This document shows positions 1-64,000 of a DNA stretch of 64,000 nt, one piece after another. Under the pieces are notes generated by a model that worked only from the letters and a program-made list of their open reading frames with translations, made no database searches and was not told the DNA's origin. The first letter of the stretch is position 1. Every line of letters begins with the position of its first letter. The DNA is from a bacterium EF100-94H03 bin56. GTDB taxonomy: Bacteria; Pseudomonadota; Alphaproteobacteria; SP197. The translations under genes were made by a program, and so were the position numbers. Where the stretch lies: contig MPMV01000004.1 of assembly GCA_002238685.1 (NCBI GenBank), positions 62,001-126,000 of the forward strand, in the 5' to 3' direction.

Positions 1-80
1 AGGACGAACCGCTGCGGGCGATGCTGGAGACGGTCTGGGCGGAGCGAGCAGGGGACCTCGGCCTCGCAGCGGTTCGTCCT
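1..80. repeat. 16-bp perfect inverted repeat, arms 1-16 and 65-80
   Basis: Bases 1-16 (AGGACGAACCGCTGCG) are the exact reverse complement of bases 65-80, with 48 bases between them. The left arm starts at the window edge, so the true repeat may be longer. It lies just before a relaxase-like remnant, so a recombination or transposon-end origin is possible. A stem in the 3' part of a gene is the alternative. Confidence 0.6.
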
Positions 81-113
81 CTCCGGGCCTTGCCGACCGG
101 TGCGGGCGGCTGA
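1..113 (+). CDS. 3' end of an unidentified ORF entering from the left edge
   Basis: The frame beginning at base 3 is open from the window edge to a TGA at 111-113 and gives a 36-residue tail starting DEPLRAMLETVW. Third codon positions are GC-rich, as in the real genes of this window, which is the only argument that it is coding. It could be the C-terminus of an upstream gene or part of the decayed relaxase-like gene that follows in another frame. I do not recognise the product. Confidence 0.25.
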   Translation, partial: DEPLRAMLETVWAERAGDLGLAAVRPLRALPTGAGG

Positions 114-402
114 GGACCTGTCAGCCCTGGAGTTCGTTGCCCGCGCGACGGAACGCCTCGAAGAGCGGCAATCGGTGTTTGCGGCGCACGACCTCGAAAC
201 CCTGGCGCTGGCGCATTCGCCGGGACGCCATACGCTTAGCGCGATCAGGCAGGCTGTGAAGCATCTGGTGAGCGATGGACACCTTGTCCCGGCCACGTTG
301 CGGCGCGCCGACCGGACCCTGAAGGCGGAGCCCTCGGTGATCACTATGATGAAAGCCGGCCTCGGTCATGCCCCCGAAGCGCTGTTCGTGGGTTGCCCAT
401 AA
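100..402 (+). pseudogene. fragment resembling a conjugative relaxase (TraA/MobF type)
   Basis: The 100-residue ORF, with a possible GTG at 100, carries a stretch of the type found in TraA/TrwC-family relaxase-helicases: 'ATERLEERQSVF', then 'LALAHSPGRHTL', then a short helix ending in 'DGHLV'. In the full family this piece joins the relaxase to the helicase domain of proteins well over 700 residues long. No relaxase or helicase motifs surround it here, so it is a remnant and not a working gene. It suggests a former integrative or conjugative element at the left edge. Assignment is from memory of the family pattern. Confidence 0.5.
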
Positions 403-472
403 GGCCAGGAATCGTCGTTGGGAGAAGAGCCACATCGAGGGGGGCCGGTCCATGCATGATGTCCAGGCCGGA

Positions 473-1492
473 TTACCCTTCCATCGCGGCAATCCGGTCG
501 ATGCTGTCCAGATGCGTCTTCCTGGCCGGCGCGTCGAGGAATGAGCCTTCGATGGAATTCCGGGCCAGCGTCACCAGGTCCGCCGCCTCCAGTCCGAGCG
601 CCTCGGCCACCGCCACGCAATTGTCCAGCAGATAGCCGCCGAAATAGGCCGGGTCGTCCGAGTTGACCGTCACCTTGAGACCCGCGTCGAGCATGCGTTT
701 CAGCGGGTGTTGCTTCAGGTTCGCGACCCCGCCCAGCCGCAAGTTGGAGAGCGGGCACACTGTGAGGGTCATGCCCCGTTGGGCAAGACGGCGGACCAGC
801 GCCGGGTCCTCCAGCGCGCGGTTGCCGTGGTCGATCCGATCCACCCGCAATCGGTCCACTGCGTCGGCGACGTAGGATGCCGGGCCCTCCTCGCCGGCAT
901 GGGCGACGAGCCTGAGACCGGCCTCCCGCGCCGCGGCGAAGAGGCGCTCGAACCTGGCGGGCGGATTGTCCTTCTCCGTGGAGTCGAGGCCGAGGCCGGC
1001 GATCCGCTCGTCGGCGATATAGGGCTCGGCCTCGCGATAAGTGGCAAAGCCCTCGTCTTCGGTGAGATGGCGCAGGACGCACATGATGAGTAGCGAGGTG
1101 ATGCCGAACCGCTCGTGTCCCTCGGCGAGCCCAGCCAGGATGCCGTCCGCCACGGTCGTGAATGGGATGCCGCGCGCTGTGTGGCCTTGGGGATCGAAGA
1201 ACACTTCCACGTGAACCGCCCCGTCGGCGGCCACGCGCTCCAGATAGGCCAGGGTGAGCTCGTGGAAATCCTCTTCGGCGCGAAGAACGTCCATGCCCCG
1301 ATAGTAGATGTCCAGGAAGTCCTGCAGCCGGGTGAAACGGTAAGCGGCCCGAATCTCCTCGACCGAGCGGAACGGAATCTCGACCTTGTTCCTCGCGGCC
1401 AACCGAATCATCAGTTCCGGCTCAAGCGTTCCCTCCAGATGTAGGTGCAGCTCGGCCTTGGGTAGCGCCCGGAAATACGAACTCAAGTCCAT
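473..1492 (-). CDS. add: adenosine/adenine deaminase family protein
   Basis: This 339-residue zinc amidohydrolase hydrolyses the amino group of adenine or adenosine in purine salvage, in the cytosol. The metal motif HLHLEG is at residues 16-21. HAGEEGP, near residue 195, holds a zinc-binding histidine and the catalytic glutamate, and NSDDPAYFGGY, near residue 275, holds the last metal ligand. The 'HAGEEGP' and 'SDDPAYFGGY' forms are the ones I associate with adenine deaminases (EC 3.5.4.2) more than with classical adenosine deaminases, so the substrate is open. Length is normal and the ATG start sits directly before the conserved N-terminus. It lies between two mobile-element remnants and points toward purine gene purD's side of the window only by proximity. 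Confidence 0.9.
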   Translation of the reverse strand: MDLSSYFRALPKAELHLHLEGTLEPELMIRLAARNKVEIPFRSVEEIRAAYRFTRLQDFLDIYYRGMDVLRAEEDFHELTLAYLERVAADGAVHVEVFFDPQGHTARGIPFTTVADGILAGLAEGHERFGITSLLIMCVLRHLTEDEGFATYREAEPYIADERIAGLGLDSTEKDNPPARFERLFAAAREAGLRLVAHAGEEGPASYVADAVDRLRVDRIDHGNRALEDPALVRRLAQRGMTLTVCPLSNLRLGGVANLKQHPLKRMLDAGLKVTVNSDDPAYFGGYLLDNCVAVAEALGLEAADLVTLARNSIEGSFLDAPARKTHLDSIDRIAAMEG

Positions 1493-1573
1493 TCCGGTCT
1501 CCGTTGCACCCCTTGCTCACATAAACCAGCGGCCCGAACAAATCGAGTGGAAACCGGCGGAGTCCCAACAGAA

Positions 1574-1780
1574 AGCGTGCTCGCTCGCACTGGCTGGGAT
1601 GTCCGGAAAACGTGCGTTTGTCAGACCTTGCCAAGGCGGGTCGAACCCGGCCGGCCCGCGGCACTCGATGATCGCACGATCGCCGTGACCGGTGCCCTGC
1701 TTCGCAATCCATCCATCCCGATTCGTGAGGTAGCGTGCCGTGTCGGCGTTTCACGTACAACGCTCTACAGCCATTTTCCC
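1574..1780 (+). pseudogene. orphan C-terminal HTH domain of a serine recombinase (resolvase/invertase)
   Basis: One frame encodes a good match to the resolvase HTH_7 pattern: GRPAALDD at 1649-1672, then PSIPIREVACRVGVSR, then TTLYSHFP ending at 1780. A weaker in-frame helix before it (SVLARTGWDVRK) may be the end of the linker. The catalytic domain of about 140 residues is missing and no start or ribosome binding site precedes it, so this is a decayed fragment. It shares the gap between add and purD (1493-2079). Apart from it I see nothing convincing in that 587-base gap; the reading frames that continue into purD are shadows. Confidence 0.6.
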
Positions 1781-2079
1781 TGCGTTCGGCACAGCGTCCT
1801 GATGGACGACGACCAGCACCGCATTGAACCTGTGGCCTGACGGGTTGGCCGCGGTCAAAGCAGACGGAGAGGCGGAGATCTTGTGGGTGCCGCGACGTGT
1901 GAGTGGTGGAATCACCGCGAAGGTGCAGTGCGAATCCACCTGGTTCCTGTTCGCCCTACTCACCAACAAACAACGCGCGTCTGACCGCCTCCGGCTCCTT
2001 CTGGATCACGCGCAGCAGCGCTTCCGCAGGCCCAAGGCGTCCGGGCGCCGACAGTCCAACAGCCGTGGTGACGGCGTGC

Positions 2080-3354
2080 TCACGCCTGGCGTGCGATCCC
2101 CTTGTTGCCGATGTCACGGCGGCAGAACCCGTCCGCCCAGTCGATCCTGTCGACGATTCTGTAGGCACGATCGCGGGCCTCGGCGAGGGAAGCGCCGCAG
2201 GCCGTCACTCCCAGCACGCGTCCGCCGGCCGACACCCAGCCGCCATTCTTTCGCGCCGTGCCGGCGTGAAGGATCACGCCATCGTCGCCTGCCGCTTCGT
2301 CGAGGCGGCGGATGGGGGTGGCCCCGGGATAGGTTCCCGGATAGCCCCTTGTCGCCATTACCACGGTCAGCGCCGAATCCTCGCGCCATCCGAGACTGAC
2401 GCCATCGAGTGTGCCGTCACGAGTGGACAGCAGGGCCGGTACGAGATCCGACTCGAGGCGGGCCAGGAGAACCTGGCATTCCGGATCGCCGAAGCGGACG
2501 TTGTATTCGAGGAGTCGGGGACCATCGGAGGTGATCATCAACCCGGCATAGAGGACGCCGCGAAACGGAGTGCCGCACCGCGCCATGGCGGCGATGGTCG
2601 GACGGATAATGTCATCGAGGATTCGCGCCTCGATCTCGGGGGTCACCAACGGTGCCGGCGAATAGCATCCCATGCCTCCGGTATTGGGACCGGTATCCCC
2701 GTCTCCGACCCGCTTGTGATCCTGGGCCGTGGCCAGCGGCAGGACCGACGTGCCGTCCACCAGCACGTGATAGCTCGCCTCTTCACCATCGAGGAATTCC
2801 TCGATGACCACGGAAGATCCGGCGCTGCCGAACACGCGTTCTGCCAGCGCCTCGTCGACAGCGCGGAGAGCCTCGGCCTCGGTGGAAGCGACCGTCACAC
2901 CCTTGCCGCCGGTCAGCCCGTCCGCCTTGACGACGATGGGCGCGCCGGTCGTGGCAATCCAGGCCCTCGCCTCGTCGGCATCATCGAACCGTCGCCAGCG
3001 GGCCGTGGGCACGCCGGCATCGTCCGCAATCTCCTTCATCCACGACTTTGACGCCTCCAGCCGGGAGGCGGCGGCATCGGGTCCGATGCAGGCAATGGCC
3101 GCACCCTCCATGGCATCGACAATTCCGGCGACCAGAGCGGCTTCAGGACCGGGCACGACCAGATGGATGGCGTTCGAAAGGGCCCAGGCGACGAGACCGG
3201 CGACATCGTCAGCCCGGATGTCGATCAGCCGTGCATCATTCGCGATACCGGCGTTGCCGGGGGCACAGAAAAGTTCCGTGACAAGAGGCGACGCGGCGAC
3301 GGCCTTCACCAGCGCATGTTCCCGGCCACCACCGCCAACGACAAGAACTCTCAT
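2080..3354 (-). CDS. purD: phosphoribosylamine-glycine ligase (GAR synthetase)
   Basis: This enzyme joins glycine to 5-phosphoribosylamine with ATP, the second step of purine synthesis. The 424 residues match the family length. The N-terminus [15 protein letters not shown] is the hallmark of PurD. The ATP-grasp signature shows [11 protein letters not shown] near residues 140-150, and [10 protein letters not shown] near residue 285 holds metal ligands. The ATG at 3354 directly opens the nucleotide-fold motif, so the start is secure. xseA diverges from it, with a 106-base spacer that must carry both promoters. Confidence 0.97.
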
Positions 3355-3460
3355 GGAAGAACCGGATCCCTCGCGGAAGAGCGCCTCCCGGTGGCTTTCG
3401 CCATGTGAGTTCTCCCCTGTGGCTGGTCCACCGGCACCAGTCTTGTATCATGGCACCGGC

Positions 3461-4930
3461 ATGGATACATCCGGCAACATCCCCGAATTCGGCGTCACCG
3501 AGATTTCGCAACGGGTACGCTCGACGGTCGAGGCGGCCTTTGAGCGTGTCCGTATCCGCGGCGAAATCGGCCGGGTCACGAGGGCGGCATCGGGACACGT
3601 CTACCTTTCCATGAAGGAAGACAAGGCGGTGCTCGACTGCGTCTGCTGGTCGCGAACGGCAAACCGCCTGGCCCATCGGCCCGAACAGGGTCTGGAAATG
3701 GTGGCCACAGGTAAGCTGACCACCTATCCCGGCCGTTCCAGCTACCAGCTGATCATCGAGAGTCTCGAACCTGCCGGGCTCGGCGCCCTGATGGTGCTTC
3801 TCGAGAAGCGACGCAAGCAACTCGAAGCGGAGGGACTCTTCGATCCCGCGGCCAAGCAGCCACTGCCGTCGCTGCCCGACGTCATCGGTGTCGTGACATC
3901 ACCGACGGGTGCGGTGATCCGTGACATCCTGCACCGTCTGCGCGAACGCTTCCCCCGCCATGTCCTGGTGTGGCCGGTGCCGGTCCAGGGGGATGCCGCC
4001 GCAGCCGAGATCACCGCCGCCATCGAAGGTTTCAACGCCATCGGCAGCAACGATCGGGTGCCGCGTCCCGATCTCATCATCGTCGCCCGCGGCGGTGGCA
4101 GTTTCGAGGACCTCATGCCCTTCAATGACGAGGGCGTGGTGCGCGCCACCGCCGCCAGTGTCATTCCGCTGATATCGGCCGTGGGACACGAAACGGACAC
4201 GACCCTGATCGATCATGCAGCGGACTTGAGAGCACCCACGCCAACAGCAGCAGCGGAGATTGCCGTACCGGTGCGGGCCGAACTCATGGCGCGCGTGATC
4301 GAGACTGACGGAAGGTTGGTGCGGGCAACGACGGAGTTGCACCACCGCCTTGCCAGCCACCTGGCAGGTCTCGCCCGTGGGTTGCCGAGACCCGGTCGCA
4401 TTCTTGAACAAAGGAGCCAGGACCTCGACCACGTCGTCTCGGGTCTTGACCGGGTGATGTCACTGAGGCTCGCCGGTCTTGGCCGCGCTCTTGACGAACG
4501 CATCCTTGCGATGCCGGAACCGGGCGCCTGGATCGCGGAAAGGCGGGCCCGGCTCGCCGGAGTTGCCGCGGGCATCAATACTAAACTCCTTGCTGGACGC
4601 GTGGCCCGCACCGGGGATCGGCTCACCCATCTGGCCGGCAACCTCGATCGGGCCGTTGGCGAACGGCTGGCGACACCGGACCACACCATCACCCGGCTCA
4701 ACAAGCTCCTGGAAAGTCTCAGCTACCGTTCGGTTCTCGAACGCGGGTATGCGGTGGTGCGATCAGGCGGAACGCCCGTGACACGGGCGGCAGGAGTCGG
4801 TGAAGGCGACCGTCTTGCCATCGAGTTCGCCGACGCCGCTGTCGATGCCGTGGTGGGAGATGGAGACAAGGCCCCCCGCCGCAAGTCGCGCTCAGGACGC
4901 AGCGACACAGCGCAATTCGAACTCTTCTGA
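3461..4930 (+). CDS. xseA: exodeoxyribonuclease VII large subunit
   Basis: The large subunit of exonuclease VII degrades single-stranded DNA in both directions and works with the small XseB subunit, which is not in this window. From the ATG at 3461 it has 489 residues. An OB-fold comes first (FGVTEISQRVRSTVEAAF through YLSMKEDKAV). The catalytic domain follows, with VTSPTGAVIRDI, RGGGSFEDLMPFND and VGHETDTTLIDHAADLRAPTPTAAAE. A long charged helical region and a short C-terminal 'LERGYAVV' domain end it. The frame is open far upstream, but only residues after 3461 resemble the family, and the upstream part is antisense to purD. The TATCAT at 3446-3451 could be a -10 box. Confidence 0.95.
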   Translation: MDTSGNIPEFGVTEISQRVRSTVEAAFERVRIRGEIGRVTRAASGHVYLSMKEDKAVLDCVCWSRTANRLAHRPEQGLEMVATGKLTTYPGRSSYQLIIESLEPAGLGALMVLLEKRRKQLEAEGLFDPAAKQPLPSLPDVIGVVTSPTGAVIRDILHRLRERFPRHVLVWPVPVQGDAAAAEITAAIEGFNAIGSNDRVPRPDLIIVARGGGSFEDLMPFNDEGVVRATAASVIPLISAVGHETDTTLIDHAADLRAPTPTAAAEIAVPVRAELMARVIETDGRLVRATTELHHRLASHLAGLARGLPRPGRILEQRSQDLDHVVSGLDRVMSLRLAGLGRALDERILAMPEPGAWIAERRARLAGVAAGINTKLLAGRVARTGDRLTHLAGNLDRAVGERLATPDHTITRLNKLLESLSYRSVLERGYAVVRSGGTPVTRAAGVGEGDRLAIEFADAAVDAVVGDGDKAPRRKSRSGRSDTAQFELF

Positions 4931-5249
4931 GCCGAAGTCGATCAAGCGAAGGCTGCCGGAGAGTTCTCGGCAGTTCAGCGGCAGAGGCAACCCAGCACTC
5001 CAATCGCACCCATCGTCGATACCCCGCCGGACCTAGGGCCAGACGGAAGGCGGCAACCTATCGTCCGCCTCGTCATTGCCGTGCCCATGGTCGATGCGCT
5101 ACCACCTTACCGCCACAAGCCGCATGCCGGCATGACTGCGGCGGCGTGGATCAATGGCGGGACGGCTTCGGCGCCCACGGTGGCGTGCCGTGGGGGACTG
5201 CCACATCGAAGCAGCGGCTCGCGTGCCGGGCACAACGGAGGAAGCAATC
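4931..5249. other. 319-base gap between xseA and the SDR gene
   Basis: No gene is supported here. The gap holds a hairpin just after xseA (4953-4973) and a perfect 12-base palindrome CATGCCGGCATG at 5123-5134. It ends in a good ribosome binding site, GGAGGAAG, before the SDR start at 5250. The palindrome could be an operator for the SDR gene, but nothing else supports that. Confidence 0.5.
4953..4973 (+). terminator. possible terminator hairpin after xseA
   Basis: CTGCCG at 4953-4958 pairs with CGGCAG at 4968-4973. An inner AGA/TCT extension gives a nine-pair stem with one bulged G. It begins 23 bases after the xseA stop. There is no T-run after it, so termination is uncertain. Confidence 0.35.
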
Positions 5250-5939
5250 ATGGTACACACCGCGCTCGTTACCGGCGGCAACCGGGGCATCGGACTCGAG
5301 ATCTGCCGCCAGCTTGCGTGCGAGGGGCATGCGATCGTGCTCGGCTCCCGCGATCCAGTTTCCGGCGAGGAAGCCGCAGCCGGCCTGCGGGGGGCCGGTC
5401 ATGACGTTCGCGTCGTGACGCTCGACGTCTCCGATGACGAGTCGGTCCGGGCGTGCGCGGACGAACTCGCCGGTGCCGGCGTCGAGATTGATGTGCTCGT
5501 CAACAATGCCGGCGTGATTGCGGAGGGCAACCTTCTTTCGGGAAATTCCGCGCCGATGAAGGAAGCGATCGCCGTCAATTTTCTTGGCCCGTACCGCACC
5601 GCGCGCGCCTTCATGCCCGGCATGGCCCGGCGAGAATGGGGCAGGGTGATCAACGTCTCGTCCGGCTGGGGATCGTTCGCCTCCGGGCTCGAAGGTCCGG
5701 CGGCCTACGCCATTTCCAAGGCCGCGCTCAACGCCCTCACCGTGCGCCTTGCGCGTGAAGCCGGACCGGGGGTCCTGGTCAACTGCATGTGCCCGGGCTG
5801 GGTTCGCACCCGCATGGGCGGCGCAACTGCGACGCGTTCGGTTGCGCAGGGTGCCGACACCGCGCTCTTCCTTGCGACCCTGCCCGACGACGGGCCGACC
5901 GGCGGATTCTTCCGCGACCGGACGCCCGAACCATGGTAG
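5250..5939 (+). CDS. short-chain dehydrogenase/reductase, carbonyl-reductase-like
   Basis: This 229-residue classical SDR oxidoreductase has TGGNRGIG (cofactor-binding glycine motif) at residues 7-14, NNAG near residue 85 and a YAISK catalytic pair near residue 155. The start at 5250 is chosen because GGAGG lies about eight bases before it and the next residues, VHTALVTGG, are the standard first strand; the open frame upstream is noncoding. The layout recalls eukaryote-like carbonyl reductases (CBR1 type) that reduce quinones and ketones with NADPH. The substrate cannot be read from the sequence. It stands alone, with about 550 unassigned bases downstream. Confidence 0.88.
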   Translation: MVHTALVTGGNRGIGLEICRQLACEGHAIVLGSRDPVSGEEAAAGLRGAGHDVRVVTLDVSDDESVRACADELAGAGVEIDVLVNNAGVIAEGNLLSGNSAPMKEAIAVNFLGPYRTARAFMPGMARREWGRVINVSSGWGSFASGLEGPAAYAISKAALNALTVRLAREAGPGVLVNCMCPGWVRTRMGGATATRSVAQGADTALFLATLPDDGPTGGFFRDRTPEPW

Positions 5940-6489
5940 CTCTGGCGGACAATCGATGCAGCGGGTCAGCTTCGCACACATGGAAGACAGCACCCCTGAA
6001 GACCATCGGTTTCAGTGGAAAATGTGGCTTCTGAGCTGTGTGATCCCGCTCAAATTACGCCCTTTTTGCACAGGTTTTCCCGTTCCATTGTCGAAGGCAC
6101 CAGCGCGTTTCCAGCGCCGTGTCATCAGTACGCCGACACGGCGCTCGATTCTCGAACTCAGACAGGATCGAAGTGGATTCGAGGCCACGTTCCCGTCGCC
6201 CGTTCCGCCACGTAAAGCGTCCGCGCAACGCCGTCGCGCCCACTCCGGCACCCCTCCCGCATCCGTCCGGTCAGACGGCGCACATGCGGTCCAGCCCGAC
6301 TGCCGCGATCAGTTTGCAGATCCGCATCTTCGGACACATGAGCGGGATGCCGGTGTGACTTGCGCGCCAATCCGGACAACAGCTGGTCGGCGGCGGAGGG
6401 TTTCGACGGGGAGGACCCGACGGGAACTCTCGCCGGACAACGATGACCCTTCAGCAGGTCCTGCAGGTTGCCGGGGTGCGCTGCCGTCG
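5940..6489. other. 550-base gap with no supported gene
   Basis: I looked on both strands for a protein or structured RNA and found none. The open frames here have no ribosome binding site, no recognisable domain and atypical residue composition. The part around 6000-6150 is less GC-rich than its surroundings. It may hold decayed sequence, since mobile-element remnants occur elsewhere in the window. It separates the SDR gene from the end of pheA on the opposite strand. Confidence 0.4.
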
Positions 6490-7368
6490 TCAGACGGTCT
6501 CCCGGTCACCGGCGCTCTCGCGCATGGCATCCCGGTAGGGGTGCGCCACGTAGGTTCCGAGAATCCGCACCTCGAGTGCAAAGAACCCCAGTTCCTCCAG
6601 GGCGAGACGCATCGGGCGTTCATCGGGATGACCTTCGGCATCGACATGGAACTGGGCGGCGCTGAAGGTTCCGTCGGTCATGTAGCTCTCGATCTTCGTC
6701 AGATTGACGCCGTTGGTGGCAAAGCCGCCCAGTGCCTTGTAGAGCGCCGCGGGAACACTGCGCACGCGGAAGATCATGCTGGTGATGAGGAAGTCACGGC
6801 CCGGGTCAGGGAGGGGAGCAGGCCGCGACAGGATGAGGAACCGGGTGTGATTGTGGTCCGCGTCCTCGAGGTCCCGCTCCAGGATGTCGAGGCCGTAGAT
6901 GCGGGCTGCCAGGTCCGAGGCGATGGCGCCATGGGCCGGATCGCCCTTGCCGGCAACGTCATGGGCGGCGCCGGCGGTGTCTGCATGGGATGCCGGTTCG
7001 ACTCCAAGACGCCGCAAGGCCTTGCGGCACTGACTGAGCGCCTGGATATGGGAGTGAACGACCGCAAGGTCCTCGACCCCGGCGCCGGGCACTCCCAGAA
7101 GGCTGTGGTTCACCTTGTGGAAATGCTCTCCGACGATCTGCAGGGACGAGAGCGGCATCAGGTGGTGGACATCAGCGACCCGGCCGGCGACGGAGTTCTC
7201 GATCGGCAGCATGGCCAGGCGCGCATCGCCGCCTTCCACCGCCTGGAAGACATCCTCGAAGGAGGCGCACGACAGGGATTTCATGGATGGAAAGGCCTCC
7301 AGGCAGGCAAGGTGCGAATAGGCACCTGGCTTGCCCTGGAAGGCGATGGTGTTGTCGCTGGCGGTCAT
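6490..7368 (-). CDS. pheA: prephenate dehydratase
   Basis: It converts prephenate to phenylpyruvate, the committed step of phenylalanine synthesis. The 292 residues contain the dehydratase domain, starting TIAFQGKPGAYSHLA, with 'LPIENSVAGRV' near residue 55 and a threonine-rich 'NHTRFLILS' block near residue 175. A C-terminal ACT domain follows (from about residue 190), with the phenylalanine-sensing 'GVNLTKIES' motif, so feedback inhibition is expected. There is no chorismate mutase domain, as is usual in Alphaproteobacteria. ATG 7368 is preferred over the longer frame because the domain starts within seven residues. It is third in a minus-strand operon, 28 bases after kdsB. Confidence 0.95.
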   Translation of the reverse strand: MTASDNTIAFQGKPGAYSHLACLEAFPSMKSLSCASFEDVFQAVEGGDARLAMLPIENSVAGRVADVHHLMPLSSLQIVGEHFHKVNHSLLGVPGAGVEDLAVVHSHIQALSQCRKALRRLGVEPASHADTAGAAHDVAGKGDPAHGAIASDLAARIYGLDILERDLEDADHNHTRFLILSRPAPLPDPGRDFLITSMIFRVRSVPAALYKALGGFATNGVNLTKIESYMTDGTFSAAQFHVDAEGHPDERPMRLALEELGFFALEVRILGTYVAHPYRDAMRESAGDRETV

Positions 7369-7396
7369 GGCATGGATTGGGGACGGGCAACGCCCT

Positions 7397-8125
7397 CTAG
7401 CGGAAGAAGGAACGTGCCTGCTCAAGGTCCCGGGGAGTATCGACACCGACCGGAACACTGTCAACGCGGCCCACGGCGATGCTCATGCCGGCCTCGAGGG
7501 CGCGCATCTGTTCCAGGCGTTCGCGCCGTTCCAGGGCGCTGGCCGGCAAGGTGACGAAGAGTTCGAGCGCCTCCCGGCGGTAGGCATAGATGCCGACATG
7601 GTGCCACAGGGGACCCTCGCCCCAGGGCGCGCGCGCTCTGGTGAAACACAACGCCCTCCCCGTCTCTTCGCCATCACTCCAGGCCACCACCACCTTGACG
7701 ACGTTGGGGTCACGGGCCTCGCTCTCGTCCATCGTGGGTGCGGCGAGGGTGGCCACGTCGGCGCCGCTCCCGGTGAGCGTGGCGACGACACGGCCGAGAT
7801 CGCGCGGCTGCAGGGTCGGCAGATCCCCCTGGAGATTGACCACCACGTCGATGTCGTCCGCCCGGTCGATGCGGGCCAGCGCCTGGTGCACGCGATCCGA
7901 CCCCGACCGGAGATCGTGATCCGTCATGACAGCCTCTCCGCCCGCCTCCTCCACGGCATCGGCAATGACGCGGTCAGCGGCAGCAACGACGACACGCCCG
8001 ACATCGGCTTCGATGGCGCGCCGCCATACCTGGACGATCATCGGTTCGCCACCGACAGGCGCCAGGGGTTTCCCCGGCAACCTGGTGGACGCCATGCGCG
8101 CCGGAATGACAGTGATCGTCGACAA
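7397..8125 (-). CDS. kdsB: 3-deoxy-manno-octulosonate cytidylyltransferase (CMP-KDO synthetase)
   Basis: This enzyme activates KDO with CTP to CMP-KDO for the inner core of lipopolysaccharide, so the host makes Gram-negative LPS. The 242 residues begin with the nucleotide-binding signature IPARMASTRLPGKPLA. 'GSDRVHQAL' is near residue 75 and 'VVNLQGDLPTL' near residue 98, and the C-terminus 'GVDTPRDLEQAR' is typical. It starts three bases after the DUF1989 stop and precedes pheA, a pairing also seen in other Alphaproteobacteria. Confidence 0.95.
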   Translation of the reverse strand: MSTITVIPARMASTRLPGKPLAPVGGEPMIVQVWRRAIEADVGRVVVAAADRVIADAVEEAGGEAVMTDHDLRSGSDRVHQALARIDRADDIDVVVNLQGDLPTLQPRDLGRVVATLTGSGADVATLAAPTMDESEARDPNVVKVVVAWSDGEETGRALCFTRARAPWGEGPLWHHVGIYAYRREALELFVTLPASALERRERLEQMRALEAGMSIAVGRVDSVPVGVDTPRDLEQARSFFR

Positions 8126-8128
8126 GGG

Positions 8129-8749
8129 TCAGGCGGCAGTCGATGCCTGCCCCGGGCAGCGATCATGGACCTCGACGCGTAGCGGCGTGGAGCGCCCGCC
8201 GACAATGCGTTCCGACGAACAGGCCGTGAGGATGACGATGCAGTCGATTTCGGCTCCGAGCGTGACGCTGTCGCCGGCCGCGCTCAGGGTGTTGCCGATC
8301 ACGAACCGTCCGTGTGCCCCGGGGGGCGTATTCTGGAACAGGTTGACCGGATCGGGTTGCAGGACATGCCCGATCCCCGCCTCGCGCGCCGCCTCGAAGT
8401 AGTTGTCACGGCAGTTCGGGTGATCCATCAGCCCCCTGCCCGCGTACCAATCCCGGTTGCACGAGGCATAGAGCATGTCGTGGCACCCCGGCGACGTGTC
8501 GGCGACGAACGTGAAGACCGGACGATCACGGTTGGTGAAGAAGCGCTGCCCCGTTTCGGGAAAGAGGTTGCCGTTGTGAAGCCGGGTGACCGATGGGCTC
8601 ATGAATTCATCGTGATCGGCCTGGCTGACGGCAAAGAGATCACCGACCTGACATCCCTCGACATCGACGATGCGGACGTACTGGCCGCTCCTCACGGCAA
8701 TCCAGCCGTTCGAGTAACCGGGAACATCCACCATGCGGATCCCAGTCAT
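8129..8749 (-). CDS. DUF1989 family protein (urea-carboxylase-associated type)
   Basis: The 206 residues match DUF1989 / urea carboxylase-associated proteins. Signs are 'GQYVRIVDVEGCQVGDLF', 'TRLHNGNLFPETG', the cysteine-histidine pair in 'SPGCHDMLYASC' and 'DPVNLFQNT' followed by 'DSVTLGAEIDCIV'. The conserved Cys and His residues suggest a metal- or ligand-binding role. Some relatives are tied to urea or guanidine metabolism, but here there is no urea carboxylase nearby. ATG 8749 is chosen because GAGGGGAG lies just before it. It leads the operon with kdsB (3-base gap) and pheA, an unexpected partnership. Confidence 0.8.
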   Translation of the reverse strand: MTGIRMVDVPGYSNGWIAVRSGQYVRIVDVEGCQVGDLFAVSQADHDEFMSPSVTRLHNGNLFPETGQRFFTNRDRPVFTFVADTSPGCHDMLYASCNRDWYAGRGLMDHPNCRDNYFEAAREAGIGHVLQPDPVNLFQNTPPGAHGRFVIGNTLSAAGDSVTLGAEIDCIVILTACSSERIVGGRSTPLRVEVHDRCPGQASTAA

Positions 8750-8856
8750 GGCCACTCCCCTCTCCGGTCCGAAATGCCGTCTTCCACCATGCGTGAGACT
8801 ATTCGGGAGATGGCCTGACGACAATGAGGCCGTGGCAGGGCCGTTTGAGAAGGGAC

Positions 8857-8884
8857 TTGAACACAGACGCGACTTGGCTAATCT
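8857..8884 (+). promoter_or_regulatory. weak promoter candidate for the cytochrome gene
   Basis: TTGAAC at 8857-8862 and TAATCT at 8879-8884 are 16 bases apart, about 65 bases before the cytochrome start. The -10 box is a poor match. Confidence 0.28.
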
Positions 8885-8949
8885 CCGCCACGCCTCAACA
8901 CGGGCACTGTTCCCTCAACCGGGACCACTCTTTTTCTGGGCCGGTGCGC

Positions 8950-9753
8950 ATGGATGCTCTGGAGTTCAACAAGATTGCCGCCGGCCTTCTGGTCGGCCTT
9001 CTGCTTGCGTTTGGCATCGGCAAGCTGGCCAACACGCTCTACGGCCCGGCCGCGGAGCATGCAACGCCCGAGCACGCCGATGACATGATGGCTGGAGCCG
9101 AAACGGTGGACGAGACACCGGCTGTCGAGGTTCCGGTCGTCGTGGTGCCGATTGCCACGCTGCTGGCCAGTGCCGATCTGGCCAACGGCGAGAAGCAGTT
9201 CCGCAAGTGCAAGAGTTGCCACAGCGTCGAGGCAGGCGGCCGGGATGGTCAGGGTCCCAATCTCTACGGCGTGGTCGGCGCACCGCAGGGAGGCAGGGAC
9301 ACCTTCAACTATTCGGATGTCATCGCGGACCTGGGCGGAACCTGGACGTTCGAGGAACTGAGCCTCTACATCACCGACCCCAAGGGCTACGCACCTGGAA
9401 ACAAGATGGTGTTCAAGGGCATCTCCGACGACGAGGACCGCGCCGACCTCATCGCCTGGCTCAACACCCAGAGCGATGCACCCCTCGCCCTGCCCGAAGC
9501 CTCAAGCGACGACACCTCGATGCTGCAGCCGGCGGATGCGGGCGATCAGCGTGTCGAAGCCGGAGTGAGAGATCCCGTTCTTGCCATGATCACCGGGGCC
9601 TTCACCGAGGACGGTGGGCGCGTCGGCCCCGATCTCTGGAACATGGTGGACCGCGCGACCGTGATCGCCTGGATGGGAACGCTTGCAGACGATCCCTCCC
9701 CCTTCGCCAGGATCGAGTGGTCAACCCGGGGAGAGGGTGTTCGTGACCGATGA
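8950..9753 (+). CDS. membrane-anchored cytochrome c (c552/CycM type) with a decayed second domain
   Basis: This protein should carry electrons between the bc1 complex and terminal oxidase at the periplasmic face. From ATG 8950 it has 267 residues: a short N-terminal tail, one membrane anchor (about residues 10-28), an acidic linker, and a cytochrome c domain with heme motif CKSCH at 87-91 and ligand Met153 in GNKMVF. The domain ends near residue 178. Residues 223-253 repeat the family pattern in part, 'GRVGPDLWNMVDR' fused directly to 'ATVIAWMGTLADDPSPF', but lack any CxxCH and the middle of a domain. This looks like a second cytochrome domain with its heme segment deleted. The 3' end overlaps folD by 11 bases. 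Confidence 0.9.
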   Translation: MDALEFNKIAAGLLVGLLLAFGIGKLANTLYGPAAEHATPEHADDMMAGAETVDETPAVEVPVVVVPIATLLASADLANGEKQFRKCKSCHSVEAGGRDGQGPNLYGVVGAPQGGRDTFNYSDVIADLGGTWTFEELSLYITDPKGYAPGNKMVFKGISDDEDRADLIAWLNTQSDAPLALPEASSDDTSMLQPADAGDQRVEAGVRDPVLAMITGAFTEDGGRVGPDLWNMVDRATVIAWMGTLADDPSPFARIEWSTRGEGVRDR

Positions 9754-10687
9754 ATTCCAGTGGAAACACAAGGAACTAGACGGCCGCAAGATCGCCGCCG
9801 GGATCCACGAGGAGACACGCAGGGCCGTCGATGAACTGACGGAACGAGGCTGGGCGCCACGCCTTGTCTCCGTGGTGATCGGCGATGCCGCCGCCGTGGC
9901 CATCTACGTGCGCAACCAGAAGCGTACAGCCGAACGGCTCGGCATCGCCTTCGACGAACGCCATTTCGCGGAAGACATCAGCGAAGCGGAAATGCTGGCA
10001 GCCGTACAGGCGATGAACGCCGACCCCCGGGTTACCGGCATCATCGTGCAGCGCCCGGTACCACCGCAGATCAACATCAAGAGGCTGCAGAGCGCCATCC
10101 ACCCGCTCAAGGACGTGGAGGGACTGCATCCGGCATCCGTCGGCAACATCGTCTACAATGAACTCGACCTCGGTCCCTGTACGGCGATGGCATCGGTCCA
10201 CATTCTCAAGACAACGGGTCTCAATCTCCCCGGACTCGAGGTGGTGGTCATCGGCCACTCCGACATCGTTGGCAAACCGATCGCCTTCCTGCTCATGGCC
10301 GAGGGCGCCACGGTCACCGTGTGCCATCACCGGACACGCAATCTCGCCGTGCACAGCCGCCAGGCAGACGCCGTGTTCGTGGCCGTCGGCAGGCCGGGCC
10401 TTGTGACCGGCAACATGATCAAGCCCGGAGCCTGCGTCGTCGATATCGGCATCAACCGCGTGACAGATGCAGATGGCTGTGCCCGTATCGTCGGCGACTG
10501 CGATCTCGAAAGTTGCCGCGAGGTGGCAGGCTGGATCACGCCGGTGCCAGGAGGAGTCGGTCCGGTGACGGTTGCCATGCTCATGCACAACACAATCGCC
10601 GGTGCCCGGCGTCAGAGGGACTTCTACAACAATGCCTTCGCTGCCGATGCGTGGACCACCGGCCCGGCGACAGGCCCGGGAGGATGA
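9743..10687 (+). CDS. folD: bifunctional methylenetetrahydrofolate dehydrogenase/cyclohydrolase
   Basis: FolD interconverts 5,10-methylene-, methenyl- and 10-formyl-tetrahydrofolate with NADP, feeding one-carbon units to purines and fMet. The chosen GTG at 9743 follows GAGAGGG and gives 314 residues; another GTG lies two codons upstream. Visible motifs are YVRNQKRTAERLGI with the catalytic Tyr-Lys, 'IIVQRPVP', 'PLKDVEGLHP' and the cofactor loop 'VVIGHSDIVGKPIA'. 'GWITPVPGGVGPVTVAML' is near the C-terminus. Usual sequences have PLP and DVDG where this one has RPVP and DVEG, which are minor changes. It overlaps the cytochrome gene and is followed after 24 bases by the lysA-like gene. Confidence 0.95.
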   Translation: MTDEFQWKHKELDGRKIAAGIHEETRRAVDELTERGWAPRLVSVVIGDAAAVAIYVRNQKRTAERLGIAFDERHFAEDISEAEMLAAVQAMNADPRVTGIIVQRPVPPQINIKRLQSAIHPLKDVEGLHPASVGNIVYNELDLGPCTAMASVHILKTTGLNLPGLEVVVIGHSDIVGKPIAFLLMAEGATVTVCHHRTRNLAVHSRQADAVFVAVGRPGLVTGNMIKPGACVVDIGINRVTDADGCARIVGDCDLESCREVAGWITPVPGGVGPVTVAMLMHNTIAGARRQRDFYNNAFAADAWTTGPATGPGG

Positions 10688-10711
10688 CGCATTCCGTGAA
10701 GGGGAGCACGC

Positions 10712-12160
10712 GTGACTGAAAAAACGACAGCCGAACTGCTGGCCCGGGTGCTGACCCCGAGTGATCACCTCTCGGTCTCGAGTGACGGTGTGCTGCACAT
10801 CGAGCAAGCCAGCGTCACCGACCTTCTCCGGCGTTTCGGGTCCCCGCTTTTCGTTCTCTCGGACGCCACGTTGCGCTCCAACTACCGGCGGATTCGCGCG
10901 GCATTCGAGGCTGCCTGGCCGGGTCCGGTCAATGTCATGTACGCCATCAAGTGCAATCCCAACTTCGCCGTTCGGGCGGTGCTGCACCAGGAGGGCGCCG
11001 GCGGCGACTGTTTCGGTACCGGCGAGCTCGAGGCGACGTTTGCCGGCGGCGCCGATCCGTCGCTCATCGCTCTCAACGGTTCCAGCAAGACCATCGCCGC
11101 CCTCGCCAGGGCCGTGGAACTCGGTGTCTGCATCAATCTCGACGAGGAGGAGGAGGTCGAACGCCTGGCCGGGGTGGCGCGGGCGGCCGGGCTCCGGACA
11201 CGGGTCAACATCAGGCTGAAGGTGATCCCGGAGTCCTTCGCCACATTCGAGAGTGATCTCGTGTCCTTCTCGGGCGATCTGAGGCCGGAGCTTTCCCGCT
11301 GGAAATGGGGTGTCACACCCCCTGTGGCCGCTCGCATGATCCGCCGGATCGCTGCCATCGATGAACTTGAACTCACCGGATACCATGCCCACCTTGGACG
11401 CATGACCGCTAATCTGCGTCACCGCGCCGACTTCGATGCCGAAGTCGGACGCCTGGCTGTTCTCCTTCACCAGGAGACGGGATTTGTGCCATCGGTGATC
11501 GACATCGGCGGCGGATGGGCTCGCAAGCGTGACCCCGAATCGAAGGATACGCGGCCCAACACCTACGATATCGAGGACTATGCCGAAGCGTCGGCCGGGG
11601 CACTCGCGGACGAACTCTCACGCGCCGGCCTGCCTATTCCCGCCCTGTGGCTGGAGCCGGGCCGCTACATCGCCGGCAATGCCGGTGTCCTGGTGTCGCG
11701 TGTGGGTTCCATCAAGCACGACAGCGGAATGACCTGGGTCAATGTCGATGCCAGCACCAACCTGATGCCGCTCATCGGTGCCGGCGAGGAAGGCACCCGC
11801 AACCTTGTCATCGCCGCCTCGTCTATGCACCGGCCGATGGAGTGGTGCGCCGATGTCGTCGGACCGATCTGCATTCCGTCTGTCCTCGGTGAGGACTGTT
11901 CCCTTCCTGCGTTGTCGCGAGACGATGCCGTCGCCATTCTTGATGCCGGCATGTACGCCGAGTCCGATTCCCACCAGCTGAACTGGGTGCCACGTCCGGC
12001 AACGGTGATGGTGCGGGGAAGCGAAGCAGCGGTGGTGCGCGAGCGCGAGACCCTCGACAGTCTCTTTGGCAACCAGCGCCTGCCCCACTGGTTGCGGAAC
12101 ACCAATGCGCCACCGTCGCCGTGGCGCAATCAGGCCATCAACAACGGTGCGTCGCCATGA
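10712..12160 (+). CDS. PLP-dependent decarboxylase of the diaminopimelate/ornithine (fold III) family
   Basis: The 482-residue protein starts at GTG 10712 after AAGGGGA. It has the fold-III barrel with the PLP lysine in 'YAIKCNPN' near residue 78, 'GYHAHLGRM' (phosphate-side histidine) near residue 227, 'DIGGGWA' near 265 and 'LEPGRYIAGNAG' near 312. The catalytic cysteine region reads GPICIPSVLG, where diaminopimelate decarboxylases usually have GPxCESxD. The residues that read the substrate's distal group are therefore changed, and lysA may be the wrong name. It could act on another basic amino acid or an amino-acid-like intermediate. The stop overlaps the copA start by four bases, so the two are co-translated. 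Confidence 0.8.
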   Translation: MTEKTTAELLARVLTPSDHLSVSSDGVLHIEQASVTDLLRRFGSPLFVLSDATLRSNYRRIRAAFEAAWPGPVNVMYAIKCNPNFAVRAVLHQEGAGGDCFGTGELEATFAGGADPSLIALNGSSKTIAALARAVELGVCINLDEEEEVERLAGVARAAGLRTRVNIRLKVIPESFATFESDLVSFSGDLRPELSRWKWGVTPPVAARMIRRIAAIDELELTGYHAHLGRMTANLRHRADFDAEVGRLAVLLHQETGFVPSVIDIGGGWARKRDPESKDTRPNTYDIEDYAEASAGALADELSRAGLPIPALWLEPGRYIAGNAGVLVSRVGSIKHDSGMTWVNVDASTNLMPLIGAGEEGTRNLVIAASSMHRPMEWCADVVGPICIPSVLGEDCSLPALSRDDAVAILDAGMYAESDSHQLNWVPRPATVMVRGSEAAVVRERETLDSLFGNQRLPHWLRNTNAPPSPWRNQAINNGASP

Positions 12161-14674
12161 CGACGTCAACGATTGCCGGAACCGGAACACACCGCTACCA
12201 GCTGCACATCGACGGCATGACCTGCAGCGCCTGTTCGACCCGTCTGGAACGGATGCTGTCGGCGGCGTCGGGTATCGCCACCGCCGCCGTCAACCTGGCC
12301 ACGGAGCGGGCCACCATCGATATCGATGACGGGACTTCCCTCGACTCGGTGGTCCAGGTGGTGCGACGGGCCGGATTTGATGCGAGGAAGGAAACACGGG
12401 CCTATCGCATCTCCGGAGCAGCCGACGAGGCCGCTGCCGGAATGATTCGGGAAGCCCTCGAAGGAACACCCGGTGTCGTGACCGCGACAGTCGACGGAGA
12501 CCGCGCGCAGATCGAGGTGGAGCGCTACACCCTGGCCGTGAGCGACGAGATTCTCGAAGAGCGCGCCAGGGAGGCCGGGTGCGTCCTTTCTTCCAGCGAC
12601 GCAGATCCGGTCGAGGACCGGCGCGACTTCCGGCAGTACCTGGCCATCAGCGCAGCCATCCTGCTTTCCGCACCGTTTGTCGTGCAGATGGCGGCACACC
12701 AGGTCCTGACAACCGGCTGGGCCATGCATGCTCTCGTCGAGGCCCTTCTCGCCACACCCCTGCAGTTCGTGATCGGCGCCCGGTTCTATCGCGGCGCCCT
12801 CAATGCCCTGCGTGGTGGCGGCGCGAACATGGAGGTGCTGGTGGTGACGGGAACCACGGCCGCCTACTTCTTCAGCTGGTACCAGTACGCGACGCTGGGC
12901 GATGCGGCGTCCGGCCAGCTCTACTTCGAGGCCTCGGCCATCATCATCACCCTGGTCCTCGTCGGCAAGCAGCTCGAATCAAGGGCGCGGCGCGGTGCGG
13001 CACAGGCCATCAGGGAACTTCTGGCACTCAGGCCGCGAACCGCCCTCGTCGAGGCAGAAGACGGCACGGTTCATGAAAAGCCCCTGCGGGAGGTCAGGGT
13101 GGGGGACAGTCTCGTCTGCCGCACCGGCATGCAGGTCCCTGCCGACGGCATCGTCACCGGTGGTGTGGCGGAGGTGGATGAATCGCTCGTGACCGGCGAA
13201 AGCATGCCCGTTTCCCGAGGCAAGGGCGATCCGGTGATCGCGGGATCCCTCAACATCGATGGCCTGTTGACCATCGAGGCCCGGGCCACCGGTGCCGATT
13301 CGACCCTGGCGCGGATGATTCGCCTGGTCGAGAACGCCCAGGCCGGCAAGCCGGCCGTTCAACGCCTGGCGGACAGGGTGTGCGGGATCTTCGTGCCCGT
13401 CGTGGTCGCCATTGCGGCCGTCGCTTTCCTGGGCTGGCTTGCTGCGGGTGCCGGTGTCGAAGTCGCCATCATCAATGCGGTATCGGTCCTCGTCATCGCC
13501 TGCCCGTGCGCTCTGGGACTGGCGACTCCGACCGCCATCATGACCGGATCCGGTGCGGCAACCAGGGCCGGCATTCTCATCAAGGATGTCGAGGCCCTCG
13601 AGCAGGCACACGGACTGACGCACATGGTGCTCGACAAGACCGGAACACTCACCTCCGGCACGCCGCGTCTGGGAACCGTCCGGCTGCTCGCCGAAGACCT
13701 CGATGAGAACACGGCCCTGGCGATCATGGCCTCCCTGCAGCAGGGAAGCGAGCACCCGCTCGCCGAAGCGTTTCGCGTGGCTGCCGAGGAACGCCGGCTG
13801 CCTCTGCAGGCGGTGCACGACTTTTCCAGCCGGGTTGCCCTGGGTGTCGAGGGCATCGTGGACGGCACCCTGTACCTTGCAGGGAATCGCCGCCTGTTCG
13901 ACACGCTCGCCTTCGCCGCACCCGATCCTGTTGACACGGGAGACGACGGCGGAGTGTGGCTCGGCGCCCGCCGGGAGGACGGGGACGTCTGGCTGGCCCG
14001 GGTTGTTGTCGCCGATGCCGAGCGGCCCCGGGGGGGGGGGGGCGGGTGGGGTGTGCGTCGGCGCCCGCCGGGAGGACGGTGACGTCTGGCTGGCCCGGTT
14101 TGTCGTCGACGATGCCGAGCGGCCCGGTGCGGGCGAGGCCGTCGACGCCCTCAAACGACTGGGGATCACGCCGTTTCTTGCATCGGGCGACACCACGGCT
14201 GCCACCCGGCGCATTGCCGCCGCCACCGGAATCGACGAATTCCGCAGCCGCGTGCGTCCGGAAGACAAGGTGGCCCTGATTGACGAACTCATGGAGGACG
14301 GCAGGAAGGTCGGCATGGTGGGCGATGGCATCAACGATGCTCCGGCCCTCGCCCGGGCCACTGTCGGCATGGCCATGGGGTCCGGCACGGACGTCGCCAT
14401 GGAGACGGCAGCCATCACGCTCATGCGTCCCGATCCCCGACTGGTGGCTGCCGCCATCGACATCTCGCGAAGGACCTGGCGCAAGATCAGGCAGAATCTC
14501 TTCTGGGCCTTCATCTACAATGTCATCGGCCTGCCCCTGGCGGCACTGGGACACTTGAGTCCGTCACTGGCCGCCCTCGCCATGGCGCTCTCGAGTGTGA
14601 GCGTCGTCGGCAATTCACTGATTCTGCGGGGCTGGCGCCCGAAACTGGAGGATATTCGCCATGACAATTCTTGA
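12157..14674 (+). CDS. copA: copper-exporting P1B-type ATPase, interrupted by a frameshift at a G13 run
   Basis: This inner-membrane ATPase pumps Cu(I) out of the cytosol. It has an N-terminal HMA domain with GMTCSAC (Cys 23 and 26), a second HMA-like domain without CxxC, membrane helices from about residue 160, and the ion-path motif CPCALGLATP at residue 449. The phosphorylation site DKTGTLT is at 493. 'GDGINDAPAL' and the last helices lie in another frame after 14042. The first frame ends at 14082, giving 642 residues. A 97-base tandem duplication (about 13948-14141), joined by thirteen G at 14030-14042, moves the frame by one base; with twelve G the frame would stay open and the protein would carry 32 extra residues. 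This may be a mutation, slippage or a sequencing artefact. Confidence 0.85.
13948..14141 (+). repeat. 97-bp imperfect tandem duplication with a G13 tract inside copA
   Basis: The block containing GGCGCCCGCCGGGAGGAC starts at about 13948 and recurs 97 bases later. Over the 67 bases best aligned I count four mismatches. The joint carries thirteen consecutive G at 14030-14042. Because 97 is not a multiple of three, the duplication breaks the reading frame. Both copies encode 'GARREDGDVWLAR' followed by 'DAERP', a segment that CopA proteins have only once. Confidence 0.85.
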
Positions 14675-14921
14675 ATTCGATGTCACCGGCATGGTCTGCC
14701 AGGGCTGTTCGAATGCCGTCAGGACGATGGTGCTGTCCCTGACCGGGGTCGAGTCCGCTGCGGTCGATCACGAGGCCGGCACGGCATCCATCACCGGCGA
14801 TGCCACCATGACGGCCGCCGCCGTCCATGGCGCCATCCGCGACGGTGGTTTCGGCGTCAGGGCCTGTGGCAATCCGCGCTGTACCTGCGACGACTGCCAC
14901 TGCGACCCTTGCGCCTGCTGA
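14661..14921 (+). CDS. CopZ-like heavy-metal-associated protein with a cysteine-rich tail
   Basis: The 86 residues begin with a full HMA ferredoxin-like domain of the copper chaperone type: GMVCQGCSNAV (Cys 13 and 16) and 'AVDHEAGTASITGD', ending near 'DGGFGV'. The last 18 residues hold seven cysteines and one histidine in a CxC / CxxC pattern (C69 to C86), which ordinary CopZ proteins lack. This tail resembles a small metallothionein and could hold extra Cu(I) or another soft metal. The ATG overlaps the end of copA by 14 bases, so the protein is made with the pump and probably delivers copper to it. Confidence 0.85.
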   Translation: MTILEFDVTGMVCQGCSNAVRTMVLSLTGVESAAVDHEAGTASITGDATMTAAAVHGAIRDGGFGVRACGNPRCTCDDCHCDPCAC

Positions 14922-15068
14922 CAGGATTTCCTTCAGGAACACCCCCGCAGGCCGCATTCGTAATGACATGCCAACGACGGTTGCCATCACCCCTGATGTA
15001 GGCCGGCTCTACTGCAGACGCGCCTGACCTGACACCCGATCTCGAGCACCACACCTGATGCGTGGCCG

Positions 15069-15992
15069 CTACGGATGGGCGCTGTCGGAGCAGTGATCGT
15101 GTTCGATCTCGACCGTCACGTGTTCGATGCCGAACCCATCGTGCAGCCGCTCCTTGATGCGACCGATCACTTCGTGCGGCGCTGCGGATTCCCGCACCCG
15201 TGCGTGAAGGGTCGCCATGGTGCGCGCCTGGGTGATCGACCAGAAGTGGACATGATGGATGTCGACGACATCGTCGATATGCCGGGCGAGATCATCCCTG
15301 ATGTCCTGGCGGGAGAGATGGTCCGGGGACCCCTCCAGCAGGATGTGCGCGGAATCCTTCATCACGGGCCAGGCGTTTCTCAGGATGATGGCGACAATGA
15401 CGAGGGAAAGGATCGGATCTGCCATCGTCCATCCCGTCGCCATGATGATCCCGGCCGCAGCGATGGCCGACAACGACCCGAGGAGATCGCCCATCACGTG
15501 GAGCCTGGCGCCACGCACGTTCAGATTGTCCCGGTTGGCCCTGGAAATGATGGCAAGGGCAAGAACGTTGACGACAAGGCCGATTGTGGCAATGACGAGC
15601 ATCATCTCGCCCAGGATCGCTCCGGGAGAAATGATCCGCTGGATCGCCTCCGAAACAATCCAGACACACAGGAAGACCATCAGCATCGTGTTGCCGAAGG
15701 CGACCAGGATCTGCATGCGATCGACACCATAGGTCATCCGCGCCGTCGGCCTGCGCCTCGACAGGCGAAAGGCGTACCAGGCAAGGGTCAGACTGGCGAA
15801 ATCCGAGAGCATGTGTCCGGCATCCGCCAGCAACGCCAGCGAACCCGACAGCAGGCCGCCGACAAATTCGGCGATCATGAAACTGCCGATCAGCAGCGCC
15901 ACCAGCCCCAGTATGCGGCCGTTCTTCTCGACATCCGCAATACCGTGGGAATGGCCGTGGGATTGACCGTGGCTGTGCGTCGCTCCGGTCAT
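15069..15992 (-). CDS. cation diffusion facilitator exporter (CzcD/ZitB type)
   Basis: This proton-coupled exporter of Zn(II), and possibly Co/Cd, has 307 residues and six predicted membrane helices. A histidine-rich start (HSHGQSHGHSHG, residues 6-17) is followed by helix 2 with 'SGSLALLADAGHMLSD' holding the HxxxD metal site. Helix 5 holds 'HVMGDLLGS', the second HxxxD site. The cytosolic C-terminal domain contains 'VVDIHHVHFWSI' and ends in a second His/Asp-rich stretch. The pattern matches zinc-type CDF proteins better than iron or manganese types. It converges with the copA-copZ operon across 147 bases and diverges from the ABC operon. Confidence 0.93.
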   Translation of the reverse strand: MTGATHSHGQSHGHSHGIADVEKNGRILGLVALLIGSFMIAEFVGGLLSGSLALLADAGHMLSDFASLTLAWYAFRLSRRRPTARMTYGVDRMQILVAFGNTMLMVFLCVWIVSEAIQRIISPGAILGEMMLVIATIGLVVNVLALAIISRANRDNLNVRGARLHVMGDLLGSLSAIAAAGIIMATGWTMADPILSLVIVAIILRNAWPVMKDSAHILLEGSPDHLSRQDIRDDLARHIDDVVDIHHVHFWSITQARTMATLHARVRESAAPHEVIGRIKERLHDGFGIEHVTVEIEHDHCSDSAHP

Positions 15993-16063
15993 GTCACCTC
16001 CGCTTCAACGTCCAGATGAGGGCATATCACCCGTCGGCAACCATGCCAACCGGAGATCCCATG

Positions 16064-16093
16064 TTGACAGGCAGTGCATTGTGGCGGCTGAAT
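16064..16093 (+). promoter_or_regulatory. possible promoter of the peptide-type ABC operon
   Basis: A perfect -35 hexamer TTGACA lies at 16064-16069, with CTGAAT at 16088-16093 after 18 bases as a weak -10 box. The solute-binding-protein gene starts about 57 bases further on. Confidence 0.35.
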
Positions 16094-16150
16094 GACCCCT
16101 TCAACTTTCGCGATGCAATCACCAAAAACTTGGAAGAGGGGCACGCACCA

Positions 16151-17680
16151 ATGATCATTCGACGTCCCGTTTCCGGCCGCGTTGCCATCCTGGGAGCCGC
16201 CGGACTCCTGTCTCTCGGACTGTTGCAGGGTCCCGGCCAGGCGGACGGGCACCTCCACCTTGTTGCCACGGACGCATTTCCGCCACAGGCAGGGTGGGCC
16301 ATGGAAACCGACGACGCCTACATCCTTGCCCGTGCCGGATGCGTCGAATCGCTCACGCGGCGCACTGCGGATGGTGCCCTGGAACCGGCACTCGCGGAGT
16401 CCTGGACGCGGCACTCGCCCACCGAGTGGGATTTCACGATCCGCCAGGGCGTGACGTTCAGTGACGGAACACCCTTCGACGCCACCGTCGCCGCCGAGGC
16501 CCTCAACCGCATGCTGTCAGCAACGGCACCGCCAAGAGCCTTCGCGCCGAAGCGCATCGCGTCGGTCTCCGCCGTCGATGACATGACAGTGAGAATCGAA
16601 TCCGTCAATCCAAGTGTTCTCACGCCAATGCGCGTGTCGTCCCCCAACACCGGATTCCTGGCGCCGGCGGCATTTGCCGGTGACGCCGTCGATCCCGTGG
16701 GTCACTGCATCGGTCCGTTCGACATCGTCGAACATGTTCCCCAGCAGGCCCTGATGCTCAAACGCCATGACGCCTACTGGGGCGGACCGGCACAGCTTGA
16801 AAGCGGCGAGATGCGGTTCATTCCGGAGGGTAGCGGACGGGCAACGCAACTGCGGACCGGCGAGGCGCACGTCTCGGCCCGACTGCCGGTCACCGAGGTT
16901 CTCGGACTGCAGTCGGAGGCGGATGTCGTGGTCCAGACCGTCGCCCAGGCGCGTACCAACAGTCTCTATCTCAACAACCAGAAGGCGCCGCTCGACAACA
17001 TGGCCGTGCGTCAGGCCATCCAGAGCGCCATCGATTCGGCCGCCATCGCCCAGGCGATCTACGAGGGCTCGGCCCAGGCGGCTGTCGGCCCCTTCGGGCC
17101 CAACGATCCCTGGGCTCCCGAAGACGCCATGGCGGTGTCCCAGGACGTGGAACGCGCCCGGGCGCTCATCGCCGAATCCGGTGTCGACGCGGAATCCCTC
17201 AACCTCGTTCTCTATGCCTATGTGGAGCGCGCCGAACTTCCAGATCTCGCCGCGGTCATCCAGGCGCAGCTTGGCGCCATCGGCATCAACGTGGAACTGA
17301 AGGTGGCGAACTACGGCGCCCTTGAACCGGACCTGTTGAGCGGCGAGTTCGACATGCTGGTGCTGTCGCGGGGGTATCTTTCCGATGTGGCCGATCCCAT
17401 CGGCTTTCTGACGGCGGACTACACCTGCGAAGGCGGCTACAACCTGTCACGCTTCTGCGATCCGGATATCGACGCCATGGTCGACCAGGCGAGCAGTGCG
17501 GAAAGCGAGGCGGAACGGTACGCGCTCTACAAGGATATCGCCCGCGAACTCCAGTCAAGAGCCGTCACCGTCTTCCTTGTCCATCAGCAGGGCAGCGACG
17601 GGCACCGCTCGAATGTTGCCAACTATGCCGTCCATCCCGACGGCCATTACCTCTTTACCAAAGATCTGGCGCTCAACTGA
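16151..17680 (+). CDS. ABC transporter solute-binding protein, family 5 (peptide/opine/nickel type)
   Basis: This is the periplasmic receptor of the transporter encoded downstream. The ATG at 16151 follows GAAGAGGGG and opens a classical Sec signal (two Arg, then a hydrophobic stretch, cleaved near residue 33), giving 509 residues. The open frame continues upstream but lacks such a signal. The family pattern is clear: 'LAESWTRHSPTEWDFTIRQG', 'VTFSDGTPFDA', 'NSLYLNNQKAPLDNMAVRQAI' and 'YLSDVADPIGFL'. Family 5 proteins bind di- or oligopeptides, opines, nickel chelates or glycosides, and sequence alone does not choose. The HAD and permease genes follow in the same direction. Confidence 0.92.
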   Translation: MIIRRPVSGRVAILGAAGLLSLGLLQGPGQADGHLHLVATDAFPPQAGWAMETDDAYILARAGCVESLTRRTADGALEPALAESWTRHSPTEWDFTIRQGVTFSDGTPFDATVAAEALNRMLSATAPPRAFAPKRIASVSAVDDMTVRIESVNPSVLTPMRVSSPNTGFLAPAAFAGDAVDPVGHCIGPFDIVEHVPQQALMLKRHDAYWGGPAQLESGEMRFIPEGSGRATQLRTGEAHVSARLPVTEVLGLQSEADVVVQTVAQARTNSLYLNNQKAPLDNMAVRQAIQSAIDSAAIAQAIYEGSAQAAVGPFGPNDPWAPEDAMAVSQDVERARALIAESGVDAESLNLVLYAYVERAELPDLAAVIQAQLGAIGINVELKVANYGALEPDLLSGEFDMLVLSRGYLSDVADPIGFLTADYTCEGGYNLSRFCDPDIDAMVDQASSAESEAERYALYKDIARELQSRAVTVFLVHQQGSDGHRSNVANYAVHPDGHYLFTKDLALN

Positions 17681-17711
17681 CCAGCACCAGAATCCCGAGG
17701 AGCAGACCGAC

Positions 17712-18383
17712 ATGACGGGTGATCACCTGAATCCGAAGTTCATCACCTTCGATCTCTACGGAACATTGACCAATTTCCAGATGTCCGACGTCACCGCAGG
17801 GCTGATGTCGGGTCGTGTGGACGAAAGCGACATGGGCACGTTCCTGGACGACTTCGAAGCCTTTCGTGGTGACGAGGTGCTGGGCCCCTTCAAGCCCTAT
17901 GCACAGGTGATCACCGAGTCCTTCCGGCGGACCTGCGATCTCTGGAACATGGCGTATGACAGTGAAACCGCCGACGCGATCGTGGATGCGATCCCCACGT
18001 GGGGGCCGCATCCCGACGTGCCGGAGGCCCTGGCACGGACGGCCGAGACCTATCCTCTCGTTATCCTCTCGAACGCCAACGAGCAGATCAGACACAACGT
18101 CGAGAAGCTCGGCGCCCCCATCCATGCCGTCTACACGGCGGAACAGGCACGGAGCTACAAGCCCCGCTTCGCGGCCTTCGAATACATGCTGGACCAACTC
18201 GGCTGCCAGCGGCACGAGATCCTGCACGTGTCGGCGAGCCTCTACTATGACCTGATGCCGTGTCACCACATGCGCATCGTCAACAAGGTCTATGTCAATC
18301 GCGGTTACGAGCCGTCCGTTCCCTTCTTCGGCTATCACGAAATCCCCGACATCACCCACCTTCCCGGCCTGTTGGGTCTGTGA
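17712..18383 (+). CDS. HAD-superfamily hydrolase, type II haloacid-dehalogenase-like
   Basis: The 223 residues have the four HAD motifs: nucleophile Asp in FDLYGTLTN (residues 10-18), 'LSNANEQ' near 120, the lysine of 'RSYKPRFAAF' near 145 and 'HVSASLYYDL' near 175. L-2-haloacid dehalogenases have 'VSSNxWD' at the last motif, and the asparagine is missing here. True dehalogenation is therefore doubtful and a phosphatase role on an imported compound is as likely. It sits 31 bases after the binding-protein gene and 228 bases before the permease genes. That spacer shows an inverted repeat, GGTAC...GTACC at 18415-18448. Confidence 0.85.
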   Translation: MTGDHLNPKFITFDLYGTLTNFQMSDVTAGLMSGRVDESDMGTFLDDFEAFRGDEVLGPFKPYAQVITESFRRTCDLWNMAYDSETADAIVDAIPTWGPHPDVPEALARTAETYPLVILSNANEQIRHNVEKLGAPIHAVYTAEQARSYKPRFAAFEYMLDQLGCQRHEILHVSASLYYDLMPCHHMRIVNKVYVNRGYEPSVPFFGYHEIPDITHLPGLLGL

Positions 18384-18611
18384 ACAGCCGTATCACCGGT
18401 GAAAGCCGGCATGAGGTACGGCATGCGCGGCTCTGCCGCTCGAGTACCGGAGACGCTACCCTTCAGACGTACGCGATCCGACAATGAAGCCAGCAGCCGG
18501 GCTGATGTCCTTGGCCGGCCTGGAAGGATCCGTTCGATCGTAATGGTTGTGCGGTGAGTGACAGGGCACGGGGCCGTGGTAGCATGAGGGTCGAATCTGC
18601 CGGCCAGGACC

Positions 18612-19559
18612 ATGGAACGGTTTTTGCTCAAGCGAGCGATTGTCCTTGTCGTAACGCTGACACTTGTTTCCTTCCTCGCCTTCCTGGTTCCCTGGCTCGG
18701 TGACACGGACCCGGCGCGGGCCATCATCCGCTCGCGTGTGGCGGACCTGGCGCTTGACAGTGCCGCAGTCGAGGCGCTGCGCATCAGGCTCGGCCTCGAC
18801 CAACCTCTCCTCCATCAGTTCTTCGCATGGCTCGGCCGTGTCTTTCAGGGAGATCTCGGCCTTTCCTTTACCAGCAGGCTTCCCGTGGCCGACCAGATCC
18901 TGCGGGCCATCGGCGTGTCGGCCACCCTCGCTCTCAGCGCCCTCTTGCTGGCACTGGCCATCGCCCTGCCCGTCGGCACACTGGCGGCCGTGCACCAGGG
19001 GCGCCGCTTCGACGGGATTGTCACCTTCATCGCCCAGGGGTTTGTCTCGATCCCGGAGTACTGGCTGGCGCCGGTGCTGGTGCTGCTGTTTGCCGTCGAA
19101 CTCGGCTGGCTGCCTTCCGCCGGCTGGTCCGGCTTCGAAACGCTGATTCTTCCTGCCGCCGTGCTCTGCCTGCGCCCGCTTGCCTACTTCTCGCAGGTCA
19201 TGCGGGCCTCGATGATCGACGTTCTCCACGCGAACTACATCCTGGCAGCCAGAAGCCGGGGCCTCGGTCTTGCCGGCGCCCTGGTCCGGCATGGCCTGAG
19301 AAACGGTATCCAGCCGGTTCTGACCGTCTTCGCCCTGTGGCTGGCCGGGCTGCTCGGCGGTTCGGTCGTCGTCGAAGTCATCTTCGCCATTCCCGGCATG
19401 GGCCGCCTCATCTATTCGGCGGTGATCAACAACGACATGCCGATGCTCCAGGGGAGCATCATCTGCATCGTCGGCCTCGCCATCATCATCAATACGGCGG
19501 CCGACGTGCTCTACGGCGTTCTCAATCCGACCGTCACCGTTTCAGGGGACGCGCGATGA
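18612..19559 (+). CDS. ABC transporter permease, DppB-like
   Basis: This is the first of two inner-membrane permease subunits, with 315 residues. The N-terminal helix is followed by a periplasmic region with the family's 'LRIRLGLDQPLLHQFFAWL' and 'GDLGLSFTSRLPV'. Five further helices carry the EAA-type coupling loop near residue 215 ('ILAARSRGLGLAGALVRHGLRNGI'). It contacts the ATPase subunits at this loop. The stop overlaps the next permease gene by four bases. Confidence 0.93.
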   Translation: MERFLLKRAIVLVVTLTLVSFLAFLVPWLGDTDPARAIIRSRVADLALDSAAVEALRIRLGLDQPLLHQFFAWLGRVFQGDLGLSFTSRLPVADQILRAIGVSATLALSALLLALAIALPVGTLAAVHQGRRFDGIVTFIAQGFVSIPEYWLAPVLVLLFAVELGWLPSAGWSGFETLILPAAVLCLRPLAYFSQVMRASMIDVLHANYILAARSRGLGLAGALVRHGLRNGIQPVLTVFALWLAGLLGGSVVVEVIFAIPGMGRLIYSAVINNDMPMLQGSIICIVGLAIIINTAADVLYGVLNPTVTVSGDAR

Positions 19560-20413
19560 CCATGGTCACGCGGACTGTTCGCTGGATCATGCGCCAGCAC
19601 TGGACATTCATTGCCGGTCTTCTCTCCGGCACCATCGTCGCCCTCTTGCTCATCACCGCGCCGGTCATGTCGTTGCATGACCCGGTGGCTCAGGATCTCT
19701 CCATGCGCCTCCAGGGGCCTGGCGGCGATCACTGGCTGGGCAACGACCAGCTCGGCCGCGATCTCTGGGCGCGACTGCTCTACGGGGGCCGGTTCTCCGT
19801 CGTGGTGGCCGCCCTCACACTCGTCCTGTCGGTCACGATCGGCACTCTCATCGGCGCCTGGTGCGGACGGGTCGGCGGCGCCATCGACGAGTTCGTGATG
19901 CGTGTCGTCGATGTTCTCATTTCCTTTCCCGAAATCATCGTCGCGCTCTTCCTGATCGCCATCATTGGTCCCGGGTTCGGCACTCTTGTCCTCGCCCTCA
20001 CACTGGTCGGCTGGACGCCCTTTGCCCGCCTCGCCCGCGGCATCGCCCTGGACATTTCCGCCCGGGACTACATCGTGGCGGCCGAGGTGCTGGGATGCAC
20101 GCGGACCTTCATTCTCCTGCGCCACGTCATCCCCAATGCGCTGCGTCCGATTTCCGCCATGACCTTCCTGCGCTTCGGGCACAAGCTGATCACCGTGGGA
20201 GCGCTCTCGTATCTGGGCCTGGGCATCCAGCCTCCCGATTCCGACTGGGGCGCCATGCTGGCCGACGCCAGGCAGTTTGCCGTCCGTCAGCCTCTGCTCG
20301 TGTTTGCGCCGGGCATCGCCATCATGGTCACGGCACTCAGCGTCACCCTCATGGGTCAGGGACTGGAGATCGATGCCGACCGGTCGCGCCGCCTTCGCAC
20401 GGGCGAGTCATGA
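19556..20413 (+). CDS. ABC transporter permease, DppC-like
   Basis: This second permease subunit has 285 residues. A cytosolic N-terminus and a first helix precede the family signature 'HWLGNDQLGRDLWARLLYGGRFS' (residues 60-82). Helices with 'DVLISFPEIIVALFLIAIIG' follow, then the EAA loop 'YIVAAEVLGCTRTFILLRHVIPNAL'. The C-terminal helix ends 'GQGLEIDADRSRR', as in DppC. The ATG at 19556 overlaps the previous stop; an ATG two codons later is an alternative. The gene overlaps the next one by four bases. Confidence 0.93.
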   Translation: MTMVTRTVRWIMRQHWTFIAGLLSGTIVALLLITAPVMSLHDPVAQDLSMRLQGPGGDHWLGNDQLGRDLWARLLYGGRFSVVVAALTLVLSVTIGTLIGAWCGRVGGAIDEFVMRVVDVLISFPEIIVALFLIAIIGPGFGTLVLALTLVGWTPFARLARGIALDISARDYIVAAEVLGCTRTFILLRHVIPNALRPISAMTFLRFGHKLITVGALSYLGLGIQPPDSDWGAMLADARQFAVRQPLLVFAPGIAIMVTALSVTLMGQGLEIDADRSRRLRTGES

Positions 20414-21396
20414 TCTCCCCGGATGAAACACCCTGCCTGAAGGTCGAGAATCTCGACATATCGATCGGCGACACGATTGCCGTAGCAAGGGGGATCAACC
20501 TCGAGATCCGCCGGGGCGAGACGGTCGCTCTCGTCGGAGAATCAGGGTCAGGAAAGACCGTGACGGCGCTTTCTCTCATCGATCTCCTGCCGCCACCGCT
20601 CAGGGTGACGCGAGGCACGGTTTCGATCTGCGGCCAGAAGATCACCGACGCCACCCCTGACGTCCTCAATCGCATCAGGGGCAACCGTGTCGGCATGATC
20701 TTCCAGCAACCCTCGAGCATGCTGGATCCCAGCTGCAGGGTGGGCCGGCAGGTCGGCGAGGCCCTGCGCCTGCACAAGCGGGCATCGCGCGGCGAGGCCT
20801 TCGAACGCGCCATCGAACTCCTGCGGGAGGTCGGTATCCCGGAGGCCGGACGGCGCGCCCGTTCCTTTGCCCACCAGTTGTCGGGCGGCATGGCGCAGCG
20901 GGTCATGATCGCCGCAGCCCTTTCCGGTGATCCGGATCTCCTGATCGCCGATGAACCCACGACGGCGCTCGACGTCACGGTCCAGGCCCAGATCCTCGGA
21001 CTTCTGGAGAGGGAAAGGAAACAAAGGACACTCTCCATTCTCCTCATCACCCACGACCTCTCCATCGTCTCGGCCATGGCTGACCGGGTCGTCGTGATGT
21101 ACGCCGGAAGCATCGTCGAGGAAGGCCCTGTCGCAGCGATCATGCAGGCGCCGCAGCACCCCTACACGAAGGCCCTGATCGACTGTTCGCTGATGCGCAA
21201 GGCCGGAGGCGGTGATCTCGAGTCGATCCCGGGCACCATTCCGTCTCCCGCCCAGTCGATTCCCGGATGCCGCTTCCACCCGCGGTGTCCCCATGCTCTC
21301 GCACGTCGCGAGGGAAGTGTCTGTGCCAGCGACGAGCCAACGGCGACGCGAACAGCCGAAGGGCACCTGGTCCACTGCTGGGCGGCGGAACCATGA
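20410..21396 (+). CDS. ABC transporter ATP-binding protein, DppD-like
   Basis: The first of two ATPase subunits has 328 residues. Walker A is GESGSGKT (near residue 45), the Q-loop is 'MIFQQPSSMLDP' near 105, the ABC signature is LSGGMAQR near 160 and Walker B is 'LLIADEPTTALDVT' near 180. The C-terminal oligopeptide-transporter domain has 'SIPGCRFHPRCPHALARREGSVC'; in DppD/F-type proteins these cysteines can bind an Fe-S cluster. It overlaps neighbours on both sides by four bases. Confidence 0.95.
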   Translation: MISPDETPCLKVENLDISIGDTIAVARGINLEIRRGETVALVGESGSGKTVTALSLIDLLPPPLRVTRGTVSICGQKITDATPDVLNRIRGNRVGMIFQQPSSMLDPSCRVGRQVGEALRLHKRASRGEAFERAIELLREVGIPEAGRRARSFAHQLSGGMAQRVMIAAALSGDPDLLIADEPTTALDVTVQAQILGLLERERKQRTLSILLITHDLSIVSAMADRVVVMYAGSIVEEGPVAAIMQAPQHPYTKALIDCSLMRKAGGGDLESIPGTIPSPAQSIPGCRFHPRCPHALARREGSVCASDEPTATRTAEGHLVHCWAAEP

Positions 21397-22370
21397 GCAG
21401 CGCCGCACGGCCCCTCGTCGAGGCCCGCAACCTCGTGAAACACTTCCCCCTCCGCGGGTCAGGCAGGCTGGCCGTGCGATCCGTTGACGGTGTGACTCTC
21501 ACGATCGGACGGGCGGAGGTGCTGGGCCTGGTTGGTGAATCGGGATGCGGCAAGTCCACGCTCGCCCGCCTGCTCATCAACCAGATCCGGCCGGATCGCG
21601 GCGAGGTGATCATGGACGGTCGCGATCTCCTGGCGATGAGGCAGGGGGAACTCAGGCGGTTCCGCCGGACCGTCCAGCTCATCTTCCAGAATCCGCTGGC
21701 GGCGCTGGATCCCAGGATGAGGCTGATCGACTCCCTCATGGCCCCGCTTGCCGCGCACGACACCGGAACCCGGGAAGAATGCCTGGAGATGATCCACGCG
21801 ATGCTGGGCGAGGTCGGAATTGATCCGGGACTCGTCGAACGGTACCCCGGGCAGTGTTCCGGAGGGCAGTTGCAGCGGATCGTCATCGCCAGGGCCCTCC
21901 TTCTGCGGCCACAGTTTGTCGTCTGCGATGAACCGACATCATCGCTGGATGCGTCGATTCGCGCCCAGATTCTCAATCTCCTCAACGATCTGCGCCGGCG
22001 ATTCGATCTTTCCCTGCTGATGATTTCCCATGACCTTCGGGCCCTGCGCCACATCTGCGATCGTGTGGCGGTCATGTACCTGGGCCGCATCGTCGAGATG
22101 GCTCCCGTAGAGGAGATCTTCCAATCTCCACGCCATCCCTACACGAGAGCCCTCAACGCGGCCTCGTTGCTCGATGAAATCGGCCTCGACGCCGCCGGCC
22201 GCCTTGTCCAGGGGGAACCCCCGAGCCCCGTTCACCCGCCGCCCGGATGCCACTTCCATCCGCGCTGTCCCCTGGCTGACGAGACGTGCCGACGCCAAGT
22301 TCCCGCCCTCGAGAGAATCGCGGAGAACCACGAAGTCTCCTGTCACCACTGGCGAACGAGCACTTCATGA
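21393..22370 (+). CDS. ABC transporter ATP-binding protein, DppF-like
   Basis: The partner ATPase has 325 residues. Walker A is GESGCGKSTLARLL (near residue 50), the Q-loop is 'LIFQNPLAALDPRM', the signature is CSGGQLQRIVIARAL and Walker B is 'FVVCDEPTSSLDASI'. The C-terminus carries 'PPGCHFHPRCPLADETC' with conserved cysteines, as in DppF. The five transporter genes are thus complete: receptor, two permeases and two ATPases. A 62-base gap precedes the GntR regulator. Confidence 0.95.
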   Translation: MSSAARPLVEARNLVKHFPLRGSGRLAVRSVDGVTLTIGRAEVLGLVGESGCGKSTLARLLINQIRPDRGEVIMDGRDLLAMRQGELRRFRRTVQLIFQNPLAALDPRMRLIDSLMAPLAAHDTGTREECLEMIHAMLGEVGIDPGLVERYPGQCSGGQLQRIVIARALLLRPQFVVCDEPTSSLDASIRAQILNLLNDLRRRFDLSLLMISHDLRALRHICDRVAVMYLGRIVEMAPVEEIFQSPRHPYTRALNAASLLDEIGLDAAGRLVQGEPPSPVHPPPGCHFHPRCPLADETCRRQVPALERIAENHEVSCHHWRTSTS

Positions 22371-22432
22371 CCGCAACACCTGTCGCGGCACATCGGTGAT
22401 ATGGCACCCTGACACCCGACACGCGACTGCGG

Positions 22433-23140
22433 ATGGATGACATGCAGGGTTCGACCGATCCACGTGAAGATCTCTCCAGCCGGGTCTACCGGATCCTCAA
22501 GAACGAGATTCTGCTCGTCCGCCTCGCTCCGGGCGCCGAGATCCCGGAGACCATGCTGGTGGAGCGATATGGATTCTCCAAGGCGCCGCTGCGCAGTGCC
22601 CTGGCACGGCTGCGCCAGGAAAAACTGGTCATCACGCGCAAGCGCCTCGGCAACATCGTGGCGCCGATCTCCATCCAGGATGTCCACGAGGTGTTCCAGT
22701 TGCGACTGCTGCTCGAGGTCGAGGCCACCCGCCTTGCCGCCGGACATGTCGATGCGTCCATGCTCGCCCGGCTTGATGCCGAGGTGCGAGCCTGCCTTCC
22801 CGCCAGTGGAGGTGGGACCAGGACAGCCTACCGGGAAGCCAACTACGCCTTCCACGAACACGTCGTCCAGTCATCCAGGAATGGCCGGCTGGCGGAGTTC
22901 GTCATGTCCCTCATCGAGCATCACGAGCGCATCGTCCACTTCTGCCTCACCCTTGAGGACAGGGACATCGAGTTTCACCATCGCCACGACGAGCTGCTAT
23001 CTGCCCTTCTCGATGGCGACGGCGAACGAGCGGCAGCGGCAGCCGAGCGGGCCATACGGGGCAGTCAGAAGAAGATCATCGAGACGCTGATGGGTAATCA
23101 CGCCATGCCGCCACATGATGGCGGACCGCACGATCCCTGA
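22433..23140 (+). CDS. GntR-family transcriptional regulator (FadR/FCD subfamily)
   Basis: This DNA-binding repressor probably controls the ABC operon it ends. The 235 residues have an N-terminal winged helix (about 12-80, 'SRVYRILKNEILLVRLAPG', 'ERYGFSKAPLRSALARL') and an all-helical FCD domain from about 90. 'EANYAFHEHVV' and later histidines ('HHRHDELLSAL') fit the metal/ligand site of FCD proteins, which usually sense small carboxylates. A second ATG at 22442 could also be the start. The last 65 bases overlap the 3' end of a gene on the other strand. Confidence 0.9.
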   Translation: MDDMQGSTDPREDLSSRVYRILKNEILLVRLAPGAEIPETMLVERYGFSKAPLRSALARLRQEKLVITRKRLGNIVAPISIQDVHEVFQLRLLLEVEATRLAAGHVDASMLARLDAEVRACLPASGGGTRTAYREANYAFHEHVVQSSRNGRLAEFVMSLIEHHERIVHFCLTLEDRDIEFHHRHDELLSALLDGDGERAAAAAERAIRGSQKKIIETLMGNHAMPPHDGGPHDP

Positions 23141-23879
23141 AGACCTTGCCCTGCGGGGCGATGAACCATGTCCAGGTCTCCTCAGGTTCGCCCAGACGGA
23201 TGCCATCCAGGAGGTCCACCACCACCTTGCGACCGTCACAGTGGTCCTCGTGGCGTTCGATGTCGGTAACGAGGCACACCCGGTCGCCGTGCCGGGCAAG
23301 CCAGTCGATGTGGTTCGAGATCAGATCCCGGGCAAATCCCTTCAGGCGATCGGGAGGGAAGGCCGGACAGTGTCCCAGAACGTATCGGCGCGGCATGACC
23401 GCGAGCTGGGATACGAGATTGACGGAAACCGCAAGGTCGAAGGGCGCATCGCCAATCGCCTGGGGACGACCTTCCGGCAAGGGCCCGCGGCAGCCGGATC
23501 GGGCAAACCGGTAGCAGTCCCTGACCACACCGGTGACGTCCAGGGCCACCAGTTCGACATTGGCAAGGTGGCGCACGGTCCGGCGGGTTTCCCGCCCATG
23601 ATGGATATCCACCAGAACCACGCGCTGGAAGTTGCGGGCGAGCATTTCCACCGGGACATCCAGCAGGAGACCGGAGCCTGTCACGAGGACCGAATCACGT
23701 TGTCCGCAGCCAAGAGCGGCATGCTCGATCACCTGCCGGGTCCGTGCCAGGTGGGATTGCCATTCCTCACGGCACTCCTGCGCGCGCCGGGCAATTCCGG
23801 CAAGTTCCCTGAAGTAGCCCATGGGGCCCAGGTGCAACGGCGCCGGCGAAAGGAAGATCTCGACGATATCGCGCAGCAT
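23076..23879 (-). CDS. hypothetical protein with a SAM-methyltransferase-like fold
   Basis: The 267 residues are not from a family I can name. A nucleotide-binding pattern is visible: a strand with a glycine turn 'DSVLVTGSGLLLDVP' near residue 65, an acidic strand end 'RVVLVDIHHG' near 90, 'LVALDVTGV' near 112 and 'APFDLAVSVNLVSQL' near 148. This is the order of methyltransferase motifs I to IV. The N-terminus 'EIFLSPAPLHLGPMGYFREL' looks conserved. It may be an inactive relative, because the glycine loop is loose. It overlaps gntR tail to tail by 65 bases and diverges from the DUF1007 gene. Confidence 0.65.
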   Translation of the reverse strand: MLRDIVEIFLSPAPLHLGPMGYFRELAGIARRAQECREEWQSHLARTRQVIEHAALGCGQRDSVLVTGSGLLLDVPVEMLARNFQRVVLVDIHHGRETRRTVRHLANVELVALDVTGVVRDCYRFARSGCRGPLPEGRPQAIGDAPFDLAVSVNLVSQLAVMPRRYVLGHCPAFPPDRLKGFARDLISNHIDWLARHGDRVCLVTDIERHEDHCDGRKVVVDLLDGIRLGEPEETWTWFIAPQGKVFRDRAVRHHVAAWRDYPSASR

Positions 23880-23899
23880 GACATCCTTGAAATGTCGAC

Positions 23900-23909
23900 T
23901 GACATGTCA
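23900..23909. promoter_or_regulatory. palindrome upstream of the DUF1007-NicO operon
   Basis: TGACATGTCA is a perfect ten-base palindrome placed 37 bases before the DUF1007 start and 20 bases from the divergent gene. The position suits an operator for a metal-responsive regulator, but it matches no Fur, Zur or NikR box I know. Confidence 0.35.
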
Positions 23910-23946
23910 TACTCAGGGTGCTCGAGGGGATCAAGGATGCGATGCC

Positions 23947-24516
23947 ATGCTTCGCAAGTTCCTCATTCCGGCTTTCCTGGCCCTTGTCGCCAGCCCGCCG
24001 GTTCTGGCCAACCCGGATGTCTGGGTCACGACGAACTGGCACGTCCAGATGGCGGGTCACTCCGTCACCGGACTCACCCTCGACTGGACGTTTGATGCCT
24101 TCGCCTCCAGCTACCTCTTCACCACCTTCGATGCCGATGGCGACGGAACCGTCACGAACCAGGAAGCGCAGGCGAAAGAGGACGAGCTGTTCGCCCCCAT
24201 TGCCGAACAGGACTGGTACCTCACCATTCTCGGCGACGGTGCACCGGTCTCCTGGCATTTGCAGCATGTCGAACCGGTGTTTGAACCGGATCACTTCGGT
24301 CTGAAGCTCACCGTCTCCTTCGACGGCCTCCAGGCGCCCTTCGCCGCGAGTCTTCACGACGATGTCCTGTTCTTCGACTTCTCGTTTGCCGGGGACGACT
24401 TTCTCACGGTCGAGGGGCCCGTCGATCCGGCATGCCGCTTCGTGGCAGGGCCTGGAGAGGGCGCATTGGAAGGGCACACCTCGACCATCACCCTGCGTTG
24501 CGGAGATCCGTCATGA
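23947..24516 (+). CDS. DUF1007 family periplasmic protein
   Basis: A predicted secreted protein of 189 residues, with signal peptide MLRKFLIPAFLALVASPPVLA and cleavage after residue 21. DUF1007 proteins usually start the mature chain with an HPH-type motif and are encoded beside NicO transporters, where they are thought to help metal transfer. Here the motif reads NPDVWV, so the histidines are gone. 'LTLDWTFDAFASSYLF' is conserved, and 'DADGDGTVTNQE' (near residue 60) is a good EF-hand-like calcium loop. The stop overlaps the NicO start by four bases, so the pair is one translational unit. Confidence 0.85.
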   Translation: MLRKFLIPAFLALVASPPVLANPDVWVTTNWHVQMAGHSVTGLTLDWTFDAFASSYLFTTFDADGDGTVTNQEAQAKEDELFAPIAEQDWYLTILGDGAPVSWHLQHVEPVFEPDHFGLKLTVSFDGLQAPFAASLHDDVLFFDFSFAGDDFLTVEGPVDPACRFVAGPGEGALEGHTSTITLRCGDPS

Positions 24517-25571
24517 CAGACAGCCTGGCACGTATCCTGTGCATTCTCATCGTCGTTTCCTTTACCACCGCCGGTCCGGTGAAGGCCGAGGAGATATCGC
24601 TCCCTGCCGTCGAGATGGCGACGCAAGAGGGCGGTCTGTGGGACCGCTGGACGGATGCCATCGTCGCCTTCCAGCGTCGGGCCAACGCTGAAGTGGCCCG
24701 GCACATGAACGCCATTGACAGCGGCAAGAGCCTGGGCGCCCTCTTTCTCGGACTTGCCATTGCCTTCGTCTACGGGGTGTTCCACGCCTTCGGTCCGGGG
24801 CATGGTAAGTTCATCATCGTCTCCTACTTTCTGGGCCGCGATGCCCAGATCGGTCGCGGCGTCGTGATGGCGATCCAGGTGGCCATTGTCCATGTCATCG
24901 CGGCGATTGCCATTGTCTGGCTTGCGGACATCACCCTGCGAGCCGGTTTCGGGATTGGCCTGGCGGAGGTACCCGGCGTCAGGGCCGCGAGTTTCCTCAT
25001 CATCGCCGCCATCGGTCTCTACATGCTCTACCAGGCCTTCCGCGCCGCCCTGGGCTACATTGATCCTTCAGAAGTTGGTCATGGTCACAGTCACGCCCAG
25101 GAGGGGCATGCCCAGGATCACGGACACGCGCACCACGAAGAACACGGACACAGCCACGCCCATAGTCACGGACACGGGCACAACGAGAATCACGGACATG
25201 CCCATGCACACGGTCATGGCCAAGCCAGTGAAGCATCGAAGGTGGAGAGCGGACTGATGGCGGTCGCGGCCGGGATCGTACCGTGTCCCGGCGCCGTTCT
25301 CATCATGCTCTATGCGGTCGCCAACGACATGATCTATCCGGGTTTTCTCCTTGTCGCCGCCATGTCACTCGGCATCGGGCTGACCATCTGCTCACTGGGC
25401 GTGGGCGCCATCCTCGCCCGTCAGACGGCACTGCGCCTCGTGGAAGGCGGTGGCACAGGCTCGTCCGGAGCGCTGGTGGTGCGTCATGGTTTCAACTTCG
25501 GTGGCGCCATCATTGTCACGCTCATTGGCCTGGTGTCCTTCGTGGCGTTCCTGGACGTTCCGCTTGGCTGA
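24513..25571 (+). CDS. NicO-family nickel/cobalt transporter with a histidine-rich loop
   Basis: This 352-residue inner-membrane protein has a signal-like first helix, a membrane segment with the family motif HAFGPGHGKF (residues 91-100, the HX4DH-like metal path) and several more helices. A cytosolic or periplasmic loop at about 187-245 contains some twenty histidines in fifty residues. After it, 'GIVPCPGAVLIMLYAV' is the second conserved helix. Relatives include RcnA-type Ni/Co exporters and uptake permeases, and direction is not evident. DUF1007 precedes it with a four-base overlap. The last 50 bases overlap zapE on the other strand. Confidence 0.9.
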   Translation: MTDSLARILCILIVVSFTTAGPVKAEEISLPAVEMATQEGGLWDRWTDAIVAFQRRANAEVARHMNAIDSGKSLGALFLGLAIAFVYGVFHAFGPGHGKFIIVSYFLGRDAQIGRGVVMAIQVAIVHVIAAIAIVWLADITLRAGFGIGLAEVPGVRAASFLIIAAIGLYMLYQAFRAALGYIDPSEVGHGHSHAQEGHAQDHGHAHHEEHGHSHAHSHGHGHNENHGHAHAHGHGQASEASKVESGLMAVAAGIVPCPGAVLIMLYAVANDMIYPGFLLVAAMSLGIGLTICSLGVGAILARQTALRLVEGGGTGSSGALVVRHGFNFGGAIIVTLIGLVSFVAFLDVPLG

Positions 25572-26667
25572 CCCTGCGCCGGCTCTCCAGGTAGGCGGCC
25601 GATTGCATCTCGATCAGCCGTGATGCGGTCCTGCGGAAATCGAGAGAACCATCGCCTTGTGCATAGAGCCCTTCAGGCGGTGCGGCGGCGGAACACAACA
25701 ACCCCACCCTTTCTTCATAGAGGATGTCGATCAGGATGATGAACCGCCGTGCCTCATTGCGCATGGCGGGGGTCATCACCGGAATGCCATCGATGATGAC
25801 GGTATGGAAGGCGCCGGCGAGCGCCAGATAGTCAGGTGCTGCCAATGGACGGCCGCAGAGCTCGGTGAAGGAAAAGCGCGCGACATGGCGGGCCTGACGG
25901 GGGACGTGAAGCACCCTTCCCTGAAGGGGAATGTCAAGCGGAGCAATCTCGGCGCCACCTGCGAGATGGCGGAAGGCCTCGTCGAGACGCGCCGTCGCAT
26001 TGCCGTCGTGTGACGCGATGTAGGTGCCGGTGCTGGCCAGAAATGCCAGGCGGTAGTCCCGCTCCGCATCGACCTCGATGATGTCGAGTTCCTTTTCGAG
26101 CGTGTCCATGAACGGACAGAAGAGCTGGCGATTGATGCCCCCCTGATAGAGATCACGGGGATGCTGGTTCGACGTCGCCACCATGACTGTGCCCAGATCG
26201 AGAAACTGCCGGAACAGCCGGCCAAGGATCATGGCATCGGCAATGTCGGTGACGTGGAACTCGTCCAGGCACAGGAGATCCGTTTCGTCCACCAGGGCCT
26301 TCGCAGCGAAACGGATGGTGTCATTGGCATCGCCGGAAGACCTGTGCCGCTCCTGGATGGTGCCGTGCACTTCGCGCATGAAGGCATGGAAATGGTGGCG
26401 CTGTCTCTTCCGGTTCCGGACATTCTCGAAGAAGAGGTCCATGAGCATGGACTTGCCGGTGCCGACCCCTCCGTGGAGCCATATGCCTCTGGTCGACGGG
26501 CGGGGCCGCCGTCCGAGAACGCGATCGAACAGACCTCTCCGCCCCGGTGAGCCAAGTTCTTGGGCAAGTTGATCGAGATGCCGTACGGCCCTTTCCTGGT
26601 GCACATCGCGCACAAGATCGCCGGATGCAACGAGGCGGTGATAGTGCTCTAACGTGCCCGATTCCAT
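25522..26667 (-). CDS. zapE: cell division ATPase ZapE (AFG1-like)
   Basis: The 381-residue ATPase is of the AFG1/LACE1 family, which in bacteria associates with the Z-ring and in mitochondria with inner-membrane proteostasis. Walker A is HGGVGTGKSM (near residue 65), Walker B is 'LLCLDEFHVTDIADAM' (near 133) and the sensor is 'VMVATSNQHPRDLY' (near 163). 'FTELCGRPLAAPDY' and 'FIILIDILYEERV' near the C-terminus are family marks. The length is normal. Its 3' end overlaps the NicO gene, and the divergent amidase starts 165 bases from its start. Confidence 0.93.
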   Translation of the reverse strand: MESGTLEHYHRLVASGDLVRDVHQERAVRHLDQLAQELGSPGRRGLFDRVLGRRPRPSTRGIWLHGGVGTGKSMLMDLFFENVRNRKRQRHHFHAFMREVHGTIQERHRSSGDANDTIRFAAKALVDETDLLCLDEFHVTDIADAMILGRLFRQFLDLGTVMVATSNQHPRDLYQGGINRQLFCPFMDTLEKELDIIEVDAERDYRLAFLASTGTYIASHDGNATARLDEAFRHLAGGAEIAPLDIPLQGRVLHVPRQARHVARFSFTELCGRPLAAPDYLALAGAFHTVIIDGIPVMTPAMRNEARRFIILIDILYEERVGLLCSAAAPPEGLYAQGDGSLDFRRTASRLIEMQSAAYLESRRRVSQAERPGTPRRTPGQ

Positions 26668-26706
26668 GGATCTGCTGCCGTCATCGGGGGTTGTCTAGAC
26701 CGATTG

Positions 26707-26732
26707 CCCCGGCGATGCCATGGCATTCGGGG
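26707..26732. promoter_or_regulatory. palindromic element between zapE and the amidase gene
   Basis: ATGCCATGGCAT at 26715-26726 is a perfect 12-base palindrome, flanked by CCCCG (26707-26711) and CGGGG (26728-26732), which also pair. It lies in the only divergent spacer here and could be an operator for the amidase-MFS pair. Confidence 0.35.
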
Positions 26733-26831
26733 CTGTCGCCCGTGTAGACTCCGCTGACCATCCCTTTCTTGCGCGGTACCGTGACCCGAACCGGTCGTGC
26801 ACCCGCGTCATTCACGACCGGAGTCATGGCC

Positions 26832-28244
26832 ATGGCGAATCTCGACCTTTGCTACACCCCTGCCGTCACGCTTGCCCGACACATCGCCTCGCGCGAGATA
26901 TCGCCGGTCGAGGTTGTCGCCAACAGCCTTGAGCGAATTGAGGAAGTCAATCCGAAGCTCAACTGTTTCTGCTTCACCTACCCGCAGGAGGCCCTGGAGA
27001 AAGCGAAGGCTGCGGAACGCGCAGTCATGGCGGGTATCCCTCTCGGTCCGCTTCACGGAGTGCCGATCGCCATCAAGGACTTCACGCCCACGGCGGGGAA
27101 GACCACGACGATGGGAAGCAGGGTCTATCATGACCATGTCCCCGACCAGGATGCCCGGGTGGTGAGCGATCTTCTAGGCGCCGGCGCCATCATGGTGGGA
27201 AAGACCACCACGCCCGAATTTGCCTATGACGGCTTTACCCACAGTCCGCTGTGGGGCGTGACTCGCAATCCCTGGAATCCGGATCGCACGCCCGGCGGTT
27301 CGTCCGGTGGCTCAGGCGCGGCGGTGGCGTCGGGTTGCGTGCCATTGGCCGAGGGTTCCGACATGGGAGGATCGGTGCGCATTCCGGCCGCCTTTTGCGG
27401 CATCGTCGGCCTCAAGCCGAGTCTGGGCCGGATTCCCATGACCATCCTCGCGTCGGTCTTCGACAACATCAGCCACTTCGGACCCCTGGCCCGGACCCTG
27501 GATGATGCGGCCCTGTTTCTCGATGTCTGCCAGGGGCCTGACGAGTACGACATCATGTCGAACCCGGTGCCCCTGGACATTCCCCACCCACTGCCAGGCG
27601 ATGTCGAAGGCATGCGGATTGCCATGGATATCGACCTTGGTTTCTATCATGTCGACGATGAGGTAGCGGCCAACGTGGAGCGCTGTGCAGAGGCTCTCTC
27701 CAGTGCCGGTGCCATCGTGGAGGAAGTGGACCTGGGATGGCGAAGGGAGTGTGCCGATGCCTGGCTCGACTACTGGAACGTCTATCTCGCCGCATTCTTC
27801 GAGCAGCATCTCGACGCCAGGCGCGACGATCTCGACCCGAACATCGTCACCATGTTCGAGGCGGCCCGGAGGATGGATGCGATCAGTTTCAAGCGCCTGG
27901 AGTTCGTCAGGACCCGACAATGGCAGCGCCTGTGCGACGTCTTCGCCGATCACGACGCGCTGATCTGCCCGACGACACCGGCCGTGGCGCCACGTGCGAC
28001 CGGGTCGGATGCAGAACAGCTCGGCGAGACACCGGACGGCAAGATGCTCTCGAACGACATGACTCTCGTCTTCAACAACGTTTCACAGTGCCCGGCACTC
28101 ACGGTGCCCTCGGGCATGACCGCAGACGGTCTGGCGACGGCACTGCAGATCGTTGGGCGACGTTTCGAGGACCTTACCGTCCTCAAGCTCGGCGCCGCCA
28201 TCGAGAAGCTCCGCCCCTGGGCGCACCTGCGTCCTCCGCTGTGA
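26832..28244 (+). CDS. amidase signature family amidase
   Basis: The 470-residue hydrolase cleaves amide bonds to acid and ammonia or amine. The Ser-cisSer-Lys triad is in place: lysine in GVPIAIKDF (near residue 80), the serine in the glycine-rich block TPGGSSGGSGAA (near 158) and the nucleophile in GSDMGGSVRIPA (near 180). ATG 26832 has GGAG eight bases before it; an ATG two codons earlier is possible. Substrate is unknown. An MFS transporter starts 16 bases after the stop, so uptake or export may be coupled to the amide it cuts. Confidence 0.92.
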   Translation: MANLDLCYTPAVTLARHIASREISPVEVVANSLERIEEVNPKLNCFCFTYPQEALEKAKAAERAVMAGIPLGPLHGVPIAIKDFTPTAGKTTTMGSRVYHDHVPDQDARVVSDLLGAGAIMVGKTTTPEFAYDGFTHSPLWGVTRNPWNPDRTPGGSSGGSGAAVASGCVPLAEGSDMGGSVRIPAAFCGIVGLKPSLGRIPMTILASVFDNISHFGPLARTLDDAALFLDVCQGPDEYDIMSNPVPLDIPHPLPGDVEGMRIAMDIDLGFYHVDDEVAANVERCAEALSSAGAIVEEVDLGWRRECADAWLDYWNVYLAAFFEQHLDARRDDLDPNIVTMFEAARRMDAISFKRLEFVRTRQWQRLCDVFADHDALICPTTPAVAPRATGSDAEQLGETPDGKMLSNDMTLVFNNVSQCPALTVPSGMTADGLATALQIVGRRFEDLTVLKLGAAIEKLRPWAHLRPPL

Positions 28245-28260
28245 GGTCCGGGAACAGCTC

Positions 28261-29490
28261 TTGACGTCAACATCCCCGGGGGAAAGTCAGCCCGGCCAGG
28301 ACAGGACCGCGCTTCGCATCCTCTTTGCCAGCCTTGTCTGTGTCGGGCTCGGGCAGTCCCTCCTCTTTTCGGTCCTGCCGCCGATTGCCCGGACCATGCA
28401 GCTCCAGGAGTGGCATGTCGGGCTGGTGTTCGCCATCTCCGGGGGCATGTGGGCGGCCATGAGCCCGTTCTGGGGACGCCGAAGCGATGTCGTCGGTCGC
28501 AAGCCCATCATCGCCCAGGGTGTGGGCACCTATGCCGTCTCCATGCTGCTCTTCATTCTCGCCATCCAGTCGGGACTCTCCGGCTGGTTGCCGGTCATGG
28601 TCGCCTTTCCCCTGATGATTGCTGCCCGCCTCATCAACGGTTTCTTCGGCTCGGGCTCGTTCCCGGCGGCACAGGCCTATATCGCCGACAGGACCAGTCG
28701 GTCGAGGAGAACCGGCGGCATCTCCATGCTCAATGCAGCCTTCACCACCGGAGTTGTTCTGGGACCCGGTCTGGGAGCACTCCTGGTTGGCCTTCACCTG
28801 CTGGCGCCGCTGGTGGCAGTCACCGTCATTGCTGCGTGCAGCTTTGTGGTGATCGCCCTCTATCTCCCGGAATCTCCTCCCGCTTCATCACGCAAGGCGA
28901 TGCCGCGCATCTCGCTCCTTGACCGGCGCATCCTGCCCTTCGTCATCGGCAGTGTGATCATGAGCATCTGTCACGCGGCATCGATGCAGACCATTGCCTT
29001 CTACATGATGGACACCCTTCTCTTCGATCCGGAAGAGGCGGCACGCAAGGTGGGTTTCGGCCTGACAGTGGCGGCCATCGCCGCACTCGTCTTCCAGATT
29101 GTCATCGTGCCGCGCCTCAATCTGGGGCCGGGCTTCCTTCTGAAGATCGGAGGTCCGTTGGCCCTGGCGGGATTCGTCGTCATCCTCGTCGCCGACTCCT
29201 ACCCGCTCATGGTCATCGCCATGATTCTCTTCGGTGTCGGCATGGCCATGCTGCGCCCCGGATTCGCCACGGCGGCATCACTCGCGGTCTCGCCCCGGGA
29301 ACAGGGGACGGCGGCGGGCACACTGATCGGCACCGGAGCCGCCGGCCATGTGTTGAGCCCGCTGGTCGCCATGCCACTCTACATGGTCTGGACCCCAGGC
29401 CCCTTCGTCATGAATGCGCTTCTGATGGCCTTCCTGGTGGCTTTCGTCTCTGTCGAGCCCAGAATCCGCGCCGTCACACGGCGGACCTGA
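28261..29490 (+). CDS. major facilitator superfamily transporter
   Basis: A 409-residue inner-membrane transporter with twelve predicted helices. The loop-2 motif reads 'PFWGRRSDVVGRKPIIAQG' (residues 66-84) and 'FTTGVVLGPGLGALL' in helix 5 is of the drug/H+ antiporter type. No ATG or GTG precedes helix 1 in this frame; TTG at 28261 is the only reasonable start and gives a 17-residue cytosolic tail. The ribosome binding site is weak, which fits translation coupled to the amidase 16 bases upstream. Substrate is unknown. Confidence 0.85.
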   Translation: MTSTSPGESQPGQDRTALRILFASLVCVGLGQSLLFSVLPPIARTMQLQEWHVGLVFAISGGMWAAMSPFWGRRSDVVGRKPIIAQGVGTYAVSMLLFILAIQSGLSGWLPVMVAFPLMIAARLINGFFGSGSFPAAQAYIADRTSRSRRTGGISMLNAAFTTGVVLGPGLGALLVGLHLLAPLVAVTVIAACSFVVIALYLPESPPASSRKAMPRISLLDRRILPFVIGSVIMSICHAASMQTIAFYMMDTLLFDPEEAARKVGFGLTVAAIAALVFQIVIVPRLNLGPGFLLKIGGPLALAGFVVILVADSYPLMVIAMILFGVGMAMLRPGFATAASLAVSPREQGTAAGTLIGTGAAGHVLSPLVAMPLYMVWTPGPFVMNALLMAFLVAFVSVEPRIRAVTRRT

Positions 29491-29506
29491 AGGAACCGGC
29501 AAGCAC

Positions 29507-29971
29507 TCAGCCGTCGAGTTCCGGCAACGCCGGCAGTTCGCCGAACTCGATCCCCTCCTCGCGGAGTTCCCGGGACTCGACTGGCGTTGCCACACCGTGA
29601 ATGTTGCGCTTTTCCGCATCACCATAGTGAATCTTGCGCGCCTCATCGGCGAAGCGCGGACCGACGTTCTCGAAGTTCTTCTCGACGTGCGCCTTCACCG
29701 CACGGGCCATCGCCATCACACGTCGGGTTTCTTCCTTCTGCTTGGCAAGCGCCACGGTCCTCGTGTCAGGCGGCTCCTGCGCCGCCGGAGAGCTGCCGGT
29801 GCGGGGAGCCACGGCAACGCTGGGTGTCATCAGGGCCTTCTCGACGGCGGTATCGCCACACATGGGACACGCGACATCCTTCGCCTTGACCTGGGCGTCA
29901 AAGGATGCGGAATCGGCAAACCAGCCCTCGAAGACATGGCCATTGCCGCACTGGATATCGAAGACGATCAT
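29507..29971 (-). CDS. DUF1178 family protein with a zinc-ribbon-like Cys motif
   Basis: The 154 residues match DUF1178, a family common in Alphaproteobacteria and of unknown function. The N-terminus MIVFDIQCGNGHVFEGWF and CPMC near residue 35 give a CxxxH plus CxxC set that could bind zinc. A proline/alanine linker follows. The helical C-terminal half has 'VEKNFENVGPRFADEARKIHYGDAEKRNI', which is strongly conserved in the family. ATG 29971 is chosen over a 61-residue upstream extension because the conserved part starts there. It converges with the MFS gene after 16 bases. Confidence 0.87.
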   Translation of the reverse strand: MIVFDIQCGNGHVFEGWFADSASFDAQVKAKDVACPMCGDTAVEKALMTPSVAVAPRTGSSPAAQEPPDTRTVALAKQKEETRRVMAMARAVKAHVEKNFENVGPRFADEARKIHYGDAEKRNIHGVATPVESRELREEGIEFGELPALPELDG

Positions 29972-30141
29972 GAGAGCACCCTGAACCGTCACGTCAAATG
30001 TAGGCGCAAATTCCGGCGGAACAAGGGATACTTGACCATGCTCCCCTTGAGAACCCTGACCAGGCACCCCGGCGATCACTTCGTCACCCCCGTCGACAAC
30101 GACCCGATTGAGCCTCGTCGTTCCTTCCGCCAGGTCCCTCG

Positions 30142-30681
30142 ATGACACCTCCACCCGCGCATTCCGTCACCTCCGGCGCCAGTGACTGGGTACGACGCTT
30201 CATCCCCCTTCTTCCCCCGGCCGGAGACGTGCTCGACCTCGCCGCCGGAGGCGGCCGCCACACGCAACTCCTGCTCGAACACGGCCATCGGGTGACCGCG
30301 CTCGACCGTGACACCGGACCGCTGGCCCGATTCGCCGATGATGAACGCGTCACAATTCTGGAATGCGATCTCGAGAGTGGTGACAGGTGGCCCCTTGCCG
30401 GCCGCACCTTCACCGGCATCGTCGTCACCAACTACCTGTGGCGTCCGGGATTGAAGGACATTGTCGCCAACACCGGCCCGGGCGGTCTTCTCATCTACGA
30501 AACATTCGCGGTCGGCAACGAGCGCTTCGGCCGGCCGCGCAATCCGGCATTCCTCCTCAAACCCGGAGAACTTCTCGAGGCTGTGGCCGGAAGCCTACGC
30601 GTGCTGGCGTATGAGGATCTCGTCGTCACCGATCCCCGACCGGCGGCTCTTCAGAGATTGTGTGCCCGCCGGGAAACCTGA
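30142..30681 (+). CDS. class I SAM-dependent methyltransferase (TehB-like)
   Basis: The 179 residues contain the SAM-binding motif VLDLAAGGGRHT (residues 30-41), the acidic end of strand 2 'VTALDRDTGP' near 55 and 'GIVVTNYLWRP' (motif IV) near 93. 'GGLLIYETFAVGNERFGRPRNPAFLL' resembles a group of bacterial methyltransferases related to TehB. The substrate is not evident. The last 87 bases overlap the end of the nitrilase-family gene on the opposite strand, the longest convergent overlap in the window. Confidence 0.83.
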   Translation: MTPPPAHSVTSGASDWVRRFIPLLPPAGDVLDLAAGGGRHTQLLLEHGHRVTALDRDTGPLARFADDERVTILECDLESGDRWPLAGRTFTGIVVTNYLWRPGLKDIVANTGPGGLLIYETFAVGNERFGRPRNPAFLLKPGELLEAVAGSLRVLAYEDLVVTDPRPAALQRLCARRET

Positions 30682-31494
30682 GAGCGCAAAGGGCCTGTCG
30701 TGTTCAAGGGCCGGGATGGTGCCACGGACTCGCGCCACCTCTGAAAGATCGACATCGGCGATGCAGAACCCGACGTCCGTGCCGGCGTCGGCGAGAACCA
30801 CGCCCCAGGGATCGATGATGAGAGAGTGACCACAGGTTCGCCGGTTTCCCGGATGGTGGCCGGTCTGGCAGGGAGCGAAGACGAAGGCGCCGCATTCGAT
30901 GGCACGGGCCCGCAGCAACACCTCCCAGTGGGCATCTCCCGTCACCTTCGTGAAGGCCGACGGGACCGTCAGCATGACCGCGCCGGCCTTCGAGAGTTCG
31001 CGGTAGAGATGGGGGAAACGCACGTCGTAACAGACCGTCATGCCCAGCAGACCCCACGGTGTGGGAGCAAGGACCGCGGTGTCACCTGGATGAAACATGG
31101 CCGACTCCCGGTACCGCGATCCGTCGGGAAGATCGACATCGAACATGTGGATCTTCTCGTAGTCCGTGGTTTCGCCATCGGGACCAAAGAGGAAGGCGTG
31201 GTTGGCCAATGTGCCGTCATCACGAAGGGCTGCCACGGACCCTGCCTGGAGCCAGATTCCCCGTTGTCGGGCGATATCGGCGAAGGCGATGAGCGCTGGA
31301 TGATCGGCGGGGCGCGAGGCGTTCTCCAGCCGTTCTTCTTCGCTCGCAGCCATGAGAGCGACATTTTCCGGCAGACCGATGAGGTCCGCTCCGGCATCGG
31401 CGGCCTGGTGCACCAGGGCTGATGCCGTCTCGATGTTGGCCTCCATGTCAAGCTGCGCATTGACCTGGACGCAGGCGATCTTCAGTTGCGTCAT
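30595..31494 (-). CDS. carbon-nitrogen hydrolase (Nit1/deaminated-glutathione-amidase type)
   Basis: The 299-residue nitrilase-superfamily enzyme has its triad in standard places: Glu in LIGLPENVAL (near 43), Lys in DYEKIHMFD (near 113) and Cys in MTVCYDVRFP (near 153). The 'EKIHMFDVDLPDG' and 'RFPHLYRELSKAGA' context is that of Nit1-like amidases, which remove the amide from deaminated glutathione in metabolite repair. The grxC gene lies directly upstream with a four-base overlap, and that glutathione-linked partner supports the assignment. Confidence 0.9.
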   Translation of the reverse strand: MTQLKIACVQVNAQLDMEANIETASALVHQAADAGADLIGLPENVALMAASEEERLENASRPADHPALIAFADIARQRGIWLQAGSVAALRDDGTLANHAFLFGPDGETTDYEKIHMFDVDLPDGSRYRESAMFHPGDTAVLAPTPWGLLGMTVCYDVRFPHLYRELSKAGAVMLTVPSAFTKVTGDAHWEVLLRARAIECGAFVFAPCQTGHHPGNRRTCGHSLIIDPWGVVLADAGTDVGFCIADVDLSEVARVRGTIPALEHDRPFALSGFPAGTQSLKSRRSGIGDDEILIRQHA

Positions 31495-31754
31495 GCCCGG
31501 GCTCCCAATCTTGCTGCAAGTCCGCCGCTGCGTTCGAGCCGGACGAGATCGTCGTAACCTCCGATCGCCTCCCCGTCGATGAAGATCTGGGGCACGGTCC
31601 GCCGGCCACCGGCCATGCGGGCCATCGACGCGCGTCTGGCGGCATTCATCGTCACGTCGATTTCCTCGAACGCAACACCGTGCGAGCGCAACAGTTTCCG
31701 GGCGCCGGTACAGAAGGGACAGAACATGGTCGTGTAGACGACGACCTCGGCCAT
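31491..31754 (-). CDS. grxC: glutaredoxin 3
   Basis: An 87-residue dithiol glutaredoxin that reduces protein disulfides with glutathione. The active site CPFC is at residues 12-15, with 'TVPQIFIDG' (cis-proline) near 53 and 'GGYDDLVRLERSG' (glutathione-binding GG) near 65. The usual pair of GrxC is CPYC; Phe for Tyr is a common variant. It is the first gene of a two-gene unit with the Nit1-like amidase, a pair common in Alphaproteobacteria. ATG 31754 starts exactly at the domain; the long upstream frame is a shadow of the divergent methyltransferase. Confidence 0.95.
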   Translation of the reverse strand: MAEVVVYTTMFCPFCTGARKLLRSHGVAFEEIDVTMNAARRASMARMAGGRRTVPQIFIDGEAIGGYDDLVRLERSGGLAARLGARA

Positions 31755-31841
31755 GGCGTTTCTCGTGAGCGTACCTCGCCAGGACAATAGCAGTCCCGCT
31801 CCAGGTTGTGCCACCCCGCCTCGCCCGTCACCATGGTTCCC

Positions 31842-32693
31842 ATGAACGAGGGTCCCTTCGATCGCCGCGTTGTCCAGCGCCACCGAACCGCGGCCGCCAT
31901 GACCAGGCAGGCGGATTTCCTCTTCTCCGACGTCGCCGACCGCCTCGCCGACCGCCTCGATGACATCACGCGACGCTTTCCCGTCGCTGTCGAACTCGGC
32001 GCCCGTCACGGTGCCTTCAGCCAGGCCCTTGCCGGCAAGGGCAAGACGGACTTTCTCGTCGAGGCAGACCATTCGTCCGCCTTCGCCCGTCACCTCGCTG
32101 TCGACGAGGAGCGCCTCCCCTTCGCTCCCTCCTCGCTCGACGCCGTCATCAGCAACCTCGCCCTTCACTGGGTCAATGATCTCGTCGGCACGCTGATCCA
32201 GGTCCGCATGGCACTCAAGCCCGACGGCCTCCTTCTCGCCGCGCTCCTCGGCGGCGAGACACTCGTGGAACTCAGGCATGCGCTGGCAGAGTCCGAGATC
32301 GCCATCACGGGCGGCCTTTCGCCACGCCTCTCACCGATGGTCGATGTCAGGGATGCCGGCGCTCTCCTGCAACGTGCAGGATTTGCTCTGCCCGTCGTCG
32401 ACACAGACCGCATCACGGTGACCTACCCCGACGCCTTCGCCCTCATGCGCGATCTCAGGGCCATGGGAGAAAGCAATGCTCTCGCCGACCGTCCCCGCAC
32501 CTTCTCCCGCAGGGACGTCTTCCTTCACGCCGCATCCCTCTACCATGACCGCCACGCCGACCAAGAGATGAGGATCCCCGCCACCTTCGACATCATCTAC
32601 ATGACAGCCTGGGCTCCCGACACCTCCCAGCAGCAGCCCCTCACACCAGGATCCGGCAACATCAGCCTCACCCGCGTCCTCCAGGATCCCTGA
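31842..32693 (+). CDS. BioC/NDUFAF5-like SAM-dependent methyltransferase
   Basis: The 283 residues fit the alphaproteobacterial group related to mitochondrial NDUFAF5 and to BioC. Motif I is VELGARHGAFSQAL (near 47), and 'DAVISNLALHWVNDLVGTLIQVRMALKPDGLLL' matches motifs IV-VI, as does 'PMVDVRDAGALLQRAGF'. NDUFAF5 modifies a complex I subunit and BioC methylates malonyl-ACP in biotin synthesis; neither is proved here. Two ATGs (31833 and 31842) are possible and neither has a clear ribosome binding site. Composition changes right after the stop, where the toxin-antitoxin island begins. Confidence 0.85.
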   Translation: MNEGPFDRRVVQRHRTAAAMTRQADFLFSDVADRLADRLDDITRRFPVAVELGARHGAFSQALAGKGKTDFLVEADHSSAFARHLAVDEERLPFAPSSLDAVISNLALHWVNDLVGTLIQVRMALKPDGLLLAALLGGETLVELRHALAESEIAITGGLSPRLSPMVDVRDAGALLQRAGFALPVVDTDRITVTYPDAFALMRDLRAMGESNALADRPRTFSRRDVFLHAASLYHDRHADQEMRIPATFDIIYMTAWAPDTSQQQPLTPGSGNISLTRVLQDP

Positions 32694-32780
32694 CCACCTT
32701 GCCAGTACAGCAGGTCTCAGCGGGATCGTTGGCTTCAAGCCAAAGGAAATTTCAATTGGTCTATTTCTAATCACCGATTC

Positions 32781-32819
32781 TCTTTACATATTGCCCTCTT
32801 GTAAAGAAAATTCTATATC
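32781..32819 (+). promoter_or_regulatory. promoter and operator-like repeat of the AbrB/PIN module
   Basis: TCTTTACA (32781-32788) and TGTAAAGA (32800-32807) are perfect inverted arms 11 bases apart. They overlap a promoter candidate, TTGCCC (32791-32796) and TATATC (32814-32819) spaced 17. The area from 32740 to 32840 is clearly AT-richer than the rest. AbrB-type antitoxins commonly repress their own operon by binding such repeats. Confidence 0.5.
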
Positions 32820-32857
32820 GTCTCCACTTACGCTACAAAAGCTTGGATCTTGAGAGC

Positions 32858-33094
32858 ATGCCCAGAATCAGTGCCAAACGCCAGATCACGCTTCCGGTTC
32901 ATCAGTGCCGCCTGGCCGGCATCGAACCGGGGGACGAATACCGCAGTTTTGTCTTTGACGGTTGCATCACGATCATTCGTCAAAAGCCCGGCAGTGCGTG
33001 GGGATGTCTCGCTCATCTTGAGGCGGACGAGACAATCTCCGATGAGCAGTCGCGCCAGGACGCGGTGACGGCGAAGCGTGCGAACACATTGTGA
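32858..33094 (+). CDS. AbrB/SpoVT-type antitoxin
   Basis: The 78-residue protein has the swapped-hairpin pattern: 'MPRISAKRQITLPVHQCRLAGIEPGDEYRSF' and 'GCITIIRQ', then a helical C-terminal tail that would wrap the toxin. It should neutralise the PIN-domain toxin and repress the operon. ATG 32858 is preferred to an upstream ATG because the domain starts directly with it and a GAGAG precedes it. The GTGA overlap with the toxin gene couples their translation and keeps antitoxin in excess. Confidence 0.85.
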   Translation: MPRISAKRQITLPVHQCRLAGIEPGDEYRSFVFDGCITIIRQKPGSAWGCLAHLEADETISDEQSRQDAVTAKRANTL

Positions 33095-33513
33095 TCGCAG
33101 CTGATACGAATGTTCTGCTGCGATATCTGCTTCGCGATGACGATACGCAGGCTGAACGGGCACGTGCGGTCTTTCAAGACGGCGATCGCGTTCTCCTCAC
33201 TGATGTCGTGTTGGTGGAGTCCGTGTGGACGTTGCTTGGACGACGCTACCGAATGGCCAGGTCCGACGTCATCGTATTGATCGGCAGTCTGTTGCAGGAA
33301 CCCAATATCCGCTTTGAAGACGAGGACGTAATCTTCAGCGCCTTACAGGCATTTCGCAAGACCGATGCGGACTTCGCCGACGCGCTGATCGTGTACAAGA
33401 CACTGAAGGTTGCGTCGGGCGAACGCGAGGTGCCTGTCGTCTACACCTTTGACGCTGACGCCCTGCAGTTACCCCATACTGCCCAGCCCAGGGCCTTTCC
33501 GAAGAGCACATGA
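33091..33513 (+). CDS. vapC: PIN-domain ribonuclease toxin (VapC-like)
   Basis: The 140-residue Mg-dependent RNase toxin starts at GTG 33091. It has the acidic residues of PIN domains: Asp5 in AADTNVLLRYLL, Glu in 'LVESVWTLL' near 44, Asp in 'DADFADALI' near 96 and Asp in 'TFDADAL' near 126. All four are intact, so the toxin is probably active on RNA (VapC proteins often cut tRNA). It overlaps the antitoxin stop by four bases. The base use is less GC-rich than that of neighbouring genes, in keeping with horizontal acquisition. Confidence 0.9.
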   Translation: MIAADTNVLLRYLLRDDDTQAERARAVFQDGDRVLLTDVVLVESVWTLLGRRYRMARSDVIVLIGSLLQEPNIRFEDEDVIFSALQAFRKTDADFADALIVYKTLKVASGEREVPVVYTFDADALQLPHTAQPRAFPKST

Positions 33514-33671
33514 AACGGCTGCGCATGGTCCGCGACAATCGTCCCTTCCTTACAATCAAGTGGAGAGATCCTGACCAGGTGTTCGAACGAGTTCCAGCCA
33601 GTGCGGCACACACCCGGATTCTTTCCCGTTGTCACCGCAGGGATCATCCGGTGAAGCGCTCAACAATCTGA
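33510..33671 (+). CDS. possible small ORF overlapping the vapC stop
   Basis: An ATG at 33510 overlaps the vapC stop by four bases and opens a 53-codon frame ending at 33671 (first residues MKRLRMVRDN, with 'FLTIKWRDP' inside). The ATGA arrangement and the terminator eight bases after the stop are the only hints of coding. I recognise no domain, and chance is likely. Confidence 0.2.
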   Translation: MKRLRMVRDNRPFLTIKWRDPDQVFERVPASAAHTRILSRCHRRDHPVKRSTI

Positions 33672-33679
33672 CGAAGGCC

Positions 33680-33697
33680 AACCCGGCTATCCGGGTT
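33680..33697 (+). terminator. terminator after the AbrB/PIN module
   Basis: AACCCGG (33680-33686), a CTAT loop and CCGGGTT (33691-33697) make a perfect seven-pair stem followed by one more T. It would end the toxin-antitoxin transcript. From here to the next gene (33698-33884) I see nothing else. Confidence 0.55.
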
Positions 33698-33884
33698 TCA
33701 GAGCAAGGCGCACCGACCGCGCCAAGGTGATCAGGCCACGCGATGGCGGTACCTTCGTCTGCGAATCACGGCCCGGCGGATCAAACAGATGTTCCCGCCG
33801 GGACGCAGCAATGCCTAGACGGGCAGTCACCCGTCTGATCAGCAGAACGCGTGTAAGGAACGGCGGGGCGGTCCGTCAGCGTTA

Positions 33885-36404
33885 CTACCCCGGAAGGTCG
33901 AACGGTGCCGGATCGAGGAAGCGCCGCACGACGTTTCCGGTGATCCTGGCCACGTTGTTGTCATAGTCATCGTGGCACAGTCCGTCGCACCAGGATATGG
34001 AGCCGCTTGAGAACACCGCGCCGCCGGCCGGAGTCTCGAAGAACACCATGTCCGCCCTGACCAGGGGAGACGTCTCGCCATTGATGTCGGAGGTCAGGTG
34101 GTAGAATTCCTCGGGCAGGGTGAGATAGCTGGCGGGAAGACGGGTGGCGCTGGCAACGACAAGCGCATGTTCGGGCGTGCCGAGATTCGTATCGGCCCGA
34201 TCGAGTTCCGCCCCCGCGGCACCGCCCAGAGCGAAACCGAAATCGCCGATTCTCTCGTTCTCCCCGACGCCCTCGAAGATCCATGCGGCGCGCGGGTCGC
34301 CGCTCGCTGCGGTGCGCTCGTAGTAGGAGGCCGAGTCGAATCCGCAGGCGGTGTAACCCACGCCGAACAGTTGCTGCGGTGTACGGCCGTTGCGCCGCCA
34401 CAGGCCGGAGAGCTCGCCGGTGAACGCCAGGTGGTACTCACCCGGCTCCGCGATCCAGTTCCGGCCTCCATCCTCGGCCCGGCGGGTTTCGATCAGGCCC
34501 GGATCCTCGGGATGATAGGCGATCTTCCAGTAGAAGCCGTTTCCGCCCAGGTACATGAACCGGCCGCCCTGCTCGAGGTAGGTGAGCAGCGCGTCCGACA
34601 TGGACTGCGAGGTGTACTCCGGATGGCTGCCCGAGATGACACAGCGATAGGGTTCCAGCAGGGCTGAACCTTCCCGGTCCAGCGCCTCGTCGGTCAGGAC
34701 ATCGTACGCATGGCCGCTCCGCTCGAGCCAGTCGAGAATCAGCGTATCCGCGCCGAAGTTCCACACGGACGTCCCTGGCGCCATGTCCACGATGGGCCGG
34801 TGCCGGGATGCGTAGCAGACACCGCTGCCATCGCTGTGCAGATCGTAGGTCGAGGCGCCGAGTTCCGGATGCATCTGCAGGAACATCTGGTTCCTGGTGA
34901 GGGTGGCGAACCGGTTCATGGTCCGCTCCAGGAACCGCCGGCGCTGCACGTGGGTGCCGTCGTTGCCGTAGCACACATAGGTGGCTGACGGCATCAGAAC
35001 CGCCAGTCGCGAACCCGGCTTTCCCCTGGCAGGGAGCACATGGAAGGTGGCGTAGGAGGTGTTGGCGCCCTGATGAAAGCACCCGCAATAGACGCCGCTC
35101 TTCCAGGCGCCCGGAATTGTCAGTGCAATGTCGTCATCCCAGCCGCAATCCACCACATCGTCCTCGTGAAGGTGGATGGCCCCGTAGTGAGCCGGATTGT
35201 CCGACCAACGATGCGCAGATCCGTCCCACCGGCTGCCCTTCATGGCCCTGGCCGGCAGGTTGACGGTGTGGCCGTTCCAGGCGTTGGGCGAGGTGTCCAT
35301 GATCCTGGTACCGGACGGTTCGCGGGAGAAATCCCAGGACGCGACGAGCGAGCCCTCGTCGCCGAGCGCTGAAGAGAACAGCGCCGGTGCCTCCAGCTTC
35401 CCGTTGAAGTGCGCGGTCATGAATCCATCGGACGCCCTTGACGCGCCGATGAAGAAGTCCCGCGGGCCGAAGTCCGGCTGAATCCCGATCGTGCGTTCGA
35501 TCCGGGCCTCGCGCAGGAGCAGGTGCCCCCTCTCCAGACAGCGATGCGACACGGCGAGTTTGCGACCCGCTGGATCAAAGCTCGCCGTTACTTCGTGCCA
35601 GGACTGGAGGGGCAGCGGCCTTGCCGTTGCGATGGTGACGACCTCGCCGGGGCCGGCGCCGACGGTCACGCTGGGGTGGCCCCTGTCGTCCAGACAGAGG
35701 ACAAAGCCGGTCTCGCATTCCGCGTCCCAGGCATTGACCAGCGCCTGTGGCTTGCCGGTCTTCAGCGTCGGCTTCACGTTCATTTGAACGGAGAACGCCT
35801 TCAGCGACACCGGACTTGGGCGGTCGAACCCAATGTATGAGCCGATCGATGTTGTCTGATTGCGCCCCTCGTAGTCACCGTCCGCCGCCGTGGGTGCGGG
35901 TGTCAGGTGCAGGCCCGGTCCCTCGGGATGACCGACGGCCGAGCGAATCCTGGCAACATCGAAGCGGTAGTTCGATGCCAGCGTGCCCGTCGACACCTTG
36001 AAGTTGACGACCTCTCCGGGGCGCACGTCCCAGCGATCCGCATAGGCGAGCAGCCGTTCGTCAACCACCGGGTGCCGCGGACGGTCGGCCAGCGCCATAT
36101 CCTCGCCCAGGGGCAACCGACGCCCGGTCAGCATCTCCCAACGGAGCTTGAACATGGCTTTCAGCGCATCTCCGTAGGTCTCGAAGCGCACACCCTCGTA
36201 GATGCGGACCGGGTCCCCGCGCCGATCGCTTGCCGTGCCGAGCCCGAATGCACCGTTCTGCGTTTCGACAATGACGTGCGGATCGTCGACCGTGTCGGCC
36301 CGCATGATGGTCAGCAGGCGCTGAAGATCCGGACTGTGCGGCCCTTCGGGGTTCTCGAAGAACTCCTCGCACGGAGCCAGATCGCACGGGTCGATGTTCA
36401 GCAT
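33885..36404 (-). CDS. N,N-dimethylformamidase-like enzyme, apparent fusion of small and large subunits
   Basis: The large-subunit family of N,N-dimethylformamidase (iron-dependent amidohydrolase giving formate and dimethylamine) explains residues from about 115 on. It begins 'LLAYADRWDVRPGEVVNFKV', has a ConA-like sandwich ('SVQMNVKPTLK', 'EVTASFDPAGRKLAVS') and then the catalytic region with 'MPSATYVCYGNDG' near residue 490. The amidotransferase-like end has 'TLILDWLERSGHAYDVLTDEALDREG' and 'CVISGSHPEYTSQSM'. Residues 1-115, with 'SPDLQRLLTIMR' and 'YGDALKAMFKLRWEML', resemble the separate small subunit. GGGAGG just before ATG 36404 fixes the start (839 residues). The true substrate may be another formamide. 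It is the last of a six-gene run. Confidence 0.8.
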   Translation of the reverse strand: MLNIDPCDLAPCEEFFENPEGPHSPDLQRLLTIMRADTVDDPHVIVETQNGAFGLGTASDRRGDPVRIYEGVRFETYGDALKAMFKLRWEMLTGRRLPLGEDMALADRPRHPVVDERLLAYADRWDVRPGEVVNFKVSTGTLASNYRFDVARIRSAVGHPEGPGLHLTPAPTAADGDYEGRNQTTSIGSYIGFDRPSPVSLKAFSVQMNVKPTLKTGKPQALVNAWDAECETGFVLCLDDRGHPSVTVGAGPGEVVTIATARPLPLQSWHEVTASFDPAGRKLAVSHRCLERGHLLLREARIERTIGIQPDFGPRDFFIGASRASDGFMTAHFNGKLEAPALFSSALGDEGSLVASWDFSREPSGTRIMDTSPNAWNGHTVNLPARAMKGSRWDGSAHRWSDNPAHYGAIHLHEDDVVDCGWDDDIALTIPGAWKSGVYCGCFHQGANTSYATFHVLPARGKPGSRLAVLMPSATYVCYGNDGTHVQRRRFLERTMNRFATLTRNQMFLQMHPELGASTYDLHSDGSGVCYASRHRPIVDMAPGTSVWNFGADTLILDWLERSGHAYDVLTDEALDREGSALLEPYRCVISGSHPEYTSQSMSDALLTYLEQGGRFMYLGGNGFYWKIAYHPEDPGLIETRRAEDGGRNWIAEPGEYHLAFTGELSGLWRRNGRTPQQLFGVGYTACGFDSASYYERTAASGDPRAAWIFEGVGENERIGDFGFALGGAAGAELDRADTNLGTPEHALVVASATRLPASYLTLPEEFYHLTSDINGETSPLVRADMVFFETPAGGAVFSSGSISWCDGLCHDDYDNNVARITGNVVRRFLDPAPFDLPG

Positions 36405-36500
36405 TGTGACCTCCCGCTCGCAGTCCGACAGCTGCACGTTGCAGACGATACAAGAGGGAGGTATCCGGCGACAGTCGGGAAGTCGGGTCTGGTTCCAGGC

Positions 36501-37346
36501 TCAAGCGAGACGAAGCAGGGCAACCGCCGCCGCAAGCAGGACCATGGCGGCAATGCGGACCCGTCCCGGCCTTTCCCTGAGCACGAAGAGGCCGATCAGT
36601 GCTCCGAACAGGATGCTGCTTTCGCGCAAGGCCGCCACAACGGCAACCGGAGCATGCACCATGGCCCAGATGACGATGGCGTAGGCCAGCATGGAGAGCA
36701 GGCCACCGGTCAACGATTGCGCGATGCCTCGTCCTGGCGCCTGCAGGAAACGACCGCGGCGCAACCACAGAACCACGCCGATGGTGGGCCAGGCATCGAG
36801 AAAGAAGAGCCAGACCGCATAGGCGATCGGGTCGCCGGCGGCCCGACCGCCGAGCCCATCGGCGATTGTATAGGCGCAGATGGAGCATGCGGTCAGACCG
36901 GCATACAGAAGAGAACGGTCGTCGGTGGCTTCGAAAGTCGTGCGGCGCCAGGCAACGCCGAGGATCGCCAGCAGGATCAGGCCGATCGCGATAAGAGCAA
37001 GATCACCGAGTTCCTCCCGGAGAAAGACCAGTGATACGAACGTCACCATCAGCGGCGCTCCACCGCGGGCGATCGGATAGACCCGGCTGAAGTCGCCATG
37101 GCGATAGGCCATCGCCAGCAACAGATTGTAGATCGTGTGTATTGCCGTCGACACAAGCAGGTAGGGCCAGGCGGCGGCGACCGGGACTCCTGTAAACGGC
37201 ACCGCGAGACCGGCTGCCACGCCGGAAGCGACCGACATCCACGCCATGCCGATCAGCGGATCGGATTGCGCCTTGACCGCGGCGTTCCAGGCCGCGTGCA
37301 ACAGGGCCGCAAACAGCACCGCCAACAGGACATGCGTGGCAATCAT
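36501..37346 (-). CDS. EamA/DMT-superfamily transporter
   Basis: The 281-residue inner-membrane protein has ten predicted helices in two EamA repeats, each with the family pattern. Repeat 1 has 'HAAWNAAVKAQSDPLIGMAW' and 'VYPIARGGAPLMVTFVSLVFLREEL'; repeat 2 ends 'VVAALRESSILFGALIGLFVLRERP'. Members export or import amino acids, polyamines and small metabolites. It lies 96 bases before the dimethylformamidase-like gene in the same direction, so a substrate or product of that pathway is a fair guess. Confidence 0.88.
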   Translation of the reverse strand: MIATHVLLAVLFAALLHAAWNAAVKAQSDPLIGMAWMSVASGVAAGLAVPFTGVPVAAAWPYLLVSTAIHTIYNLLLAMAYRHGDFSRVYPIARGGAPLMVTFVSLVFLREELGDLALIAIGLILLAILGVAWRRTTFEATDDRSLLYAGLTACSICAYTIADGLGGRAAGDPIAYAVWLFFLDAWPTIGVVLWLRRGRFLQAPGRGIAQSLTGGLLSMLAYAIVIWAMVHAPVAVVAALRESSILFGALIGLFVLRERPGRVRIAAMVLLAAAVALLRLA

Positions 37347-37426
37347 GCCCGCGCCATGATGTCATCAGGTGTGAAGATGACGCTTGGCCACCGGTCGGAA
37401 CGCGGGCCTTGCCATGGATGCGTGCT

Positions 37427-37837
37427 CTACAGCAGGTCGCAGAGCATGGCGATGAGGGGTGTGTCGGCCGGCGGCATGGGCCAGGAGGCCATGCGCCGGG
37501 GGCGGACCCAGGCGAGGTCGGAGTGTTCCCGGGGTGCGATCACGCCGTTCCACTGGCGGCAGACGTAGAGCGGCATCAGGAGATGAAAGTCGCGATAGGG
37601 GTGACTGGCGAAGGTGAAGGGCGCCAGGCAGGCCTCGCTGACATCGATGCCGAGTTCCTCGCGCAACTCCCGAATCAGGGCGTGTTCCGGAGTTTCGCTC
37701 GCATGCACCTTTCCCCCTGGAAACTCCCACAGACCCGCCATGGGTTTCCCTTCGGGGCGCCTGGCAAGGAGAACGCGGTTGTCGGTGTCCACCAGCGCAC
37801 AGGCCACCACGAGCAGCAGGCGAGATGGTCGCGTCAT
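37427..37837 (-). CDS. mutT: MutT-type Nudix hydrolase (8-oxo-dGTP diphosphatase-like)
   Basis: The 136 residues contain an intact Nudix box, 'GGKVHASETPEHALIRELREELGI' in pattern GX5EX7REUXEEXGU, near residues 40-62. The N-terminus 'LLVVACALVDTDNRVLLARRPEGKPMAGLWEFPGG' is the MutT form that removes 8-oxo-dGTP from the nucleotide pool. In many Alphaproteobacteria mutT sits beside argJ or a GNAT gene, and here it overlaps the GNAT stop by four bases. The start at 37837 is taken because the first strand begins at once. Confidence 0.92.
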   Translation of the reverse strand: MTRPSRLLLVVACALVDTDNRVLLARRPEGKPMAGLWEFPGGKVHASETPEHALIRELREELGIDVSEACLAPFTFASHPYRDFHLLMPLYVCRQWNGVIAPREHSDLAWVRPRRMASWPMPPADTPLIAMLCDLL

Positions 37838-38388
37838 CTGCGGACCTGTGACCAGAACACCTGGAAGATTCCGCACAGGACATCCCGCTCTCTCGCCGGC
37901 GCCGGCATCATGCGTTCACCAACCCGGCGCATGCCGATCCTGGCGAGCAGGCGTTCGGAGGCCTCGTTCTCCACCATGACATAGGCCTCGATCTTGTCGA
38001 GACGCAGGACTCGAAAGGCGAATTCGATCAGGGCCCGTGCCGCTTCACTGGCATAGCCGTTGCCCCAGCTCCAGGGGGCAAAGGCATAGCCCAGTTCGCC
38101 CGAACGATCCTTGTCACAGAGTGTGATGTCGATGACTCCGATCATCTCACCCCCATCAGCCACAGTGACCGCATAGACCCAGCCTCCTCCCGATTCCCTC
38201 TTGCTGGCGGCATCCTTCGCGAAGGCCTCGGCGCAACCCGCAGGATAGGGGTGAGGAATGTTCGCCGTGTACCGGGCCACCTCCCACAGCCGGCAGAAGC
38301 GCGTCACCTGGGGCGCGTGATGCAACGCCAGCGGTTCAAGAACCAGGCGTGAGGTGGTGATGGTGTCCGGTCTGATCGCCCGCGCCAT
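37834..38388 (-). CDS. GNAT N-acetyltransferase (RimJ/RimL-like)
   Basis: The 184-residue acetyltransferase begins 'TTSRLVLEPLALHHAPQV', as RimJ-like GNAT enzymes do. 'ELGYAFAPWSWGNGYASEAARALIEFAF' near residues 98-125 holds the acetyl-CoA pyrophosphate loop, and 'VMVENEASERLLARIGMRRVGE' follows. These enzymes acetylate protein N-termini, antibiotics or small amines. The family pairing with mutT is known in this class of bacteria, so it may be a passenger in the catabolic run and not part of the pathway. Confidence 0.9.
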   Translation of the reverse strand: MARAIRPDTITTSRLVLEPLALHHAPQVTRFCRLWEVARYTANIPHPYPAGCAEAFAKDAASKRESGGGWVYAVTVADGGEMIGVIDITLCDKDRSGELGYAFAPWSWGNGYASEAARALIEFAFRVLRLDKIEAYVMVENEASERLLARIGMRRVGERMMPAPARERDVLCGIFQVFWSQVRR

Positions 38389-38394
38389 GGTTCG

Positions 38395-40272
38395 TCACCC
38401 GGTTTGATCCGGGGCCCGGAGATCGACGGCCGTCCGGAATCCGATGGTGGCACAGCGGTCGAGACCGGGCCACATGAGCAGGTACTTGGCGGCAAACGCC
38501 GCATCGTGCACTCCTCCGTCCGCGTACCAGTCTGATGTCGCGCAGTGATGGTGACTGCCGCCCTTCACAACACAGAACCGTGTTCGTCCATCACTCATTT
38601 CAGGCTCGGTCCAGTTCCAGACACGCACCGGGTCGTCGCCCAGCAAACCGTCCTCAGCAGCCCGTTGCCACTCCGCTTCCGTGGGCAGACGCCGCCCGAG
38701 CCAGGATGCATAGGCGCGGGCATCGTCGGGATCAACCCGTGTGACCGGCTCATGGGGCCCAGCCCCGGGTTCGAGAAAGAACCCGGGAGCATCGGGAGAG
38801 TACCCTGTTTCCTCCGCGAAACGCCGGTAGGCCGCCACGGTGACGGAATACCTGTCAATGGCAAATGGCGACAGATCCTCCCTGAACTCCAGGGACACCA
38901 TGGAATGGAGCCCGGGGAGAACCGGACCGGTGCTCTCACCGGCACGGGCACTCTCGTACATACCGCACTCACGCAGTCTGAAACGGGTGCGGCGCACATG
39001 GAGACCCCCGGTCACGCAGGCCACCCCGTCCGGCTCCTGTCCCGAAACCGGGGGTCCTGGCAGCGTTCGGGCCCTGGGGACGAGACGTGACTGCTCGTGT
39101 CGAGCATGGTCGAGTTGCCGGTGCCGGTTGGCCTGGCCTTCCAGGAAATCACTGTCCACCGCTTCCTCGACTACAGCACCGAGACCGGCCGCCGGGATGT
39201 CGATCGCGACCTGGTGATCCTTGATGGCGAGCTGGCGTCCAGCCACAGGGTCGCAGGCCGCCACGGTGCTGACGGGAAGACGAACGCCCGAAACCGGTTG
39301 GCGATTGCGATTGATCAGTGTCCACAACCGGATGCCGTCAAGTTCCCAGCTTGAGGCGAATACGCCCGGTGCCGGCATGCAGGCGAGCGGTGTCCACGTC
39401 CCTTCGCAGATGTGACGGGACCACCGGCGAAGTACCTGGCTCGCCAGATTCCATTGAACGGCATCCCGGTCTCGCCAGCCGTTCCAGGAACCGAAGACAT
39501 TCTCCCACACCACCATGCCGACGCCGTTCATCCACGCCAGCTGGATTTCCGGCGTGTGGTCTGCCATCCAGCGGCGCACGACATGGATCATGTGGTGGCG
39601 ATCCAGAATCCTGTTGGCGAACACACCTGGCGCCCAGGAATCATCCCATGATTCAGCCCAACCCATGCGATGGTCGGCAAGCCGTTCGGGCGGCACAGGG
39701 GCCTGGGACTGCAGGACGATGCCAGGCCTGGCATCCTCGAGCGCGGCGGAGAGATCACGTCCTGCAGACGACAGGGTGTCAAGGTAGAGGCCGTCCGCGT
39801 CGACTTGCGTCACAAAGTCGGCAAGGCAGGCTGCATCGTCGCGGCCTTCCCGGCGGGTCTCCATATCCCAGGGGTTGTAGGCGAGAAGGACACGGATGCC
39901 GCGGACGTGCAGGCGCGAGGTCACATCGGCGAGACCCTGCAGGCCGCCGGGCATGCAGCGCCAGAAGTCGAACTGGTTGCGCCGGTCGAAGCCAAGGTTG
40001 GGGTAGGCGTGCCAGAGGATGACGCCGTCAAGGGAGCCGAAGCGCGCCTCGAATGCATCGACGTAGTCCTCGACGAGCCACGTCCCGGATCTGCGATCGT
40101 GGAACCGTTCATCCCAGAGCAGGATCTTGTGTGCCGTGAAACAGCGACGCACCCACTCGTGGGCGGGTTTCGTCCCGGCGAGACTGCACGACCTGCGCCA
40201 TGCCTCCAGGCGATCACGCCAGGCAGGCCAGTCGCCGGGCTCGTCGGGTGCGGGAATCAGGAAGCGTGACAT
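38395..40272 (-). CDS. TIM-barrel glycosidase-like protein fused to a formylglycine-generating-enzyme (SUMF1) domain
   Basis: The 625-residue protein combines two parts I do not recall seeing joined. Residues 1 to about 330 look like a glycosidase barrel: 'DGVILWHAYPNLGFD', 'GIRVLLAYNPWDMET', 'DADGLYLDTLSSAG' with a possible catalytic Asp, and 'LAWMNGVGMVVWENVFG'. A sandwich-like linker follows. Residues 470-625 are an FGE domain: 'FAIDRYSVTVAAYRRFAEETGY', 'RRLPTEAEWQRAA', 'CVVKGGSHHHC' and a GFR end. No signal peptide is seen, so it is cytosolic. It overlaps the enolase-superfamily gene by 16 bases and may act on the same carbohydrate-like compound. No sulfatase lies nearby, so sulfatase activation is unlikely. 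Confidence 0.7.
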   Translation of the reverse strand: MSRFLIPAPDEPGDWPAWRDRLEAWRRSCSLAGTKPAHEWVRRCFTAHKILLWDERFHDRRSGTWLVEDYVDAFEARFGSLDGVILWHAYPNLGFDRRNQFDFWRCMPGGLQGLADVTSRLHVRGIRVLLAYNPWDMETRREGRDDAACLADFVTQVDADGLYLDTLSSAGRDLSAALEDARPGIVLQSQAPVPPERLADHRMGWAESWDDSWAPGVFANRILDRHHMIHVVRRWMADHTPEIQLAWMNGVGMVVWENVFGSWNGWRDRDAVQWNLASQVLRRWSRHICEGTWTPLACMPAPGVFASSWELDGIRLWTLINRNRQPVSGVRLPVSTVAACDPVAGRQLAIKDHQVAIDIPAAGLGAVVEEAVDSDFLEGQANRHRQLDHARHEQSRLVPRARTLPGPPVSGQEPDGVACVTGGLHVRRTRFRLRECGMYESARAGESTGPVLPGLHSMVSLEFREDLSPFAIDRYSVTVAAYRRFAEETGYSPDAPGFFLEPGAGPHEPVTRVDPDDARAYASWLGRRLPTEAEWQRAAEDGLLGDDPVRVWNWTEPEMSDGRTRFCVVKGGSHHHCATSDWYADGGVHDAAFAAKYLLMWPGLDRCATIGFRTAVDLRAPDQTG

Positions 40273-41363
40273 GAGAACAGGGCCTCGCCGATGACATCGT
40301 CGCGTGGCGTCACCCCGAGGCCCGGGCCTGAAGGCGCGCGCATGACACCTCCGGAGACGTCCGGCAGCCCGGTGGCATTCGACACCGTCGTCCAGTTGTG
40401 GAAATCGACCGTGTGGAGCCGCATCGTTTCCGGCGTGGAGAGCGACATGTGAGCAATGGCCGCACTTGCGATATCGGCGCCGCCAACACACTCGACCGTC
40501 ACCATGAGTCCGAGATCGACCGCGAGATCGCGGATCCGCCTGGCACGGGTGATGCCACCGAACCTCGATATCTTGATCGTGATGCCGTCCGCCATGCCGT
40601 CGCGGTGAATGCGCAGCAGGGCCTCCAGGCTGTCGGCGCTCTCGTCGAGAACCATGGGAATTGCCGCGTGACGCCTCACCACCAGATTCTCGTCGAGAGT
40701 CCGGCAAGGCTGTTCGAGGACATAGTCGATTCCTCGCGTCCTCTCGACGAAGCGCAGGGCATCGTAGCTGGTCCAGGCACCGTTGGCGTCGCAGAAGATG
40801 ACGACGCTGCTGCCGAAGTCGTCGGCAACGGTCTGGAGACGGGTTGCGTCCAGGACCGGGTCGTCTCCCACCTTCACCTGGAGACGGCGATACCCCTCGG
40901 CCACATGTCGGCGGGCCGAGTCCAGCATGATCTCCGGCGAGGCCTGCGATACCGGACGGTAGAGGGCGACGGACCTGCCGTCACGCCCCCCGAGATGTTC
41001 GGCCAGGGGGAGTCCGGCCGCCCTCGCGGAGATGTCCCAAAGCGCGATATCGAGGGGTGACTTGACGTCCACCTGACCATGCATCGCCGCATCCATGGTT
41101 CGGGCGAGCTTGCCCGTTTCCCTTGGGTCGGCATCCAGCAACATGGGCGCAAGACGCTCCAGTCCGGCGCGTACGCCACCGGTGAAGGCCTCGGAGTAGA
41201 AGGCGCCAAGCGGTGCGATCTCTCCCCAGCCGGTGATCCCCTCATCCGTGTCAATTCTCACGATGGTCGCCGTCTGTCCGTACTCGGTATGATTGCGGCA
41301 GCGGTAGGCGCCTTCCCGAAAGGGGAGTTCCAGGCCATGAAGCGATATGCGGATGATCTTCAT
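40257..41363 (-). CDS. mandelate racemase/muconate lactonizing enzyme family protein
   Basis: This enolase-superfamily enzyme has 368 residues. After the capping domain it has a catalytic Lys in 'LQVKVG' (near 166), metal ligands in 'FCDANGAW' (near 193), 'YVLEQPC' (near 218) and 'LDES' (near 241), and the opposite Lys in 'ITIKISRFGGITRARRI' (near 265). A lysine on each face suits epimerases and dehydratases. The 'KISRFGGIT' and 'STPETMRLHTVDF' context recalls cis-3-hydroxy-L-proline dehydratases, but substrate choice cannot be settled here. AGGAGAG precedes ATG 41363. It heads the minus-strand run that reaches to 33885. Confidence 0.88.
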   Translation of the reverse strand: MKIIRISLHGLELPFREGAYRCRNHTEYGQTATIVRIDTDEGITGWGEIAPLGAFYSEAFTGGVRAGLERLAPMLLDADPRETGKLARTMDAAMHGQVDVKSPLDIALWDISARAAGLPLAEHLGGRDGRSVALYRPVSQASPEIMLDSARRHVAEGYRRLQVKVGDDPVLDATRLQTVADDFGSSVVIFCDANGAWTSYDALRFVERTRGIDYVLEQPCRTLDENLVVRRHAAIPMVLDESADSLEALLRIHRDGMADGITIKISRFGGITRARRIRDLAVDLGLMVTVECVGGADIASAAIAHMSLSTPETMRLHTVDFHNWTTVSNATGLPDVSGGVMRAPSGPGLGVTPRDDVIGEALFSCHAS

Positions 41364-41474
41364 GAAACTCTCCTGCAGTCACGTGGCGAAGGGGATGACC
41401 ACTGCGTCATGAGACCCTATCGTGAGGCTTGACGAAACGACATCCTGCCTGTGCAACACTGAAGGGAAGAGGTC

Positions 41475-42236
41475 ATGGATGACGGCAACCAGCGGGTTGC
41501 ACTTGTGACAGGCGCCAGTGCGGGCATCGGGCGGGCAGCCGCGCTCGGGCTGGCCGATGACGGTTTCGAGGTCGTGCTCGCCGGGCGCCGCAAGGACCGT
41601 CTTGACGGTGTGGTGGCAGAGCGCCCGCACCTCGAAGGGCGCCTTGTCGCGATCCAGTGTGACGTCACGCGACCCGAATCGGTCAGCGACCTCTTTGTCC
41701 GGCTCGAGCAGCGCTTCTCCCGCATCGATCTCCTGTTCAACAATGCCGGCATCGGTGCAAGGGCCGTGCCTCTCGAAGAACTGGAGATCGACGAGTGGCA
41801 GGCCGTCGTCAATACCAACCTGACGGGATCCTTCCTGATGGCACGCCAGGCGATGCGACTCATGAAGGCTCAGGATCCCAGGGGCGGGCGGATCATCAAC
41901 AACGGCTCGGTGTCGGCCCACGTGCCGCGCCCGTACTCCGCTCCCTATACGGCGACCAAGCACGCCGTGACCGGCCTCACCCGCTCCATCTGCCTCGATG
42001 GCAGGTCCCATGACATCTGCTGCAGCCAGATCGACATCGGCAACGCCCTGACCGACATGACCGCAGGCGCGGGCGATGGCCTGGAACAGGCCGACGGGCG
42101 TATCGTGCCGGAGCCGGTGATGGATGTCGCCAATGTCGTCAACACCATTCTTGTGATCGCCAACATGCCGCTCGACGCCAACATTCCCTTCGTGACCGTG
42201 ATGGCCAATGCCATGCCGTACATCGGCAGGGGGTGA
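41475..42236 (+). CDS. short-chain dehydrogenase/reductase
   Basis: The 253-residue classical SDR has TGASAGIG at residues 12-19, 'AGRRKDRLD' (an Arg after strand 2, favouring NADP), 'LLFNNAGIG' near 88, a catalytic Ser in 'INNGSVSAHVP' near 143 and YTATK near 157. GGGAAGAGG stands directly before the ATG. It diverges from the enolase-superfamily gene with 111 bases between, so it could oxidise or reduce an intermediate of that pathway, but this is only proximity. Confidence 0.9.
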   Translation: MDDGNQRVALVTGASAGIGRAAALGLADDGFEVVLAGRRKDRLDGVVAERPHLEGRLVAIQCDVTRPESVSDLFVRLEQRFSRIDLLFNNAGIGARAVPLEELEIDEWQAVVNTNLTGSFLMARQAMRLMKAQDPRGGRIINNGSVSAHVPRPYSAPYTATKHAVTGLTRSICLDGRSHDICCSQIDIGNALTDMTAGAGDGLEQADGRIVPEPVMDVANVVNTILVIANMPLDANIPFVTVMANAMPYIGRG

Positions 42237-42239
42237 CGG

Positions 42240-42269
42240 TTGCGCGAGGCCGGGCGATCTCCCTATAAT
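42240..42269 (+). promoter_or_regulatory. promoter of the small membrane-protein gene
   Basis: A perfect -10 box TATAAT at 42264-42269 has TTGCGC at 42240-42245 as -35, 18 bases apart. The start would fall near 42276, giving a leader of about 35 bases before ATG 42311. Confidence 0.6.
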
Positions 42270-42310
42270 CGCGGCTCGCGGACCATCACAACCGCCCGGG
42301 GAAACGATCC

Positions 42311-42733
42311 ATGGAACTGTTAGGCAGCGTGCTTGCCATCTGGATGTTCTGCGGCTTTCTGCTCGCCGCCATCCTGGCGATGCTGTGCCGCGGCTTTGGC
42401 AAGGCCACGGAAATGAACACCGAGTTCCTGGCCAACATGGGATTCTTCTGGTCGATCCTTCCCGTGGGCATCTTCGCGGCCAGCGGCTACTTTCCCTTCC
42501 TGGACCTCAGTGACCTGGCGCCATTTGCCTATGTTCTCGGCGTCATTCCGCTGGCCGTCATCATGACGCAGCGGACCACTCCCGATCACGCACCACCGAT
42601 CTTCGGCCATGACAGGCAGGGCCGGGTGGCCGTGTTCGCCTGCACTCCACACGAGGTGCTCACCACCCTGCTCTATTCCCTCCTCGCCTTCATGGTGTGC
42701 ACCATCTTCCTGTGGGACGAACTCTATCGCTGA
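42311..42733 (+). CDS. hypothetical inner-membrane protein with four helices
   Basis: The 140-residue protein is not from a family I recognise. Hydrophobic helices cover about residues 5-26, 44-62, 68-86 and 114-134. A short polar loop (88-112, 'TTPDHAPPIFGHDRQGRVAVF') lies between helices 3 and 4. The C-terminus 'FLWDELYR' is charged and probably cytosolic. A good promoter and a GGGGAA ribosome binding site precede it, so it is expressed on its own ahead of the rplU operon. Confidence 0.75.
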   Translation: MELLGSVLAIWMFCGFLLAAILAMLCRGFGKATEMNTEFLANMGFFWSILPVGIFAASGYFPFLDLSDLAPFAYVLGVIPLAVIMTQRTTPDHAPPIFGHDRQGRVAVFACTPHEVLTTLLYSLLAFMVCTIFLWDELYR

Positions 42734-42779
42734 TGGTGACCGGAGACCTGACCGGCCAGGCCAGGTTTGTGAGCGGATG

Positions 42780-42807
42780 TTGACTTTGCGCGGGCCCGCA
42801 CTATAAC
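42780..42807 (+). promoter_or_regulatory. strong sigma-70 promoter for rplU-rpmA
   Basis: TTGACT at 42780-42785 and TATAAC at 42802-42807 are 16 bases apart, each five of six to consensus. Transcription should begin near 42814, with a leader of about 38 bases to rplU. Confidence 0.72.
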
Positions 42808-42851
42808 GCACCTCTGCCATGGCGGCAGGGCGAAGACTGGCGGAACCGACG

Positions 42852-43175
42852 ATGTATGCAGTCATCCAGACCGGCGGCAAGCAGTACCGGGTGGAGCCCG
42901 AGGGCGTGCTCAGCGTGGAGCGCCTCGATGGCAACCCGGGCGATATCGTCGAGTTCACGAAAGTCCTGATGGTCGGTGGCGAGGATGCAATCGACACGAA
43001 CGCCACCGGCGCCAGCGTGAAGGCCGAGATCCTGGAACACAAGCGTCTGGCCAAGATTCTCGTATTCAAGAAGAAGCGCCGGAAGAAGTACCGCCGGCGC
43101 GCCGGCCACCGCCAGCAACAGACCGTCGTCCGGGTGAGGGAGATCCTCGACAGTGCCACCGGCGACAACGCCTGA
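42852..43175 (+). CDS. rplU: 50S ribosomal protein L21
   Basis: The 107 residues match L21: 'MYAVIQTGGKQYRVEPEGVL' at the start, 'KAEILEHKRLAKILVFKKKRRKKYRRRAGHRQ' with the basic rRNA-binding loop, and the C-terminal 'TVVRVREI'. It binds 23S rRNA domain I near L20. It is first in the L21-L27-Obg order, 17 bases before rpmA, and has its own strong promoter. Confidence 0.98.
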   Translation: MYAVIQTGGKQYRVEPEGVLSVERLDGNPGDIVEFTKVLMVGGEDAIDTNATGASVKAEILEHKRLAKILVFKKKRRKKYRRRAGHRQQQTVVRVREILDSATGDNA

Positions 43176-43192
43176 TGAGAGAGGATTGATCC

Positions 43193-43462
43193 ATGGCCCA
43201 CAAGAAGGCAGGCGGCAGTTCGCGCAACGGGCGTGATTCCCCGGGACAGAGGCTCGGCGTCAAGAAGTTCGGCGGTGAGAACGTGATTCCCGGCAACATC
43301 ATCATTCGCCAGCGCGGCACCAGGTTCCATCCGGGTTCCAATGTCGGGATGGGCAAGGACCACACGCTCTTCGCCAAGTCGACAGGCACCGTGCAGTTCC
43401 GCCGTGCCGGGCGCACCCGAACCTACATCGACGTCGTTCCACCGGCACTCGCCGCGGAGTAA
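43193..43462 (+). CDS. rpmA: 50S ribosomal protein L27
   Basis: The 89 residues start [18 protein letters not shown], the flexible tail that reaches the peptidyl transferase centre. '[22 protein letters not shown]' and '[14 protein letters not shown]' follow, as in all L27 proteins. There is no cleavable N-terminal extension of the Firmicutes kind. GAGAGGA precedes the ATG. It shares a transcript with rplU, and obgE starts 29 bases on. Confidence 0.98.
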
Positions 43463-43491
43463 GGCTTCGATGCCCGGCCGGGATTGCCGGC

Positions 43492-44490
43492 ATGAAGTTC
43501 CTCGATGAAGCGAAAATCTGTCTGAAGAGCGGCGATGGCGGCAGGGGTGCCGTGAGCTTCCGCCGCGAGAAACACGTCGAGTTTGGTGGGCCTGACGGCG
43601 GTGATGGCGGACGCGGCGGCGATGTTGTCCTTGCCTGTGTCGAAGGCCTCAACACCCTGATCGATTTTCGCTACCGCCAGCACTTCCGGGCACGCACAGG
43701 TATGCCCGGTGGCGGCAACCAGCGCACCGGCGCCAGTGCCGGCGACATTGTCATCAATCTGCCACCGGGCACCGAGGTTCTTGCCGAGGACAGGAAGACG
43801 ATCCTCGCGGACCTGACACGTCCCGGCGAACGGATGATCCTGCTCCCTGGCGGCATTGGCGGTCGTGGCAACGCCCGCTTCAAGTCGTCGACCAACCGCG
43901 CACCGCGGATTGCCGAGCCGGGGCGCCCCGGAGAGGAAATGTGGGTGTGGCTGCGTCTCAAGCTCATCGCCGACATCGGCATGGTTGGCCTTCCCAATGC
44001 CGGCAAGTCGACCCTGCTCTCGGTGGTCACACGGGCCCATCCGAAAATCGCCGACTATCCCTTCACCACGCTCCATCCCCATCTCGGCAAGGTCGAGCGG
44101 GACGAGGACGGCTTCGTTCTTGCAGATCTCCCCGGTCTCGTCGAGGGGGCGCACCAGGGGACGGGTCTCGGAGACCGCTTCCTCGGTCATGCGGAACGCT
44201 GTGCGGCCCTGCTTCACCTCGTGGACGGAACAACCGGCGATCCGGCCGCCGATTTCCTGACGGTGCGCCACGAGATCGAATCCTATGGCCATGACCTCGC
44301 GGCACGTACCGTGGTGCCGGTTCTCACCAAGATCGACGCCGTCCATGACCGCGACCGGCAGTACGCCCTGCGGCAGCTCTCCGGTTCCGCAGGCTGCAAT
44401 GCCCATGCAATTTCGGCGGTCACCGGCGAGGGCGTGCCGGAACTCCTGCGGCTGCTGGCGGGACTCGTCCGGCAGCGCTGCAACGGCTGA
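43492..44490 (+). CDS. obgE: GTPase ObgE/CgtA
   Basis: This essential GTPase of late 50S assembly and stress control has 332 residues. A glycine-rich Obg fold comes first ('KSGDGGRGAVSFRREKHVEFGGPDGGDGGRGG', with many GG turns). The G domain has GLPNAGKST (G1, near 165), 'DLPGLVEGAHQGTGLGDRFLGHAERC' (G3) and 'LTKIDAV' (G4). It lacks the optional C-terminal OCT domain. Its place between rpmA and proB is the usual one in Alphaproteobacteria. Confidence 0.97.
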   Translation: MKFLDEAKICLKSGDGGRGAVSFRREKHVEFGGPDGGDGGRGGDVVLACVEGLNTLIDFRYRQHFRARTGMPGGGNQRTGASAGDIVINLPPGTEVLAEDRKTILADLTRPGERMILLPGGIGGRGNARFKSSTNRAPRIAEPGRPGEEMWVWLRLKLIADIGMVGLPNAGKSTLLSVVTRAHPKIADYPFTTLHPHLGKVERDEDGFVLADLPGLVEGAHQGTGLGDRFLGHAERCAALLHLVDGTTGDPAADFLTVRHEIESYGHDLAARTVVPVLTKIDAVHDRDRQYALRQLSGSAGCNAHAISAVTGEGVPELLRLLAGLVRQRCNG

Positions 44491-44503
44491 GGACTGACGT
44501 TCC

Positions 44504-45616
44504 GTGCCCCGGCTGGACCAGGCCAGCAGGATCGTCATCAAGATCGGATCGTCACTGCTCGTGGACGAGCAGGACGGACGGATCCGGCGATCCTGGCTTC
44601 ATTCCCTGGCCGACGACATCACCCTGATGCGCAACCGCGGCTGCGAGGTGGTGATTGTCACCTCCGGAGCTATCGCCATCGGCCGGCGCCATCTCGATCT
44701 CCCTCCGGGACGCTTGCGTCTCGATGACAGCCAGGCCGCCGCCGCTGCCGGTCAGGCACGGTTGGTACACGCCTACCAGGACGCTCTCAGCCGCCACGAC
44801 ACGGGCACCGCGCAGCTCCTCCTCACACTCGACGATACCGAGGATCGCCGTCGCTACATCAATGCGCTCAACACGCTCAACCGTCTCCTCAAGTACGGCG
44901 TGATCCCGGTCATCAACGAAAACGACACCATAGCCACCCACGAAATCCGGTTCGGCGACAACGACAGGCTGTCGGCCCGTGTCGCCATGATGGCAAGTGC
45001 CGATGCCCTTGTCCTGCTGTCGGATATCGACGGTCTCTACGAGAGGGACCCGAAAGACGATCCCGGGGCGCCCCTGGTGGAACAGGTTGACGCGATCACA
45101 CCCCGCATCGAGGCCATGGCGGGCCGGATCCGGGCCGGCGACTCGTCGGGCGGCATGAAGACCAAGCTCATCGCCGCCGGAATAGCCATGACGGCGGGCT
45201 GCCACATGGTGATCTCCAACGGTCACATCCTGCATCCCCTGCGCGCCGTTCTCGAAGGCAGGCCCTGCACGTGGTTCATCGCCAGGGACAATCCGGCCGG
45301 CGCCCGCAAGCGCTGGATTGCCGGATCCCTCAAGCCCTCCGGCACCATCACGGTGGACGCCGGAGCCCACGCCGCCCTCAATCGCGGCCGCAGCCTGTTG
45401 CCGGCCGGCGTCACGGGTGTTGCCGGCGCCTTCCGCAAGGGTGATGCCGTCATCGTCGAGGACCCGAACGGGGTCGAGATCGCCCGCGGACTCATTGCCT
45501 ACTCCCGGGACGACGCCGAGTCCATTGCCGGCCAGAAAAGCAGTGAAATCGAGCGTCTTCTGGGCTATCGAGGTCGCGAGGAACTGATCCACAGGGATGA
45601 TCTGGTGCTGTCATGA
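44504..45616 (+). CDS. proB: glutamate 5-kinase
   Basis: ProB phosphorylates glutamate to gamma-glutamyl phosphate, the first and feedback-regulated step of proline synthesis. The 370 residues begin at GTG 44504. The kinase domain has 'IVIKIGSSLLVD', 'VTSGAIAIG', 'VINENDTIATHEIRFGDNDRLSA' and 'GGMKTKLIAAGIAM'. A full C-terminal PUA domain (from about residue 280) is present, as in the long form of the enzyme. The stop overlaps the proA start by four bases. Confidence 0.97.
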   Translation: MPRLDQASRIVIKIGSSLLVDEQDGRIRRSWLHSLADDITLMRNRGCEVVIVTSGAIAIGRRHLDLPPGRLRLDDSQAAAAAGQARLVHAYQDALSRHDTGTAQLLLTLDDTEDRRRYINALNTLNRLLKYGVIPVINENDTIATHEIRFGDNDRLSARVAMMASADALVLLSDIDGLYERDPKDDPGAPLVEQVDAITPRIEAMAGRIRAGDSSGGMKTKLIAAGIAMTAGCHMVISNGHILHPLRAVLEGRPCTWFIARDNPAGARKRWIAGSLKPSGTITVDAGAHAALNRGRSLLPAGVTGVAGAFRKGDAVIVEDPNGVEIARGLIAYSRDDAESIAGQKSSEIERLLGYRGREELIHRDDLVLS

Positions 45617-46899
45617 CCCGTACCGCCCGACGCGAGGACGCCCGTTCCGTCGCGGACTTGATGGAGGACCTTGGCCAGGCAGCCCGCCACGCTGCCGGTG
45701 TTCTGGCCCATGCGCCGGATTCGCACAAGCGCCGTGCCCTCAATCGTGCAGCCACCTGCCTGAGGGACGATCGCGACGACATTCTTGCCGCCAACATCAT
45801 CGATCTCGAAAACGCCCGGACCGCGAACATGCCGGCACCGATGCTCGAGCGTCTCACCCTCGATCATTCCAGGGTCGAGTCCATGGCCGCCGCCCTCGAC
45901 GCCATCGCGCTCCTGGTTGATCCGGTGGGGCGCGAACAGGCCCGCTGGAGCCGACCCAACGGCCTCGACGTCGCACGGGTTTCCGTTCCACTCGGCGTGA
46001 TCGGAATCATCTATGAATCGCGCCCCAACGTCACGGCGGACGCGGGAGCGCTCTGTCTCAAGTCGGGAAATGCCGCCATCCTGCGCGGTGGCTCGGAGAG
46101 TGTCGCCACTTCTCACGTCATTGCCAGGTGCCTGCGAGAGGGGCTCGCGTCCGCCGACCTTCCCGAAGATGCCATCCAGATGGTGCCGGTTACCGATCGT
46201 GCGGCTGTGGGCGAAATGCTCACCATGACCCGCTGGATCGACATCATCGTGCCGCGCGGCGGCCCTTCGCTCGTGGAGCGCGTGCAGCGGGAGAGCCGCG
46301 TTCCCGTGCTCGCCCACCTCGTCGGTCTTTGCCATGTCTATGTGGATGCCGATGCTGATCTGGACATGGCCTGCGACATTGCCATCAATGCCAAGTTGCG
46401 TCGCACCAGCATCTGCGGCGCCGCGGAAACCCTGCTGCTCGACAGCTCTCTTGACGACGCCGGGAGAAGGACCGTCGTCCAGGCCCTCCTGGACCATGGG
46501 TGCGAGGTCCGCGGGGACCGTTCCACCGTGCCGCTCGATCCCAGAGTGAAGCCGGCTTCCGCCAATGACTGGTCGACGGAGTACCTCGACGCCGTGATTT
46601 CGGTCGCCTCCGTCAATGGGGTCGCGGGCGCCCTCGACCATATCAGGCGTCACGGTTCGGACCACACCGATGCCATCGTTACGGACAACGAGACCGTCGC
46701 CGAGTACTTTCTCGCCCGTACGCCCAGCGCCATCGCCATGTGGAATGCGTCGACTCAGTTTGCCGACGGTGGCGAGTTCGGCATGGGGGCGGAGATCGGC
46801 ATCTCAACCAACAGGCTGCATGCACGGGGACCGGTGGGTGTCGAGCAGCTGACCACCATGAAGTACATCGTGCGCGGCAGCGGACAGACCCGGCCCTGA
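45613..46899 (+). CDS. proA: gamma-glutamyl phosphate reductase
   Basis: ProA reduces gamma-glutamyl phosphate with NADPH to the semialdehyde that cyclises to pyrroline-5-carboxylate. The 428 residues have 'VPLGVIGIIYESRPNVTADAGALCLKSGNAAILRGG' near 115-150 and the catalytic Cys region 'RRTSICGAAETLLL' near 265. The C-terminus 'ALTEFADGGEFGMGAEIG'-type block reads 'ASTQFADGGEFGMGAEIG', and 'MKYIVRGSGQ' closes it. Co-translation with proB through ATGA is expected to couple the two steps. Confidence 0.97.
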   Translation: MTRTARREDARSVADLMEDLGQAARHAAGVLAHAPDSHKRRALNRAATCLRDDRDDILAANIIDLENARTANMPAPMLERLTLDHSRVESMAAALDAIALLVDPVGREQARWSRPNGLDVARVSVPLGVIGIIYESRPNVTADAGALCLKSGNAAILRGGSESVATSHVIARCLREGLASADLPEDAIQMVPVTDRAAVGEMLTMTRWIDIIVPRGGPSLVERVQRESRVPVLAHLVGLCHVYVDADADLDMACDIAINAKLRRTSICGAAETLLLDSSLDDAGRRTVVQALLDHGCEVRGDRSTVPLDPRVKPASANDWSTEYLDAVISVASVNGVAGALDHIRRHGSDHTDAIVTDNETVAEYFLARTPSAIAMWNASTQFADGGEFGMGAEIGISTNRLHARGPVGVEQLTTMKYIVRGSGQTRP

Positions 46900-47555
46900 C
46901 CCATCCGATACTCCATGCCGGCCGTGGCCGACGCATCGGCCTTCTCGGTGGTTCATTCAATCCCGCTCACGAGGGGCATCTCTTCGTCAGTCATGTCGCC
47001 CGCCGTCAGCTGGGCCTCGATGAGATCTGGTGGCTGGTGACGCCGCACAATCCCCTCAAGCCCGTCGACGGCATGCTGTCCTTTTCCGAACGGCTGCACA
47101 GGGCCCGGGCCTTTGCGAAAGGCGCAAGGATTTGGGTGACCGGACTCGAGGCCGGACTTGGAACACACTTCACGGTCGATACCATCGCCTGCCTCAAGCG
47201 CCGGGTTCCGCTCTGTCGGTTCGCCTGGCTCATGGGAGCTGACAACCTCGCCGGAATCCACCTGTGGAAACACTGGGAGCGACTCTTTGCCATGATCCCC
47301 ATTGCAGTGTTCGACCGGGCTCCCTATTCTCTGACATGTCTGACGGGCAGGGCAGCCATACGCTACCGACGTTGCCGCATACAGGGACACCAGGCGAGAT
47401 CCCTGGTTCTGAGGAAGCCACCGGTCTGGGCACTCATCGTCGGCCACAGACACGGCGCCTCGGCAACGGCCATCAGATCGGGCGACATGCGTTTCGCCTT
47501 CGCCGACCAAACCATCCGTGACATGAGCAAGGGGAGATTCATCCATTCCTCATGA
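46896..47555 (+). CDS. nadD: nicotinate-nucleotide adenylyltransferase, without a canonical start codon nearby
   Basis: NadD adenylylates nicotinate mononucleotide in NAD synthesis. The core begins RRIGLLGGSFNPAHEGHLF (nucleotidyltransferase loop and HxGH-type motif), with 'WWLVTPHNPLKP' and 'WLMGADNL' further on. No ATG, GTG or TTG lies in this frame between the 3' part of proA and the core. The nearest canonical start is an ATG at 46740, inside proA. I give CTG 46896, which overlaps the proA stop and yields 219 residues, as the least bad start. The ATG at 46915 is in another frame. A small indel or true non-canonical start are both possible. Confidence 0.8.
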   Translation: MTHPILHAGRGRRIGLLGGSFNPAHEGHLFVSHVARRQLGLDEIWWLVTPHNPLKPVDGMLSFSERLHRARAFAKGARIWVTGLEAGLGTHFTVDTIACLKRRVPLCRFAWLMGADNLAGIHLWKHWERLFAMIPIAVFDRAPYSLTCLTGRAAIRYRRCRIQGHQARSLVLRKPPVWALIVGHRHGASATAIRSGDMRFAFADQTIRDMSKGRFIHSS

Positions 47556-47592
47556 AACCGCTTCCAGGGATGAGGACCTGGACCTCGTCGCC

Positions 47593-47919
47593 GTGACGAC
47601 GAGGGTACTGGAAGATGGCAAGGCAGATGACGTTGTGGTCATCGACCTTGCCGGGAAAACCACGTTCGCCGACTGCATGATCGTGTGCGGCGGACAGACA
47701 CGAAGACAGGTTACGGCCCTGGCCGACAGGGTCGCCACAGCCCTCAAGGGCCATGGACGACGTATCACCAGCATGGAAGGATACGATCCCGGCGACTGGA
47801 TCCTGATCGATCTGGGTGACGTGATCGTCCACATTTTCCACAATGACCTGCGCAGTCTCTACAATCTGGAACGGATGTGGGCGATGCCCGCCTCGCTTCC
47901 CGTGGAAGCCACTGCCTGA
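47593..47919 (+). CDS. rsfS: ribosome silencing factor RsfS
   Basis: RsfS binds L14 on the 50S subunit and blocks 30S joining when nutrients fall. The 108 residues from GTG 47593 have 'LEDGKADDVVVIDLAGKTTFADCMIVCGG' and 'GDWILIDLGDVIVHIFHNDLRSLYNLERMW', the family's two marks. About seven residues of the usual N-terminal helix lie upstream, but no other start exists in frame. rlmH normally follows in this class and is missing; gpmI starts 32 bases later. Confidence 0.94.
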   Translation: MTTRVLEDGKADDVVVIDLAGKTTFADCMIVCGGQTRRQVTALADRVATALKGHGRRITSMEGYDPGDWILIDLGDVIVHIFHNDLRSLYNLERMWAMPASLPVEATA

Positions 47920-47951
47920 CGCCGCTGGTCGGCTCTGACGAGGGTCGAACC

Positions 47952-49484
47952 ATGTCCGCGATCATCTCCCGGCCACTGGTCCTTTGCATCCTTGACGGCT
48001 GGGGTGTTGCCGGAACCGGTCCGGGCAATGCCATCAGCCAGGCGACAACGCCCACCTGGGCGACGATCGCCGGCTCCCGTGCCATGACGACTCTCGCGAC
48101 CTCCGGTGAAGCCGTCGGGCTGCCCTGCGGCCAGATGGGCAACTCCGAAGTCGGTCATCTCACCATGGGTGCAGGCCGCATCATCGTGCAGAACCTGCCG
48201 CGTATTGACGCTGCCGTCCGGGATGGATCCCTGGCCGGCAATCCGGTTCTTGGAGACCTGGCCGGGGCACTCGGACGCAGCGCAGGTGTCTGTCATCTCG
48301 CCGGGCTCCTGTCGTCTGGCGGTGTCCACAGTCATCAGGACCATATGGCAGCACTCGCCAACATGCTCCATGACCACGGGATCGAAGTTGTCGTCCACGC
48401 CTTCCTCGACGGCCGCGACACCCCGCCATCCAGTGCCACATCCTTTCTCGAACGCTTTGCCGCCGCCGCACCCCACGCCCGGATCGTGACCCTGACGGGA
48501 CGCTACTATGCCATGGACCGGGACCGGCGCTGGCCGCGGGTAAAACGGGCCTGGGCGGCCATGATCAAGGGAGACGGTGCGCGATTCGACACGATCGGCG
48601 AGGCCATGGCGAGCGCCCGGGCGGCGGCGCTGACCGACGAGTTCGTCACGCCTGCAGTCGTCGGCGCCTATGCCGGCATGTGCGATGGCGATGGCCTCAT
48701 CATGGCGAATTTCCGTGCCGACAGGGCACGGCAGATCACGGGCGCCCTCATCGACCCTGCCTTTTCCGGTTTCGACCGGGACAGGAGACCGCAGCTTGCC
48801 GGATGTGCCAGCATGGTTCCCTATGCCGCCCATCTCGATCGACACATTCCGGCGCTGTTCCCGTCCCTGGAGACGAAGCGAAGTTTCGGCAGCCTGATTG
48901 CCGATGCCGGCATGCGCCAGCTGCGTATCGCCGAAACCGAAAAGTATGCCCATGTCACCTACTTCTTCAACGGCGGACGAGAGCATGTCTTTCCGGGGGA
49001 GGAACGCATTCTCGTTCCCTCGCCAGACGTGGCCACATACGATCTCAAACCCGAAATGGCGGCATTCGAGGTGACGCAACGGCTCGTGTCGGCTGTGCGC
49101 GACAACGCCTTCGACGTCATCATCTGCAACCTCGCCAACCCTGACATGGTCGGCCATACCGGGGTCCTTCCGGCAGCCGTCAAGGCGGTTGAAGCCGTCG
49201 ATCAGTGTCTTGGCGTCATGGCGAGCGCCGTTGCCGACATGGGAGGCCGTCTTGTGGTCACCGCCGATCACGGCAACATCGAGACCATGCTGGATCCGGT
49301 GAACGGTGGTCCGCACACCGCCCACACGACCAATCCCGTGCCCCTTGCGCTGGTCAATGGCCCGCCTGACCAGAGACTTCACGAGGGGTCCCTGAAGGAT
49401 CTCGCACCCACCCTGCTCCATCTCCTGGACCTTTCACAGCCCGACGAGATGTCCGGACAGTCGCTGCTCTCGATGCAGCCATGA
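47952..49484 (+). CDS. gpmI: 2,3-bisphosphoglycerate-independent phosphoglycerate mutase
   Basis: This Mn-dependent mutase interconverts 3- and 2-phosphoglycerate in glycolysis and gluconeogenesis. The 510 residues begin 'PLVLCILDGWGV' with a metal Asp. The phosphoserine is in 'GNSEVGHLTMGAGR' near 61, 'HAFLDGRDTPPSS' is near 155 and 'ANFRADRARQI' near 255. 'NLANPDMVGHTG' and 'TADHGNIETM' carry the second metal site. GAGGG precedes ATG 47952. The stop overlaps the next gene by four bases. Confidence 0.97.
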   Translation: MSAIISRPLVLCILDGWGVAGTGPGNAISQATTPTWATIAGSRAMTTLATSGEAVGLPCGQMGNSEVGHLTMGAGRIIVQNLPRIDAAVRDGSLAGNPVLGDLAGALGRSAGVCHLAGLLSSGGVHSHQDHMAALANMLHDHGIEVVVHAFLDGRDTPPSSATSFLERFAAAAPHARIVTLTGRYYAMDRDRRWPRVKRAWAAMIKGDGARFDTIGEAMASARAAALTDEFVTPAVVGAYAGMCDGDGLIMANFRADRARQITGALIDPAFSGFDRDRRPQLAGCASMVPYAAHLDRHIPALFPSLETKRSFGSLIADAGMRQLRIAETEKYAHVTYFFNGGREHVFPGEERILVPSPDVATYDLKPEMAAFEVTQRLVSAVRDNAFDVIICNLANPDMVGHTGVLPAAVKAVEAVDQCLGVMASAVADMGGRLVVTADHGNIETMLDPVNGGPHTAHTTNPVPLALVNGPPDQRLHEGSLKDLAPTLLHLLDLSQPDEMSGQSLLSMQP

Positions 49485-50596
49485 ACCGTTCGTTCCGGGC
49501 ATTCCTGCTGGTCTTGGCGGGTCTTCTTGTTCACACACCTGTTCCGGGTGATGAAGCTCCAGGCGACCTCGAAACCCTGATATCAACAGGCGGTGACGCG
49601 CCGCCCCCGGAACCTTCGCTTTCGACGACCGACCTCGCATCCCTGCGCATGACGCTGCTGTCCGGTGAAGCCGAACGGCGACGCCTTGCCGACATCCTCG
49701 AGTCGACTCAGGGGGATCTCGACGACATCGATCGCCGCATCGATGCCGGACTGAAGGATCTCGAGCCCCATCGCGAGGCCTGGGGCACCCGTGTAGGCGT
49801 ACTCCACCGGGTGTCCGGCATCCCGCCTGGCGTGATCATCGCGATGCCTGCTCCGTTGTCCTTTGTGCACCGTTCCTCAGTTGTCGCCCATGCGCTTGTG
49901 AGCGGCATCGAAAAACACATGAAGGAGATGACACGGCACCTGGAAGACTTGGGCGCGCTTGACACCACCCGGGAAAGGATGGAGTCGGCCCGACTCGATA
50001 CGCGCGGGAGACTTCGTGCGATCAAGGCGGACATCGACACGGCAGCCGAACGTGTCCGGGAGATCCTGGCACCGTTGGCGGTCGAGCGGGAACCGTTGAT
50101 CGAAACACCGGTGACACTGACGTCGTTTCTCGATCGCCTCGCGGCAGGGTCGATGGCACAGGCATCCATAGACAACATCCTGACGGCGGATATCCGCACG
50201 GCCCTGATGGTGACCGGCATCGAAGCCCGGAAGGGCGCCCTGCCCTACCCCGTACGCGGCGTGCCTGACGGGCGCCGCCGGCTCCATATCGCCACGGCGC
50301 CGGCCGAACCGGTCATCACGCCCTTTGATGGCGTCGTCCTCTATTCAGGTCCCTTTGCCGGACATGGCCCGCTTCTCGTCATCGATCACGGTGACAACTA
50401 CCAGACGATTCTTCTGGGCTTTGACCACGGCGCCGTTGGAACCGGCGACTGGCTGGTGGCCGGACAACCCGTCGCGGTCATGGCAGCGGATGACACCGAA
50501 GAGCGAACCCTCTATGTAGAAATCCGCTACAAGGGGATTCCCGTGGACGCCCTGGACTGGCTGACTGCGGCCTTCATCGAAGAGAGCATTCAATGA
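49481..50596 (+). CDS. EnvC-like murein hydrolase activator with a degenerate LytM domain
   Basis: A 371-residue periplasmic protein with a signal peptide (cleavage near residue 23). A long coiled coil covers about 50-205 ('EAERRRLADILESTQGDLDDIDRRIDAGL'). The C-terminal M23/LytM-like domain runs from about 285, with 'ITPFDGVVLYSGPFAGHGPLLVIDHGDNYQTILLGF'. The zinc ligands HxxxD and HxH are absent, as in EnvC-type activators that switch on amidases at the septum. It sits between gpmI and ctpA with four-base overlaps on both sides, the order typical of Alphaproteobacteria. Confidence 0.88.
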   Translation: MNRSFRAFLLVLAGLLVHTPVPGDEAPGDLETLISTGGDAPPPEPSLSTTDLASLRMTLLSGEAERRRLADILESTQGDLDDIDRRIDAGLKDLEPHREAWGTRVGVLHRVSGIPPGVIIAMPAPLSFVHRSSVVAHALVSGIEKHMKEMTRHLEDLGALDTTRERMESARLDTRGRLRAIKADIDTAAERVREILAPLAVEREPLIETPVTLTSFLDRLAAGSMAQASIDNILTADIRTALMVTGIEARKGALPYPVRGVPDGRRRLHIATAPAEPVITPFDGVVLYSGPFAGHGPLLVIDHGDNYQTILLGFDHGAVGTGDWLVAGQPVAVMAADDTEERTLYVEIRYKGIPVDALDWLTAAFIEESIQ

Positions 50597-51858
50597 AACG
50601 AACGATTTCCCTGGCGATCGTCCTTGGTCTATTCGTCCTGCAGGGTCCGGGACACGCAACGGCCGCCGGCGACGACACGTGGCGCGCCCTCGATCTCTTC
50701 GGCGACGTGTTCGAGCGTCTGCGCTCGGACTACGTCGAGGAGGTCTCCGATTCCGATCTGATCGAAGCCGCCATCGAGGGCATGCTTGGCTCTCTTGATC
50801 CCCATTCGAGCTACTACTCGCCCGATGCCTATGCGGAAGCCCAGGTCCAGACCACCGGGGAATTTGGCGGGCTGGGGATCGAGGTCACCATGGAAAACGG
50901 TTTCGTCAAGGTCGTTGCGCCGATCGACGACACGCCGGCGCAGCGCGCCGGCGTCAAGGCCGGCGACTTCGTGACCCATCTCGACGATGAGCCCCTGCTC
51001 GGTCTCACCCTCAACGAGGCGGTAGAGAGGCTGCGCGGCCCGCCCGATTCGGAGATCACCCTCACCATTGCCCGCGAGGGCGTCGATGAGCCCATTACGG
51101 TCGCCATCACCCGTGCCATCATCACCATCCAGTCGGTGCGGTGGCGCCTTGAGAAGAAGGTGGGCTACGTGCGCATCACTTCGTTCACCCAGCAGACCGA
51201 GGGTGGTATCGACGACGCCATGAAGGCCATCGGGGATGCCGCGGCCGGCGATCTTCAGGGAATCGTTCTGGATCTGCGCAACAACCCCGGAGGTCTGCTC
51301 GATCAGGCCATCTCCGTCGCGGACTCCTTCCTTGACCAGGGAGAGATTGTCTCGACCCGTGGCCGGCGGGAGGGAGATGCCCAGCGCTTTCACTCCGAGA
51401 GCGGCGACCTTGCGGAGGGGCTGCCGATAGTCGTGCTGATCAACGGCGGCTCCGCCTCCGGCTCCGAAATCGTTGCCGGCGCCCTGCAGGACCACCACAG
51501 GGCCATCATCATGGGCACACCGTCGTTCGGAAAGGGATCGGTCCAGTCATTCATGCCCCTGGCCAGTGGTGGCGCCATGCGCCTGACGACCGCCCGCTAC
51601 TACACGCCCTCCGGCATGTCTATCCAGGGGACCGGCATCTCACCGGACATCATGGTCGAGGAAGCGGTCATCCAGTCCAGTGACGTGGAACGCCTTGGCG
51701 AATCCGATCTGGTCAACAGCCTCGATGCCGGTAACGCCGTCCCCGCCGAAGACGAGGATGGGGACGCCTCCTCCCGGCGCAGCGAGCAGGCGCTGGAGGA
51801 CTACCAGTTGAGCCGGGCACTCGATCTCATCGAAGGCATCGCGCTGGCATCACGATGA
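50593..51858 (+). CDS. ctpA: S41-family C-terminal processing protease
   Basis: The 421-residue periplasmic serine protease has a signal peptide (about residues 1-25) and a helical cap with 'LGSLDPHSSYYSPDAYAEAQ'. A PDZ domain runs from about 90 to 170 ('VVAPIDDTPAQRAGVKAGDFV'). The S41 core has 'GIVLDLRNNPGGLLDQAISVADSFL', the nucleophile in 'GGSASGSEIVAGAL' (near 295) and the general base Lys in 'TPSFGKGSVQSF' (near 318). Such enzymes trim or degrade periplasmic proteins, and the envC-like neighbour suggests a cell-wall role. It is linked by overlaps to both neighbours. Confidence 0.95.
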   Translation: MKRTISLAIVLGLFVLQGPGHATAAGDDTWRALDLFGDVFERLRSDYVEEVSDSDLIEAAIEGMLGSLDPHSSYYSPDAYAEAQVQTTGEFGGLGIEVTMENGFVKVVAPIDDTPAQRAGVKAGDFVTHLDDEPLLGLTLNEAVERLRGPPDSEITLTIAREGVDEPITVAITRAIITIQSVRWRLEKKVGYVRITSFTQQTEGGIDDAMKAIGDAAAGDLQGIVLDLRNNPGGLLDQAISVADSFLDQGEIVSTRGRREGDAQRFHSESGDLAEGLPIVVLINGGSASGSEIVAGALQDHHRAIIMGTPSFGKGSVQSFMPLASGGAMRLTTARYYTPSGMSIQGTGISPDIMVEEAVIQSSDVERLGESDLVNSLDAGNAVPAEDEDGDASSRRSEQALEDYQLSRALDLIEGIALASR

Positions 51859-52343
51859 CATCCCCGAACCCGTGCCTGCCATTGCGGGAAGGCGTGGGTG
51901 TCGTTCTCCTCAACGACGCGGGCCTCGTCTTTGTCGGCGAAAGGCTCGACCGTCCCGGTGTCTGGCAGATGCCCCAGGGCGGAATCGACGAGGGAGAGGA
52001 ACCTTTCGGGGCAGCCTTGCGTGAACTCGCCGAGGAAACCGGAGTCCATTCTGTCACGATGCTCCGTGCGACCCCCGAGCCGCTCACGTACGACCTCCCC
52101 CCGGAACTCGTCAGCCGGACCTGGAATGGCCGGTATCGCGGCCAGAGACAGGTGTGGTTCGCCATGCGGTTCGAGGGTACGGACGACACCATCGACATCC
52201 ACGGCACCGACCACCCCGAGTTCCGCGCCTGGCGCTGGATGCATGCCGGAACCATCGAGGCCGGCATCGTTGCGTTCAAGCGTCAATTGTACCGTGATAT
52301 CTTCGCCGCTTTCGCCGACCTTCTCGACAGGAACGACGCCTGA
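51855..52343 (+). CDS. rppH: RNA pyrophosphohydrolase
   Basis: RppH removes pyrophosphate from mRNA 5' ends and so triggers decay. The 162 residues have 'GVGVVLLNDAGLVFVGERLDRPGVWQMPQGGIDEGE' and a Nudix box ending 'RELAEETGV' near 60. 'RGQRQVWFAMRFEGTDDTIDI' and 'EFRAWRWMHAGTIEAGIVAFKRQLYRDI' complete the RppH/IalA pattern. It ends the block that starts with rplU, overlaps ctpA by four bases and meets the diiron protein gene tail to tail with four bases between. Confidence 0.95.
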   Translation: MTSPNPCLPLREGVGVVLLNDAGLVFVGERLDRPGVWQMPQGGIDEGEEPFGAALRELAEETGVHSVTMLRATPEPLTYDLPPELVSRTWNGRYRGQRQVWFAMRFEGTDDTIDIHGTDHPEFRAWRWMHAGTIEAGIVAFKRQLYRDIFAAFADLLDRNDA

Positions 52344-52347
52344 GACT

Positions 52348-53172
52348 TCAGTAGGCGGGAGCCTGACGCAAGAGGCGCTGGCGGCGCCAGTCGAAGAGAC
52401 GGCAGACGACCCATGCAATCAGGGCGGCCAGACGGCTCTTCGGTTTCAGCCCCATGGCCTTGGTGGTCATGTTGACCGCCAGGCGAATGTGGTTCCGCCG
52501 GTAGTGTGGCAGGGCCCGGCTGCCGTAGGCAGCGGCGCAGGTCTTCCGGTTGTAGGGTGCCGGAACATCGTTGGCGATGTAGTAGGCGAAGGCGAGTTCG
52601 TCGTCCTCCGATTCGGCAAGTCGGGTCACAGCGACACGGACACGCGTCAGGAGATTGGGATTGTCGATCGCCCGGTACCGCTTCATGTGGTCGTAGAACA
52701 GCTTGTAGTGACGGAACTCGTCGGCCGCGATCTTCCTGAAGATCTCCCTCAAGACGGGCTCCTGCGTCGCATCGGCAAGGGCCGTGTAGTAGGACGACGT
52801 CCCGACCTCTACGATGCAGCGGGCGACCAGTTCGCTGAAACGCGAACCACGCACCGAGTGCTCCAGACTGAGGTCGACCTGGTTGTATTCAGACCTGAAT
52901 CGCTCCCGGGCCGCCTCGAAATCCCAGGCAGGATCGACCATAGTTGCCCAGCGCCCCAGGGCGACGCCATGGCGCACTTCTTCCGTGGCCCAGATTCCTG
53001 CGGCAGCGACAAAGGCATCGTCGCCGGCAAAGATGTTCGCAAGATACCGGCCATAGAGATCGCCGTTGTACTCGACCAGCGACGCAGCCTTGACGATGCG
53101 AACCATGTCAGGATCGACACTAGACCGATCGAAGGCTTGCCAGTCGATATCGTCAAGATCCCAATGGTTCAT
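52348..53172 (-). CDS. ferritin-like diiron protein, possibly acyl-ACP-desaturase-related
   Basis: The 274 residues form a mostly helical protein. Two ExxH motifs, ATEEVRHG near residue 64 and ADEFRHYKLF near 160, supply diiron ligands as in ferritin-like oxygenases. 'YYTALADATQEPVLREIFRKIAADEFRH' recalls acyl-ACP desaturases and related uncharacterised oxidases. The C-terminus is basic and may touch the membrane ('LIAWVVCRLFDWRRQRLLR'). Start 53172 is preferred because the longer frame's ATGs fall inside a good promoter at 53233-53262. The function is unknown. Confidence 0.75.
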   Translation of the reverse strand: MNHWDLDDIDWQAFDRSSVDPDMVRIVKAASLVEYNGDLYGRYLANIFAGDDAFVAAAGIWATEEVRHGVALGRWATMVDPAWDFEAARERFRSEYNQVDLSLEHSVRGSRFSELVARCIVEVGTSSYYTALADATQEPVLREIFRKIAADEFRHYKLFYDHMKRYRAIDNPNLLTRVRVAVTRLAESEDDELAFAYYIANDVPAPYNRKTCAAAYGSRALPHYRRNHIRLAVNMTTKAMGLKPKSRLAALIAWVVCRLFDWRRQRLLRQAPAY

Positions 53173-53232
53173 GACTTGCCCCGCCGGTGCACCCCTCCTG
53201 ACCCCAGAAGGGTCCTTCAAGAGACGTGGCAT

Positions 53233-53262
53233 AGTATACATGAGACCGGGGAGCGCTCACAA
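53233..53262 (-). promoter_or_regulatory. promoter of the diiron protein gene
   Basis: On the minus strand TTGTGA (53262-53257) and TATACT (53238-53233) are 18 bases apart. Transcription would begin near 53226, about 54 bases before ATG 53172, which settles the start choice for that gene. Confidence 0.55.
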
Positions 53263-53322
53263 GGTCGCCAATTTGGCGGGGTTGAAGGCCTCCCCCGTTC
53301 GAATGGACGCAGGAATGAGATC

Positions 53323-54165
53323 ATGGGTGAACTCGTCGACTGGCACACGCACGCTTTCCTGATGGAACATCGCACTGACGAGGACAGGGCCTTGCAGACC
53401 CTGCGCAACGTTCTCGGTGACGGCAAGGCGGATCCCGATCTCCTCTCGGAGGCAGTCGATGAGGCCGGGATCGCCCGCTTCATTGTCGTCGCCCTGCCCA
53501 AACATGCCGGCAATCACACGCCTTCCACGTTCATTGCCGATGTGGTCCGCCGGCACCCGGGACGGGCGGTCGGATTCTGTTCGGTCCATCCCGACGATGC
53601 CGACGCCGGCGACGACTTCGAGTCGGCGCTGGCCCTGGGACTCAAGGGTCTGAAACTCTCTCCCACGTACCAGGCGATGGACCCCAGAAGTCCCGCCTGT
53701 GGGCGGCTTTACGAGATCGCCTGTCACCATGACGTGCCGGTGATGTTTCACTGCGGGGGCGCCTACACGGGCAGTCTCGAGTTCGCCGACCCATGCCTGC
53801 TCGATCGGGTCGCCATGGACTTTCCCCACCTGAAGATCATCGTCGCCCACTTCGGACAGCCGTACATGGAGCAGACGGCCATCCTCATGCGCAAGAACGA
53901 CAACATCTTTGCCGATCTCTCGGCGCGCTATCACAGACCCTGGCAACTCTACAACGGCCTCATGATCGCCCGGGAGTACGGGGTCGCCGGCCGGCTTCTC
54001 TTCGGTTCCGACTTTCCGGTCCGCCGTCCGTCCGTCGCCGTCGCCGAGTTCCGCGCCATCAATCGGTGGGGCGAAGGACTGGTCATGCCGAGGATTCCCG
54101 ATGCACTCATCGAAGAGATTCTCCACGAGCGGCCACTCGACCTTCTGGGCATCGCGCCCCGATGA
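53323..54165 (+). CDS. amidohydrolase family 2 (metal-dependent TIM-barrel hydrolase)
   Basis: The 280-residue barrel enzyme has all family metal-site pieces: VDWHTHAF (HxH, residues 5-12), 'VMFHCGGAY' (His near 142), 'IIVAHFGQPYMEQ' (His near 172) and 'LLFGSDFPVRRP' (Asp near 228). Members decarboxylate or hydrolyse aromatic and small organic acids. AGGA lies about ten bases before ATG 53323. The stop overlaps a COG0523 GTPase gene by four bases, so the GTPase may supply its metal. Confidence 0.88.
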   Translation: MGELVDWHTHAFLMEHRTDEDRALQTLRNVLGDGKADPDLLSEAVDEAGIARFIVVALPKHAGNHTPSTFIADVVRRHPGRAVGFCSVHPDDADAGDDFESALALGLKGLKLSPTYQAMDPRSPACGRLYEIACHHDVPVMFHCGGAYTGSLEFADPCLLDRVAMDFPHLKIIVAHFGQPYMEQTAILMRKNDNIFADLSARYHRPWQLYNGLMIAREYGVAGRLLFGSDFPVRRPSVAVAEFRAINRWGEGLVMPRIPDALIEEILHERPLDLLGIAPR

Positions 54166-55082
54166 GTCCCGTCACCGTCATCACCGGATTCCTCGGCAGC
54201 GGAAAAACGACGCTCATCAACGCCCTTGTCCGGCATCCGGCCATGGCCGGGAGCGCCGTCATCGTCAACGAGTTTGGCGAAACCGGCGTCGACCACCTTC
54301 TCATCGAACGCCTTGACGAAGCGACCATGCTGGTCGGGGCCGGCTGCCTGTGCTGCGAGGTGCGCGAGGATGTCGTGGTCGCCATCATGCGCCTTGTCGG
54401 CCAGCACGCGCCGAACCACATCATCATCGAGACCAGCGGCCTTGCCGATCCCGCACCCCTGGTTCACACATTGCTTCATGACGAGAGGATCAACCGGCAG
54501 GTGACGGTAGCGGGTATCGTTGCCACGGTGGATGCGCTGGCCGGGGAACGGCCGTTCGACACACAGGCCGAATGCCTGCGCCAGGCGGCGGTCGCAGACA
54601 CGATCATCCTCACCAAGACGGACCTCGCTCCTGGAACGGATCGCCTCGAGGCGCGCCTGCGGGCCCTCAACGGCGAGGCGCGCATCCTCGCTTCACCGGT
54701 GACGCCGGATGATGTTGTCCGCCATGTTCCGGACCCGACAACCTGGATCCAGGCCAGCAGCTCGACACAGCATGACAGCACCATCACCAGTCTATCGCTC
54801 ACCACAAGGAATACGCTCGAGGCTGCCCCACTCATGGACTGGATCGAAAGGGTCATTGTTCGCCAGGGCGACCGGCTCCTGCGCTTCAAGGGCATTGTCG
54901 ATCTCCTCGGAAGCGATGTGCCGATCGTCATCAATGGCATTGGCCATGTCTTCCACCCCCTCTTTCGCCTGGCCGCGTGGCCGTCGGGCATGCGTGGTTC
55001 ACGCATTGTCCTCATCGGACACCAGCTCGACACAGTCACCATCGAGGCGGACTTCTCGCGCCTGGCCGACAATGGGGTGTGA
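54162..55082 (+). CDS. CobW/COG0523-family GTPase (putative metallochaperone)
   Basis: The 306-residue G3E GTPase has Walker A GFLGSGKTTL (residues 8-17), the metal-binding motif GCLCC (near 62), the Glu in 'IIIETSGLADP' (near 88) and the base motif 'LTKTDLAP' (near 148). The C-terminal CobW_C domain has 'RLLRFKGIVDL' and 'GHVFHPLFRLAAWP'. Members insert zinc, cobalt, nickel or iron into partners. The ATGA overlap with the amidohydrolase gene points to that enzyme as the client. No zinc-uptake genes flank it, so a housekeeping Zn-reserve role is less likely. Confidence 0.92.
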   Translation: MSPVTVITGFLGSGKTTLINALVRHPAMAGSAVIVNEFGETGVDHLLIERLDEATMLVGAGCLCCEVREDVVVAIMRLVGQHAPNHIIIETSGLADPAPLVHTLLHDERINRQVTVAGIVATVDALAGERPFDTQAECLRQAAVADTIILTKTDLAPGTDRLEARLRALNGEARILASPVTPDDVVRHVPDPTTWIQASSSTQHDSTITSLSLTTRNTLEAAPLMDWIERVIVRQGDRLLRFKGIVDLLGSDVPIVINGIGHVFHPLFRLAAWPSGMRGSRIVLIGHQLDTVTIEADFSRLADNGV

Positions 55083-55091
55083 GGCACCCCA
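55073..55091 (+). terminator. hairpin across the COG0523 gene stop
   Basis: TGGGGTG (55073-55079) pairs with CACCCCA (55085-55091) around a five-base loop that holds part of the stop codon at 55080-55082. There is no T-run, so it is a possible but not sure terminator. Confidence 0.4.
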
Positions 55092-55247
55092 GGGAGTTCC
55101 CTTGCCTGCCCGGGAGTGCAGTCACCACCAGCGGCACCGACATCACCGGCCATTAGTCAGCGAGCCGATGACACCGTGCTGCACCTGGCTTGAAACGTCA
55201 GGGATCTGTCAGCACATGCAATGCCGCCCCTTCATCTGGGCACAAGA

Positions 55248-55287
55248 TTGACTCATGATGTCATGTTGAATAGCATCACGCATCATG
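55248..55287 (+). promoter_or_regulatory. promoter and operator-like repeat of the second VapBC pair
   Basis: TTGACT at 55248-55253 and TAGCAT at 55271-55276 are 17 bases apart. Transcription would begin near 55283, one or two bases before the antitoxin ATG at 55285, so the mRNA may be nearly leaderless. CATGATG (55254-55260) and CATCATG (55281-55287) are perfect inverted arms that flank the -10 box, a fitting operator for self-repression. Confidence 0.55.
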
Positions 55288-55521
55288 CGCACGACCATAA
55301 ACATTTCTGCCCCTATACTGGAGGAGTTGAAGCAACTCCAGAAGACTGAAGGAGGCTCCCTGGGCAACCTCGTGTCCAGACTGCTCGCCGACGCACTCGC
55401 AAGATACCGAACCGATTCGATCGAACCTGATCTGAACTGGAACACCAAGGCCATGCAGGCCCGCGTCGACCTCACCGACAAGGAAGCCGTACACGCGCTG
55501 CTCGACGGCGATTCCCTTTGA
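55285..55521 (+). CDS. vapB: VapB-type antitoxin (ribbon-helix-helix)
   Basis: The 78-residue protein begins 'MRTTINISAPILEELKQLQ', a strand followed by two helices as in ribbon-helix-helix DNA-binding antitoxins. Its acidic tail ('LTDKEAVHALLDGDSL') should occupy the toxin. No ribosome binding site is visible, which agrees with a leaderless transcript. The toxin gene overlaps its stop by four bases (TTGA). It differs in fold from the AbrB antitoxin at 32858. Confidence 0.85.
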   Translation: MRTTINISAPILEELKQLQKTEGGSLGNLVSRLLADALARYRTDSIEPDLNWNTKAMQARVDLTDKEAVHALLDGDSL

Positions 55522-55952
55522 GTTACACAATCGACGTCAACATCCTGCTCTACGCATCGGACCGCTCGTCTCCGTTTCATGCGGCGGCAAACAGTTTCCT
55601 GCGTGCCCGTCCGGGCGATCCGGAGATTCTGTGCCTGGCGTGGCCGACAATCATGGGTTACATCCGACTGGCCACGCATCCCAGAGTGTTCGATGCGCCG
55701 CTGACACCAAGTGCAGTCATCGACAACGTGTCGCGCCTGACGACGATGCCCCGATGCCGTGTCATAGCCGAACCCAAAGGCTTCCTCGCCGCCTATCGCG
55801 AGATTGCGATCGACGTCGTTGCGCGAGGCAATCTCGTGCCGGACGCGCACCTTGCGGCTCTGCTGCGTGTCCACGATGTGCGGACCATCTACACCCACGA
55901 TCGGGATTTCCTGAAGTTTCCCTTCCTCAAGGTGATCGATCCTGTCGCCTGA
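55518..55952 (+). CDS. vapC: PIN-domain ribonuclease toxin (VapC-like)
   Basis: The 144-residue toxin begins at TTG 55518. The first PIN aspartate is in 'TIDVNILLYASD' (near 6). 'CLAWPTIMGYIRLATHPRVF' is the helix-2 form of the VapC subgroup in which Gly stands where others have Glu. Later acidic residues are in 'LVPDAHLAALL' (near 113) and 'THDRDFLKF' (near 131). The strong coupling to vapB and the intact aspartates suggest an active pair. It is unrelated in detail to the PIN toxin at 33091. Confidence 0.87.
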   Translation: MSYTIDVNILLYASDRSSPFHAAANSFLRARPGDPEILCLAWPTIMGYIRLATHPRVFDAPLTPSAVIDNVSRLTTMPRCRVIAEPKGFLAAYREIAIDVVARGNLVPDAHLAALLRVHDVRTIYTHDRDFLKFPFLKVIDPVA

Positions 55953-56099
55953 GAGGGTGACCCGAGACCTCCAACCACAGCACGATTCATGCCAGTCTCG
56001 ACCTCTTGAGCGCGTGCCCTTCAGTTTACACCAGAGGCGACAACCGAGACGGTCTTGCTGGTTGGCCGGAGGCTCTCTCGCCCAACGCATGTGACGCCA

Positions 56100-56120
56100 C
56101 CTGATTAACCGGGAATCAGG
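56100..56120 (-). terminator. hairpin after atpC
   Basis: CCTGATT (56100-56106) and AATCAGG (56114-56120) form a perfect seven-pair stem with a seven-base loop, 22 bases past the atpC stop. It has no T-run but lies between two converging units. The rest of 55953-56141 shows nothing else. Confidence 0.42.
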
Positions 56121-56141
56121 CTCCCATTCCGAGGCGCGTGC

Positions 56142-56549
56142 TCAGGAGTCCGGGACGGCCTCGAGCATGGCGTTAAGGACCGCGAGTTCATCCCCGGCCC
56201 GGGTGCGATCGGCGTCGCTTTCCGCATCGCGCAGATCAAGTTCGGCGGCCTCGATCCGGGCACGGACGTCTCCGGCATCGATACTTGCCACCATCAGTGC
56301 CCTTTCCGCCAGCACCGTGCAGCGGTCGGGCAGGACTTCGGCAAAGCCTCCGGCCACGAAGACCTGATGCGCCACCTTGCCGTCGTCATGGATGTCGATC
56401 ACACCTGGACGGATGGTGGAGATGAGGGGTGCGTGATCGGGCAGCACACCGATGTCTCCATCGCCTCCGGGTATCACAACCATGTCAAAGGTGTCGGAGA
56501 CGAGAATGCGCTCAGGGCTGACCAGTTCGAAATTGACCCTGCCGGCCAT
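56142..56549 (-). CDS. atpC: ATP synthase F1 epsilon subunit
   Basis: The epsilon subunit is part of the rotor stalk and can inhibit hydrolysis. The 135 residues have the beta-sandwich start 'NFELVSPERILVSDTFDMVVIPGGDGDIGVLPDHAPLISTIRPG' and 'FVAGGFAEVLPDRCTVLAERA', then two C-terminal helices. It is the last gene of the atp operon, starting four bases after atpD. The ATG at 56549 follows the atpD stop directly, and the longer open frame is a shadow of atpD. Confidence 0.96.
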   Translation of the reverse strand: MAGRVNFELVSPERILVSDTFDMVVIPGGDGDIGVLPDHAPLISTIRPGVIDIHDDGKVAHQVFVAGGFAEVLPDRCTVLAERALMVASIDAGDVRARIEAAELDLRDAESDADRTRAGDELAVLNAMLEAVPDS

Positions 56550-56553
56550 GACG

Positions 56554-58882
<2,329 letters not shown>

Positions 58883-58901
58883 GGCCGTTCAGGATACCGG
58901 A

Positions 58902-60434
58902 TCAGGCCACGAACGAGCCGGTGAAGTCGTCGAGAAAGACCTTGAGCTTGCCCTCCGTCCCGTCGGAGAGCGCACCGCTCGAGCGGATATCGGCAAGCAT
59001 GTCGGCGCCCTTGTCGCGCACTGCGGCGAGCATGGCCTGTTCATAGCGTGTGACGTCAGACGGTGCGATGCCATCGAGATAACCGTTAACACCGGCGAAG
59101 ATGACGACGACCTGGTCCTCCACGGCCATGGGCCTGTACTGGTCCTGCTTGAGGAGTTCGGTCAGTCGTTCGCCACGCGCCAGAAGCCTCTGCGTCGAGG
59201 CGTCAAGGTCAGAGGCGAACTGGGCAAAGGCAGCCATTTCACGGTACTGCGCGAGTTCCAGTTTGATCGATCCGGCAACCTTCTTCATCGCCTTGGTCTG
59301 CGCCGCCGAGCCGACCCGCGACACCGAGATGCCGACATTGATGGCCGGCCGGATGCCCTGGTAGAAAAGTTCAGATTCGAGAAAGATCTGTCCGTCGGTG
59401 ATCGAGATGACATTGGTTGGAATATAGGCCGACACGTCGGAGGCCTGGGTCTCGACCACCGGCAGTGCGGTCAGTGATCCGCTGCCGAAATCCCCGTTCA
59501 TCTTGGCCGCCCGTTCGAGCAACCGCGAATGGAGGTAGAACACGTCGCCCGGATAGGCCTCACGGCCCGGCGGCCGGCGCAACAGCAGGGAGACCTGCCT
59601 GTACGAGACGGCCTGCTTCGACAGGTCGTCGTAGATGACGAGGGCGTGCATGCCGTTGTCACGATAGAACTCGCCAATGGCACAACCGCTGTATGGAGCC
59701 AGAAACTGCATCGGAGCCGGATCGGACGCCGTGGCGGCGACGATGGTCGTGTACTCCATGGCGCCGTAATCCTCGAGCGTCTTGACGATCTGTGCCACCG
59801 TCGAACGCTTCTGCCCGACGGCGACATAGACACAGTAGAGCCTCCGGGACTCGTCGCCCGACTCCCAGTTCTGCTTCTGGTTGATGATGGTATCGACGGC
59901 GACGGCCGTCTTGCCGGTCTGCCGGTCGCCAATGATGAGCTCCCGTTGACCGCGGCCAATCGGCACCAGAGCGTCAAGGGCCTTGAGGCCGGTCTGCATC
60001 GGTTCACTGACTGATTCGCGGGGAATAATGCCCGGCGCCTTGACCTCGATGCGCCGGCGTTCGTCATGTTCGACGGCGCCGGCGCCGTCGATCGGCCGGC
60101 CCAGCGCATCGACAACGCGTCCGAGAAGGCCCTTGCCCACCGGTACGTCGACAATCGAACCGGTCCTCTTGACGGTGTCGCCCTCAACGATTTCCCGATC
60201 GTTACCAAAGATCACGATGCCGACATTGTCGGTCTCGAGATTGAGCGCCATTCCCTGGACTCCGCCAGGAAACTCGACCATCTCGCCGGCCTGCACATTG
60301 TCCAGGCCGTAGACCCGGGCAATGCCATCGCCCACCGACAGAACCCGGCCGACCTCCGACACCTCCGCTTCGGCGCCGAAGCTGGCAATCTGTTCCCTGA
60401 TAATGGAAGAAATCTCGGCGGCACGGATATCCAT
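58902..60434 (-). CDS. atpA: ATP synthase F1 alpha subunit
   Basis: The 510-residue alpha subunit has '[20 protein letters not shown]' at the start, '[21 protein letters not shown]', the P-loop GDRQTGKT (near 169) and '[41 protein letters not shown]' near 346-385. It binds non-catalytic nucleotide. The alphaproteobacterial order atpH-A-G-D-C is followed, and the ATG overlaps the last base of the atpH stop. Confidence 0.98.
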
Positions 60435-60994
60435 CAGCCGGTCCCCTTCATCGCAAGCTCGAGACGTTGAAGTTTGGTACGTATGGTGCTGTCCATCATG
60501 CGCGATCCGATGGTGACCACGAGTCCGCCGATCACGGACGGATCGACGCTGGATTCAATCGAGACGTCGCGCCTGACGATTCGCCCCAGGGTCTCCCGCA
60601 GGCGGGCCAGTTCCCCGTCACTCAGGGCGCGCGCCGATGTCACCTCGGCCGTGGTCTCGCCACGTTGCAGGGCATGGAGACGCAGGAAATCCCCGGCGAC
60701 ATCCTTCAGGGCATGCAGTCGTCGTGCCTGGGCCAGTACGCCCACGGTGTTGCGAACCAGTGTTCCGGACTCCATGGCCTTAAGCACTGCGGCCATGGCA
60801 CGGCCCTGTTCGTCACGGGACAAGAGCGGACTTTCGACAAGACGGCGAAGATCGGGCGAGTCCTCGAGAGCGCGCGTGATCGCACGCAGATCGTCGGCCA
60901 CCCGATCGAATTCGCCCGCCTCCCCGGCAAGCTCGTAGAGTGCCCGTGCGTAGCGTCCCGAAAGACCGGTCACTGCATGGTTGTCGGAGGCCAA
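60434..60994 (-). CDS. atpH: ATP synthase F1 delta subunit
   Basis: The delta subunit clamps the F1 head to the peripheral stalk. The 186 residues have '[14 protein letters not shown]' and '[16 protein letters not shown]', and the end '[32 protein letters not shown]' is the family signature. The start codon at 60994 is TTG; no ATG or GTG lies before the conserved part in frame and a GAGGG lies upstream. This rare start may lower output of the one-copy delta subunit relative to alpha and beta. Confidence 0.95.
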
Positions 60995-61046
60995 ACCCGT
61001 CAGCCCTCATCCAATCAGACAGGAAGTGAGTGCTCCCGGAACTCGC

Positions 61047-61062
61047 CGGGGCTTTCGCCCCG
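61047..61062 (-). other. GNRA hairpin between priA and atpH
   Basis: On the minus strand CGGGGC-GAAA-GCCCCG makes a six-pair GC stem closed by a GAAA tetraloop, a very stable RNA hairpin. It lies 172 bases after the priA stop and about 53 bases before atpH. It may end the priA transcript or sit in the atp leader. Nothing else was seen in 60995-61233. Confidence 0.5.
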
Positions 61063-61233
61063 TTGCGGGCGGGAAGCGGGCGATGAGGTAGCACAGCAGG
61101 ACTCCGGGTGCAAGGCGGGTTGCAGCGGCAAGACGTCTCCTCTTCCCCGGTGTCCTGGCACCCGCTGCCGTCGGCGTTGCCCCCTGAGCACCTCCGAAAA
61201 CCAGGTCCCGCGGCACCTCGTGGCGAGCATTGT

Positions 61234-63417
61234 TCACATGAAGCTTTGCGGATCGACATCGATCTGGAGGCGGAGATCACCTGTCAGGCGGACCGGGTCG
61301 AGCCACATGCGCAGGGCGCGCTGGAGCGGCGCTTCCGCAGACGCCTTGACCAGAAGACGCCAGCGATGGCGGCCGCGCAGAATGGCGAGCGGCGCCGGTG
61401 CCGGACCAAAGGTGCGAATGTCCGCTGTCGACGGTGCCTTGCGGGCGAGAAAGCGGGCAAGGGAGCGCACATCGCCCTCCCGGGTACCCGACACAATGAC
61501 GGCGGCGAGGCGGCCATAGGGCGGCACGCCTCCCTTTTCGCGTTCCCGCTTCTCACGCTCGATAAAGGCGTCTCGCGCTCCGGTTTGCAGAGCATGCATC
61601 ACGGGATGGGCGGGATCCCATGTCTGGAGGAACGCCTCCCCGGGACGCTCTTCGCGGCCGGCCCGGCCGGCCACCTGGTGAAGCAACTGCCAGGTGCGTT
61701 CCATCGCCCTGGGATCACCGCCATGAAGGCCGAGGTCGGCATCGACAACGCCGACCAGGGTCAGCAGGGGGAAGTGATGACCCTTGGCGGCAATCTGCGT
61801 GCCGATGAGGATATCGAGGCCACCGCTCTCGATCCGCCTTACCAGATCAGCCACGGCATGCGGTCCGGCAAGGGTATCGGATGTCATCACCTCACGGCGT
61901 GCATCGGGAAACCGGCGCGCCACCTCCTCGTCGAGGCGTTCGACACCAGGCCCGCACGCCACGAGGCAATCGGACTGTCCGCAGTCAGGGCATGTCTGCG
62001 GCCTGGGTATCCAGCGGCCGCAGTGATGGCACTGCAACCGCGCAAGGTACCGGTGCTCCACCAGCCACGCGGTGCAGTCCGGGCAGGAGAACCGGTGACC
62101 GCACGCCCGGCACAGGGTCAGTGGCGCGTAACCTCGGCGGTTGAGGAAGAGCAGCGTCTGCTCGCCTGCCTCGAGGCGAGCCGTCATCGCCCGGACAAGC
62201 GGCCCGGAAAGCCAGCTGTCCCGCGCGATCCCGGCCGTGGTCATGTCGACGGTGCGAATGCCCGGCAACAGGGCTCCGGCATGGCGTGCCTTGAGTTCGA
62301 CACGCCTGAAGCGGCCACGATCCACATTGACGAGTGATTCGATTGAGGGTGTCGCCGAACACAGGATGATCGGGATGCTCTCCAGGTGAGCCCGCACGAT
62401 CGCCATGTCCCGGGCGTGATAGCAGACACCGTCCTCCTGCTTGTAGGAACTGTCGTGTTCCTCGTCGACAACGATCAGTCCAAGATCCTGGAATGGCAGA
62501 AAGAGGGCCGAGCGAGCGCCAACGACAATGCGCACGTCCCCGGTTGCCGCACCTCGCCACACCGGATGACGCCGCGAGCGCGGCACATCGGAATGCCAGA
62601 TGGCGGGAGGCGCCCGGAACCGTTCCTCGAAGCGATTCAGGAACTGGGCGCTGAGAGCAATCTCCGGAAGCAGCACCAGCACCTGGCGCCCGGTTGCCAG
62701 AACCCTTGCGATGGCATCGAAGTAGACCTCCGTCTTGCCCGATCCGGTCACGCCCTCAAGAAGGGTGGGCTCGAAAGTGTTGCCGTCAAGCGTCGACGCA
62801 AGGCTTGCGGCCGCCGTCCTCTGATCAGCCCTGAGCCTCGGTCCCGGAGCCCCGGGATCAGGAGGGGCATAGACGGGCGCCTGGGGCATGAGGACGGGCT
62901 CGAGACTGCCTGTCTCGACGAGTCCCTTGAGCACGGCCACGCTCACCCCGGCTTCGGCCGCCAGGTCCCCGACCGGTCTTGTCGAGCCGTCGGCCATCAG
63001 GGAAAGAACACGCTGTCGCTGCGGGGTGATTCTCTCGGGCGGTGCACCGGCAAGACGCAGCGCCCGGCGCCCCGGCGGTGGCTCGAGCGCCTCGCGTGAC
63101 CGCAAGACCATGCGCAGAACGGCTCCTTCGGCGCTGACCGTGTAACGGGCCACCCAGGTGACGAACCTGAGGAGGGATCGCTTGAGGGGCGGCACGTTCC
63201 ACACGCCCTCTATCGGCCGCAGGCGGGTCCGGTCGACACCGGGACCCTCGTCGCCCCACACGACGCCGGTGACAATCCTGTTTCCAAGCGGGGCACGTAC
63301 AATGGCGCCGACGGGCGCTTCGACGCCCTCCGGGACATGGTAGTCGTAGGGCCCGGGCACCGGCAGGGGCAGAAGAACCTGGACAGTGTCCCGGGCTGTA
63401 GCGTCCTTGTCGGCCAT
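61234..63417 (-). CDS. priA: primosomal protein N' (replication restart helicase PriA)
   Basis: PriA reloads the replisome at stalled forks. The 727 residues have the N-terminal DNA-binding domain ('VQVLLPLPVPGPYDYHVPEGV'), the DEAH-type helicase core with Walker A 'GVTGSGKTEVYF' (near 230) and 'VDEEHDSSYKQEDG' (near 320), and the zinc clusters with CxxC pairs 'CRACGHRFSCPDC', 'CHHCG' and 'CPDCGQSDC' near 440-485. 'DILIGTQIAAKGHHFPLLTLVGVVDAD' follows. All eight cysteines of the zinc module appear present. It reads toward the atp operon, as in many Alphaproteobacteria. Confidence 0.97.
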   Translation of the reverse strand: MADKDATARDTVQVLLPLPVPGPYDYHVPEGVEAPVGAIVRAPLGNRIVTGVVWGDEGPGVDRTRLRPIEGVWNVPPLKRSLLRFVTWVARYTVSAEGAVLRMVLRSREALEPPPGRRALRLAGAPPERITPQRQRVLSLMADGSTRPVGDLAAEAGVSVAVLKGLVETGSLEPVLMPQAPVYAPPDPGAPGPRLRADQRTAAASLASTLDGNTFEPTLLEGVTGSGKTEVYFDAIARVLATGRQVLVLLPEIALSAQFLNRFEERFRAPPAIWHSDVPRSRRHPVWRGAATGDVRIVVGARSALFLPFQDLGLIVVDEEHDSSYKQEDGVCYHARDMAIVRAHLESIPIILCSATPSIESLVNVDRGRFRRVELKARHAGALLPGIRTVDMTTAGIARDSWLSGPLVRAMTARLEAGEQTLLFLNRRGYAPLTLCRACGHRFSCPDCTAWLVEHRYLARLQCHHCGRWIPRPQTCPDCGQSDCLVACGPGVERLDEEVARRFPDARREVMTSDTLAGPHAVADLVRRIESGGLDILIGTQIAAKGHHFPLLTLVGVVDADLGLHGGDPRAMERTWQLLHQVAGRAGREERPGEAFLQTWDPAHPVMHALQTGARDAFIEREKREREKGGVPPYGRLAAVIVSGTREGDVRSLARFLARKAPSTADIRTFGPAPAPLAILRGRHRWRLLVKASAEAPLQRALRMWLDPVRLTGDLRLQIDVDPQSFM

Positions 63418-63505
63418 CCGCTACACTCTGCCAGAGGATGGCGACCGGTTGGAACACCTGTCGTCCGGACTACGGCTCGTTGCAGACAGTGAAGGTGCGC
63501 CGGCA

Positions 63506-64000
63506 TGCAGTTCTTTGTCGATACGGCTGATGTGGACGAGATCCGCGAGCTCGCCGCTACCGGCATGGTGGACGGTGTCACCACCAACCCGTCGCTCATC
63601 GCCAAGACCGGCCGCCACTTCAGGGACGTCATCGAGGACATCTGCACGGTGGTCAGCGGCCCGGTGAGTGTCGAGGTCACCGCCACCGACTTCGATACAA
63701 TGCTGGCCGAGGGACTGGGACTCGCCGATCTCGCCCCCAATATCGCCGTCAAGGTGCCCCTGACCTGGGACGGGCTCAAGACGTGCAAGGCGCTGAGCGA
63801 TGACGGCACGGCTGTCAATGTCACCTTGTGTTTTTCCGTCAACCAGGCCCTGCTCGCCGCCAAGGCCGGGGCGGCCTTCATCTCTCCCTTCGTCGGCCGA
63901 CTCGATGACATCGGTCACGACGGAATGGAACTCATCGACGATATCCGCGAGGTCTATGACAACTATCCCGAGCTCGACACGCGCATCCTCGTCGCATCGA
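63506..64000 (+). CDS. transaldolase-like/fructose-6-phosphate aldolase, cut by the right edge
   Basis: The first 165 codons are present, starting ATG 63506: '[36 protein letters not shown]' is the TalC/FSA start. The Schiff-base lysine lies in '[19 protein letters not shown]' (near residue 92), and '[31 protein letters not shown]' follows. The small form is about 215 residues, so some 50 residues lie beyond the window. It catalyses dihydroxyacetone transfer or aldol cleavage in the pentose phosphate area. It diverges from priA with an 88-base spacer, a pairing usual in this class. Confidence 0.93.

Follow-up and report, generated by a model that had tools for sequence, protein, structure and literature searches.

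The question raised by this locus is whether one gene encodes both the small and the large subunit of an enzyme of the N,N-dimethylformamidase (DMFase) type, as a first-pass annotation of the sequence had proposed, and whether such a joining is real. DMFase converts DMF to formate and dimethylamine. In Paracoccus (DmfA1/DmfA2; 6lvb, 6lvv), it consists of two chains from two genes, whereas the protein considered here is one chain. The window analysed, i.e. the whole 64-kb stretch of DNA (64,000 nucleotides), carries the following features at this locus:

36501..37346, minus strand, EamA-family transporter gene, directly upstream of the fused gene (PF00892)
36410..36415, minus strand, Shine-Dalgarno-like GGGAGG, 5 nt ahead of the fused-gene ATG (from the sequence)
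33885..36404, minus strand, fused DmfA1-DmfA2-like gene, 839 codons plus stop, conserved in six orthologs
36114..36404, minus strand, DmfA1-like small-subunit domain, residues 1-97 (profiles; fold match to 6lvv_B/6lvb_B, Z 10)
36057..36113, minus strand, linker, residues 98-116 (equal length in 6/6 orthologs; no conserved ATG)
33888..36056, minus strand, DmfA2-like large-subunit region, residues 117-839 (6lvb_A, E 8.7e-126)
35364..35837, minus strand, LamG/pentraxin-like domain, residues 190-347, domain II in DMFase (PF13385)
33963..35249, minus strand, DMFA2_C catalytic domain, residues 386-814 (PF20254, E 2.8e-86)
34968..34970, minus strand, Y479 codon, equivalent to Fe ligand Y399 (alignment; role from PMC7686228)
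34845..34847, minus strand, Y520 codon, equivalent to Fe ligand Y440 (alignment; role from PMC7686228)
34617..34625, minus strand, H594-P595-E596 codons, equivalent to essential H519 and Fe ligand E521 (alignment; role from PMC7686228)

The fusion is a single conserved reading frame

The open frame that had been marked at 33885-36404 is real and lies on the minus strand: the ATG is at 36404, the stop codon occupies 33887-33885 and the product has 839 aa, with the three motifs quoted in the annotation at residues 24, 77 and 121. The frame is without stops as far as 36500. Translation of the plus strand over coordinates 33885-36404 meets several stops.

We found the fused gene in four of the 10 genomes of the window's genus (its own and three at 89-90% identity) and also in two genomes of a second genus (74-75% identity). 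In each of the six orthologs (six related species, two genera, 74-90% identity) the gene is a single frame and the linker length is constant; i.e. small and large subunits in one chain, as proposed, and one open frame in six genomes rather than the separate small and large chains of an a2b2 enzyme. For the small part dN/dS was ~0.08-0.32 and for the large part 0.12-0.18, by which measure both parts are under purifying selection; the linker is looser, although that stretch is too short for firm values. The joining of the subunits is real, yet as a departure from a known enzyme family it is modest.

A six-frame scan of the 64-kb window with a small-subunit profile and the large-subunit sequence returned the fused ORF only, in agreement with the remark that no small-subunit gene lies nearby. 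The annotation had taken a separate dmfA1 elsewhere in the genome as an argument against a fusion. Five free small genes do exist in this genome, so that part of the expectation failed; however, each adjoins a different large paralog, and for that reason the fusion reading still stands.

The N-terminal domain belongs to the DmfA1 family

Searched against the PDB as a single sequence, residues 1-117 gave noise only, and there was no matching model for the small domain in Pfam or NCBIfam; the link to DmfA1 emerged solely with a profile. When an alignment of 14 small-protein sequences (two of them fused) was compared with the PDB, 6lvb_B ranked first with an E of 2.3e-6, the runner-up being at 0.13. 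A stricter profile was built from 66 free-standing small proteins, with the fused, permease-linked and true DmfA1 sequences left out. It scored the window N-terminus at 3e-24 and the annotated P. aminophilus dmfA1 at 7.8e-10. The residues that are invariant across the small family are retained in the fused domain.

The AlphaFold model of residues 1-117 alone (pLDDT 83.5) matched 6lvv_B with a Z of 10.2 (rmsd 2.6 over 94 residues), the next unrelated chain reaching a Z of 3.4, and Foldseek also put 6lvv_B first (E 4.5e-3, probability 1.00). The predicted fold is that of the DMFase small subunit. The suggestion that residues 1-115 resemble this subunit is accordingly borne out for residues 1-97, which profile similarity and modelled structure both identify as a DmfA1-type small subunit. 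The structural alignment starts at DmfA1 residue 29, and nothing in the window domain corresponds to the ~28 residues before it. This unmatched segment covers part of a helix which, in DMFase, is wedged between two large subunits at the dimer interface.

The large-subunit part retains the iron-site residues

Similarity to the large subunit begins at residue 117, close to the onset at about residue 115 read from the sequence at first pass, and PDB and Pfam matches both identify the chain beyond this point as DmfA2. In the PDB search, residues 117-834 aligned with residues 5-758 of 6lvb_A, the DMFase large subunit from Paracoccus (E 8.7e-126), and PF20254 (DMFA2_C) scored 290.7 bits against a cut-off of 27, within the large-subunit family. 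N-acetyl-(R)-beta-phenylalanine (NABP) acylase (8huy_A) matched the large part about as well (E 8.6e-124). The acylase entries (8huy, 8i59, 8i5a) represent a large-subunit homolog with a nearly equal score; unlike the window protein, they list a single type of chain (~770 residues) that has no DmfA1-like portion.

The iron ligands of DMFase are Y399, Y440 and E521, H519 is essential and N547 is also listed (PMC7686228); the mutants 6lvd and 6lve confirm the numbering of Y440 and E521. Their counterparts in the window protein are Y479, Y520 and E596 for the ligands, H594 for H519 and N622 for N547, and all five residues are invariant in the window protein and all 53 aligned relatives. The resemblance to Paracoccus DMFase covers both subunit families, the arrangement of domains along the large subunit, the 2-Tyr-1-Glu iron site and the essential His; besides the single chain, the difference lies in the ~28 missing N-terminal DmfA1 residues.

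Alternative explanations

In most relatives the two genes lie next to each other or overlap, and the window genome is a draft in 102 contigs, both of which would fit two overlapping genes joined by an assembly or sequencing error. We consider this extremely improbable given that the unbroken frame and the equal linker length recur in six separately assembled genomes from two genera; for the window's clade, the same frame in six separate assemblies refutes it. Another alternative is internal initiation at the GTG of codon 113, whereby the mRNA would also yield a free large subunit and both kinds of chain would be present. This codon is present in 6/6 orthologs, about where separate large subunits begin, but GTG often encodes valine in G+C-rich DNA and, unlike the ATG with its GGGAGG, it has no Shine-Dalgarno-like sequence ahead of it, making such dual expression very unlikely.

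The N-terminal domain might instead be vestigial or regulatory, with the large part working alone like NABP acylase. The fused small domains do sit on a long branch (1.24 in the small-subunit tree) and the N-terminal residues of DmfA1 are missing from the window domain. Nevertheless, residues 1-97 are under purifying selection similar to that on the large part and keep the invariant residues of the small family, and we judge this explanation unlikely. We therefore prefer a conserved fusion in which the N-terminal domain serves as the small subunit.

Distribution and gene arrangement

The window's order was sampled as one family of 16 genomes. These gave 58 small-subunit matches, seven of which continue into a large subunit. 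Six of these are the orthologs; the seventh is an 854-aa fusion (G011:C296, L084 2074-4638) found in one genome only, which is also among those carrying the six-ortholog fusion. The tree of 53 large subunits requires two fusion origins, forced by well-supported branches, and the small-subunit tree places the second fusion far from the first, with unfused small genes as its neighbours in the tree. On these trees the 854-aa fusion arose independently, with assembly error possible for that single genome. In a class sample of 289 genomes, none of the 41 small-subunit matches outside the order was a small-large fusion. Seemingly long frames spanning the small subunit in G001:C10, G009:C1, G000:C13, G006:C29 and G101:C229 proved to be split genes and were rejected as fusions.

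Elsewhere the small gene is separate and usually directly upstream of the large gene. Such split DmfA1-like/DmfA2-like pairs, in the window's own genome and in Alphaproteobacteria, comprise the same two families and differ from the window in having two genes rather than one. Among the plasmid records checked, separate small and large genes also occur in those of P. aminophilus, Burkholderia, Agrobacterium, Methylobacterium, Aminobacter and the archaeon Halalkalicoccus.

The window genome (a 4.5-Mb draft) has 11 DMFA2_C (PF20254) genes, and window residues 1-117 match five other places in it, each a short ORF near a DMFA2-type gene. Some of the DMFA2_C genes lie in small-large-large arrays, and at one place (C25) the large gene precedes the small. 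The clade that is sister to the fused large subunits contains genes from the later positions of such arrays, among them C66 of the same genome and members of arrays in G009 and G001; joining its own small subunit may have freed the fused copy from sharing one.

At the same-genus loci that were read, the fused gene follows an EamA transporter gene. In the second genus its surroundings are different, so the neighbourhood says little about the substrate. Further along the window, at 38395-40260, is an ORF with a C-terminal-side FGE-sulfatase domain, preceded by ~460 residues without a Pfam match.

Proposed function

Judged from its sequence, the window gene very probably encodes a DMFase-type amidohydrolase with a mononuclear Fe(III) centre; the enzyme would be self-contained, with its small subunit covalently attached, and probably cytosolic. 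The chain would consist of the small subunit (residues 1-97), a linker of ~19 residues and a complete DmfA2-type large subunit with Ig-like, LamG-like and catalytic domains. The N-terminal domain would sit on the catalytic domain in the manner of the separate subunit, stabilising it and helping to form the substrate entry, and the fusion would fix the pairing in a genome with many large and fewer small paralogs. Docking between the parts is not visible in the full-chain AlphaFold model, which reached a pLDDT of 35 with six close sequences as input. Since the large subunit of DMFase by itself shows no activity and reduced stability (PMC7686228), a benefit of tethering is plausible. Conversely, NABP acylase is as close to the large part as DMFase is, and its structures were solved with one kind of chain listed, so some members may not require the small domain.

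The substrate is presumably an amide, with an N-acyl amino acid or another larger amide more likely than DMF itself. The loop at residues 650-683 is closer to NABP acylase (22/34 identical) than to DMFase (14/34), which faintly suggests a substrate of the N-acyl amino acid type.

Small subunits attached to permeases

On rhizobial and other plasmids, a DmfA1-like small subunit also forms the C-terminal end of a branched-chain-type ABC permease of ~550 aa:

L118 1606-3264, Rhizobium sp. NIBRBAC000502774 pMK-2, permease-small-subunit fusion (PF02653)
L153 4971-6626, Aminobacter sp. MDW-2, permease-small-subunit fusion
L154 4974-6629, Agrobacterium tumefaciens 186 pAt, permease-small-subunit fusion
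L126, L145 and L147, further loci with permease-small-subunit fusions

These fusions are annotated as permease only. In most loci checked, L145 being outside that check, a dmfA2 gene follows directly. The tail of the L145 protein matches 6lvb_B (E 2.9e-11), 26 plasmid records match at least 80% of that protein, and in the small-subunit tree the permease-fused small subunits group with true DmfA1. On plasmid 2 of the archaeon Halalkalicoccus jeotgali, a small-subunit homolog (L117 2764-3306) lies directly upstream of a dmfA2 gene; its annotation as an 'inner-membrane translocator' is probably wrong.

Our literature search, which covered the open-access subset, found no report of a fused DMFase or of a DMFase with a permease. 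Neighbouring subunit genes commonly become fused, and the permease fusions may be more informative than the small-large fusion. Tentatively, the DmfA1-like subunit could be a portable docking module, joined at least twice to a large subunit and separately to a permease tail, with some amidases assembling on the transporter that imports their substrate.

As an arrangement found in nature, the fusion is evidence that DmfA1, a poorly understood subunit, acts in a one-to-one ratio with the large subunit in a broad family of amidases and not just in DMF degraders, and the fused gene is a one-gene construct for probing the role of the small subunit. The 11 DMFA2_C genes in one genome, together with the permease fusions, suggest a wide range of unexplored amide substrates and hint that hydrolysis may be coupled to transport.
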